Assembly (NCBI GenBank): GCA_011388275.1
Contig: DSAB01000074.1
Span: forward strand, 1-40,053
Source: a bacterium
Lineage (GTDB): Bacteria; Zhuqueibacterota; QNDG01; DSAB01
Direction of reading: 5' to 3'
DNA length: 40,053 nucleotides
The notes under the pieces are model-generated. The model searched no databases and had not been told where the DNA came from. It was given only the letters and a program-made list of their open reading frames with translations. Both the position numbers and the translations under genes were made by a program. Shown piece by piece: positions 1-40,053 of this stretch (its first letter is position 1; every line of letters starts with the position of its first letter).

Positions 1-11
1 CTAAGATAAAA

Positions 12-1154
12 TCAAAGAATAAAATTTCTGTAATTCTGCTGATGGATAACCTTAAACTCTGCCTCCGGATAGGCGGTCACCCAATCCCTGGGCGCTTGTT
101 TTTCGGATTCTTTCCATTTGATCTCATATCCAAATAACCTGCCTTTTCTTTCCTCAACCAGGTCGATTTCTTTTTTATCGTAGGTCCGCCAGAAGTAAGG
201 ATTGCAGGTGCATTGTGTGTAGTCATTATATTTCAATCGCTCGACAACGATGTAGTTTTCCCATAGTTCCCCGGTATCGTTTCGAATTTGAACAGGATTG
301 AAATTTCCAATGAGTGCGTTGCGTATTCCATTGTCGTAGAAATAGAACCTGTGGTTTTTTGTCACTTCCTTTCGCAGGTTCCGGCTGAACCCGGTTCGGC
401 GAAATATCACAAATACTTTTTCCAGCAGATCCAAATACTTTTCCACGGTATTTTTACTCATACCCAGCCCTTTGCCCAATTCATTGAAAGACACCTCTTT
501 GCCGATTTGGAATGCCAGGAGCTGCAGGAGTCGGGATAATTTTTCAGAATGCCGTATTCCTTCGAGTTGCAATATGTCTTTAAAAAGATAGGCGCTGACC
601 ATCTCCCGAAGATAGGCTTCACGTTTTCTGTTGTCGTTCATAGTGACCACTTCAGGATACGATCCATAAATAAGCCGGGCATCAAGATTGGCCACAGTTT
701 CATGGCTTTTTTCAATTTGGGAGATTTCGAGCTGTGCCAGCGGATAGAGGACCAGCGTATATTTTCTTCCTGTGAGCGGTTCCCCGATGCCTTCTGCCAG
801 GTTGAAAGAGGATGATCCCGTAGCGATGACTTTCAAAGTCGGGATGTGATCGACGATGAGTTTTAAATTAATTCCAATATTTCCGATATACTGGGCCTCG
901 TCGATGATAAACAGCGTATGATCCCCGATGAAATCTTTTAATTTCTGTATGGACTGACTTTCCATATACTGACGCACGATGATGTCATCACCATTTACAA
1001 GTAGCACTTTCTCTTTTCCAGAAGGAACCTTCTCAATAAACTTTGTAACCATTGTAGTCTTACCCGCTCGCCTCGGGCCATAAATGACGATAACTTTACC
1101 AGGGCTGATGAGTTTTTCCAGATTCTGCATCTGTTTTTGAGGGATGTAAGTCAT
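12..1154 (-). CDS. AAA-type ATPase with DUF4143 domain
   Basis: This protein belongs to the widespread AAA_14/DUF4143 family of bacterial and archaeal ATPases. Their cellular role is mostly unproven and they often sit in accessory regions. Numbered from the upstream TTG at 1166, it has Walker A (GPRRAGKTT) near residues 30-38, Walker B (FIIDE) at 86-90 and a sensor-1-like GSSSF at 117-121. A helix-turn-helix-like stretch lies near residues 215-265. The C-terminal region has a nuclease-fold-like pattern (EIDLVEE, then YEIKW). I place the start at the ATG at 1154, giving 380 residues; the TTG at 1166 is in frame but sits inside a palindrome, and neither start has a good ribosome site. The gene is preceded by a 26-base palindrome that may allow autoregulation. 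The family is certain, the function is not. Confidence 0.85.
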   Translation of the reverse strand: MTYIPQKQMQNLEKLISPGKVIVIYGPRRAGKTTMVTKFIEKVPSGKEKVLLVNGDDIIVRQYMESQSIQKLKDFIGDHTLFIIDEAQYIGNIGINLKLIVDHIPTLKVIATGSSSFNLAEGIGEPLTGRKYTLVLYPLAQLEISQIEKSHETVANLDARLIYGSYPEVVTMNDNRKREAYLREMVSAYLFKDILQLEGIRHSEKLSRLLQLLAFQIGKEVSFNELGKGLGMSKNTVEKYLDLLEKVFVIFRRTGFSRNLRKEVTKNHRFYFYDNGIRNALIGNFNPVQIRNDTGELWENYIVVERLKYNDYTQCTCNPYFWRTYDKKEIDLVEERKGRLFGYEIKWKESEKQAPRDWVTAYPEAEFKVIHQQNYRNFIL

Positions 1155-1165
1155 AGGGAAATCCA

Positions 1166-1191
1166 AATTTGGTCAACTTATTGACCAAATT
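1166..1191. promoter_or_regulatory. Perfect 11-bp palindrome, likely operator
   Basis: The arms 1166-1176 (aatttggtcaa) and 1181-1191 (ttgaccaaatt) are exact reverse complements around a 4-base centre. The element lies 12 bases upstream of the ATG of the DUF4143 ATPase and overlaps its candidate -10 box. That placement fits a repressor operator, possibly bound by the ATPase's own helix-turn-helix region. It lacks a T-tract, so a terminator is unlikely. The operator role is inference. Confidence 0.5.
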
Positions 1192-1208
1192 AATCAAAAT
1201 ATTGTCAA
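1180..1208 (-). promoter_or_regulatory. Candidate promoter of the DUF4143 ATPase
   Basis: Reading leftwards, a perfect TTGACA (1208-1203) is followed after 17 bases by GTCAAT (1185-1180), a poor -10 box. The -10 position lies within the palindrome at 1166-1191, so a bound protein would block it. The -35 match is good and the -10 is weak. Confidence 0.3.
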
Positions 1209-1369
1209 ATTGCAAGCTGATATTGATAGCAGGCGTTTCGTCCAAAGATTACCGGCGCTCTCCATTCTTCTGAAACAGCGTGAATGTCTTCCGCCCGCCC
1301 ACCAGGAAGAGCCGAGTATCCGGCGATGTCCGTGAACATCACGGCAGCGAGTTTGCGGGTTTCTTTCAT
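1205..1369 (-). pseudogene. Truncated class III nucleotide cyclase remnant
   Basis: A 54-codon open frame starts with ATG at 1369 behind a good AAGGA site, 17 bases after the thioesterase stop. It opens with residues RKLAAVMFTDIAGYSAL, the hallmark N-terminus of class III adenylate/guanylate cyclase domains, including the first metal-binding aspartate in FTDI. After about residue 21 the similarity ends, the remainder is unrelated sequence, and a TGA follows at 1207-1205. The rest of the cyclase domain (about 180 residues) and any TPR or TolB-like tail are absent. It reads as the 5' stub of a deleted cyclase gene. The adjacent DUF4143 gene and RAYT suggest local rearrangement. Confidence 0.7.
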
Positions 1370-1386
1370 TTTACATTTCCTTCGGA

Positions 1387-1869
1387 TTAGAAAACCGATT
1401 CCATTTCTTCACCAGCCTGCTTGCCCGACTCCATGAACCGAATGGCGGCCTGCTCCAGCCGCTGATCCTCCGCCGTGCGGGGCTTCCATTTAGGCACCTC
1501 CACGGGCCGGCTCTCATCGTCGATGGCCACAAACACAATGGTGCACTGGGTCGTCCGGTTCAGGCGCCGCTCTTTCGGATCGCCGGCCCGGACCTCCACC
1601 CGCATGTGCATGCTGGTGTTTCCCGTATAGACCAGCCGGACATGCACTTCCACCAGATTCCCGATGAGAATCGGCTTATGAAACCGGATGCCCCCCACAT
1701 AGACCGTGACGCAGGGCAGGCCGCACCAGCCCGTGGCGCAGACGTAGCCCGCCTGGTCGATCCATTTCATCACCGCACCCCCGTGGACTTTTCCAAACAG
1801 ATTGATGTCCGTGGGTTCGGCCAAAAACCGCAGGGTGATTTCTCTTGACTTTCCGGTAGAATTTTTCAT
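1387..1869 (-). CDS. Hotdog-fold acyl-CoA thioesterase
   Basis: This 160-residue protein matches the YciA/BFIT-type hotdog acyl-CoA thioesterases, which hydrolyse acyl-CoA to free acid and CoA in the cytoplasm. The conserved segment around residues 20-42 has TDIN, the HGG turn at 29-31 and Asp38 on the central helix (KWIDQAGY), as in the family. The C-terminal 30 residues are charged and probably helical. The length is normal. The start is ATG at 1869, with AGGA seven bases upstream. It lies 13 bases downstream of the RAYT stop and is followed after 17 bases by the cyclase remnant, so all are read leftwards. The substrate chain length cannot be told from sequence. Confidence 0.9.
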   Translation of the reverse strand: MKNSTGKSREITLRFLAEPTDINLFGKVHGGAVMKWIDQAGYVCATGWCGLPCVTVYVGGIRFHKPILIGNLVEVHVRLVYTGNTSMHMRVEVRAGDPKERRLNRTTQCTIVFVAIDDESRPVEVPKWKPRTAEDQRLEQAAIRFMESGKQAGEEMESVF

Positions 1870-1882
1870 GAATGGTCCTGTT

Positions 1883-2512
1883 TCAATGACTGTTACGATG
1901 GCTGAAATCCTTTTTTATTGAATGACCGTGTTTCAGGGTCCATTTCATGGGATTGTTCCGGATATATTTCCGGATTCGTTTTAACAAATCATCATTCCAT
2001 ATGATTTGATCGTAATAATTGCGTTGCCATACGCGGGAACCTGGTGTGCCGCGTATTTGATTGATTTTGCGCGTTGTGACGGATAAATAATTTTGCATGA
2101 CCGACGATAATGAACCGGGTTTGGTACCGCGTGGTCGTATGGGACGATTACATTGCAGGGGCGAAGCATTCCGATGGCAAATCGACTGGTTGTTTAAAAT
2201 CTCTTCCCCGGAATGCTTCGCCCCTACCGGTCCATCAACACGTTCAACAATATGCAATATCCCATGAATATGATCGGGCATGACGACAAACGCATCCAAT
2301 CGAACGGTTGGAAAATGATTGGGAATTTTTTTCCATTGATTGGAAACCACATTGCCAAATTCATTCAACACCATTTTCCCATTGATAATTTCACCGAACA
2401 AATGTTCCCGGTTTTGTGTGCAAACCGTCACAAAATAAAATCCCGGACGACGGTAATCCCACCCCTTCAACCGAATGGACCGGCGATGATGCCTCGACGG
2501 ATCGTATACCAT
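1883..2512 (-). CDS. REP-associated tyrosine transposase (RAYT)
   Basis: This is a Y1 (HUH) transposase of the TnpA_REP/IS200-like class, which acts on palindromic REP-type hairpins by single-strand cleavage. Numbering from the ATG at 2512, the N-terminus has the family pattern RLKGWDYRRPGFYFVT. The HUH motif is MPDHIHG with His81 and His83, and the likely nucleophile is Tyr166 or Tyr167 in RNYYDQII, followed by the typical RKYIRNNPMKW tail. I chose ATG 2512 because a strong purine-rich site (GGGGAGGGGAGGGGT) abuts it; a GTG at 2536 is in frame and would place that site inside the gene. Residues 96-119 are encoded by a perfect inverted repeat that looks like an inserted REP. The protein is about 209 residues and looks intact. 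Confidence 0.9.
   Translation of the reverse strand: MVYDPSRHHRRSIRLKGWDYRRPGFYFVTVCTQNREHLFGEIINGKMVLNEFGNVVSNQWKKIPNHFPTVRLDAFVVMPDHIHGILHIVERVDGPVGAKHSGEEILNNQSICHRNASPLQCNRPIRPRGTKPGSLSSVMQNYLSVTTRKINQIRGTPGSRVWQRNYYDQIIWNDDLLKRIRKYIRNNPMKWTLKHGHSIKKDFSHRNSH
2157..2225. repeat. REP-like inverted repeat inside the RAYT gene
   Basis: The 17-base arms 2157-2173 (aggggcgaagcattccg) and 2209-2225 are exact reverse complements separated by 35 bases. The whole unit is 69 bases, exactly 23 codons, so it keeps the transposase frame open. It falls in a loop between the HUH motif and the Tyr motif, a region of variable length in this family. GC-rich palindromes of this kind are the normal substrates of RAYTs. 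No second copy of the arm was noticed elsewhere in the window. Confidence 0.7.
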
Positions 2513-2617
2513 ACCCCTCCCCTCCCCAAATTCCACACATACGATACATTGTATTCAATACACCCATTTCAACAATCCAATTTATCATAATTCTGAACGA
2601 TTTACAAATGTTTGTAT

Positions 2618-4708
2618 TTATTTCCCGTCTTTCAGCATCCTCTCGAAAAAATCCGCCGCGGCTTTATACGCCCGAATCCAGTGGGCGTGTACCAGAAAGC
2701 TGTGCACCTCATCGGGATAGATGATCTGTTCGAAATAGATGTCCCTTCTCCGCAGTTCTTCCACCAGGTCCACGGTTTCACTGAAAGGCACATTTCGGTC
2801 ATCGTCTCCATGAATCAGCAGAACCGGAGACCGCCAGGTATCCATGTGAGCCATGGGGGAGCTTTCCCAGGCCAGCCGGGCGATCTCGGCGCGCGCGGCC
2901 GCGTCATAGGACGGCGCGAAATTGCGGATCACCACGTTCCAGTCGTGAACGCCGTGCAGGTCCACACCGGCGGCAAACAGATCCGAAGCCCGGGCCAGAC
3001 CCAGGGCCGTGAGGTATCCGCCGTAGGATCCGCCCCACAGGCCGATGCGGCCGGAATCCACATCGGGCCGGCTTCGCAAATACAGACCCGCGCCCATCAC
3101 ATCCAGAAATTCCGAAGCGCCCCGGGCGCCGTAATTCAATGCCTCGCGGAATTCCATGCCGTATCCGATGCCGCTTCGGTAATTGATGGACAGAACCATG
3201 TACCCGCGGTCCGCCAGGTACTGGTTGAACGCGTACGCCTTGTGATAATAACCCCGGTGATGAAATCCCAGCAGCATCTGCCGGCGGGATCCGCCGTGGA
3301 AAAAGAGCACGGCCGGATATTGTTTCCCTTTTTGATAATCCTTCGGCATGAAAAGCTGCCCGTGAATCTTCATTCCGTCGGCCGCGGAAAAGAGCACCTG
3401 CCGCGGCTCCACCAGATCCGAAGGAAATTCCGGGGAGACGGCATCGGACGCCAGAGCGATCCGGTCACCGTCCCGGGTCAGCCGGAAAGGCTGAGCCGGC
3501 CGGGTGGCGCCGGATCCCAGAAACAGCAGGTCACCGGACTTGGCCGTCATGACAGGAGACCATTCGATGCCCTCTCCCGGAGTCAGGAGCCGGGGACGGC
3601 CGCCCTTCACAGGAACCTCCCAGAGATGCTGGCGGTCGATATCCTCCTGATTGGATGAATAGATCATTTCCTTTCGGTCCGGTGTCATGGAGACAAACTG
3701 GACTTCAAAATCCCCGGGTGTCAGGAGCTCGGCCTTTCCGCCGCCGGCCGGAACGGAATACAGATGCGTCCATCCGTCTCCCTCCCAGGGAAAGACCAGC
3801 CGGTCCCCGTCACCCCAGAAAAGAACATGATCCGCCGAGATGGTCCGGAACACACTGCCCTTTCCCTCCCGGGCCTTCCATGCTTCCCGCGTCTTTCCCG
3901 ATTCCAAATCAGTCACCCGGATGGACCAGGGCAGTCCATCCCGCCTCGGCGTGAAAGGAACGGGGGCCCGCTCATTGGGAAAACAGATGAAGGCGATCCG
4001 CCGGCCGTCGGGCGACCACAGGGGAGCCCGGTCCTGATCCACGCCGGGATCCAGGTAGCGGACGGTACGGGATTCCAGATGATAAATGCCGATAAATCCG
4101 TGATCCCCCCGGCTGCTGGTAAAGGCCAGCCGTGTCCCGTCGGGAGACCAGGCCGGTGATCCGGCGCGGCCGCGTATATGAAAGAGCGGTTTCGGTTCAG
4201 CCCCTTCTTCCAGTGAAACCATCCAGACCTGTCCCCGCCTCAGGAACACCATCTTTTTGCCGTCGGGCGACGGAACCGGTGAGGACCCCTCGGCAAGCAT
4301 GCGGGACTCGCCCCCGTCTACGGCAACGATCCAGATCGCCTGTTTGACGGCCTCCGGCAGGCTCAGGGGATTGGGGATCTCTCCCTGACGGTTGGGATTA
4401 CCGCCCCTTATATAGAGAATAGACATGCCGTCGGGTGTGAATGTCAGGCCGGATATTTCCTGGCCGTCATCTTCACTGTAACCCGTGACGGGACGGCCTT
4501 CATACCCCGGGCCGTCGGCCACCCAGATGTTCCGCCGTCCCTGATCATTGAACACCCAGGCCGCCCGGTCGCCCGCGGAGGAAACCGTGAGATTCGACGG
4601 AAAAGGCGCGCTGAGTATGGACTCGATGCTGAAACGGTCCGCTCCTGTCAAAGAAACGGCAGCCAGCAGGATTAAAGCGGTCAAACAAATCCTGTATGTT
4701 CGAACCAT
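2618..4708 (-). CDS. S9 family exported oligopeptidase
   Basis: This is a prolyl-oligopeptidase-type serine peptidase (acylaminoacyl peptidase/DPP-IV-like, S9), 696 residues, with a Sec signal peptide at residues 1-23 ending at TGA/DR. Residues about 35-400 are WD40/PD40 beta-propeller repeats with several SPDG turns, which gate access to the active site. The C-terminal alpha/beta hydrolase has Ser561 in GGSYGG, Asp637 in GDDDRNVP and His669 in DEVHS, spaced as in the family. It should release short peptides in the periplasm or outside. The ATG at 4708 has a strong GGAGG site six bases upstream. It lies 89 bases downstream of the kinase-TPR gene and is read in the same direction. The catalytic triad is complete, so it is probably active. 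Confidence 0.95.
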   Translation of the reverse strand: MVRTYRICLTALILLAAVSLTGADRFSIESILSAPFPSNLTVSSAGDRAAWVFNDQGRRNIWVADGPGYEGRPVTGYSEDDGQEISGLTFTPDGMSILYIRGGNPNRQGEIPNPLSLPEAVKQAIWIVAVDGGESRMLAEGSSPVPSPDGKKMVFLRRGQVWMVSLEEGAEPKPLFHIRGRAGSPAWSPDGTRLAFTSSRGDHGFIGIYHLESRTVRYLDPGVDQDRAPLWSPDGRRIAFICFPNERAPVPFTPRRDGLPWSIRVTDLESGKTREAWKAREGKGSVFRTISADHVLFWGDGDRLVFPWEGDGWTHLYSVPAGGGKAELLTPGDFEVQFVSMTPDRKEMIYSSNQEDIDRQHLWEVPVKGGRPRLLTPGEGIEWSPVMTAKSGDLLFLGSGATRPAQPFRLTRDGDRIALASDAVSPEFPSDLVEPRQVLFSAADGMKIHGQLFMPKDYQKGKQYPAVLFFHGGSRRQMLLGFHHRGYYHKAYAFNQYLADRGYMVLSINYRSGIGYGMEFREALNYGARGASEFLDVMGAGLYLRSRPDVDSGRIGLWGGSYGGYLTALGLARASDLFAAGVDLHGVHDWNVVIRNFAPSYDAAARAEIARLAWESSPMAHMDTWRSPVLLIHGDDDRNVPFSETVDLVEELRRRDIYFEQIIYPDEVHSFLVHAHWIRAYKAAADFFERMLKDGK

Positions 4709-4797
4709 AGATTCCTCCGATTTAATTTACCGTACATGATAAAAACAGGGACAGCCGTCTACGGACTCGAAACGGGGGATGATGATTCTTTCATGCC

Positions 4798-6324
4798 CTA
4801 TTCATATGCCCTGCGATACTTATCCAGCAGCGCCTGGTACCCGGGATGTCCGGAAAGAGACGCGTGACGGATATCCCCTTGCAGAAAAGCGGGAGAAAAC
4901 CAGGTGGGTTCCCGCAATAAAATTTCAAGCTGCCGTAGAGCGGCCTCCGGCTCTCCCGCCAGGATGTATGTGACCGCCAGGTCGGAAACATAGGCGATGC
5001 CGTAAGCATGATCCACAGAAAGCGGCAAAAGCTCCACCGCTTTTCTGCCTTCCTTGATGCCTTCCGATTTATTCCCGCTTCCCGCCAGAGCCATTCCCAG
5101 CGCACTGTGATACCGCGGATCGTCGGGGTATTCTTCAAGGGCCGAACGAAGCATGCGAACAGAATGTTCGAAAGATTGTCTGGCCTTCTCTTCCTCCCCC
5201 TGGCACCGATAAATGAAAGCAGCCATCAGTGATTTGGGATAGGCGATGAGCTTATGCCTGACCCATTCAACCGGCGCACTCTCCAGCAGATCCAGGGCTT
5301 CCTGAAATAGTCCCTCACCGGTATACTGATAAAACCAGGACCAGATGTACCACTCATGGTCCCGGCTCATGGGAGCCGCCGATAAGAACGCCCGGGACGC
5401 CGCATCCATCCCTTCACGGCTCCAGTGGATGAACGTCTTGTACAAATAAGGCCAGGTTTCATCGGGCCCGAGGGTAATTGCCCGGTCCGCGTAGATTTCC
5501 GCCTCATCATATTTCCGGGTCCACCAGTGAAAAAGAGCCAGCCGGCTGGGTATTTCTGAATCCTTGGGACTGATCTCGATGGCCCTGTTCAGCACCTGTA
5601 TCGCCTCATCCCATCGTCCCATGGGTTCGTACATATCCGCCCTGGACAGCAGGATGTCCACATTGTTCGGTATCACTTTTTCGGCGGCCGTCCATTCCCG
5701 CAATGCTCCCTGCCTGTCACGGTAAGCCCATAAATGATAATATCCCAAAGCCAGATGAACATCCGCCGATGCGGGATTCAACCGAACCGCCATTCCGGCG
5801 GCTTCGTCAGCCAGCCTGAGACGTTTTTCCGATACATCATGACGCAAATAATACATGCGGGCGTGGGCCCTGGCCAGTTCGGCGTATGCCAGCGCGAACC
5901 GGCTGTCAAGACTGACAGCGGTACTGAAATTGTCGATGGCTTTTTGCCAGTCTTCAACCGAGAAATGCGGCCGGCGAGTGTGCCAGCGGCCCCTTAAATA
6001 CGCCTGATAAGCATCCAGATTTTCCGTGGCTTTTTCGGCAAATTTTTTGCGATGGGGTGGCTCCAGCGTCATCCCCAGGGCCTCAACCACGTTTTGAGCG
6101 ATATCCGACTGGGTTTGAAAAATGTCTTCCAGAATATGCTCATAGATCCGGCTCCAGATCTCGATATCATCTTTGACGCGGATCAGATGGGAAGTAATGC
6201 GCATACGCTTTTGCCCATCCGGGACAGCCGCCCAGCGCAGGGTTCCCGTTAAAAATGTAGTGAACACCCAGCTCTTTCCCGATGGCCTCTGTCGTGTATC
6301 CCTTTCCCGCGTAATGCAGCGCAC
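4798..6324 (-). CDS. TPR C-terminal half of frameshifted Ser/Thr kinase
   Basis: This frame continues the kinase gene that begins at 7426. It is open from 6324, but true coding probably begins at the frameshift near 6247, with residues GTLRWAA. It encodes the end of a TolB-like domain (RITSHLIRVKDDIEIWS), then about 400 residues of tetratricopeptide-type helical repeats with recurrent patterns such as ALAYAELARAHA, ADVHLALGYYHLWA and PRYHSALGMALAGSG. In related proteins this extracytoplasmic part follows the kinase and transmembrane segment and is thought to sense or bind partners. Alone it lacks a start with a ribosome site, so it is unlikely to be a separate gene. Stop TAG is at 4800-4798. 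Confidence 0.8.
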   Translation of the reverse strand: MRCITRERDTRQRPSGKSWVFTTFLTGTLRWAAVPDGQKRMRITSHLIRVKDDIEIWSRIYEHILEDIFQTQSDIAQNVVEALGMTLEPPHRKKFAEKATENLDAYQAYLRGRWHTRRPHFSVEDWQKAIDNFSTAVSLDSRFALAYAELARAHARMYYLRHDVSEKRLRLADEAAGMAVRLNPASADVHLALGYYHLWAYRDRQGALREWTAAEKVIPNNVDILLSRADMYEPMGRWDEAIQVLNRAIEISPKDSEIPSRLALFHWWTRKYDEAEIYADRAITLGPDETWPYLYKTFIHWSREGMDAASRAFLSAAPMSRDHEWYIWSWFYQYTGEGLFQEALDLLESAPVEWVRHKLIAYPKSLMAAFIYRCQGEEEKARQSFEHSVRMLRSALEEYPDDPRYHSALGMALAGSGNKSEGIKEGRKAVELLPLSVDHAYGIAYVSDLAVTYILAGEPEAALRQLEILLREPTWFSPAFLQGDIRHASLSGHPGYQALLDKYRRAYE

Positions 6325-7426
6325 TCTGACGTGAAATCACACCCAGAGTATGCAGTGAGGCGAGACGGCTGATAATCTCTTCGGTAACGCCTTCGGCGAA
6401 ATAGTCCATCTCTTCAGGACCCAGATTTTCAAGAGGGATGAACAGGATCTTTTTCTCGAAGCCTGGGGATGGAACCGGCTTCAGTCCGAACCGGTTCAGC
6501 GGACCCAGGAAAAGCCATATCAGGATAACAGCCAACACCCCGGAAGCCGGCACCAGCCATTTTCTCTTTCGTCCGTCCCTTGCCGGGTGAGGCTGAAAAG
6601 CATTCCCGGACCGACTGTCCGAAAGAGCCTTCAGATCCACGGCCAGATCTTCAATATGCTGATACCGTTTTGAAGGGTCTTTTTCCAGACACTTGAAGAT
6701 GATTCTATCCAGAGCCGGGGGCACACCCGTTCGCAGTCCCGTGACCGGATCCGGGCATTCATTGGCGATATTGTAGGCAACCGCCTGCTCATAGTCCCCC
6801 TTGAATGGAAGCCGGCCGGTCAGCATCTCATAGAGGACAACGCCCAGAGACCAGATATCCGTCCTGTGGTCTAATTCTCCCCCTTTGGCCTGCTCTGGAG
6901 ACATGTAGGACACGGTGCCCAGGGTCGTGCCCGTTTTGGTCATTTTCACCTGTCCTGCCAGCTTGGCAAGACCGAAATCCAGGATCTTGACCTGGCCCTG
7001 TTTAGTGATAAAAATATTGGCCGGTTTAATGTCCCGATGGACGATCCTTTTCTGATGCGCCTGCTCCAATCCCAGCGCAATCTGCACCGTGATGTCTACT
7101 GCTTCCTCGATCTGTAAAGGAGCCTTGCCGATTTTGTCTTTCAGCGTCTCCCCTTCATAGCAGGACATCACAATGCAGGTCTGCCCTTCCTCCGTCTCAT
7201 CGATCTCATAAATACTGCATATATTTCCATGTTCAAGTGAAGCCGCCGCCCGGGCTTCATGGATAAAGCGCTTTTTCGCGTCTTCATCCCGGGTCAGCTC
7301 CGGCGGCAGGAATTTGAGGGCCACGAAGCGTTTGAGTTTGGTGTCCTCGGCTTTGTACACCACCCCCATGCTGCCTTCGCCGAGTTTTTCGAGAATTTTA
7401 TAATGCGAGATGGTCTTGCCGGTCAT
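6167..7426 (-). CDS. Hanks-type Ser/Thr protein kinase, 5' part of broken gene
   Basis: The ATG at 7426 follows a purine-rich GGGGG stretch. Residues 9-270 form a PknB-like kinase: glycine loop GEGSMG 16-21, Lys38 in VALKF, HRD at 130-132 with KPAN, DFG at 150-152 and SPE at 176-178. All catalytic residues are present. A single transmembrane helix lies at about 290-308, then a TolB-like/FlgO-like segment (KKILFIPLENL and AEGVTEEIISRLA) ends in GVHYIFNG. After this the frame runs into unrelated residues and stops at 6167. Removing one G of the GGG at 6245-6247 restores NGTLRW and joins the TPR half, giving about 875 residues, a normal size for this architecture. As read, the kinase would be made without its TPR sensor. 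Confidence 0.85.
   Translation of the reverse strand: MTGKTISHYKILEKLGEGSMGVVYKAEDTKLKRFVALKFLPPELTRDEDAKKRFIHEARAAASLEHGNICSIYEIDETEEGQTCIVMSCYEGETLKDKIGKAPLQIEEAVDITVQIALGLEQAHQKRIVHRDIKPANIFITKQGQVKILDFGLAKLAGQVKMTKTGTTLGTVSYMSPEQAKGGELDHRTDIWSLGVVLYEMLTGRLPFKGDYEQAVAYNIANECPDPVTGLRTGVPPALDRIIFKCLEKDPSKRYQHIEDLAVDLKALSDSRSGNAFQPHPARDGRKRKWLVPASGVLAVILIWLFLGPLNRFGLKPVPSPGFEKKILFIPLENLGPEEMDYFAEGVTEEIISRLASLHTLGVISRQSALHYAGKGYTTEAIGKELGVHYIFNGNPALGGCPGWAKAYAHYFPSDPRQR
6245..6247 (-). other. One-base frameshift site in the kinase-TPR gene
   Basis: On the coding strand the run AACGGGAACCCTG has one G too many. Reading GG instead of GGG gives Asn-Gly-Thr-Leu-Arg-Trp, the residues expected in this family, and opens the downstream TPR frame. 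It is either an assembly or read error, a real null mutation or, less likely, a programmed shift; there is no slippery heptamer. Confidence 0.75.
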
Positions 7427-7582
7427 GTTGCCCCCGCTTTACCGATCGTGCATTCCCTGGTTTCTTATGGGCCCATGCGAAACAGGACATCCCGGAAACG
7501 CCTCAACAGGAATCCATCCTGTCCGGCGAACAGCAACAGCTGAAACGGCGCCGAATTCATCGGCCCGGCAGGGTCCGGTTTC

Positions 7583-7599
7583 CGGCACTTTTCGTGCCG
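7583..7599. other. Small hairpin in the 259-base gap between nnr and kinase
   Basis: The gap 7427-7685 between two leftward genes holds no convincing open frame. The only structure seen is cggcac-ttttc-gtgccg, a 6-bp stem with a 5-base loop. No T-run follows it, so it is a weak candidate for 3'-end processing or termination of the preceding nnr transcript. Confidence 0.25.
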
Positions 7600-7685
7600 C
7601 ATGAGAAATCGGTTAAATCCGGTTCGTGCTTGAATGGCGCGTGAAAAATGAGGCCGGCTGCCCCCTGTTCATTGAATGATCCCCC

Positions 7686-9254
7686 TTATATCGTCTCCAC
7701 CGCGTACGCGGACCGGATCTCATCTTCATTCTCCCGGCAGAGACGCACGGCTTCAGGCAGACTGTTCAGAATGTCCCATGCTGTCATGCCGTCCTCCCCG
7801 ATCTCCTGAGCGGCCAGGTCTCCGGCCAGACCGTGAATGAAAACCCCCTGTTTGACCGCCTGCTCCGGACTGAAACCCAGGCCCGCCATGGCCGCGATCG
7901 CTCCGGTGAGCACGTCTCCCGAACCGGCTGTGGCCATGCCGCTGTTCCCTGTGAGATTGAAATGTATCCGCCCTTCCGGAGTTCCGGTCAGCGAGTGGGC
8001 TCCTTTCAGCACGATCACGGAGTTTAAGTCTTTACAGGCCTGCTGCAGCACATCGATCCGGTTCGCATTGATCTCCTGAACGGACCGTCCGGTCAGACGG
8101 GCCATCTCTCCCGGATGGGGAGTCAGAATGGTGGGATACCGGCGTCTTTTCAGCAAATCCGGATCGGCGGACAGAGCCGTCAGGCCGTCTCCGTCCAGAA
8201 GCAGCGGCCTGCGGATCTTCGGAACCAGGTCGCGGATCAGTTTCTGTGTCTCTTCCTCCAGCGACATGCCGGGCCCCAGAATCACCATGTCCGCCTTTTC
8301 GGACAACCCGATCAGCCGGTCCCGGTTGGCCGAAGCGATGGACCGCGAAGGCGTTTCCTGCATGGGGATGAATACGACTTCACTGGCCCGCGATGCCACC
8401 GCGGCCGTCATGGATTCCGGAGCGGCCAAACGGGCGTATCCGCCGCCGGCCTTGAGAAAGGAGAGCGCGGCAAACTGGGGCGCCCCGTAATAACTGGAAG
8501 CCCCGGCGATGAAGAGTACGTCGCCGAAAACGGTTTTATGCCCCTGAGGATTCCTCGGCGGCAGATCCCGCAGTTCGTGGATTTCAAGAAGGAGCTCGTC
8601 CCGGTTATAAAGAGCCGGAGGAAAGCCGATATGGGTTACGGTCAGCTCTCCGCCGCAAGCATATCCGGGATAGAGCAGGTTTCCGGCCTTCGGCAGACCG
8701 AAGGTCACCGTATAATCGGCCATGACCGCGCATCCCATGACCTGTCCGCTGTCCCCGTTAATGCCCGAAGGAATGTCGATGCTGACCACCGAAGAACCGG
8801 CGGCGTTGATTTTATCGATGACACGGGCGTAAAGCCCTTCCACCGAACGTGTCAGGCCGGTTCCGAAGATCGCGTCAACCACCACATCGGCCGCCCTGAG
8901 AAGCGGATCCAGATCTCCCGCCTTTTGAATGCGCTTCATGCGAAGACCCAGCTTGAGTGCGATCTGATAATTGATTTCGGCCGCTCCCCTAAATTGAGAC
9001 GGATCCGCCAGCAGGGCGATGTGCACATCGCCGCCCATGGAGTGTAATTTTCTCGCCGTGACCAGCCCGTCACCTCCGTTATTGCCCCCACCGCAAACCA
9101 CCAAAAAGCGCGTGTCTTCGATACCCAACTCCTGGAGGATGACCCTGTAAACGGCCAAACCGGCGTTTTCCATGAGGAGAAGATCGGGGATGCCACAGGT
9201 TTCAATGGCCATTTTATCCATATTCCGCATTTCATCCACACGACATACTTTCAT
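7686..9254 (-). CDS. nnr: Bifunctional NAD(P)H-hydrate epimerase/dehydratase
   Basis: This 522-residue protein repairs hydrated NADH and NADPH. The N-terminal YjeF_N epimerase half (about 1-215) interconverts the R and S forms, and the C-terminal ribokinase-like dehydratase half (about 230-510) uses ADP (or ATP) to restore the cofactor. Visible marks are GGGNNGGDG at 55-63, SIDIPSG in the epimerase, LTPHPGEMARL in the dehydratase and the nucleotide-site GSGDVLTG near the C-terminus. The length is typical of the fused bacterial form. The start is ATG at 9254. Its GGAGGA ribosome site encodes the final glycines of the upstream reductase gene, only one base separates that stop from this start, and so the two are translationally coupled. 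The coupling to a nicotinamide-dependent enzyme fits the repair role. Confidence 0.95.
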   Translation of the reverse strand: MKVCRVDEMRNMDKMAIETCGIPDLLLMENAGLAVYRVILQELGIEDTRFLVVCGGGNNGGDGLVTARKLHSMGGDVHIALLADPSQFRGAAEINYQIALKLGLRMKRIQKAGDLDPLLRAADVVVDAIFGTGLTRSVEGLYARVIDKINAAGSSVVSIDIPSGINGDSGQVMGCAVMADYTVTFGLPKAGNLLYPGYACGGELTVTHIGFPPALYNRDELLLEIHELRDLPPRNPQGHKTVFGDVLFIAGASSYYGAPQFAALSFLKAGGGYARLAAPESMTAAVASRASEVVFIPMQETPSRSIASANRDRLIGLSEKADMVILGPGMSLEEETQKLIRDLVPKIRRPLLLDGDGLTALSADPDLLKRRRYPTILTPHPGEMARLTGRSVQEINANRIDVLQQACKDLNSVIVLKGAHSLTGTPEGRIHFNLTGNSGMATAGSGDVLTGAIAAMAGLGFSPEQAVKQGVFIHGLAGDLAAQEIGEDGMTAWDILNSLPEAVRLCRENEDEIRSAYAVETI

Positions 9255-9255
9255 C

Positions 9256-10239
9256 TCATCCTCCTTGACTCCCTCCAGTCATTGATCGTGATTTTGTCTC
9301 CAGCCTCCTCCAGACGGCTCCGGCGATCTGTATATCCTGCACGGCCACTCCGGTGAGATCCGCCACGGTGATCTCATTCGGATCCTGCCGGCCAAGACCC
9401 GGATTCTGTATCACAGCTCCCAGCTCCAGAACATCATTCAAATCGACAAGCCCCTGCCGCAAAGCCTGAAAGACTTCTCCACGGCTCTGACACTGGTCCA
9501 GACTGTCCGCCACCACCCGATCCGCTTTCAGCAGAATGTGCGGATCCAGCTCCTGCTTTTCCGCCGTATCGGAACCCATGGCCGTGATGTGGGTTCCCGG
9601 CTGAATCCAGCCGGCCTGCAGCAGCGGTTCTTTCGAAGGTGTGGCCGTTACGATCAGGCGGCACTCGGCCAGACTCTCAAGATTTCGGGTGGTTTCAACC
9701 TCAAATCCCTTTTCTTCCATATCCGAACGGTATGATCTCAGCTCTTCCTCGTTCAGGCCCCACACGCGCACCCGCCGGCAATCGATGACCTGTTTCAAAT
9801 ACTCCACCTGCATTCGGGCCTGCGTGCCGGCTCCGGCGACACCGATGCACTGGACGCCGGCAGGAGCCAGAAAACGGGCGGCCGCAGCGCCTGCGGCCGC
9901 GGTTCGAACATCGGTCAGAAAGCCGTTGTCCAGAAGAACCGCCAGGGGAAATCCCGTCTTCTGGTCAAAGACAAGCATCATGCCGGATCCGGAAGGAAGC
10001 CCGCGCGCGGAATTTTCATAAAAACCCGAAGCGATTTTGATCACAAAAATATCATCATCGCGAATATAACCGTATTTGATATGAACGTCTCCCGGAGGAT
10101 TGTCGAAAATCATCTCTCCGACCGGAGGCACCACGGCGCGGCCCCGGGAATAGACCGAAAAAGCTTCCTCCATCTCCGATACCGCGTCCAGGGTTTCCGC
10201 GGCCAGGCGGATTTGATTCTCAAAAAAAACCGGTACCAC
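9256..10239 (-). CDS. Ornithine cyclodeaminase/mu-crystallin family reductase
   Basis: This 327-residue protein has the OCD/mu-crystallin fold, an NAD(P)-dependent family including EutC, iminosuccinate reductase BhcD, ketimine reductases and ornithine cyclodeaminase. Visible marks are the substrate segment DVHIKYG, LTDVRTAAAG, the Rossmann loop GVAGAGTQA near 133-141 and TAMGSDTAEKQEL, followed by DLTGVAVQDIQIA. The start is GTG, directly abutting the TGA of the upstream PLP dehydratase, with AGGGAG in the preceding coding end. The EutB/EutC and BhcB/BhcD pairs have the same make-up, where the dehydratase forms an enamine/imine and the reductase reduces it. I infer the same division here. No other ectoine or beta-hydroxyaspartate cycle genes lie nearby, so the substrate is open. 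Confidence 0.85.
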   Translation of the reverse strand: MVPVFFENQIRLAAETLDAVSEMEEAFSVYSRGRAVVPPVGEMIFDNPPGDVHIKYGYIRDDDIFVIKIASGFYENSARGLPSGSGMMLVFDQKTGFPLAVLLDNGFLTDVRTAAAGAAAARFLAPAGVQCIGVAGAGTQARMQVEYLKQVIDCRRVRVWGLNEEELRSYRSDMEEKGFEVETTRNLESLAECRLIVTATPSKEPLLQAGWIQPGTHITAMGSDTAEKQELDPHILLKADRVVADSLDQCQSRGEVFQALRQGLVDLNDVLELGAVIQNPGLGRQDPNEITVADLTGVAVQDIQIAGAVWRRLETKSRSMTGGSQGG

Positions 10240-11226
10240 TCAGTTCTCCCTGACAATGGTTCTGAGAGTGTCCAGGCACAGCCGGCCCCCGCTGATCAGG
10301 AGCACGACTCTTTTTTCTCTCCAGGCGTCCTTGCCGCGCAAAAGGGCGGCTGCCGGCAGGGCGCCGGCGCCCTCCACAACCATATGATGGGTGCCGAGAA
10401 ACAGACGAACGGCCGCGGCGATCTCTTCCTCCGGCACCAGAATGAAGCGGTCCACCCACTTCCGGCAGCATGAAAAGGTCACGGAACCGGGTTCGATTCC
10501 TCCTGCGGTGCCGTCAGACAGCGTGGGTTTGGATTCCATCTCCAGAATACGCCCCGCCTTTATGGAATGAGCCATCACCGCGGAGTTCTCCGGCTGACAG
10601 CCGATTATTTCCACAGAGGGATACCGCGTCTTGAACGCGCAGGCGAGGCCCGAAATCAATCCCCCTCCGCCCACAGGGCACAGCACGGCATCCGGAACAG
10701 CGGATCCCGTCGCCTCCAGCTGGCCGATGATTTCCAGCCCGACCGTGCCCTGACCCGCCACGATCAGTGGATCGTTGTAGGGAGACACATAGGTTTTTCC
10801 CTGTTCCCCGGCGAATCGGCGGGCATGCATTTCGGCTTCCACGCAATCCTGGCCGAAGAACTCCAGATCGGTTTCCATAAGCCTGATAGAGCGGAGCTTG
10901 GCGTCCGAAGTGTTTTCCGGCAGGAAAACAATACCGGGAACGCCCAGTTTTTTCAGAACATGGGCCACGGCAATTCCGTGATTGCCCGTGGAAGAGGTGA
11001 CGACTCCCCTGTTCTTTCCCGTTTCCGAAAGAGACAGAATCTTGTTGGCCGCGCCCCGAATCTTGAATGAGCGGGTGACCTGCCAGTTTTCCAGTTTGAG
11101 CCAGACCTCCCCTTCGGTCATGCGGCTGAGCACCGGAGAATGTTCCAGAGGCGTCGGCCGTATCATCCCCTGAATGCGCGAACGAGCGGCGGTGATTTCT
11201 TCGAACAGGTCGGCATACGGATCCAT
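10240..11226 (-). CDS. PLP-dependent serine/threonine dehydratase-like enzyme
   Basis: This is a fold-type II PLP enzyme of 328 residues (threonine dehydratase, serine racemase, EutB and BhcB group). Lys55 in SFKIRGA is the Schiff-base lysine, SSTGNHG at 77-83 binds the substrate carboxylate and VGGGGL at 184-189 holds the PLP phosphate. There is no ACT regulatory domain, so it is a catabolic rather than a feedback-controlled isoleucine enzyme. It should remove water from a beta-hydroxy amino acid. The start is ATG at 11226 with only a weak GAGAG site. It is the first gene of a three-gene unit with the OCD-family reductase and Nnr, with zero and one base between genes. Plain L-serine/threonine deaminase is the main alternative. 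Confidence 0.88.
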   Translation of the reverse strand: MDPYADLFEEITAARSRIQGMIRPTPLEHSPVLSRMTEGEVWLKLENWQVTRSFKIRGAANKILSLSETGKNRGVVTSSTGNHGIAVAHVLKKLGVPGIVFLPENTSDAKLRSIRLMETDLEFFGQDCVEAEMHARRFAGEQGKTYVSPYNDPLIVAGQGTVGLEIIGQLEATGSAVPDAVLCPVGGGGLISGLACAFKTRYPSVEIIGCQPENSAVMAHSIKAGRILEMESKPTLSDGTAGGIEPGSVTFSCCRKWVDRFILVPEEEIAAAVRLFLGTHHMVVEGAGALPAAALLRGKDAWREKRVVLLISGGRLCLDTLRTIVREN

Positions 11227-11320
11227 AGACGCTCTCGTTTTGGAACAGCCGGAAGCATTCAGACAATCGTGCTCCTGTGCAGCGTGCAGAATGCCCGATC
11301 AAAGGCGGTTCTGTCCAAGA

Positions 11321-14173
11321 TTATTTTTTTTCTTCCTTTTCCCAGGCCGGAATCCCGCGGATCATCCATTCCGGTGCCGGGGATCCTTTGAGATGATGAT
11401 CGAAGAACTCCGCCATTCGGATGGTCCAGTCCTTCTGATTGACCCGCTTTCTCAGGCCGTGACCCTCACCGTTGTAATTCAACAGATAGGCCTCTTTCCC
11501 GAGCCGGCGCAGGGCCATGATGAATTCGATTCCCTGATACCAGGGCACGGCGCCGTCGTCATCGTTGTGCATCATCATCAGAGGCGTCTTGACGTTGTCC
11601 GCCCAGAAAATCGGTGAATTTTCCAGATACCGCAGAGGCACCTCCCACAGGCTGGCGCCCAGACGGCTCTGGGTGCGTTCATACTGGAACTGGCGCACCA
11701 TGCCGCTGCCCCAACGGATTCCTCCGTAGGCGCTGACCATATTGGAGACCGGGGCGCCCGCTTCGGCAGCGGCGAACAGCTCGGTTTGTGTGATCATGTA
11801 CGCAATCTGATAACCGCCCCAGGAATGCCCCTGAATACCGACGGATTCGGGATCAACATGCCCTTCCCGAATCAGCATGTGAATGCCGGGAAGCACGCAT
11901 TTCAGCGCGTCCCGCCCCGGGTAGCCGGTATCGTATTCGATATCCGGCATCCACAGCACATAGCCGTTGCTGACATAGAAGGAAGGATTGACGGAAGAAC
12001 CCGGAGACGGATGACGGTATCGATGAAGGCCCCGATGCAGGGTTTCATAGATGTAGACCATCAGAGGGTACTGCATCGCCGAATCAAAATCATCCGGTTT
12101 GATCAGTATGCCCTTGAGGGGCCTGCCGTCCGCGCTCAGAAAATCACGCAGTTCCGCCTTGCCCCACCGGTAAGGTTCCATCTGTGTGCCCAGATTTGTG
12201 ATCTTTCTCGGGACCCTGAAATCCGGATCGCTGACCCAGAGATCGGGATACTCGTCAAAGGCCGACCGGGTGAACATCAGGACATCCCCACGATCCGCCT
12301 TGACCGGGTAGCCGAAGGACCGGTCCCGCATCAGGAGCCGGACCGGCTTTTCGCTGCCACGCACCCGGTCACGGAAAAACCCTTCGGCCAGGGTCTCCAG
12401 ATTCACGGCTTTCATCAGCAAGACCTTGTCACGGTCGATGGCCTTCTCCTTCCGGTCCAGCCTGACATAACGGAATTCGATGCGCTCTTCCCGTCCCGTC
12501 CCCTCGGTAATCATGCGAGCCTTGCCCGCGCCCGGATTGATCTCCCAAATATCATAACGATCGTAGATGAGAACGGACTGGTCATCGACAGTCCATCCGG
12601 CGATTCCATAGCTGTAGGGCGGATTGGGCGTGTCATGGTCCTCCCGGGCAAAAGACACATCCAGGCCTTCCGTCAGGTTTCGCGTTTTCCTCAACCCGAC
12701 GTCATACGCAAACCAGTTCCCGTCATCGAACCAGTACACATACCGCCCCCGGGGCGAGAGGCGCGCCCCCTGATACAGATTCTCCTTCACCAGGGTCTTT
12801 TCACCGGTGTGCACATTCACCACATACACATCCGCGTAACGGCCGTCCCAGGAAACCCTTTTGGCATAGGGCCAGGGATTTTCTCCAAAGGCGATTGTAC
12901 CCGTCGGACAGAGGGTGACATCGGGCAGTGTCTCGTCGGCCAGCCGGACAAAGGTCTTCTGTTTGCGGTGATAGACCGATTCCCAGGCATTTTCCCGCAC
13001 GGATTTGGCCATGAGTTTCTGCTGAGGCTGTGGATAAGGATCGTTCCAATGCCACAGATCGAAGCGGGCTTCCTCCTCTTTCTGTTCATCCTCATCCTTT
13101 GCCTCATCGGCCTCGGGCAGGGCACGGATGCCGAACAGAATCACTCCGCCGTCTTCACTGAAGATCAAATCCGATTTATCGGTAACGGCCATCCTGTCGG
13201 GAAAATTCTTTGTGGTCTCTCCGGAAACCCACAGAGCCGGCGCTCTGTCGTCGACATCCATGCCGTAAAGCGAGAAAGCGGGATGATCGGTCGTGTCATC
13301 CTTTGAATGCAGAAAGGCCAACGACCGGGTCTCCTCGTCGAAAGTCAGTTTTTTGAGCAGACCCTCACCGGACCAAACGGTTTCGCCTTGAGTTCCCGAA
13401 CCCGGACGAACGCGGAAAAGTCCGTTCGTGACCGCTGAATCATGACTGCACGTGATGAAGAACAGCGCGTCTCCCTTTTTCGTGAACGCCGCTTCCGTCA
13501 CATTCTCATAGAGCGTTTCGGAGTCATCGACAAGAGACAGGAGGACCAGAGGGGTGCCCGGTTTTGTCTTTTTCCCGTTTTTCTCGCCGGTTTTCTTCTC
13601 GGGCTTTTTCTCCGTCTCATCTGGTTTTGTCGAATCCGGACGCGCCACGGGCTTTTCTTTGAGCACGGCAACCCAGCCGCCGTTCTCTTCCGGGAGAAAA
13701 TAAGCCTTTACCGCTTCCAGAATCATTGGCTGATCTTCTTCGAGATTCCAAACCGCCAGATTCTTTTTCGGTTTGTCGTTGTCTTTCCCCTTGTTTTTCT
13801 TTTGCGCTTTCACCATCTCGCGGGAAGGGCTGATGAAAAAAAACAGGAATCGGGAGTCCGCGGCGAAACGGACATCGGCCGAGCGCTCCGCGCCGGTTCC
13901 CTCTCCGGTATAACCGATGCCGTGACGAAGCGTTTTTCCTGTTTCGGGATAAATGACCACGATCTCCGCGTCTCCGTCCTGGGGCGCTTCCACATAGGCG
14001 ATCCATTCCCCATCCGGAGAGATTACGGGACGCACAACTGAACGCCAGCTGTCATAAACATCGTGATGAAGCGGAATTTTCTTCGCCGGTTCGGCGCCCG
14101 CGATCGCCCCAAGGAGCACAAACGCGAGAAAACCGGAAAAAATCGTGCGGTTTCGAGGAAGAGATGAAGACAT
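11321..14173 (-). CDS. S9 family exported peptidase with long propeller
   Basis: This is a large prolyl-oligopeptidase-family protein, 950 residues from the ATG at 14173. I prefer that start to the in-frame ATG at 14203 because AGGAGG lies just upstream and a TATAAT box would put transcription start near 14204. The signal peptide is about residues 1-27 (FLAFVLLGAIAGA). A propeller region with a lysine-rich linker near 190-215 and an acidic stretch near 365-385 precedes the hydrolase. The triad is Ser784 in GHSWGG, Asp873 in NDDDGAVP and His905 in GEGHG. The GHSWGG-type nucleophile and size resemble large secreted S9 enzymes of FCB and Acidobacteria-type genomes. It heads leftward into the dehydratase operon after 94 bases. 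Confidence 0.93.
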   Translation of the reverse strand: MSSSLPRNRTIFSGFLAFVLLGAIAGAEPAKKIPLHHDVYDSWRSVVRPVISPDGEWIAYVEAPQDGDAEIVVIYPETGKTLRHGIGYTGEGTGAERSADVRFAADSRFLFFFISPSREMVKAQKKNKGKDNDKPKKNLAVWNLEEDQPMILEAVKAYFLPEENGGWVAVLKEKPVARPDSTKPDETEKKPEKKTGEKNGKKTKPGTPLVLLSLVDDSETLYENVTEAAFTKKGDALFFITCSHDSAVTNGLFRVRPGSGTQGETVWSGEGLLKKLTFDEETRSLAFLHSKDDTTDHPAFSLYGMDVDDRAPALWVSGETTKNFPDRMAVTDKSDLIFSEDGGVILFGIRALPEADEAKDEDEQKEEEARFDLWHWNDPYPQPQQKLMAKSVRENAWESVYHRKQKTFVRLADETLPDVTLCPTGTIAFGENPWPYAKRVSWDGRYADVYVVNVHTGEKTLVKENLYQGARLSPRGRYVYWFDDGNWFAYDVGLRKTRNLTEGLDVSFAREDHDTPNPPYSYGIAGWTVDDQSVLIYDRYDIWEINPGAGKARMITEGTGREERIEFRYVRLDRKEKAIDRDKVLLMKAVNLETLAEGFFRDRVRGSEKPVRLLMRDRSFGYPVKADRGDVLMFTRSAFDEYPDLWVSDPDFRVPRKITNLGTQMEPYRWGKAELRDFLSADGRPLKGILIKPDDFDSAMQYPLMVYIYETLHRGLHRYRHPSPGSSVNPSFYVSNGYVLWMPDIEYDTGYPGRDALKCVLPGIHMLIREGHVDPESVGIQGHSWGGYQIAYMITQTELFAAAEAGAPVSNMVSAYGGIRWGSGMVRQFQYERTQSRLGASLWEVPLRYLENSPIFWADNVKTPLMMMHNDDDGAVPWYQGIEFIMALRRLGKEAYLLNYNGEGHGLRKRVNQKDWTIRMAEFFDHHLKGSPAPEWMIRGIPAWEKEEKK

Positions 14174-14210
14174 GGGGCCTCCTGTTTGATTATCGTGTGT
14201 CATTTCAAAT

Positions 14211-14241
14211 ATTATATTTCATGAATCGTTTGCTCGTTGAA
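14211..14241 (-). promoter_or_regulatory. Candidate promoter of the large S9 peptidase
   Basis: A perfect TATAAT (14216-14211) lies 38 bases upstream of the ATG at 14173, with a weak TTCAAC (14241-14236) 19 bases further up. Transcription would start near 14204, leaving a leader of about 30 bases with the AGGAGG site. Confidence 0.4.
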
Positions 14242-14259
14242 TCATCCTTCAACCAAGAC

Positions 14260-16839
14260 TTACAGAACAACGGACTCTGCGCCCGCCATCATAATGGCAT
14301 TGAATAAAAACTTGAACGTACCATGGGTCTGGGCCCGGTGCTGAACGGGCAGGGCCAGGACGATCACCTTCCCTTTGCCGATCTGAAACTGCAGAATCGC
14401 CGGCCTGCCGGACAGGATCTTTTCACCGATGAGCCAGCCGCTTTGCAGAACCTTTTCCCCGGCAAACCGGGCCGCCACACTGGTTCCCTCCTGAGATTCG
14501 CGCGACCGAATGCCGAGTGCCGGACTGTTCCGAAACAGGGCCAGAGCCCGGGAAGGCATGCCGTAGGCCAGCGGATGCGACGGATCCACCTGCAGGCGCA
14601 GCGTGGAACCGGGACAGTAGAAATCCCGTGAAGGCATGGATGCCGATTCGTCCTCCAGAGGCAGATTAAAAACTTCCCGGCCGAGTTCCCAGGCCTGATT
14701 CAGCAGAATGAGCGTCCCGCCTTCCCTGACAAAAGCGCGAAGATGATCAACGCCTTTTTTACCGATTCCGCCACGGTAGGCGGACGGCACGGCTTTCGAG
14801 GTATCCCCCCAGAAAATTCGCTGGTATCCGTCACCGGGAATGATCAGCGCATCCAGGGTTTTAAAAGATCCTTTGCGCATGGCGTCGTTTTCAATGGTTT
14901 TCAGGGGAAACTCAAATTGCTGCAGCAGCCAGCGGGTCCATCCTTCGTCCATGTTTCCGCCCGCAAACCGTTTGTAAAGCCCCGGCCGGGGTTTGCGGAT
15001 ACTCCAGGCCGGACCCTGAACTTCGGGACATGCCGTAAAGTTCAGACCCGTCTCCCTGGCCAGAGCCTGTAGAAATCCTCCCTGCTCTTCACCCGCCCGA
15101 ATGATGATCGTGCCCGAAGGATAGCGGCCGTCCGCCATCGATTCCTTCATTCGGTAAAGCGGCACATCGCGCTCCAGAAGACGGTTGGCAGCCAGAAAAC
15201 TGTCATTGATCCGATGGTCCATGGCATACCAGGGCCCTTCTCCGGACACGGCGCCCGGATTCGGGCGAACCGGCACGTGGACCTTTTCCAGTTCTGCTCC
15301 TGCAATCGGCGTCTCCATGGGAATGGCGTCCACTCCCATATGCTCGCTCACGGAGTATCCCGCCAGATCATAGGGCCGAAGGGGCGATCCGTCTTTGGGG
15401 TCCCGCGTCCATACATTGTCCGGATACCGGACGGTCTCCAAAAATGAAACGACAAAGGACCGCATCGGCTGATCGCATCGGATCACATAGGATCCGGTTT
15501 CGAACAGGCGGGAACCCGCCCTGAAAGGTGACTGCAGACGGTGCACCTCAACGCCGTTCTCCTGAAAAAGCCGGACCAGCTTCACCGCGGTTAAAAAATC
15601 ATGCTGGTTCCTGGGAATAACGAACGCGTAGGGAGGTTCCGTTTTCCCCCTTTCAATATTTCCTCTGGCCTTTCGAACCGTGTTCCATAAAAGGGTCTCC
15701 CGGTTTCTGGCGCTCAATTCCAGAACGGCTTTCGAGGCGATTATCTTCTGCTCCACAATATCCCTCAGGCGCCACCATCCACCTTCCCACAAACGAGGCA
15801 TGGACATCTGGGGTTTGTATTCGGGACGGCCCCGTGTGCCGGTCAGCTGATCGGGCAGTATATAGATCGGATCCGCCCAGTCGGCACTGGCCGATTCGGT
15901 CAACATGCCCGCTATGTTGTGATAGTTCGCGGACATATGAAAAGAAGCCTGCCACCATCCGGTAAAGGGCACGCCCGATTCGATACCGCTTTTACCGGCG
16001 TTCTCCAGAGCCACGCCGATAAACGAACCGTACAGCTGATGCTCTCTCCAGATCAGGGGATCCACATTCGGATGAATGGGGTCCAGATAGGGCGGAATGT
16101 AAAAACGGGCGCCGTAGCTGCCGAAATGATGGTGGTCTACATAGGACTGGGGCGCCCATTCCCTGTACATGATCTGTGCGTACAGCCTCGATTCCTTTTG
16201 CGTCAGCTGATAGGAATCGCGGTTGTTGTCATGTCCCGTGTACTCATGGTACAGATAGGGCAGGCGTGCAGGGTTGAACGGCGTTCCCTTATGCCGGTCG
16301 TACCATTCCTTGACCAGAAAAAGTCCGTCCGGATTGAAGCAGGGAAACATCAGAAACACCGTGTTGTCGAGAATCATTCGAGTGATTTCGTCGGAGCCGG
16401 TTATCAATTGATAGGCCAGTTCCGGCGTGCATTGGGTGCCCCCGACCTCCGTGGCATGCAGCGAGTAGGACTGAGCCGAGACCACTTTGCCCTGGCGAAC
16501 CAGCGATTCGATGGCCTCATCGGAGAGATCGCGCGGATCCGCCAGCTGTTTGCTGACCCTGCGCAGGGTTTCCAGCTCAGCCAGATTGCCGGGCGACGAG
16601 ATAATTACCAGAAGAAACGGCCTGCCGTTTGTGCTTTCTCCCAGAACCGTAACCTGCAATCTGTCGGAAGTCTTGTCCAGATGATGAAAATATTCGACAA
16701 TCTGTTCCCAGGAGGCCAAATTGCCGTCCGAACCCATGGTAAAACCGAAAAAATCCTCAGGGCTCATGGGCTGATCCGCCAGCAACGGCGTAAGCCCCAG
16801 ACCGATCAAAACGCATAAAATAATCCAACGCGAACGCAT
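14260..16839 (-). CDS. M14 family zinc carboxypeptidase, exported
   Basis: This 859-residue metallopeptidase of family M14 has a signal peptide at 1-21 (VLIGLGLTPLLA). Zinc ligands are His128 and Glu131 in SLHATE, with the third His at 236 or 237 in VDHHHFG. Substrate residues NNRDS lie at 205-209, and the catalytic Glu is probably Glu315 in GMLTESA. The peptidase part covers about 30-400. The rest includes a class-I-amidotransferase/DJ-1-like domain (LDALIIPGDGY and REGGTLILL) that is common in these long M14 proteins and has no known catalytic role. ATG 16839 has AAAGGGAG upstream. It is a distant paralogue of the M14 protein at 18770-21532. It should cleave C-terminal or modified peptides outside the cytoplasm. 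Confidence 0.93.
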   Translation of the reverse strand: MRSRWIILCVLIGLGLTPLLADQPMSPEDFFGFTMGSDGNLASWEQIVEYFHHLDKTSDRLQVTVLGESTNGRPFLLVIISSPGNLAELETLRRVSKQLADPRDLSDEAIESLVRQGKVVSAQSYSLHATEVGGTQCTPELAYQLITGSDEITRMILDNTVFLMFPCFNPDGLFLVKEWYDRHKGTPFNPARLPYLYHEYTGHDNNRDSYQLTQKESRLYAQIMYREWAPQSYVDHHHFGSYGARFYIPPYLDPIHPNVDPLIWREHQLYGSFIGVALENAGKSGIESGVPFTGWWQASFHMSANYHNIAGMLTESASADWADPIYILPDQLTGTRGRPEYKPQMSMPRLWEGGWWRLRDIVEQKIIASKAVLELSARNRETLLWNTVRKARGNIERGKTEPPYAFVIPRNQHDFLTAVKLVRLFQENGVEVHRLQSPFRAGSRLFETGSYVIRCDQPMRSFVVSFLETVRYPDNVWTRDPKDGSPLRPYDLAGYSVSEHMGVDAIPMETPIAGAELEKVHVPVRPNPGAVSGEGPWYAMDHRINDSFLAANRLLERDVPLYRMKESMADGRYPSGTIIIRAGEEQGGFLQALARETGLNFTACPEVQGPAWSIRKPRPGLYKRFAGGNMDEGWTRWLLQQFEFPLKTIENDAMRKGSFKTLDALIIPGDGYQRIFWGDTSKAVPSAYRGGIGKKGVDHLRAFVREGGTLILLNQAWELGREVFNLPLEDESASMPSRDFYCPGSTLRLQVDPSHPLAYGMPSRALALFRNSPALGIRSRESQEGTSVAARFAGEKVLQSGWLIGEKILSGRPAILQFQIGKGKVIVLALPVQHRAQTHGTFKFLFNAIMMAGAESVVL

Positions 16840-16926
16840 GGTTTGCTCCCTTTGTTATGGGTACACTTGCTTATTGCAATCTGTCGTTTGTGTTTGCTCC
16901 GGCACAAAAGGCTTTCCGGACGGGAT

Positions 16927-17946
16927 TCAAAGCCGTTCTTTCAAATAGATCATCGCCTGCTCCAGTATGTAGTCCCGCCCCAGACGCACATAAACATCAT
17001 AGTTACGGGCATACCGGTTCGGCGGTATTCCGCTTCCCTCGAAAATCTCCATTTCAGGAGAATATTCTATGGCCGTTGGAACCCGGTACAGCCATCCGTT
17101 GGGCAGTTCCCGGGTGATCGGAGCGCCTCCCAGTCCGCCGCTTGTGGTATCGCCCATGGTTTTTACGTGATCGCAAACCCGAAGCCGCATGATAAAATCT
17201 TCCGCGGCACTGGCGCAATTCCGGTTCTGAAGCAATACCACCGGTTTGGTAAAGGCCGGCCTCACCGGGTCAACGGTTTCAGGCACAGGATCCGTAAGCT
17301 CATCATACCCTTCTCCGCTGCGGAATCTCCAATACACGCAGAGACGCTCCTGATCGGCGAACCGCCTGGCAGCCATTTTCGAATGACGCAGAAACCCTCC
17401 ATGGTTGTCTCTCAAATCCAGGATCAGGCCGTCAAACCGCTTCAGAAAGGGGATGATATGATCGATAACCGCCATTTCATCATCATCCGATACCTTAAAA
17501 TGATCAATATGCAGGTAGGCGATGGAACTGTCCAGCGGCCCCATGGTAAAGACTCCCAGCCGCTGTGGATTGTTGACATATTTAACAGCCAGCCGATAAT
17601 CGAAGTTCAGAGTGTTTTCCCAGCCCCGGGGCCGCTGATATCCATAGGTGAATTCGGGTGTGATCAGAATGGCATGAGAATCTTCAATCTGTTCCAGCAT
17701 GCCTCCCAGAGTCGGGCCCAGAAGAGTGTCATGATCCTGCATAATACGGAAAACAGGCCAATAATCCCGATAGACCTGATCCCAGTCTGTCTCCTTGTAG
17801 GCAAACCGGGCGTAATGCCGGGCATAATCATTCCATACCTGATCAAATATTTCCAGAGGCGACCCGTCAGGATCCGGCCTGAAAAAGGTTTCCGCGCATC
17901 CGAGAAAAAACACGGTGACGCAGAGAACGAACCGGAATCCCTTCAT
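16927..17946 (-). CDS. S41 family peptidase lipoprotein
   Basis: This is a tail-specific-protease-related S41 peptidase (339 residues), anchored as a lipoprotein through Cys17 in the lipobox FFLGC. The S41 core follows at about 140-320: the fold motif DGLILDLRDNHGG, then NRNCASAAEDF with the nucleophile at Ser246, then GDTTSGG. The lysine of the Ser-Lys dyad of Prc/CtpA is not obvious, but this shorter Bacteroidetes-like group typically looks this way. No PDZ domain was recognised. I place the start at ATG 17946, with GAGGG nine bases before it; a TTG at 17952 is in frame but less likely. It lies ten bases downstream of the probable barrel protein and 87 bases upstream of the M14 gene. Confidence 0.88.
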   Translation of the reverse strand: MKGFRFVLCVTVFFLGCAETFFRPDPDGSPLEIFDQVWNDYARHYARFAYKETDWDQVYRDYWPVFRIMQDHDTLLGPTLGGMLEQIEDSHAILITPEFTYGYQRPRGWENTLNFDYRLAVKYVNNPQRLGVFTMGPLDSSIAYLHIDHFKVSDDDEMAVIDHIIPFLKRFDGLILDLRDNHGGFLRHSKMAARRFADQERLCVYWRFRSGEGYDELTDPVPETVDPVRPAFTKPVVLLQNRNCASAAEDFIMRLRVCDHVKTMGDTTSGGLGGAPITRELPNGWLYRVPTAIEYSPEMEIFEGSGIPPNRYARNYDVYVRLGRDYILEQAMIYLKERL

Positions 17947-17956
17947 GTTCAAACCC

Positions 17957-18766
17957 TCATTGAAACAAACCGGTGAAAATCCTCAAACCCGTAAAATGGG
18001 ACACAGTTTCTGCTTTCGGGCCTCCGGAAATCGCAACCACCATAAAACGGTAGACAATTTCCAGTTGATTCTTGCCTGCCGGGATTCGAAAGGCCGCGGC
18101 CAGCGATGCTTCGCCGAATTCCGGAAAAATCCGGACCCTTCCTCCCCGAATCCGCTCGATGAGCGGCGGGACTTCAGATGGAAGATTTTGTCCGCCGGAC
18201 AGGCCGAAATCAAACCCGGGCCGGCGGATATAGGCCGCCGGTGATCCCGAAATGACCAGCCTGAAAACAGCCTTATTGAAAACCGGCACGTGTATCTCCA
18301 GGACAGGCCCCACTGAAGAAAAGAATTCATACGAATACAAATCGCAGTACTGAACCGAATCCTGCAGCGCATCCAGCATCATGCAGGGTACCCTCTGGAC
18401 GAACCGGTTGTGCCATCGGCCCCCGAGAAAGACACTCCCTCCTCGCGGCCCTGCGAGAAGCCGTCCGCTGAAACGATATTCGATATCGATTCGGTCCTCA
18501 TCGTATCGGCTGCCCCAGGGCGATCTCACGGCACCCTGGCTGTACCGGAACAGAAGATCATGGCTGTACCGGTCTCCGGCATAACGATACCGAACCTCTC
18601 CCTGAAGATTCCAGCCTTCGTAAAAAAGAGGCGATATCAGCCGGTCCCGGGTTTCATGAAAAACGAATCCTGCGGATACCCCGAGCCGATGACTGTTTTC
18701 CACGGCCTGAACAGAGGAAGACGCCGTTCCCTGAATCAGACAAATGATGGGAATGAAAAAAACCAT
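17957..18766 (-). CDS. Exported protein of unknown function, possible outer-membrane barrel
   Basis: I do not recognise this 269-residue protein. It has a signal peptide (residues 1-21, ending SSSVQA) and then many short alternating hydrophobic/aromatic strands such as GWNLQGEVRYRYAG, RIDIEYRFSG, GSVFLGGRW and AAFRIPAGKNQLEIVYRFMVV, ending in Phe-Gln. That pattern suggests a small beta-barrel or beta-sandwich in the outer membrane. Two cysteines near residues 132 and 144 could form a disulfide. It begins three bases after the M14 stop at 18770 with GGTGA as ribosome site, and ends ten bases before the S41 lipoprotein. It therefore probably shares their mRNA and may work with these peptidases at the cell surface. 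Confidence 0.75.
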   Translation of the reverse strand: MVFFIPIICLIQGTASSSVQAVENSHRLGVSAGFVFHETRDRLISPLFYEGWNLQGEVRYRYAGDRYSHDLLFRYSQGAVRSPWGSRYDEDRIDIEYRFSGRLLAGPRGGSVFLGGRWHNRFVQRVPCMMLDALQDSVQYCDLYSYEFFSSVGPVLEIHVPVFNKAVFRLVISGSPAAYIRRPGFDFGLSGGQNLPSEVPPLIERIRGGRVRIFPEFGEASLAAAFRIPAGKNQLEIVYRFMVVAISGGPKAETVSHFTGLRIFTGLFQ

Positions 18767-18769
18767 CTT

Positions 18770-21532
18770 TCACCAGCCGACGGGCTGACGCGCTCCCAGT
18801 CCGGGACCCAGAAAGACCGCGTTGGTCAGAAGACGCAGAGTGCCCCGTGTCGAAGCTCTGAAAAAAGGATCATTGGCGATAAGAATAATCTGACCCTGTC
18901 CCAGCCGCTCCCGGGTCACCGCTGCGGACAAAGCCAGCCGGGTGCGGGCCTCGGGCCACAACAAACCGGACAGACGCAGACTTTCGGCTTCTGCAAAACG
19001 AACAGGCACTTCAACCGGAGATTTGGCCAGAAAAACCGTTGACGTCGCTGCCAGCACAGGCAGACGCTCAGGCATTCCGAATGTCAGCCAATGTTCTCTG
19101 TTCACGACAGCCTTGACAAATGAACCCCTCGGCATGAACCGCTGATTGTACCGGTCTTCCTCCGCGGAGGGACCCTTTTTCTCTTCGGCGGACTCCACCC
19201 CTTTAAAAACGGATCCGGAACCTTCCCAAATCGCCAGGCTGTCTATCGGAAAACGGCCGATGGCCCGCTCCTGCTCAAGGGCCGCCTGATATTCGGAAAG
19301 CTGATTTAAAACCTGACTTCTCAGCACCACCCGGCTCATTCCGGTCTCCTTTTCGGCCAGCAAGGCGGCGGAACGGCCCACAGCGACCAGCGTGCCTCCG
19401 TTTTCAACCCACTTCTTCAACTTCTCCAGAACCTGCTTGTCCAAACCCCGGGCGGATGGAAGGATGATGACATTGTACGGCCTCAGGTCCGCCCGGCCCA
19501 GTCCGGATACGGTCAGAATGGTATGCGGGTATCGAAGTTCATGATCCATGAGATACCAGAAGGCGCCGAATTCGGAGGTGCTGATCTCCGGGCCTGTCAA
19601 CAGAGCCGGACGGGAACGCGTGAGCAGCCGGTAATGACCGCTCCCCAGATCCGGCCCGCTGTCACATAGGGCCGTGGATACGCCGCGGATGAAAGCCCCG
19701 GTCTCACGGCTGATCGTCTTCAGATCGCTTGCAAGATTATCGGGATTTTCATGCCCGCGCAGCAGCAGTGTCCCCGGCGGGTAATAGCGGCCGCCTATGG
19801 AGAAGGCCTTCTCTGCGACCCTCACCGCATACTCTGTTTCCATCAAAGCCAACAGCACGTGAAGGCCGATATCATCCTGAAAATCCACCAAAAACCCATA
19901 GGTCTTTTCAGATTCGGTCCAATCATCCTGTCTTTTGGAATCCTCCACCCGCTCCAGAGAAGCGGGAACTCTGGATCGGGACGCATAGCATTCAACCGCA
20001 TACGCCAGGGGCAGCGACCAGGCGGCCACTTCATACATGCGCGTGCCCTCGCCCTTTTCCAGAGATTCACGCTCCTCCTTTAAAAAATCATTGTCCAGCC
20101 TGAGATCGAAAGCCATCAGCGTCTCGATCAGAGGACGGCGGGGTTGAGCCGTGGGCACGACAAAACACCCCCGGGGCAGCTCCCGCGTGACAGGCTGCCT
20201 GTCCCGGTATCCGGTCAGGTTCTTCAGAGTCACCGGTTCCGTGGTTCGGTAAACCTCCACACCCTGGGCGGCCAGAAGATTCATCAGATGCAGGACACGC
20301 GAAGGGTTGTCGTCAGGAAGCACATAATAGGCCTGGATGCTGCCCTGAGGAGGGTTCAGAGCATCCCGGCGCATTTGAATGAAATCTCTCAACAGGGCTT
20401 CCCGGTTTTTCGCGGCTGTGGTCAGATTGGCCAGAGAACTGACGAATTGCCGGTGCACCGCCTCTCGAAAGGTGAGCAGAGAGCCTGCGGGAAGGCGAAC
20501 CCGCGATCCGGCCGTGCGCGCCTGTTCATAGAGAATGGAAATCGCTCCTGAAAAATAGGGCCACGAACTGCCGTATCCCGGATACCAGTCATCGAAATCC
20601 TCGTTTGTATAATAACTCCATCCATACTCATCAAAAGACTGCGCCTGATCCCGTGAAAAAGCCTTCCACCAGTTTCGAATACTCGAATGAACCAGCGGAT
20701 TGATCGGTTTCCTGGGCGGATTGAAAAAATACGTGGAAAAAGATCCCATCTCATGCGCATCCACCACCAGCTGAGGATTCCACCGAACCAGTTCGTGAAC
20801 CCGGGCCCGCGTCTCCGGCTGAGACAGGACAAACCAGTCCCGGTTCATGTCGAACAGATAGTGATTGGTTCGTCCCGAGGGCCATGTTCCCTGATGCTGA
20901 ATGCTCTGAACATCCGGCACCGTTAAAAGGCCGGACCATTGCTGAATCTGAGCCAGGCATCGCTCTCTGCCGTCCGGATTCTGCGAGGGATCCACGGCCA
21001 CCACCACATTCCGCAGAATTTCCAGTATTCTCTCGTCTTTTCCCGCGGCCAGCTGATAAACCAGTTGAAGGGCCGCGTCCGTACCGGACAGTTCATTGCC
21101 GTGAACATTGTACATCATCCATGCGATCACCGGTGTTCCGGCGACAAGCGACTCGAGCTCCGCACCCGTCGGGGATTTTCGGGGATCGGCCAGAAGTTCC
21201 ATGTTTCGGCGAATGGTTTCCAGATTTTGTATGTTCTCTTCAGAACTGACAAAACAAACGAGCAGGGGCCGTCCTTCCAGGGTTTGGCCGATGTCCATCA
21301 GCCGCACGCGGCCGGACAGGGAATCCAGCACCTGAAGGTACGCAACCGCCTCATGATGGCGGGCGGCCCGGTCTCCCAAAGGATATTGGAGAACCTGACC
21401 CGGCCCGGGCAAATCCGGGTTCGTTTCTCCTTCATAGAAATCCGGTGTAACCCGGGCGGTCAGGGTTCCGGAAAAGGCCGTTAACAGGCCCGCAAAAACC
21501 CAACGCTTCATCGGTAAAGACAGTGTCGTCAT
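18770..21532 (-). CDS. M14 family zinc carboxypeptidase, exported
   Basis: This second M14 metallopeptidase is 920 residues from the ATG at 21532, chosen because AAGGA lies seven bases upstream; the ATG at 21547 lacks a site. The signal peptide is about 1-26 (VFAGLLTAFSGTLTA). Zinc ligands are His144 and Glu147 in NVHGNE, with a further DAHEMG motif. DMNRDW and the probable catalytic Glu in SILYEQA complete the set. A C-terminal DJ-1/amidotransferase-like part (YNVIILPSARG and ENGGTLVAVG) follows, as in the paralogue at 14260-16839, but overall the two differ considerably. It should act on peptides outside the cytoplasm. It is followed after three bases by the probable barrel protein. Confidence 0.93.
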   Translation of the reverse strand: MTTLSLPMKRWVFAGLLTAFSGTLTARVTPDFYEGETNPDLPGPGQVLQYPLGDRAARHHEAVAYLQVLDSLSGRVRLMDIGQTLEGRPLLVCFVSSEENIQNLETIRRNMELLADPRKSPTGAELESLVAGTPVIAWMMYNVHGNELSGTDAALQLVYQLAAGKDERILEILRNVVVAVDPSQNPDGRERCLAQIQQWSGLLTVPDVQSIQHQGTWPSGRTNHYLFDMNRDWFVLSQPETRARVHELVRWNPQLVVDAHEMGSFSTYFFNPPRKPINPLVHSSIRNWWKAFSRDQAQSFDEYGWSYYTNEDFDDWYPGYGSSWPYFSGAISILYEQARTAGSRVRLPAGSLLTFREAVHRQFVSSLANLTTAAKNREALLRDFIQMRRDALNPPQGSIQAYYVLPDDNPSRVLHLMNLLAAQGVEVYRTTEPVTLKNLTGYRDRQPVTRELPRGCFVVPTAQPRRPLIETLMAFDLRLDNDFLKEERESLEKGEGTRMYEVAAWSLPLAYAVECYASRSRVPASLERVEDSKRQDDWTESEKTYGFLVDFQDDIGLHVLLALMETEYAVRVAEKAFSIGGRYYPPGTLLLRGHENPDNLASDLKTISRETGAFIRGVSTALCDSGPDLGSGHYRLLTRSRPALLTGPEISTSEFGAFWYLMDHELRYPHTILTVSGLGRADLRPYNVIILPSARGLDKQVLEKLKKWVENGGTLVAVGRSAALLAEKETGMSRVVLRSQVLNQLSEYQAALEQERAIGRFPIDSLAIWEGSGSVFKGVESAEEKKGPSAEEDRYNQRFMPRGSFVKAVVNREHWLTFGMPERLPVLAATSTVFLAKSPVEVPVRFAEAESLRLSGLLWPEARTRLALSAAVTRERLGQGQIILIANDPFFRASTRGTLRLLTNAVFLGPGLGARQPVGW

Positions 21533-21608
21533 CGGTATTCCTTTCATGTCGGTAACAATCGCAGATTCATCGGTACTATAAAGAGGAATGTCATCGAATC
21601 ATGCCGCT

Positions 21609-22268
21609 TCATTGCAAAAGTCGGGACCGGGCCTCCCCGATTCCCTTCAGCAGCAGCCTGGCTCGATCGGTCAACAATTGATAATTTTCATCGGCAATGG
21701 CCTTTTTATCCAGAAGCGCTCCGCCCACACCCACGCAAGCCGCACCCGCCAGGATCCATTCTCCGCCGTTGGCCGGTGTGACTCCGCCGGTGGGCATAAG
21801 GGGAATATGCGGAAGGGGGCCTTTGACAGCCCTGAAAAAATCAAGGCCCAGGACATGAGCGGGAAAGACTTTGACCAGGGCGGCACCCGCTTCATGAGCC
21901 GCGAGGATTTCAGTCGGAGTGAAGCCGGCTGCAAATACGGGAACGCCCAGTCTGCCGCCCTGCCGGATCAATGAAGGCTTCATTACGGGGCTGACGAGAA
22001 AACGGGCCCCGCACTGAACCGATTTTCGGGCGTCTGCTTCATTCAAAACAGAACCGGCCCCGATGACGATGGAATCCTGAAAACCGCGGCTCATGGCCTG
22101 TATCTGCTCAAAGGCATCGGGCATGGTCAGAGTGATCTCCATGACTTTCATGCCGCCCTCAAGCAGGGCCTCGATGACCCGGCTCAAACGCCGTGATTCC
22201 CCCATGCGGATCACGGCGACCGCCCCTTCACGCAAGATGGTTTCGACGGTTTGTGTCCCGGCTGTCAT
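21609..22268 (-). CDS. eda: KDPG/KHG aldolase
   Basis: This is 2-dehydro-3-deoxy-6-phosphogluconate aldolase (219 residues). It splits KDPG into pyruvate and glyceraldehyde 3-phosphate and often also 4-hydroxy-2-oxoglutarate. The Schiff-base lysine is Lys133 in LVKVFPA, Glu44 in MEITLT is the general acid-base, and GAGSVL at 70-75 and PTGGV shape the phosphate site. All match E. coli Eda. The usual SPG after the third strand reads SPV here (93-95), a mild change. The start is ATG at 22268 with AGGGGAG upstream. It lies 36 bases after the KDG kinase gene in the same direction, so the two give the last two steps of uronate breakdown. Confidence 0.95.
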   Translation of the reverse strand: MTAGTQTVETILREGAVAVIRMGESRRLSRVIEALLEGGMKVMEITLTMPDAFEQIQAMSRGFQDSIVIGAGSVLNEADARKSVQCGARFLVSPVMKPSLIRQGGRLGVPVFAAGFTPTEILAAHEAGAALVKVFPAHVLGLDFFRAVKGPLPHIPLMPTGGVTPANGGEWILAGAACVGVGGALLDKKAIADENYQLLTDRARLLLKGIGEARSRLLQ

Positions 22269-22304
22269 CCGAAAGACTCCCCTGGGTTCTGCCGTGATAA
22301 CACA

Positions 22305-23339
22305 TCAGCGCTGAATCCGGCCCGTCACATTCCCCCCGATCAAGGCAAGAATTTCCGTTTCATTCAGACAGTTCATGTCACCGGGCAGGGTCTGTTTCCA
22401 GGCCGAAGCCGCGACTCCGAATTCCAGCGCCTGTTCAGAAGGCCATTGCCTCAACAATCCGTGTATCAATCCGCCGCAGAACGCATCACCGGCTCCAACA
22501 CGATCCACCAGATGCAGATCATAAACGCGGCTGAAAAAGACCGCTTCGCCGTCATAAATCATGGCGGACCAGCGGTTGTCCGAGGCGGAACGGCTCTCCC
22601 TCAGAGTCACGGCGACTGTTGAGGCGCCTCCCACCCGGGCCAGTTTTTGAGCCACATGGGCATAGGCTTCACGATTCAGCACGCCGCGGGTCACGTCCGT
22701 GCCTTCGGGCTCGATGCCGAACACGTCCGACGCGTCCTGCTCATTGGCGATGACGACATCCGCATACTCAATCAGCCGTGTCATGATGTCGCGGGCCCGT
22801 TTTTTATCCCAGAGTTTGGCTCGATAGTTGATATCGCAGCTGACGGTCAGACCCGCTTTACGGGCCGACTGTACCGCTTCAAGGCTTGCCTCCGCGCAGG
22901 AAGGCGACAGGGCCGGCGTAATACCGCTGATATGAAACCAGGCCTGATCGTTGAAAACCGCCTCCCAGTCGATCATGCCCGGACTCCATTGTGCCATGGC
23001 CGACTCCGCGCGATCGTAGATCACTCTCGACGGACGGATCGATGCTCCCTGTTCGAGAAAATAAAGCCCGGCTCTGTCACCGCCTCTAACGACGTATCGT
23101 GTGTCGATACCGAATCGCCGAAGTTCATGGATGATCCGGTCTCCCAAGCCGTTTTCCGGAAGCCGCGTAACAAAGATCACCCCGTGACCCAGCTGGGCCA
23201 AAGAAGCGGCCACATTGGCCTCCGAACCCCCGATTTCAACGTCCAGACTGACGGCCTGAACGAGACGCCTAAAAGACGGTGGAGTCAATCGGAGCATGAC
23301 TTCTCCGAAGGCCGCCACGTTCCCGGTCAGACCTCCCAT
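22305..23339 (-). CDS. kdgK: PfkB-family 2-keto-3-deoxygluconate kinase
   Basis: This is a ribokinase/PfkB carbohydrate kinase of 344 residues. It begins with FGEVMLRLTPP, typical of KDG kinases, and carries the C-terminal PfkB signature VGAGDAFCGG with the catalytic base at about Asp285. The N-terminal sugar-binding GGSEANVA is also present. It would phosphorylate 2-keto-3-deoxygluconate to KDPG, which the adjacent Eda cleaves. The start is taken as ATG 23339, overlapping the end of the V4R-like gene by 13 bases; an in-frame upstream extension to 23417 is only a shadow of that gene. There is no clear ribosome site, so coupling to the preceding gene is likely. Another sugar kinase such as fructokinase is less likely given Eda next door. 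Confidence 0.88.
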   Translation of the reverse strand: MGGLTGNVAAFGEVMLRLTPPSFRRLVQAVSLDVEIGGSEANVAASLAQLGHGVIFVTRLPENGLGDRIIHELRRFGIDTRYVVRGGDRAGLYFLEQGASIRPSRVIYDRAESAMAQWSPGMIDWEAVFNDQAWFHISGITPALSPSCAEASLEAVQSARKAGLTVSCDINYRAKLWDKKRARDIMTRLIEYADVVIANEQDASDVFGIEPEGTDVTRGVLNREAYAHVAQKLARVGGASTVAVTLRESRSASDNRWSAMIYDGEAVFFSRVYDLHLVDRVGAGDAFCGGLIHGLLRQWPSEQALEFGVAASAWKQTLPGDMNCLNETEILALIGGNVTGRIQR

Positions 23340-23890
23340 TTGATCTGATACCGGCAGTACGGGCTGCCTTTGGCCCGGCACGTTTCTTCTGTAATTTCCA
23401 CTTTTTTCGCACCGCACATGGTCAGGGCTTCCTTATACCAGCCGATCACCGTCATGCAGTCGGGTTCGGAAAAGGTTTCCGCGTCATAGGTAGTCATCAC
23501 GCCGGATTGGGGCCCTGTTTTTTCATATTCACGTCGGCCCACATCGTAATAAAATTTATAGATGGCGTTGGCCTGCGCCATAAAGCCCTGAGGGTTACCG
23601 GGCACCAGGAAGGGCTTGTGGGTTCCTTCCAGATTTTCCCGGGCCGATTTGGCTCCGATCTCCTCAAAAATCTTTGGATCGCCTTTTCCCAGCACATCCA
23701 CAATGGCCTTGTCCAGACGCTCCCCAAACTCGAAGGGATACCAGCCCACGGAAATGAGCAGCCCTCTGAAAAATTCCTGATCCTCTTCCGGAAGAGACGA
23801 AAGGACCTGTGCCCATGCTCCGGATCCGAAATGTTCATTGACAAACGCCTTGCGTGCCTGCAGAACGGCTCCGCGTATTTGTGCGCTCAT
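23327..23890 (-). CDS. V4R/heme-NO-binding-like sensor domain protein
   Basis: This 187-residue soluble protein resembles the DUF2378/TIGR02265 family, related to 4-vinyl-reductase (V4R) and heme-NO-binding sensor domains. It has the typical start RGAVLQARKAFVNEHFG and GWYPF near residue 50, and ends with a cysteine-bearing small-ligand pocket (Cys145, 159, 171 and 179; ETCRAKGSPYCRYQIKW). In V4R proteins such C-terminal cysteines bind zinc. No DNA-binding or output domain is present, so it may act as a partner protein. The ATG at 23890 has GGGAGG seven bases upstream and overlaps the TlpA stop in an ATGA arrangement; its end overlaps kdgK. The ligand is unknown and the assignment is by pattern only. 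Confidence 0.65.
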   Translation of the reverse strand: MSAQIRGAVLQARKAFVNEHFGSGAWAQVLSSLPEEDQEFFRGLLISVGWYPFEFGERLDKAIVDVLGKGDPKIFEEIGAKSARENLEGTHKPFLVPGNPQGFMAQANAIYKFYYDVGRREYEKTGPQSGVMTTYDAETFSEPDCMTVIGWYKEALTMCGAKKVEITEETCRAKGSPYCRYQIKWEV

Positions 23891-24426
23891 TCGTATACCT
23901 CCCTGGGGGACCATGAATTATTTGACGGGTTCAGCAAAGAGTCTATTTGCCGTAAAAGGTCTTTCAGCTTCTCTTCATCAAATCCCGTTTCCTGATAAAC
24001 GATCTTTCCCTGGGGATCGACAAGGATATTTCGCGGGATATACATTGAAGCAAAGAGCCCGTATACCGAACGGTCGGGATCCGGAGCCATGGGAAACGTC
24101 AGCCCCTTTTCGTCCCTGAACGCGGCCGTCTCTTCCATCGTATGCTCCCGGGCGATGGAGAGCACGGTAAACGGCCGGTCTTTGTACACCTGCCAGATAT
24201 CGTTTTCCAGATGCGGCATCTCCCTGTTGCACGGCCCGCACCAGGTCGCGAAAAAGTTGATCGGAACCACCCGGCCACGCAGATCGCGAATATGAACTTC
24301 ACGGCCTTCGAGGATAACCACGGAGAAATCGGGCACCTGCTGCCCGGTTTCCGTAAGTTCGGATTCACGGGCCGTCAGGGTGATGCAAAAGAGAAGTAGA
24401 AGCCCTCCCGCTCGAAACCATTTCAT
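23887..24426 (-). CDS. TlpA-like thiol-disulfide oxidoreductase
   Basis: This is an exported thioredoxin-fold protein of the TlpA/ResA family (179 residues). The N-terminal hydrophobic stretch GGLLLLFCITLTA (about 6-18) is a signal peptide or anchor. The active site is WCGPC with Cys63 and Cys66, followed by the family insert and a cis-proline region near IPRNI. It would reduce or isomerise disulfides in the periplasm, for example in c-type cytochrome or secreted-protein maturation. I place the start at ATG 24426, because GGAG lies about seven bases upstream and the promoter -10 box at 24456-24461 sits inside the longer frame that begins at 24471. It is the first gene of a unit with the V4R-like protein, KdgK and Eda. 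Confidence 0.9.
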   Translation of the reverse strand: MKWFRAGGLLLLFCITLTARESELTETGQQVPDFSVVILEGREVHIRDLRGRVVPINFFATWCGPCNREMPHLENDIWQVYKDRPFTVLSIAREHTMEETAAFRDEKGLTFPMAPDPDRSVYGLFASMYIPRNILVDPQGKIVYQETGFDEEKLKDLLRQIDSLLNPSNNSWSPREVYE

Positions 24427-24455
24427 TGGCAGCTCCATGAGTGACAATAATTTTG

Positions 24456-24484
24456 AATGTACATGATTCATTGATAAAAAGCAA
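24456..24484 (-). promoter_or_regulatory. Sigma-70-like promoter of the tlpA-kdgK-eda unit
   Basis: Reading leftwards, TTGCTT (24484-24479) is followed after exactly 17 bases by TACATT (24461-24456). Transcription would begin near 24449, about 22 bases before ATG 24426. The intergenic region 24427-24664 separates this unit from the divergent porU gene. Confidence 0.5.
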
Positions 24485-24539
24485 TGGGTTCTTGAAAAAA
24501 ATCCTGCCCGTGCAAAGCCTGCGGCAAACCAGTTTTCCC

Positions 24540-24568
24540 TTTTTTTTCTTTACAGGCTTTTCTATATT
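24540..24568 (+). promoter_or_regulatory. Possible porU promoter
   Basis: TATATT at 24563-24568 could be a -10 box for the rightward genes. The -35 position 24540-24545 is only a T-run, so the match is poor. It lies about 95 bases before the ATG. Confidence 0.25.
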
Positions 24569-24664
24569 ACAGGAAACCTTTCGATTCATCGGGCGCAGGG
24601 CTGCACCGGAACTTCCCGCCTTCTGGAATCGTTTGGACTGAACCGTGCCAAAAGGGATCAAGAT

Positions 24665-27600
24665 ATGCTATACGCTCATCGGAAACCATGCACAAAGGGA
24701 ATCTCGCCTCTCATCGTCCTGGTCCTGACGGTTTTTCCTTTGATCCGGGGCTTCGCTTCCACAGAACCGCTGGTCATGGAAATTCAGGTCACCGGTCTTC
24801 ATGTTGACACACTGGTCTTTGAGGACCGAATCTACCACCGGGTCACTTTTTCCGGAAGCGATTACTGGGGAACATCCGGAGACCCCATGATTCCCTGCCG
24901 GACCCTGGTGATACATCTTCCCGGACTGACTGTGCCCCGGGTGACCGTCACCCCTCTGCACACGGAAATAATGAGGGGGATTCGTCTTCAGCCTGTACCC
25001 TTCATGGAACCCGGAGATCCCCTTCCCCGGGAAAGACTGATGGAAGGCCCGAATTATCAAATCCCGGACTATCTGCCCGGCCGCCTGTACACAACGGAAA
25101 CTCCGGGAATGAGCGGCCGTCAGGCCATGACCCGCATACGCGTGTTTCCGGTCCAATATCATCCGCGGGACCGAACCCTGCGGATCATCAAAACCCTGAT
25201 CGTTCGGATTGAGTTCGATGACGCGCCCGAAACGCCGTCTTTCAAAGATGCCATACGCCCCCGGCCTTCACTCACAAGCCCGGCAAGGCGTCTCGCTTCG
25301 GCCACGGTCCTGAAAATTCCAGTGGAAAAAGAAGGCCTGTACAAAATAACGGGACGCCTCCTCGAAGAAAACGGAGTGCCCCTCGCATCCATAGATCCCG
25401 CCACATTAAAAATCGCGAACAACGGAGGCAGACCGCTGCCGTGGTCTCCCTCGGATGCGCGGCCGGACAGTCTCGTTGAAAACCCCATTCGAACAGTCGG
25501 CATGGATGACGGGATATTCGACCGGGACGATTATCTTCTCTTCTACGGACAGGGAACGCACCAATGGCAATACGATCCATCTGCCGGCCGCTTTGCCCAT
25601 ACGCTGAACCCCTATACGGAAAAGAACATCTACTGGCTGATCTTCAACGACGGCCGGCCCGGAAAGCGCATGGTCGAAGGCCCCTCCTCGCCGGATCCTT
25701 CGGCGCAAAGTATAACGACCCACCGGGGCTTGCTGTTTGTCGAGGAGGAGCTGAACAATCCCGACAAGGGAGGCCTGAACTGGTACGGACCCCTGCTCGA
25801 CAACAGCGTCACAAAATCGTATTCGCTGAATTTTCACAATCCCGCGTCCGAAGGCTCACCCCGTTTCTACTTCCGGTACAAGGGAGCCACCGCCGGAACC
25901 CATCAGATTACGGCCAAACTGGACGGAACGGATATTTCCACCGCACAATTCTCCGGCACCGGTTTTTCATCAGGAAGCGCGGTTTTACAGCCGTTGAGCG
26001 CGGGTTCCGGCACGCTCGTTTTCCGCTACAACGGAATCGGAACGGCTCCCAGGGCCTATATCGACTGGTTCGAAATTCATTACACCCGTTCACTTCGCCC
26101 GATCGACGGCGTGCTGGCATTCTTCTCCCCTGTTTCAGCGGGATCGTACGATTTCAGGCTTCAGGGTTTTCAAAACAAACCCGTTGTCCTCGACGTGACG
26201 AACCCGGCGGAGACACGAGTCATGATCCCCCGGCTTGAAAGTGGAGACTGGCTTTTTGCCGATGACTATGCCGCCGGTCCCCGGCATTATTACGCTTCGC
26301 CGGAGCGGGACGCGATCGAACCCGAAAGCCTGATTCCCGGCCGGATCTCCGGTTTGAGAGAGCCTGGAAACGGAGCCGACATGATCATCATCAGCCATGG
26401 CGATTTTCTGGAGGAAGCCCGGCGCCTGAAGACTCACCGGGAGACTCATGACACCCTTCAGGTGATGGTGGCGGATATCGAAGACGTTTATGACGCGTTC
26501 TCCTGGGGGCTGCAGGATCCCGTGGCCATACGGGATTTTATTCGGCATGCCTTTCATTACTGGACCCCGGGCCCTCAGTATGTACTGCTCATGGGAAACG
26601 GCCATTACGATTACAGAAACCTTTCGACTTCTCTTCCCAACTATATCGTTCCCTTTGAATACGACGGCACGGGCAACGACGGCGCCCGGGCATCCGATGA
26701 CTGGTATACCTATGTCTCTCCATATTCGGTTTTCGACTCTTACATGGATGTATCCATCGGCAGACTTCCCGTTCAATCAAGCGCCCAGGCCCGGACCGTG
26801 GTGGATAAAATCATCGCCTACGAAAGCCAGCCGGAGCAGGGTGACTGGAAACAGGTCGTTACCATTGTGGGTGACGACGAGAAGGCCGACGCATGGAGTC
26901 AGAATGAGGTCATTCACATTCGGGCTTCCGAAACCGTGGCCGAATCCGTGATTCCCCCTCTGTTCAACCTGGAGAAAATCTATTTAACCGAATACCCCGA
27001 AGAACTCACCTCTCAGGGCCGCAGAAAGCCCCTGGCCAACAAGGCCCTCCTGGAGCGTATCAATCGGGGCACCCTGCTGATCAATTACATCGGGCACGGC
27101 AACGCCAAACTGTGGGCTCATGAGTGGGTTTTTCACCGGGACATCGATTTCCAGTATGTGGAAAACAAATCCCGGCTTCCCCTGATCTATGCGGCCACCT
27201 GCTCCTTCGGCTGGTACGATGACCCCGAAGAATCGAGTTTTTCCGAAGTGCTCCTGAACACGGCTGACAAAGGTGCCGTGGCGGTCATCGCCGCAAACCG
27301 CCTGTGCAATGCCAGATACAATGAAATTTTGAACCGTATCTTTTTGGACAGCCTGTTTCAGGATCCGGCCCGAAGGCGCCTGGGCGATGCCCTTCGCGAG
27401 GCGAAAAACAGCACCTCCTTCCGGATCAACAACGAGATGTATCATCTGCTGGGCGATCCGGCGATGCGGCTGGCGGCTCCGCGTCATCAGGCGGTCTTCA
27501 CCCATGTGCCCGATACCCTGAAGGCTCTCAGCGTCGTGACTCTTCAGGGCCTTCTGCAGAAGAACGGAGCCCCCTGGTCCGCGTTCAGCGGCCGTGTGAT

Positions 27601-28516
27601 GCTGCGGGTTTTTGATTCCAAAAAGGAGGTTGTTTACACAACGGCCGCTGGCACAGCCCTGGAATACCTCCTGGCGGGAAACGCCATCTTTCGCGGAACG
27701 ACTGAAGCGGACGGCACCTTTGAAATCTCCTTCGTGGTGCCCAAAGATGTCTCTTACGGAGGGAATACCGGCCGTTTGTCCTGCTACTTTGACGACGGCC
27801 AGGAAGACGGAGCTGGTTTTGGAAGCGGTCTCGTAATCAGCGGCAGCGGATCCATCGTGGATACAGAGCCGCCCCAAATCGATCTGATTTTCGACGGCCA
27901 TGATCCCTTTTTGCCCGGATCCATGATCCACGAAAATCCCGTCCTGAAGGCCTGGATTCGCGATGACAGCAGCGGCATCAATATTACCGGTGAGATCGGC
28001 CATAAAATTATCCTGACGATCAATGGAAGTTCGAACGATGTCACCGATTATTTCGAATACGATCGGGACAGCTATCTGGAAGGAACCCTGCTCTATCCGC
28101 TTCACGGGCTCGAGGAAGGAGATCACCTTTTGTCTTTAAAGGCGTGGGACAATGCCAACAATTCAGCCATGGAGAGTCTGCCCTTCCGCGTGGTCTCCGC
28201 CGAAAAACTGCGGCTCGAACGGGTTATGAACTATCCCAATCCGTTCGATGACCGAATCGGGACGGATTTTACATTTATCATCAGTCAGGAAGCCGAAATC
28301 GAGATCAAGATCTATACCGTGGACGGCCGTTTGATCAAACGTCTTTCGCATATCACAGCCCATCCGGGTTTCAACCGAATACACTGGAACGGCCTGGATG
28401 AACAAGGCGACCGTCTCGCCAACGGTGTCTATCTCTACAAGATCATCGCACGCACGCGGTTTGGATCCCGTTCATTACAAAAAGAAGCCCTGGGCCGGCT
28501 GATGCTCATGCGATAG
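24665..28516 (+). CDS. porU: Type IX secretion system sortase PorU (C25 peptidase)
   Basis: This 1283-residue exported protein is a gingipain-like C25 cysteine peptidase of the PorU type, which removes C-terminal signals from T9SS cargo at the cell surface. The signal peptide is about 1-32. After an N-terminal beta-rich part (about 35-550), the C25 domain spans roughly 570-930 with the dyad His811 in YIGHGN and Cys846 in AATCSFG, spaced as in gingipains; YDDPEESS follows, as in PorU. Ig-like strands fill 950-1170. The end, from NYPNPF at 1189-1194 to ANGVYLYKI, is a FlgD/T9SS-type C-terminal beta-sandwich. ATG 24665 has AAGGGA upstream. No other T9SS genes are in the window. The NifU-like gene follows after 11 bases. 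Confidence 0.9.
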   Translation: MLYAHRKPCTKGISPLIVLVLTVFPLIRGFASTEPLVMEIQVTGLHVDTLVFEDRIYHRVTFSGSDYWGTSGDPMIPCRTLVIHLPGLTVPRVTVTPLHTEIMRGIRLQPVPFMEPGDPLPRERLMEGPNYQIPDYLPGRLYTTETPGMSGRQAMTRIRVFPVQYHPRDRTLRIIKTLIVRIEFDDAPETPSFKDAIRPRPSLTSPARRLASATVLKIPVEKEGLYKITGRLLEENGVPLASIDPATLKIANNGGRPLPWSPSDARPDSLVENPIRTVGMDDGIFDRDDYLLFYGQGTHQWQYDPSAGRFAHTLNPYTEKNIYWLIFNDGRPGKRMVEGPSSPDPSAQSITTHRGLLFVEEELNNPDKGGLNWYGPLLDNSVTKSYSLNFHNPASEGSPRFYFRYKGATAGTHQITAKLDGTDISTAQFSGTGFSSGSAVLQPLSAGSGTLVFRYNGIGTAPRAYIDWFEIHYTRSLRPIDGVLAFFSPVSAGSYDFRLQGFQNKPVVLDVTNPAETRVMIPRLESGDWLFADDYAAGPRHYYASPERDAIEPESLIPGRISGLREPGNGADMIIISHGDFLEEARRLKTHRETHDTLQVMVADIEDVYDAFSWGLQDPVAIRDFIRHAFHYWTPGPQYVLLMGNGHYDYRNLSTSLPNYIVPFEYDGTGNDGARASDDWYTYVSPYSVFDSYMDVSIGRLPVQSSAQARTVVDKIIAYESQPEQGDWKQVVTIVGDDEKADAWSQNEVIHIRASETVAESVIPPLFNLEKIYLTEYPEELTSQGRRKPLANKALLERINRGTLLINYIGHGNAKLWAHEWVFHRDIDFQYVENKSRLPLIYAATCSFGWYDDPEESSFSEVLLNTADKGAVAVIAANRLCNARYNEILNRIFLDSLFQDPARRRLGDALREAKNSTSFRINNEMYHLLGDPAMRLAAPRHQAVFTHVPDTLKALSVVTLQGLLQKNGAPWSAFSGRVMLRVFDSKKEVVYTTAAGTALEYLLAGNAIFRGTTEADGTFEISFVVPKDVSYGGNTGRLSCYFDDGQEDGAGFGSGLVISGSGSIVDTEPPQIDLIFDGHDPFLPGSMIHENPVLKAWIRDDSSGINITGEIGHKIILTINGSSNDVTDYFEYDRDSYLEGTLLYPLHGLEEGDHLLSLKAWDNANNSAMESLPFRVVSAEKLRLERVMNYPNPFDDRIGTDFTFIISQEAEIEIKIYTVDGRLIKRLSHITAHPGFNRIHWNGLDEQGDRLANGVYLYKIIARTRFGSRSLQKEALGRLMLMR

Positions 28517-28527
28517 ACAAGGAGGAC

Positions 28528-28884
28528 ATGGTGTACAGCGCGATTGTGAGAGATCATTTTACCAAACCCCGGAACGTCGGCGACCTGGATTCTCCCGATG
28601 CCGTCGGATTCGCCAAGAATGAAGCCGATGGGGATCAGGTTCAGCTTCAGCTGCAAATCAGGGACGGAACGATCACCGACGTGAAAATGCGGGTCATGGG
28701 CTGTGTGGCCGCCATTGCCTCCACCAGTCTTCTTACCGAGCTGATCAAGGGAAAAACCGTCAGCGAGGCGGCGGCCCTGACCAGGGAAACCCTGACCGAA
28801 TCTCTGGGCGGACTTCCCGAAAACAAGGTGCGCTGTTCATTGACCTGTATAGACGCCCTAAACCAGGCGCTGGATAATAGTTAA
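28528..28884 (+). CDS. IscU/NifU-type Fe-S scaffold-like protein lacking the first Cys
   Basis: This 118-residue protein has the fold of IscU/NifU N-terminal scaffolds on which [2Fe-2S] clusters are built from cysteine-desulfurase sulfur. The opening HFTKPRNVG, the GCVAAIAS motif with Cys59 and the C-terminal RCSLTC with Cys103 are recognisable. The first ligand cysteine, normally in a CGD motif, is replaced by Asp34 (ADGD), and the histidine normally just before the last cysteine is Arg102. An extra Cys107 lies nearby. With two of the usual cluster ligands changed it may bind metal differently or act as a carrier or partner. The ATG is preceded by AAGGAGGAC. It is read from the same strand as PorU with 11 bases between. 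The family is secure, activity is not. Confidence 0.85.
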   Translation: MVYSAIVRDHFTKPRNVGDLDSPDAVGFAKNEADGDQVQLQLQIRDGTITDVKMRVMGCVAAIASTSLLTELIKGKTVSEAAALTRETLTESLGGLPENKVRCSLTCIDALNQALDNS

Positions 28885-28944
28885 ACCGGACCCGAGCATC
28901 ATTGAGCGGCGGCCCTTCCAAACACTCCGCATCATGGAAAACCG

Positions 28945-29583
28945 ATGAAAGATCCGTCTGAAGAAATCGAACGTTTCTTTACGATCAACGGCACGGCACA
29001 AAGTGAAATCAGGGTCAAGAGTTCCCGTTTCATCGGCCGGGCCCAATCCATACGATCCCACGATGAAGCCGAAGCGTTCATCGACTCGATCAGGCGGCGT
29101 TTTCATGACGCGACGCATCACTGTTACGCATACCGGATAGGCTTGCCGCCGGATCATCGACGTTACAGCGACAACGGAGAACCCTCGGGCACAGCGGGTC
29201 GCCCCATCATGGAGATGTTAAGCGGCCGCTGTCTGACCGATATCGTTCTGATCGTCACCCGCTATTTCGGGGGCGTTAAGCTGGGCACAGGCGGTCTGGC
29301 CCGCGCTTACAGCCGATGCGCGGCCGCGACACTGGACAACGCTCAAATCCATGCCTTGCTGGTTACCGAAACCGTGCGGGTCGCTTTCGATTACGGTCTC
29401 ACGGGTTCTGTCATGAAAACCGCTGAACGCAATCGATGTACAGTGAAAAATATGCAATACGGACAAAAAACCGAATTGACTCTCGAGGTGGAAAAAACCA
29501 AAAGCGACGCCTTTATACGGGAATTAATTGATCAAACAGCGGGAAAGGCGAAAGTCATTTCCCGGGAATCGAGCCATGATTGA
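28945..29583 (+). CDS. YigZ/IMPACT family protein (UPF0029)
   Basis: This 212-residue cytoplasmic protein belongs to the YigZ/IMPACT family, conserved from bacteria to eukaryotes, where IMPACT modulates the Gcn2 kinase; the bacterial role is not established. Visible signatures are DNGEPSGTAGRPI near 75-87 and VTRYFGGVKLGTGGLARAY near 101-119, then a ferredoxin-like C-terminal domain. The length matches E. coli YigZ (about 205). The start is ATG at 28945, 60 bases after the NifU-like gene; its end overlaps the CorC-type gene by eight bases, so the two are coupled. Confidence 0.92.
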   Translation: MKDPSEEIERFFTINGTAQSEIRVKSSRFIGRAQSIRSHDEAEAFIDSIRRRFHDATHHCYAYRIGLPPDHRRYSDNGEPSGTAGRPIMEMLSGRCLTDIVLIVTRYFGGVKLGTGGLARAYSRCAAATLDNAQIHALLVTETVRVAFDYGLTGSVMKTAERNRCTVKNMQYGQKTELTLEVEKTKSDAFIRELIDQTAGKAKVISRESSHD

Positions 29584-30814
29584 AGTGCTGCTGCTCATCA
29601 CCGCTTTTGCCCTTTCTGCTTTTTTCTCCGGCACGGAAACGGCTTTTGTCAGCGCCCGACGCATCACGCTGGAAATCTGGAAGCGTCAGGGCAGCCGGGC
29701 GGCCCAAAGGACGCTGCACTTTCTGGGAAAGCCGCACCAGTACCTCTCGACAACACTCGTGGGAAACAACATCGCCGTTGTCTTGGTATCGTCTCTGATG
29801 GCCGTCATCCTGCATCCCTATTTCAGCGGCTTTTACATCACGCTCATCACTTCCTCGGCGCTTCTGTTGTTTGGAGAGATTCTTCCCAAAGAACTGGCTC
29901 GCCACCGTCCGACCCGATACTCCGTGAAGGTCACCTTGTTTCTTCGTTTTTTCTATTTTCTTTTTTATCCGGTCGCGTGGAGCGTGATGAATCTGGCCTC
30001 CCTGATATTGAAGTTGTTCGGCCTTTCACAGGAAACAGTACGGCATTTTTTCACCCGGGAAGATCTCGACATTCTCGTAAGCGAGGGAGAGAAAAGCGGT
30101 CTGGTCAACCGGGATGAACGGAGCATGATCTCCCGCTTTCTGCTGCGCGGCGGATACAAAGTTCGCGACGTCATGGTGCCTCGAACCGAAATGGCCGTTG
30201 TTCGAAAAAAAGACAGCGTAAAAACCGCGGTTCGAAAATTGATAAAAACCGGATTTTCCAGACTTCCTGTCATTGAAGGAAGCATCGATCATATTGCGGG
30301 ATTGATCTATGCCATGGATCTCATCAACCTCAAACCGAAAACGCTTTCTCCCATCATTCGGGAAACCCTGTTTGTACCCGAAAGCCTGATCATCGGCAAG
30401 TGCCTCCGCACCATGCAGTCTCATGGCGCCACGATGGCCGTCGTCGTGGATGAACACGGAGGAACCGCGGGGCTGGTCACGATTGAAGATATAATCGAAG
30501 AGTTTTTCGGAGAGATCCATGATGAATTCGATAGTGAAAAAAAATGGTATCGAAAAACGGGGCCCGCCACCATCGAGGTCAACGCGATGGTCGAACTGAA
30601 CCGATTGAACGAAACATTTCATCTGGACTTGAAACCCGGTGATTACCAGACTCTCGGCGGATTTCTCATTCATCAGGCCGGACGAATTCCCCGCCGCAAT
30701 GAGATCATCGCTTTCGGTCATGTGCAATTCCGCATTCTGTCCTGCACGCGCCGGCGAATCCAGCGAGTTCGTATCGAACTGGAAAAGAGCCGACTGGAGG
30801 GAAAAAGCGCTTGA
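29576..30814 (+). CDS. CNNM/CorC-type transporter with CBS pair
   Basis: This membrane protein of about 412 residues belongs to the HlyC/CorC (DUF21) family, linked to magnesium/cobalt efflux or tolerance. The CNNM transmembrane domain covers about 1-180 and includes the conserved FFSGTETAF near residue 14. A CBS pair follows at about 195-320 ([19 protein letters not shown] and [16 protein letters not shown]), then a CorC_HlyC domain to the end. I chose ATG 29576, inside the end of the YigZ gene, because the protein then starts directly with the first hydrophobic helix; an in-frame ATG at 29528 would add 16 polar residues. Haemolysin activity is an old family name and is not implied. Confidence 0.9.
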
Positions 30815-30839
30815 TTATCTGCCGCAAATTATTTACAAT
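30811..30839 (+). promoter_or_regulatory. Sigma-70-like promoter before the DUF6485 gene
   Basis: TTGATT at 30811-30816 and TACAAT at 30834-30839 are spaced by exactly 17 bases. Transcription would begin near 30846, giving a leader of about 63 bases before ATG 30909. The -35 box overlaps the stop codon of the CorC-type gene. Confidence 0.5.
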
Positions 30840-30908
30840 AAATTTTGCTGCCAGAAACAGTCGCGCGGATGGAACGAACATCAAACAACTGCGGGGTTGA
30901 AAATCACC

Positions 30909-31109
30909 ATGAATGAATGTAAAAATCTTTTCGAAAACCGGGCCCGCTGCAACTGCACGTATGAGCCCTGTGCCCGTAAGGGAGTATGCTGTGAGTGCCT
31001 GGCCTATCACCAGGCTATGAATGAACTGCCTGCCTGTTTTTTCCCGGCCGATGTGGAGAAAACCTATGATCGGTCTATCCGTCGATTCGTGAGTCTTCAT
31101 CGAACCTGA
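30909..31109 (+). CDS. DUF6485 family cysteine-rich small protein
   Basis: This 66-residue protein has eight cysteines (4, 14, 16, 21, 27, 28, 30 and 43) in the pattern [17 protein letters not shown], then ELPACFFP and a terminal [11 protein letters not shown]. It matches my memory of the DUF6485 family, found mostly in anaerobes, whose function is unknown. The cysteine set suggests zinc or an Fe-S cluster. I start it at ATG 30909; the open frame extends upstream to 30639 but only through the CorC-type gene and the promoter. The ribosome site is weak. It is a likely first gene of the transcript that leads into the redox cluster. Confidence 0.8.
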
Positions 31110-31134
31110 GGAGAATCCGGCGCTGCGATTTTAT

Positions 31135-31266
31135 ATGATCATATTCGATCTGGATGGAACGCTGGCCGACACTCTGCCCGATGCAGCCGCAGGCATAAAC
31201 GCAGCGTGCAAGGAGATGAAGTATCCTCCCATGGATCTGCTGAAAACAGCCGCTGTTCCCAACTAA
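31135..31266 (+). pseudogene. HAD-superfamily phosphatase fragment (phosphoglycolate phosphatase-like)
   Basis: A 43-codon frame starts with MIIFDLDGTLADTLPDAAAG, motif I of HAD phosphatases with the nucleophile and acid aspartates at residues 5 and 7, as in phosphoglycolate phosphatases. It then ends abruptly after LLKTAAVPN with TAA at 31264-31266. The remaining 170 or so residues (motifs II to IV) are missing and no continuation was found in other frames before the next gene starts at 31279. It reads as an N-terminal stub left by a deletion. A GAGGAG at 31108-31113 with an in-frame CTG at 31123 could mark the old start. Confidence 0.75.
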
Positions 31267-31278
31267 TCAGGTGACACC

Positions 31279-32709
31279 ATGAGAATCTCTGAACATCCCA
31301 TTTTGAAATTTGAAAGAGGAAAATCGATCACCTTTTACTTTGACGGAAAACCCGTGCAGGCCCGCGAAGGCGAGACCATTGCAGCCGCACTGCATGCCGC
31401 AGGCATTTTCACGCTCAGCCGGAGCCTCGAGCATCAGCGGCCGCGCGGCTTTTTCTGCGCCATCGGGAAATGCGCATCCTGCATGATGGAAGTAGACGGT
31501 ATCCCCAACGTGAAAACCTGCCTGGTACTGGCGAAGGAAGGGATGTCTGTCCGGTCTCAAACCGGATGGGGCCGACTGAGTGATACGGATCAAAAACGAC
31601 CCCTGCCCAGGCGAACCATTCCGGAGCTCGAAACCGATGTCGCCGTGGTGGGTGCGGGACCGGCCGGTCTTTCCGCGGCCCTGTACGCATCCCGCTTCGG
31701 CGCCGGGGTGATGGTGTTCGAGGAAAACAGCCGTATCGGCGGTCAGCTGATCAAGCAGACTCACATGTTTTTCGGTTCCAAAGAGCATTACGCCAAAGTC
31801 AGAGGCATCGATATCGGCGCGAAACTGGCCGGGCAGCTGGGCGAAAAGGTCGAAGTCTATACCGACACGCCGGTTGTCGGGTACTACAAACACAATCAGC
31901 TGGCCGTTATCAAAGACCATCGCCTGTTCAGGGTCAAAGCGAAGAAAATCATCATCGCTACCGGGGCATCGGAAAACATGCTCGCGTTTCCCAACAACGA
32001 TCTGCCCGGTGTCTACGGGGCCGGAGCGGTGCAGACTCTGATGAACGTCTACGGCGTTCTGCCCGGAAAACGCATGCTGATGGTGGGCGCCGGAAACATC
32101 GGTGTCATCGTGGCCTATCAGCTTCTGCAAGCCGGAGTCGATGTGGCGGCCGTGGTTGAAGCCCTTCCGACCATCGGAGCGTACCAGGTTCATGCGTCCA
32201 AGCTGCGCCGATGCGGCGTTCCCATTCTGACCCGGCACACCATAGAGCGCGCCCTGGGAAAGACTCAGGTGGAAGGCGCCGTCATCGTCAAGCTGGACGA
32301 TCAATGGAAGCCTGTCCCCGGGACGAGCCGAACTCTGGATGTGGACACAATCTGTCTCTCCGTGGGTCTCAAGCCGACATCCGAAATATTCGTCCAGGCA
32401 GGCTGCCGAATGGCCAACATCTCCGAACTCGGCGGTGAAATACCCGTTCGAAACAAACACCTGGAAACAACGGTCGAAGGTCTCTATGTAGCCGGCGATG
32501 CATCCGGCATCGAAGAGGCCAGCTCAGCCATGCTGGAAGGAAGGCTCGCGGGCCTGGACGCGGCGGCCAAACTGATGGGCTTTTCCAGGGAAATCCAGAA
32601 AGAGATCGATCACGTTATGGAGAGTCTCAAAGAGCTGCGCGCGGGACCATTCGGAGAGAAAATTCGGGAAGGTGAAAAGAATCTGGAGAAGGAGATCCTC
32701 GGCTCATGA
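31279..32709 (+). CDS. PDH1/HcnAB-like alpha subunit: 2Fe-2S plus FAD/NAD oxidoreductase
   Basis: This 476-residue protein joins an N-terminal plant-type [2Fe-2S] domain (Cys60, 65, 68 and 81) to a pyridine-nucleotide-disulfide-type flavoprotein. The first dinucleotide loop is GAGPAG at 125-130, the second GAGNIG at 270-275, and GLYVAGDASGIEEAS closes the FAD site near 398-412. The design matches the alpha subunits of heteromeric amino-acid dehydrogenases: archaeal dye-linked proline dehydrogenase, D-hydroxyproline dehydrogenase, opine oxidases and hydrogen cyanide synthase (HcnA/HcnB). It passes electrons between a substrate-oxidising DAO-type partner and an acceptor. AGGTGA precedes the ATG. 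It is the first of four overlapping genes. Confidence 0.88.
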   Translation: MRISEHPILKFERGKSITFYFDGKPVQAREGETIAAALHAAGIFTLSRSLEHQRPRGFFCAIGKCASCMMEVDGIPNVKTCLVLAKEGMSVRSQTGWGRLSDTDQKRPLPRRTIPELETDVAVVGAGPAGLSAALYASRFGAGVMVFEENSRIGGQLIKQTHMFFGSKEHYAKVRGIDIGAKLAGQLGEKVEVYTDTPVVGYYKHNQLAVIKDHRLFRVKAKKIIIATGASENMLAFPNNDLPGVYGAGAVQTLMNVYGVLPGKRMLMVGAGNIGVIVAYQLLQAGVDVAAVVEALPTIGAYQVHASKLRRCGVPILTRHTIERALGKTQVEGAVIVKLDDQWKPVPGTSRTLDVDTICLSVGLKPTSEIFVQAGCRMANISELGGEIPVRNKHLETTVEGLYVAGDASGIEEASSAMLEGRLAGLDAAAKLMGFSREIQKEIDHVMESLKELRAGPFGEKIREGEKNLEKEILGS

Positions 32710-33200
32710 GTTATATCAACGACGGCATTGTCACTCTGAAAGACATTTGTATTCCCTCCCGGGAACGGCTTGAAAAAGGCGGAGCGGCCATCATCGAATG
32801 CGTGCAGAAAATCCCCTGCAATCCGTGCGTTGATGCCTGCCCGCGCCAGGCCATCATCATCGAAGGGGATATCAACAATGTGCCCCGCGTTGACTTTGGC
32901 AAATGCAATGGATGCGGCCTCTGCATCGCCAATTGTCCGGGACTGGCGATCTTTCTTGTCGACGCCTCACATAAAAAAGACAAAGCCCTCCTGGGCCTGC
33001 CATATGAATTTATTCCTCTGCCCGAAGAGGGAGAATCGGTTATTCTTCTCGATCGGGCCGGCGAACCGGTGGGAGAGGGAATCGTGCACAAGGTTCGAAA
33101 CACAAAGGCGCAGGACCGCACTCCCGTGATCTTTTTGGAACTGGACAAGGATCTGCTCATGACCGTCCGCTTCTTCAGGAGGAAGAGCCATGAAAAATGA
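32706..33200 (+). CDS. 4Fe-4S ferredoxin-type subunit with an incomplete first motif
   Basis: This 164-residue protein overlaps the alpha subunit by four bases (ATGA). A complete motif CxxCxxCxxxCP is seen at Cys67, 70, 73 and 77. The first motif has Cys38, Cys41 and Cys45 but Lys35 where the leading cysteine is expected; Cys32 or Cys15 could replace it, or the site may hold a [3Fe-4S] cluster. After residue 90 a domain of about 70 residues without cysteines follows. The size and place match the ferredoxin-like subunit (PdhF) of archaeal four-gene proline dehydrogenase clusters. It should wire electrons out of the complex. Confidence 0.85.
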   Translation: MSYINDGIVTLKDICIPSRERLEKGGAAIIECVQKIPCNPCVDACPRQAIIIEGDINNVPRVDFGKCNGCGLCIANCPGLAIFLVDASHKKDKALLGLPYEFIPLPEEGESVILLDRAGEPVGEGIVHKVRNTKAQDRTPVIFLELDKDLLMTVRFFRRKSHEK

Positions 33201-33483
33201 GAAGTCCGCGGACAGAAACAACACCATCATCTGCCGATGCCAGGACATCTCCCTTAAAGATATTGAAGACGCTATCGATGCGGGAATCACCCACCCGGAA
33301 GAGCTGAAACGGTTCCTGCACATCGGAATGGGTCCCTGTCAGGGCAGAACCTGCGGCCGTCTGGTGCTTCAGATACTGGCTCAAAAGACCGGAACACCGA
33401 AAAACAGGCTGCAGACCACCAAACACCGGCCTCCCCTGGTGTCCGTACCGATCCGCGATTTTCTGGGAGATGAAAATGAGTAA
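33190..33483 (+). CDS. BFD-like [2Fe-2S] subunit
   Basis: This 97-residue protein has a bacterioferritin-associated-ferredoxin-type domain. Cys15 and Cys17 in ICRCQDIS, with Cys50 and Cys55 in MGPCQGRTCG, bind one [2Fe-2S] cluster. In HcnA/SoxA-type enzymes the same domain is often fused to the flavoprotein; here it is a separate gene, like PdhX of archaeal proline dehydrogenase. A strong AGGAGG precedes ATG 33190, which lies within the end of the ferredoxin gene, and the end overlaps the next gene by eight bases. Confidence 0.85.
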   Translation: MKNEKSADRNNTIICRCQDISLKDIEDAIDAGITHPEELKRFLHIGMGPCQGRTCGRLVLQILAQKTGTPKNRLQTTKHRPPLVSVPIRDFLGDENE

Positions 33484-34606
33484 AAATTTTGACGCCATTA
33501 TTGTCGGGGGAGGAATCATCGGAACCGCCACCGGATACTATCTGGCCAAAAGAGGCCTCAAAGTCCTGCTGCTCGAAAAAGATTATCTGACCGCCGGATC
33601 CACAGGCCGATGCATCACGGGTATCCGCCAGCAGTTCTCGACACCTGCAACCATCAAGACCGCCATGGAATCGGTGCATCTCTTCAGAAATATGAGAGAC
33701 GAATTCGACATGGATGTTCAATGGTCATCATCCGGATATCTGTTCCTGGCACACGATCAGGAGATGGCTTCCATGTTTCAAAAAAACATCTCCCTGCAGC
33801 GGGAGTTCGGCCTGGATGTCCGATTTCTCGATGCCGGAGAATGCCGGTCTCTTGTTCCCAAATTGAATACCGAGGGCCTGGTCGGAGGAGCCTGGTGCCC
33901 TTCCGACGGCCAGGCGGATCCTTTTCTGGTGATTCGGGGATACACAACCGGAATCATAAACAACGGAGGAATCATTCGTATCGGAAGCCTGGTTACGCGA
34001 ATCGCATCGGAAAACGGCCGTGTCCGTTCCGTGATCACCGCGGGCGGCGACTCCTATCAGGCTCCCCGGGTTCTGATCGCCGCAGGAGCCTTCGCGCGCG
34101 AAGCGGGTCAAATGTCGGGCGTGAACCTGGATGTGACCCCCGAAAGACATCAGGCTCTGATCACCGACGGTGTCCAATATGAAAAGATTCCCATGCTGGT
34201 GGATTATCGCCCGGACGGCGGTTACTTTGTGCAGCGTCTTACCGGTCAGTTTATCGGATGCTTCACGCCTGAAAAGCAGGTGCCCGGTCACGATATCGAT
34301 TCCACCCTGGATTTTATTGTAGAGATGTCCCGAAGAATGTGTAAATTGATTCCGGCCCTGGAAAAGGTGGCTGTTCTGCGCCAGTGGGCCGGCAGCTATG
34401 CCATGACTCCGGACGGCAGTCCCATTGTGGATGAAACAGAGATCAAGGGGTTGTACTGCGCGGTGGGCATGTGCGGACACGGGTTCATGCTGGGTCCGGC
34501 ACTGGGCAAATACCTGGCTCAATTTATGACGGAAGGATCCTGGGAAATCCCCATGAGTGAGTTTGCCTACGGTCGTCAATTCGGTGAGATGGAGAAAATG
34601 AAATAA
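33476..34606 (+). CDS. DAO-family FAD dehydrogenase (beta, substrate-oxidising subunit)
   Basis: This is a D-amino-acid-oxidase/glycine-oxidase-family flavoprotein of 376 residues. The N-terminal dinucleotide loop is VGGGIIG near 8-14, followed by LLLEKDYLTAGSTGRCITGIRQQ, and the C-terminal FAD contact includes MTPDGSPIVDET and GMCGHGFMLGPALGK. It should oxidise a secondary or alpha-amino acid (proline, sarcosine, hydroxyproline or similar) and pass electrons to the alpha and Fe-S subunits. ATG 33476 has GGGAG six bases upstream; an ATG at 33470 is in frame but too close to that site. It is the fourth overlapping gene, in the order alpha, ferredoxin, BFD, DAO. The substrate is not decided by sequence. 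Confidence 0.88.
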   Translation: MSKNFDAIIVGGGIIGTATGYYLAKRGLKVLLLEKDYLTAGSTGRCITGIRQQFSTPATIKTAMESVHLFRNMRDEFDMDVQWSSSGYLFLAHDQEMASMFQKNISLQREFGLDVRFLDAGECRSLVPKLNTEGLVGGAWCPSDGQADPFLVIRGYTTGIINNGGIIRIGSLVTRIASENGRVRSVITAGGDSYQAPRVLIAAGAFAREAGQMSGVNLDVTPERHQALITDGVQYEKIPMLVDYRPDGGYFVQRLTGQFIGCFTPEKQVPGHDIDSTLDFIVEMSRRMCKLIPALEKVAVLRQWAGSYAMTPDGSPIVDETEIKGLYCAVGMCGHGFMLGPALGKYLAQFMTEGSWEIPMSEFAYGRQFGEMEKMK

Positions 34607-34645
34607 CCCGGTTATCACAATCCGGGATGTGATTCGGGAGGCAAC

Positions 34646-35437
34646 ATGGAATTCGGATTGAAAAACAAAGTGGCCCTGGTGGCGGCTTCAAGCCGGGGTT
34701 TGGGGCGTGCCGTGGCCTGGGGTCTGGCCCAGGAAGGCACCAAACTGGTTATTTGCGCGCGAGACAAGGCTGTTCTCGAAAAAACCGCAGACGAAATCTT
34801 CCTGGGAACCGGCGTAACCGTCTTTCCGCTGGCCGTGGATCTGGCCGAAAAAGAGCAGATCGACTGGCTGGTCAATGAAACCCTGGATCTGTTCGGCAAG
34901 GTCGACATTCTCGTTACCAACGCAGGAGGTCCGCCTCCGGGCGGCGTCGGTAAAATCGACGAAACAGAATGGATGCACGCGGCTCAGCTCACACTGATGA
35001 GCGCCGTCCGGCTCAGCAAGGCCGTACTGCCCGGGATGAAAAAACAAAAATGGGGTCGAATCATCCATATGGTCTCTGTTTCCGTGAAGGAACCCATTCC
35101 CGATCTTCTTCTTTCCAATGTCATGAGGCCTGGAGTCGTGGGTTTCACCAAAAGTCTGGCTCGGGAAGTCGCGTCTGAAAATATTCTGGTCAACGCGGTT
35201 TGTCCGGGATATTTTTTAACCGACCGGGTCAAGGCTCTGATTCGTGAAAAAGCGATCCGTGAAAAAATCAGTGAGGAAACGGTCCGTACAGCCCTGACCC
35301 GGGATATTCCCATGGGCCGAATGGGCCGCCCCGAAGAATTGGCAAATCTGATCATTTTCCTGGCTTCGGAACGGGCAAGTTATATTACGGGAAGCATTTT
35401 TCAGGCTGACGGAGGGTATCTACGCGGATTGCTGTAA
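34646..35437 (+). CDS. SDR-family protein lacking the YxxxK catalytic pair
   Basis: This 263-residue protein has the short-chain dehydrogenase fold: a nucleotide loop with RGLG at 17-20, TNAGGPPPG near 90-98, VSVSVKEPIP and VNAVCPGYFLTDR. The usual TG that opens the loop is Ala13-Ala14. The active-site Tyr is Ser157 and the Lys is Arg161 (LSNVMRPGVVGFTKSL), so the classical proton relay is absent. A broad subfamily with the same LSN...R signature exists and is often annotated as 3-oxoacyl-ACP reductase or glucose dehydrogenase. GGGAGG precedes the ATG. It follows the DAO-type subunit by 39 bases, so it may act on the same pathway. It is followed by a hairpin at 35441-35465. Confidence 0.85.
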   Translation: MEFGLKNKVALVAASSRGLGRAVAWGLAQEGTKLVICARDKAVLEKTADEIFLGTGVTVFPLAVDLAEKEQIDWLVNETLDLFGKVDILVTNAGGPPPGGVGKIDETEWMHAAQLTLMSAVRLSKAVLPGMKKQKWGRIIHMVSVSVKEPIPDLLLSNVMRPGVVGFTKSLAREVASENILVNAVCPGYFLTDRVKALIREKAIREKISEETVRTALTRDIPMGRMGRPEELANLIIFLASERASYITGSIFQADGGYLRGLL

Positions 35438-35440
35438 AAA

Positions 35441-35465
35441 AAAGACAGCTTGCAAAACTGTCTTT
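35441..35465. terminator. Hairpin terminator after the SDR gene
   Basis: The 8-bp stem aaagacag / ctgtcttt with a 9-base loop starts three bases after the SDR stop codon. On the plus strand the stem ends in TTT only. On the minus strand it is followed by eight T residues (complement of 35436-35443), so it may stop transcripts from both sides. Confidence 0.5.
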
Positions 35466-35673
35466 AACCGGTCACTCAATCTGATTTGTGTACGGGGGGG
35501 ATTTATCGCCAGCAGCCAACTGACGCACCCCCCCTCAACTCTCATCAACAGCGCCAGGGAATCCACATTGTTGTCCCATGACACTTTTTGTACTACAAAA
35601 ACTGTACCGAAAAAAAACGGCCGCTTTTTATGCCTGATTGGTGTCTTTGCCGCCCGTTCTTCGCACTTGAAAT

Positions 35674-35713
35674 CCTCTAATTTTCGAGGATGCCTCAAAA
35701 ATTAGAGGGTTTT
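35674..35713 (+). terminator. Hairpin with T-run and a competing fold, before birA
   Basis: Arms cctctaatttt (35674-35684) and aaaattagagg (35698-35708) form an 11-bp stem with a 13-base loop, followed by TTTT at 35710-35713. Inside, GAGG at 35686-35689 can pair either with CCTC at 35674-35677 or with CCTC at 35693-35696, so alternative folds exist. It ends 58 bases before birA and could act as an attenuator. No regulator or ligand is evident. Confidence 0.45.
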
Positions 35714-35771
35714 CCTGTCCTCCGGCAGCCAGTGGAACGCTCGATTCGATATACATGGAGCACGCTTTTCA

Positions 35772-36566
35772 ATGAAGGTCCCTGAATCAGGATTTCATAG
35801 AATGCCGGGTGAGGGCCTGTGGGGCGGAGACTGCTATCGATTCGAAACCCTTCCGTCCACCAATGCCTGGGCCATGGCCAACAGCGGCAAACTGGCTCAC
35901 GGCGACATAGTGTGGACACTTTTTCAAAGCCGGGGCAAGGGACGGCTCGACCGGCAATGGGATTCCCGGCCGAATAAGGTTCTGACGCTGTCCGTTATTC
36001 TGCGCCGCCCTGTTTCGGGCATGATCACTTCGCCCGGGCAGCTGGCGGCCCTGGCGGTCCGCAGGCTTCTGCAGGAAAAAGGGGTTCCCGCCCTGGTTAA
36101 ATGGCCCAATGACATACTGACTCAGGGAATGAAAAAAATCGCGGGAATACTCGTCAACGCCAATCCCAGACAGAACCTGGCGGTTCTCGGAATCGGTCTC
36201 AATGTCAACCTGGATGAATCGGATCTGAAGAGCCTGTCGTTGAACGGACAAGCGGCCTCCCTGTATCTGGTCACCAAACAGTCCTTTTCCCTGGATAAAC
36301 TGCGTGTTTCGCTGTGCCGCCAGATCATGAGCTGCTGGCACGACAATGAGACCGGAACCGTAAACCTGTTTGCCGAATGGTCGGACCATGACGCGCTCGA
36401 CAATATGATGATCGAAGTCCGGACCCATCAGGGTGTCCGGTCAGGACTGTATCAGGGGCTTGATTCTCAGGGCCGGCTGGTTCTCATCGATGACCGGGAC
36501 GGCCCGCATTTTTTCTGGTCCGGAGACGTGGAAAGAGTCCGGCCGTATACGCGGAATACGGAATGA
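35772..36566 (+). CDS. birA: Biotin--[acetyl-CoA-carboxylase] ligase (no DNA-binding domain)
   Basis: This is a class I biotin-protein ligase of 264 residues. It makes biotinyl-5'-AMP and attaches biotin to the carrier lysine of carboxylases. Visible marks are the start of the catalytic domain YRFETLPSTN, the biotinyl-AMP loop SRGKGRLDRQW at 53-63, KWPNDI at 110-115, KKIAGIL and GLNVN. The N-terminal helix-turn-helix of the repressor form is missing, so it is not expected to regulate the biotin operon. The C-terminal SH3-like part (GLYQGLDSQGRLVL) is present. The start at 35772 has GGAG 11 bases upstream; ATG 35802, with AGGA nine bases upstream, is an equally good start and would drop ten residues. 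Confidence 0.92.
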   Translation: MKVPESGFHRMPGEGLWGGDCYRFETLPSTNAWAMANSGKLAHGDIVWTLFQSRGKGRLDRQWDSRPNKVLTLSVILRRPVSGMITSPGQLAALAVRRLLQEKGVPALVKWPNDILTQGMKKIAGILVNANPRQNLAVLGIGLNVNLDESDLKSLSLNGQAASLYLVTKQSFSLDKLRVSLCRQIMSCWHDNETGTVNLFAEWSDHDALDNMMIEVRTHQGVRSGLYQGLDSQGRLVLIDDRDGPHFFWSGDVERVRPYTRNTE

Positions 36567-36588
36567 TTGATCCCGGCCGCAAGCCATT

Positions 36589-38334
36589 TTACGATTTTCT
36601 CTGATACACGATCCGGCCGTCCACAATGGTCATTTCGATCTGCATATTGAGTATATCCTTCGGATCGATTTCCAAAAGATTTCGGTCGATGACCGTCAGG
36701 TCCGCCAGCTTTCCCTTTTCGATCGAACCCCTGATATCCGATTCAAAAGCCGCATAGGCATTGTTGATGGTGTAGGCCTTCAACGCTTCATGGACACTGA
36801 TCTTCTGCTCCGGAAACCAGCCGCCGGGCGGCGTGTGATTCAGAGTGGTTCGGTTGACCGCCGCGTGAATCGAGTATTTGGGATGCACATGGTATTCCGC
36901 GGCCGATGTGCCCGGCCAGTCCGATCCGAAACTGAGAACCGCGCCGTTGTCCAGCAGCGATTTGAACGCGTAGGCTCCACGGCAGCGCTCGGTTCCGATG
37001 CGCTCTTCCATCCACCGCATATCATCGGAAATGTGATAGGGATTCACCTCGGCGATAACGTTCAGCTCCCGAAAACGCGGAAAATCCATCGGACGGACGA
37101 CCTGGGCGTGAATCACCCGGAAACCCTCCAGATCGTGTCCCAGATCCCGCATCATCCGTTCATAGGTGTCCAGCATCAGACTGACTCCTTTGGTGCCGAT
37201 GGCGTGGACATTCGAAACAAAGCCCGCTTCATATCCGGTTCGGATCAGCCCGTACATCTTTTCCATATTTCCCGTCCGATAATCCGGATCGTCGCTGGTA
37301 TGGGCCCGGTAATGACCGCAGTTATCGGGTTGATCGTCATAGGGTTCAAAGAAAAGGGCTCCGTGCGTGCCCATGATTCCGTCGATGTATCCTTTCAGGG
37401 CGCCGTACCGCAGCCACCGTCCGGGTTTTCGGCTTCGCGGATGAAGCCCCATTCGGTACCCCCGGTCACGCATCTCTTCGGCGCGGGACAGATCGGGACG
37501 AAGCCACACCCGGCAGGTCAGTTCGCCCCTTTTCTCCAGCTCAATGAAACGGGCGGTCTGTTCCGGAACGGCGATGTCGTGAATCTCGACAATCCCGCAC
37601 TCGGCAAGATGCTTCAGGGCGGCCCGGTTTTCATCCATCAGCCTCTTGTGCGATTTGGGCTTCATCACGCGCCTTAACGAATCCAGAGCCGGAGAATCAT
37701 TCAGAATCAGACCGGTGGCTTCTCCCTGCTCATCACGAACCATGCCGGGCAGGATCCTTTTTTCCAGCCCGGCGGCCTTCAATGCCGCTGTATTGGCCAG
37801 ATAGCGCGTGTAATTATAATTATTCAGAAAGCAGGGATGGTCTGCCGTGATGTCGTCAATGGTTTTCCTGTGCGGATTCCATGCGGCGGCACCCCCGCTC
37901 CGGCTTCCGTCCGCACCCAGAGACCACTGCTCATAGGCTCCCCAGAGTCCGCCCGTAATCCACTCCCCTTTCTCCAGTATCCCTGAGACCCGGCTTATCT
38001 CTCTGCGAAGTCCTTCATCGTCCGCCACGGCCATCAGGTTCGCATCGTTGATCAGCGATCCGGCGCGGTTGAAATGCACATGGGCATCGATAAAACCCGG
38101 AACCACAAAGCGCCCCTCAAGATCAACGACCCGGGTCGACCGTCTCACATAATCACCGATATCGCTTCCCGCGCCGATCACGTCCGCGATTGTCCGGCCC
38201 CGAATCACCACAGCCGTGGCCCAGGGCTGATCGGGATTCATCGTATAGATCTGTCCGTTCATTAAAATGATATCCGGCTTCCGGCTCTGGCAGGCCAGGG
38301 CCAGTCCCATCAAAAGCAAGAATCCTCTGCGCAT
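36589..38334 (-). CDS. Amidohydrolase-3 family lipoprotein (YtcJ-like)
   Basis: This metal-dependent amidohydrolase of the YtcJ-like group (581 residues) opens with the lipobox LALAC (Cys15), so it is probably a lipoprotein. Marks are DIILMNGQIYTMN, GFIDAHVHF with metal ligands His85 and His87, later HAIGTKG and HAQVVRP, and FGSDWPG near the C-terminus, followed by GKLADLTVID. Members hydrolyse amide or imine bonds of diverse small molecules and their true substrates are largely unknown. ATG 38334 has AGGGAGG upstream. It is convergent with birA, with 22 bases between stops, and lies 54 bases downstream of the NagB/PIG-L gene. Confidence 0.9.
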   Translation of the reverse strand: MRRGFLLLMGLALACQSRKPDIILMNGQIYTMNPDQPWATAVVIRGRTIADVIGAGSDIGDYVRRSTRVVDLEGRFVVPGFIDAHVHFNRAGSLINDANLMAVADDEGLRREISRVSGILEKGEWITGGLWGAYEQWSLGADGSRSGGAAAWNPHRKTIDDITADHPCFLNNYNYTRYLANTAALKAAGLEKRILPGMVRDEQGEATGLILNDSPALDSLRRVMKPKSHKRLMDENRAALKHLAECGIVEIHDIAVPEQTARFIELEKRGELTCRVWLRPDLSRAEEMRDRGYRMGLHPRSRKPGRWLRYGALKGYIDGIMGTHGALFFEPYDDQPDNCGHYRAHTSDDPDYRTGNMEKMYGLIRTGYEAGFVSNVHAIGTKGVSLMLDTYERMMRDLGHDLEGFRVIHAQVVRPMDFPRFRELNVIAEVNPYHISDDMRWMEERIGTERCRGAYAFKSLLDNGAVLSFGSDWPGTSAAEYHVHPKYSIHAAVNRTTLNHTPPGGWFPEQKISVHEALKAYTINNAYAAFESDIRGSIEKGKLADLTVIDRNLLEIDPKDILNMQIEMTIVDGRIVYQRKS

Positions 38335-38388
38335 GATATCCTCCCTGTTGAAAACATGATGATTATATAAACCAGGACATGAAATGCT

Positions 38389-40053
38389 TCAGGCTTCGGT
38401 TTTTTCCCGGATTTCACGGGCCAGTTCGTAAAAAGCGTCCAGGGTCAGCTCCTGAATAAAGATAAAACCGCGTGTGGCGCGGATCAGGGGGCTGGGATGC
38501 TCATTGAAATACTCCCGTCCCAGGCATCGTTTGAGAACCTGATACTGCCGGGTCTGTATGTTCTGAGCAAACCCGGAGAACGGTCCGTCGTATTCATGGC
38601 TGGGAAAGGAAGCCTGGCTCTGTGAAACAAAGGCGTTCATGAACGCGTTCTGAAGCACAGCAAACATGTTGATGGACACCGGCACGTACAGATTCGCTTC
38701 AGCCGGATGAAACCGGTACCATACATTTCGATAGCCCAGAACCATCAGATCCGACCGTTTCGATTCCTTCTCATACTGCCGCAAGGCTTCGGCCACCGCC
38801 TGAAGCACCTTGTAATGGGTATCCGGCCCGCTGGCTTCGGGATCCAGCGCGACCGTCACCACATCGGGACACACCTGCCGCATCAGCTGAACAATGGGTC
38901 TGACATCCCGCTGAAACGTGGGCTCTTCGGTGAACAGGTCGCCCTGATAAAAGCCCAGACGCAAATGACGGACCGATGAGGAATCGAAACCCAGATACCC
39001 CCACAGGCAGTCGGCCTCCCATTCACGGATCATTCCCTTGAGTTTCTGAATGTGGGCGATATCCTTCTTTCCCGCATATTGCGTCTCGAAATAATTGACC
39101 AGCTCCTGCGCCCGATGCTCCAGATTGTCCGGATCGTCTTCCTCGAAGATCTCGATCAGATTCCGCATAAACCGACGGGCCTCGCCTTCGCGCTTCATGG
39201 AATCTTCGTTTGCGGCCACGCCGTCGAGATACTGCCAGACATCCCGGTTTCGGCAATGGGAATCGGCGGGACTGAAATAACCCTGTTCATGCAGTTTTTC
39301 GCATTCAGAAGTGCGGATGAAACGCAACAGGTTTTCGACCTGTCCCAGCGCGTATAGATTGGTCACCGCGTTGAATCCGGATGTCATATACGTGAACGTA
39401 TGCCGGTTGGAAGCATCCCGTATATGGCGCACCACATGCGGGAAATAACCCAGCATGATGTCGTCGTGATGAGGAGCGGTATGTAAAAATGCGGTTTTCG
39501 TCCGGTACCGGCATCCAAGCTCCACTTTCTTCACCAGCCGATCATGCACGTCCCGAATCAGTCGCTGCAGATCCGGTTTCATTTCGGCCAGAAGCCGGGC
39601 ACCCATGGAATCCGCTTTAAAATCCTGAGCCTTGAGCTGAAGCACGGTCTTTTTTCGCGCCACAGCCAGATCGATCACAATTCGCTCCACGCTCCGCATA
39701 TCCGGAGCGGATCCCTGAATCCGGACGATTCGGCGCTCAGGCAGATCCCGGGCCGCCCCGTTTGTGAGATAAAAACGAGCTTCCGAAAGCTTCTGCAGAG
39801 CAGTGCCCGGATAACGCAGATTCGGTTCCTGCATGACCGCGTCCCGGACCACGCCGGCCTTGGCTTCGCCCGCGGCCAGAATGACCGCCACTGCGGCGGG
39901 ATTGCGTGTGATGGTCGCCAGGCCGATGGTGATCGCGTGACGTTTCCGGGCGACCTCCATGCCGCCCAGATCCGCGGCCGCCGAGGCCTGAGTTTCATAA
40001 TTGATGGGAGTCAGCCGGGTGGTGCTGAAATGATCGGAACCCCTGATATTGAA
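38389..40053 (-). CDS. Glucosamine-6-phosphate deaminase-like/PIG-L fusion protein (5' end cut)
   Basis: The frame is open to the window edge, so the N-terminus is missing; about 554 residues are visible. The first visible part (residues such as STTRLTPINYETQ, then KRHAITIGLATI and AVILAAGEAKAGVV) is the C-terminal half of a NagB/glucosamine-6-phosphate isomerase fold. From about 39474 downwards there is a PIG-L/LmbE deacetylase-type domain with PHHDDIML, in place of the usual PHPDDE, and ALDPEASGPDTHYKV as a second metal segment. Together these match the long NagB-PIG-L proteins seen in Bacteroidota and related phyla, often annotated as glucosamine-6-phosphate deaminase. It may deacetylate and deaminate an amino-sugar phosphate; the reaction is unproven. 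Confidence 0.85.
   Translation of the reverse strand, partial: FNIRGSDHFSTTRLTPINYETQASAAADLGGMEVARKRHAITIGLATITRNPAAVAVILAAGEAKAGVVRDAVMQEPNLRYPGTALQKLSEARFYLTNGAARDLPERRIVRIQGSAPDMRSVERIVIDLAVARKKTVLQLKAQDFKADSMGARLLAEMKPDLQRLIRDVHDRLVKKVELGCRYRTKTAFLHTAPHHDDIMLGYFPHVVRHIRDASNRHTFTYMTSGFNAVTNLYALGQVENLLRFIRTSECEKLHEQGYFSPADSHCRNRDVWQYLDGVAANEDSMKREGEARRFMRNLIEIFEEDDPDNLEHRAQELVNYFETQYAGKKDIAHIQKLKGMIREWEADCLWGYLGFDSSSVRHLRLGFYQGDLFTEEPTFQRDVRPIVQLMRQVCPDVVTVALDPEASGPDTHYKVLQAVAEALRQYEKESKRSDLMVLGYRNVWYRFHPAEANLYVPVSINMFAVLQNAFMNAFVSQSQASFPSHEYDGPFSGFAQNIQTRQYQVLKRCLGREYFNEHPSPLIRATRGFIFIQELTLDAFYELAREIREKTEA

Follow-up and report, generated by a model that had tools for sequence, protein, structure and literature searches.

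The RAYT gene and its internal palindrome

The window, by which we mean the whole 40,053-nt stretch of DNA analysed here, carries on its reverse strand a gene for a RAYT, a TnpAREP-like Y1 transposase, with a long palindromic element inside its coding sequence. RAYTs are regarded as domesticated transposases, and we know of no established benefit that they provide. The features of the locus are:

1883–2512, reverse strand: RAYT / TnpAREP-like Y1 transposase gene, 209 residues from ATG 2512, open from GTG 2536
1949–1966, reverse strand: YIRNNP motif with catalytic Tyr183, of the YIxNNP signature; Y183, N187 and P188 invariant in 73 aligned sequences
2264–2272, reverse strand: HUH motif, H81-I-H83 (209-residue numbering); both histidines invariant in 73 aligned sequences
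2155–2227, reverse strand: footed palindromic element, 73 nt, GTAG...CTGC in gene sense; elements of nearly constant length with these ends occur in seven other genomes
2209–2225, reverse strand: 5' arm (gene sense), AGGGGCGAAGCATTCCG; the preceding GT completes the GTAG foot
2157–2173, reverse strand: 3' arm (gene sense), CGGAATGCTTCGCCCCT, from the inverted-repeat search
2174–2208, no strand: spacer, 35 nt (39 nt if measured from one conserved 14-mer end to the other); length conserved, sequence unlike most family members

The better fit of the 209-residue protein to its homologues suggests that it, and not a protein begun at GTG 2536, is the likelier product. It matches the Pfam family Y1_Tnp (E 4e-5), and its nearest NCBIfam match is REP_Tyr_transpos, below the family cut-off (E 4e-17). 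A sequence search against solved structures gave no match; only a fold search with the predicted model did, showing resemblance to 4er8, the structure of a RAYT in complex with a REP hairpin (E 8e-7), and to IS200/IS605 transposases. The protein has the HUH motif and catalytic tyrosine in a Y1 transposase fold by which RAYT / TnpAREP proteins are classed, and, since the HUH histidines and Y183, N187 and P188 are invariant, it looks like an intact enzyme. Its W162-Q163 and YIRNNP agree with two of the motifs given for TnpAY1 subclass 2.4 in Table 1 of Quentin et al. 2018 (WQ, YIxNNP and NH[IFV]H, a MEME consensus and no strict rule; PMC6006769), a subclass corresponding to group 4 of Bertels (PMC6006769). 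The HuH region reads DHIH, which departs from the third, and we call the protein subclass-2.4-like.

Two further RAYT fragments occur in the same genome (G000), on contigs C61 (L101, about 512–740) and C140 (L102). The homology of the C61 fragment stops shortly before another palindrome, GGGGCGGGTT-tga-AACCCGCCCC. Elsewhere in the window, a separate inverted repeat of 20 nt (90% complementary, 3-nt loop) lies at 35670–35712.

Geometry, folding and position of the element

The two 17-nt arms (2157–2173 and 2209–2225) are 100% complementary and enclose 35 nt, exactly as placed in the preliminary description of this DNA. From base composition, 0.00018 such repeats are expected per window and 0.017 per 2.82-Mb genome. 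The GTAG foot is intact in the gene-sense strand (2227–2224), where the foot and the beginning of the 17-bp stem overlap; its counterpart on the opposite strand is GCAG (2155–2158), one mismatch from GTAG. Compared with dinucleotide shuffles, both the palindrome region as RNA (−46.4 kcal/mol, z = −5.5) and the 73-nt unit as DNA (−22 kcal/mol, z = −6.3) fold stably, with weak inner pairing in the 35-nt loop. DNA folding of each arm by itself predicted no structure, so the arms are not REPs in the strict sense. A search for the exact arm across the genome (2.82 Mb, a 155-contig draft) returned this hairpin only, the next-best match being one half-site with one mismatch.

The 69-nt unit had been described as exactly 23 codons, which holds for its length; its first base, however, is the third base of a codon. 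Read in gene sense from the foot, the codons GTA GGG GCG AAG CAT TCC give V-G-A-K-H-S. In an AlphaFold2 model with a mean pLDDT of 85, the element corresponds to residues 96–119, between the strand that carries HUH (81–88) and a helix (135–154). The ten-residue blocks from 91 to 120 average 52–58, and the low-confidence linker around the element extends over about residues 89–134. The model thus places the element in what is predicted to be a flexible linker outside the catalytic core. The window RAYT shares this arrangement with subclass 2.4, in which a variable insertion, often an in-frame REP, lies between β3 and αC (PMC6006769). Reading frame, homologues and modelled position agree that the palindrome sits in frame in the variable HUH-Tyr linker and leaves the RAYT open, as originally proposed.

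Linker palindromes in RAYT homologues

We gathered 150 RAYT loci from 59 related genomes and a public genome set, with many phyla represented, and counted the 120 in which both motif regions are readable in one frame. Of the 120 homologues, 70 have a perfect inverted repeat within the HUH-Tyr linker (minimum arm length 10 nt), compared with 6 of 120 for a control segment just upstream (at most 210 bp) and about 2% of codon-shuffled linkers; the counts take no account of relatedness, although related loci are not independent of one another. When the minimum arm length was raised to 12 nt, the numbers were 57 for the linkers and 0 for the control. The arms mostly begin GTAGGGGC or GTAGAGAC and then diverge. 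In the 47 cases with a clear foot, GTA occupies codon phase 0 in 40 and phase 1 in 7, and the phase that would read TAG as a stop in none.

Linkers that bear a palindrome are longer than those that do not (p = 7e-4), a difference that is gone once the palindrome is subtracted (p = 0.52). The palindrome explains the extra length of these linkers, and this is the pattern expected of an insertion, bearing out the insertion that the earlier reading implied. On a tree of the conserved RAYT core, presence and absence are not clustered (35 changes against a shuffled mean of 38.3, with 79 of 500 shuffles as low), a result that is coarse owing to the weak support of the tree and that points to fast gain and loss.

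Among the RAYTs of the tree set, none was found that exceeds some 60% identity to the window protein in the core. Closer pairs elsewhere are few and mostly have an identical palindrome and not a compensated stem. In L115 and L144 the internal palindromes agree at 28 of 28 positions and the gene cores at 79%, and in another pair at 28 of 29 and 84%. Conservation above that of the core in a few pairs is compatible with a function, but also with flanking copies that repeatedly re-inserted or acted as donors for conversion.

Some loci deserve separate mention. L115, L118 and L144, from Bacteroidota and Spirochaetia records with cores 68–85% identical, have the palindrome GTAGGGGCGAAAAATTTTTCGCCCCTAC in common nearly letter for letter. 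Four RAYTs (L087, L050, L058, L185) have very long loops of 137–171 residues, consisting largely of short repeated peptides (VGAGLVPA, VGAYCDDVGNH) that possibly derive from repeated pieces of palindromes.

Matches between internal and flanking copies

In the 57 genes whose arms reach 12 nt or more, we searched for the loop-proximal 12-mer within 300 bp of the same gene. An exact match lies in the flanks of the gene itself in 14 of 57 cases, compared with 0.4% in the flanks of other loci; allowing at most one mismatch, the figures were 23 of 57 and 2.1%, and none of 5000 permutations reached this value. In L059, L070, L036 and L054, for example, the same palindrome occurs both inside and outside the RAYT gene. 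No flanking copy was found for the palindrome of the window gene.

The HUH-Tyr linker is a recurrent insertion site, whose insert is read in frame, often matches local copies and turns over fast. Two observations had been named at the outset as speaking jointly against a REP-like unit. One, an arm that occurs nowhere else in the genome, is what we found; the other, homologues that keep similar residues here without any DNA palindrome, is contradicted by the homologues with DNA palindromes at this position.

A long-spacer element family in related genomes

We searched 82 genomes of the phylum for the short ends of the element with a free spacer of 30–60 nt, allowing a total of 52–82 nt, and detected it in eight. 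G015 has 23 copies, G039 and G045 have 13 each (those of G045 mostly in tandem), G058 has three, and the genome of the window (G000), G042, G043 and G079 have one each. The listed copies from the eight genomes all measure 61–64 nt under the search pattern, and their spacer sequences vary between genomes. Copies in G015 and G039 are dispersed over many separate places, and copies in G039 and G045 flank RAYT genes. The relatives thus hold a dispersed element family of mobile type. Viral contigs contained no exact copy.

The spacer in G000 is weakly similar to spacers of G015, G079 and one of G045 (shuffle p 0.005–0.02, uncorrected over 66 comparisons), and since the similarity is weak and uncorrected we make no claim of a recent common origin.

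In G000, G042 and G043, the sole copy detected by the exact-end search, which could miss decayed copies, lies within a RAYT gene. The internal element of G043 (contig C109; L072, 740–872) is tandemly duplicated, with 15 of 15 positions paired in the first copy and 6 of 15 in the second. In G042 (contig C348; L073, about 672–749 in gene sense) the RAYT gene has a frameshift directly 5' to the internal element, which is itself perfect. G039 has a partly decayed internal copy and two elements on each side of the gene. Tandem arrays with a period of about 107–109 bp occur in G045 (C467:26126–26839 and C401:15–291).

Origin of the internal element

We consider it likely that the palindrome derives from a REPIN-like mobile element associated with RAYTs, a copy of which was inserted into a dispensable linker of a group-4/subclass-2.4-like RAYT and has been kept as an in-frame, flexible site. 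The data as a whole are best explained by an insertion, selfish or neutral, into a linker that tolerates it. Under this explanation, the element would have entered the part of the RAYT gene that links the HUH strand to the following helix. When replication exposes single-stranded DNA, the RAYT would bind GTAG-footed hairpins in it, cut at a nearby dinucleotide and rejoin the ends; with local cutting and rejoining, copies would pile up near existing ones, around and inside the RAYT gene. Insertions out of frame or with TAG in frame would be removed by selection, and the internal copy would persist because it is read in frame (V-G-A-K-H-S...) in a flexible part of the protein. In the genome of the window, flanking and dispersed copies would have been lost or never established, with the internal copy staying behind. 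That the RAYT itself places the copies is something we infer from the TnpAREP proteins of E. coli and Stenotrophomonas, which act on GTAG-footed hairpins and cleave at CT (PMC8266576). As the genome holds no second copy of the arm, mobility of the window element by its own RAYT is not seen.

An alternative that we regard as unlikely is that the palindrome inside the gene has been retained as a cis-regulatory site: by binding to the hairpin, in its mRNA or in the single-stranded gene, the RAYT would limit its own production or copying. The great stability of the hairpin as RNA would suit such a site, as would the few pairs in which the palindrome is better conserved than the core and the three genomes whose only detected copy lies inside the RAYT gene. 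Internal and flanking palindromes also match within a locus far beyond expectation, yet this is equally expected if local copies insert. Moreover, 50 of the 120 homologues do without such a palindrome and its presence is unclustered on the tree, the internal element has partly decayed in G039 and in one of the two copies in G043, and in G042 the gene is frame-shifted beside it. Patchy presence and decayed or frame-broken copies count against a fixed regulatory role, and the domestication or self-regulation suggested in the preliminary description would be an unlikely reading of the palindrome. It likewise seems improbable that group-4 RAYTs keep their own substrate in frame as a self-limiting device, the hairpin being recognised in the gene or transcript so that its activity is held in check and the gene survives the loss of all other copies; were this so, the window, G042 and G043 would represent the end state.

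We also give little probability to an origin of the element by recombination or replication template switching (gene conversion, slippage) from neighbouring copies in place of RAYT-catalysed transposition. The internal tandem duplication in G043 and the arrays in G045 show that slippage acts on these elements, and exchange with flanking copies would give the same picture as RAYT catalysis; the many scattered copies in G015 and G039, however, require a mechanism of dispersal.

Conservation of the encoded peptide, with the palindrome arising only through the choice of codons, is very improbable. There is a strong bias of the frame towards V-G-A (40 of 47), but the linker residues vary between homologues, palindromes that differ in DNA sequence turn up repeatedly at this one position, and such repeats are rare in codon-shuffled loops; the occurrence of the same palindromes in DNA flanking RAYT genes largely refutes this reading. 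A chance palindrome or an assembly artefact, conceivable in a 155-contig draft, has practically no probability left, given an expected number of 0.0002 per window, and is refuted by the elements of seven other genomes, whose ends and length agree with those found here.

Returning to the insertion of a mobile element, an in-gene palindrome that matches the surrounding copies in many relatives ties element and enzyme into one unit, and offers a natural system for asking whether a RAYT acts on its own gene.

Comparison with known systems

Quentin et al. 2018 (PMC6006769) have described in-frame insertions of REPs in TnpAY1 subclass 2.4, located between HuH and Y, so the central observation of the preliminary description is a known phenomenon. 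The window element has the GTAG foot in common with these insertions, and among relatives many of the genes have matching copies in their flanks. It differs in the DHIH of its host protein, in the lack of flanking copies in its own genome and in its loop. REPs have GTAG or GTGG 0–2 nt 5' of a 7–20-bp stem, and a loop of 2–5 nt or an upper stem joined via a 1–3 nt bulge (PMC6006769); the stem and foot of the window element follow these rules, whereas its 35-nt loop does not. Compared with the "double foot" type (PMC6006769), the second foot is mutated, with CTGC instead of C[TC]AC. Repetition in the host genome, also expected of REPs, is absent from G000 and present in G015, G039 and G045. Of the REP/BIME unit proposed earlier, the association stands, as the same element is dispersed, flanking and inside RAYTs in relatives; its single arms, however, lack a REP fold.

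The part of Di Nocera et al. 2013 drawn on here (PMC3733652) describes GTAG-tagged intragenic REPs that are read through in ORFs, and REPtrons, RAYT genes flanked by REPs. The window element resembles the former in being a GTAG-tagged palindrome read through within an ORF; the hosts of the intragenic REPs in that part are other genes, whereas here the host is the RAYT itself.

REPINs combine conserved ends with a spacer of constrained length (Bertels and Rainey 2011, PMC3116915). Like them, the window element has two conserved inverted ends at a near-constant distance, a spacer of variable sequence and a whole unit that forms one long hairpin, and its relatives show tandem clusters and RAYT neighbourhood. 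In contrast to REPINs (PMC3116915), which have a REP within each end, its ends are 14–17 nt arms without a REP-hairpin fold of their own; the end starts are 53 apart, compared with 71 in the GI type, and the element lies inside the RAYT coding sequence as a single copy in the genome. It is therefore a REPIN-like hairpin with a large loop, a less typical form than the short-loop REP. The published pattern of in-frame REPs is thereby extended to a long-hairpin, REPIN-like element, with its frequency, frame bias, insertion and turnover quantified.
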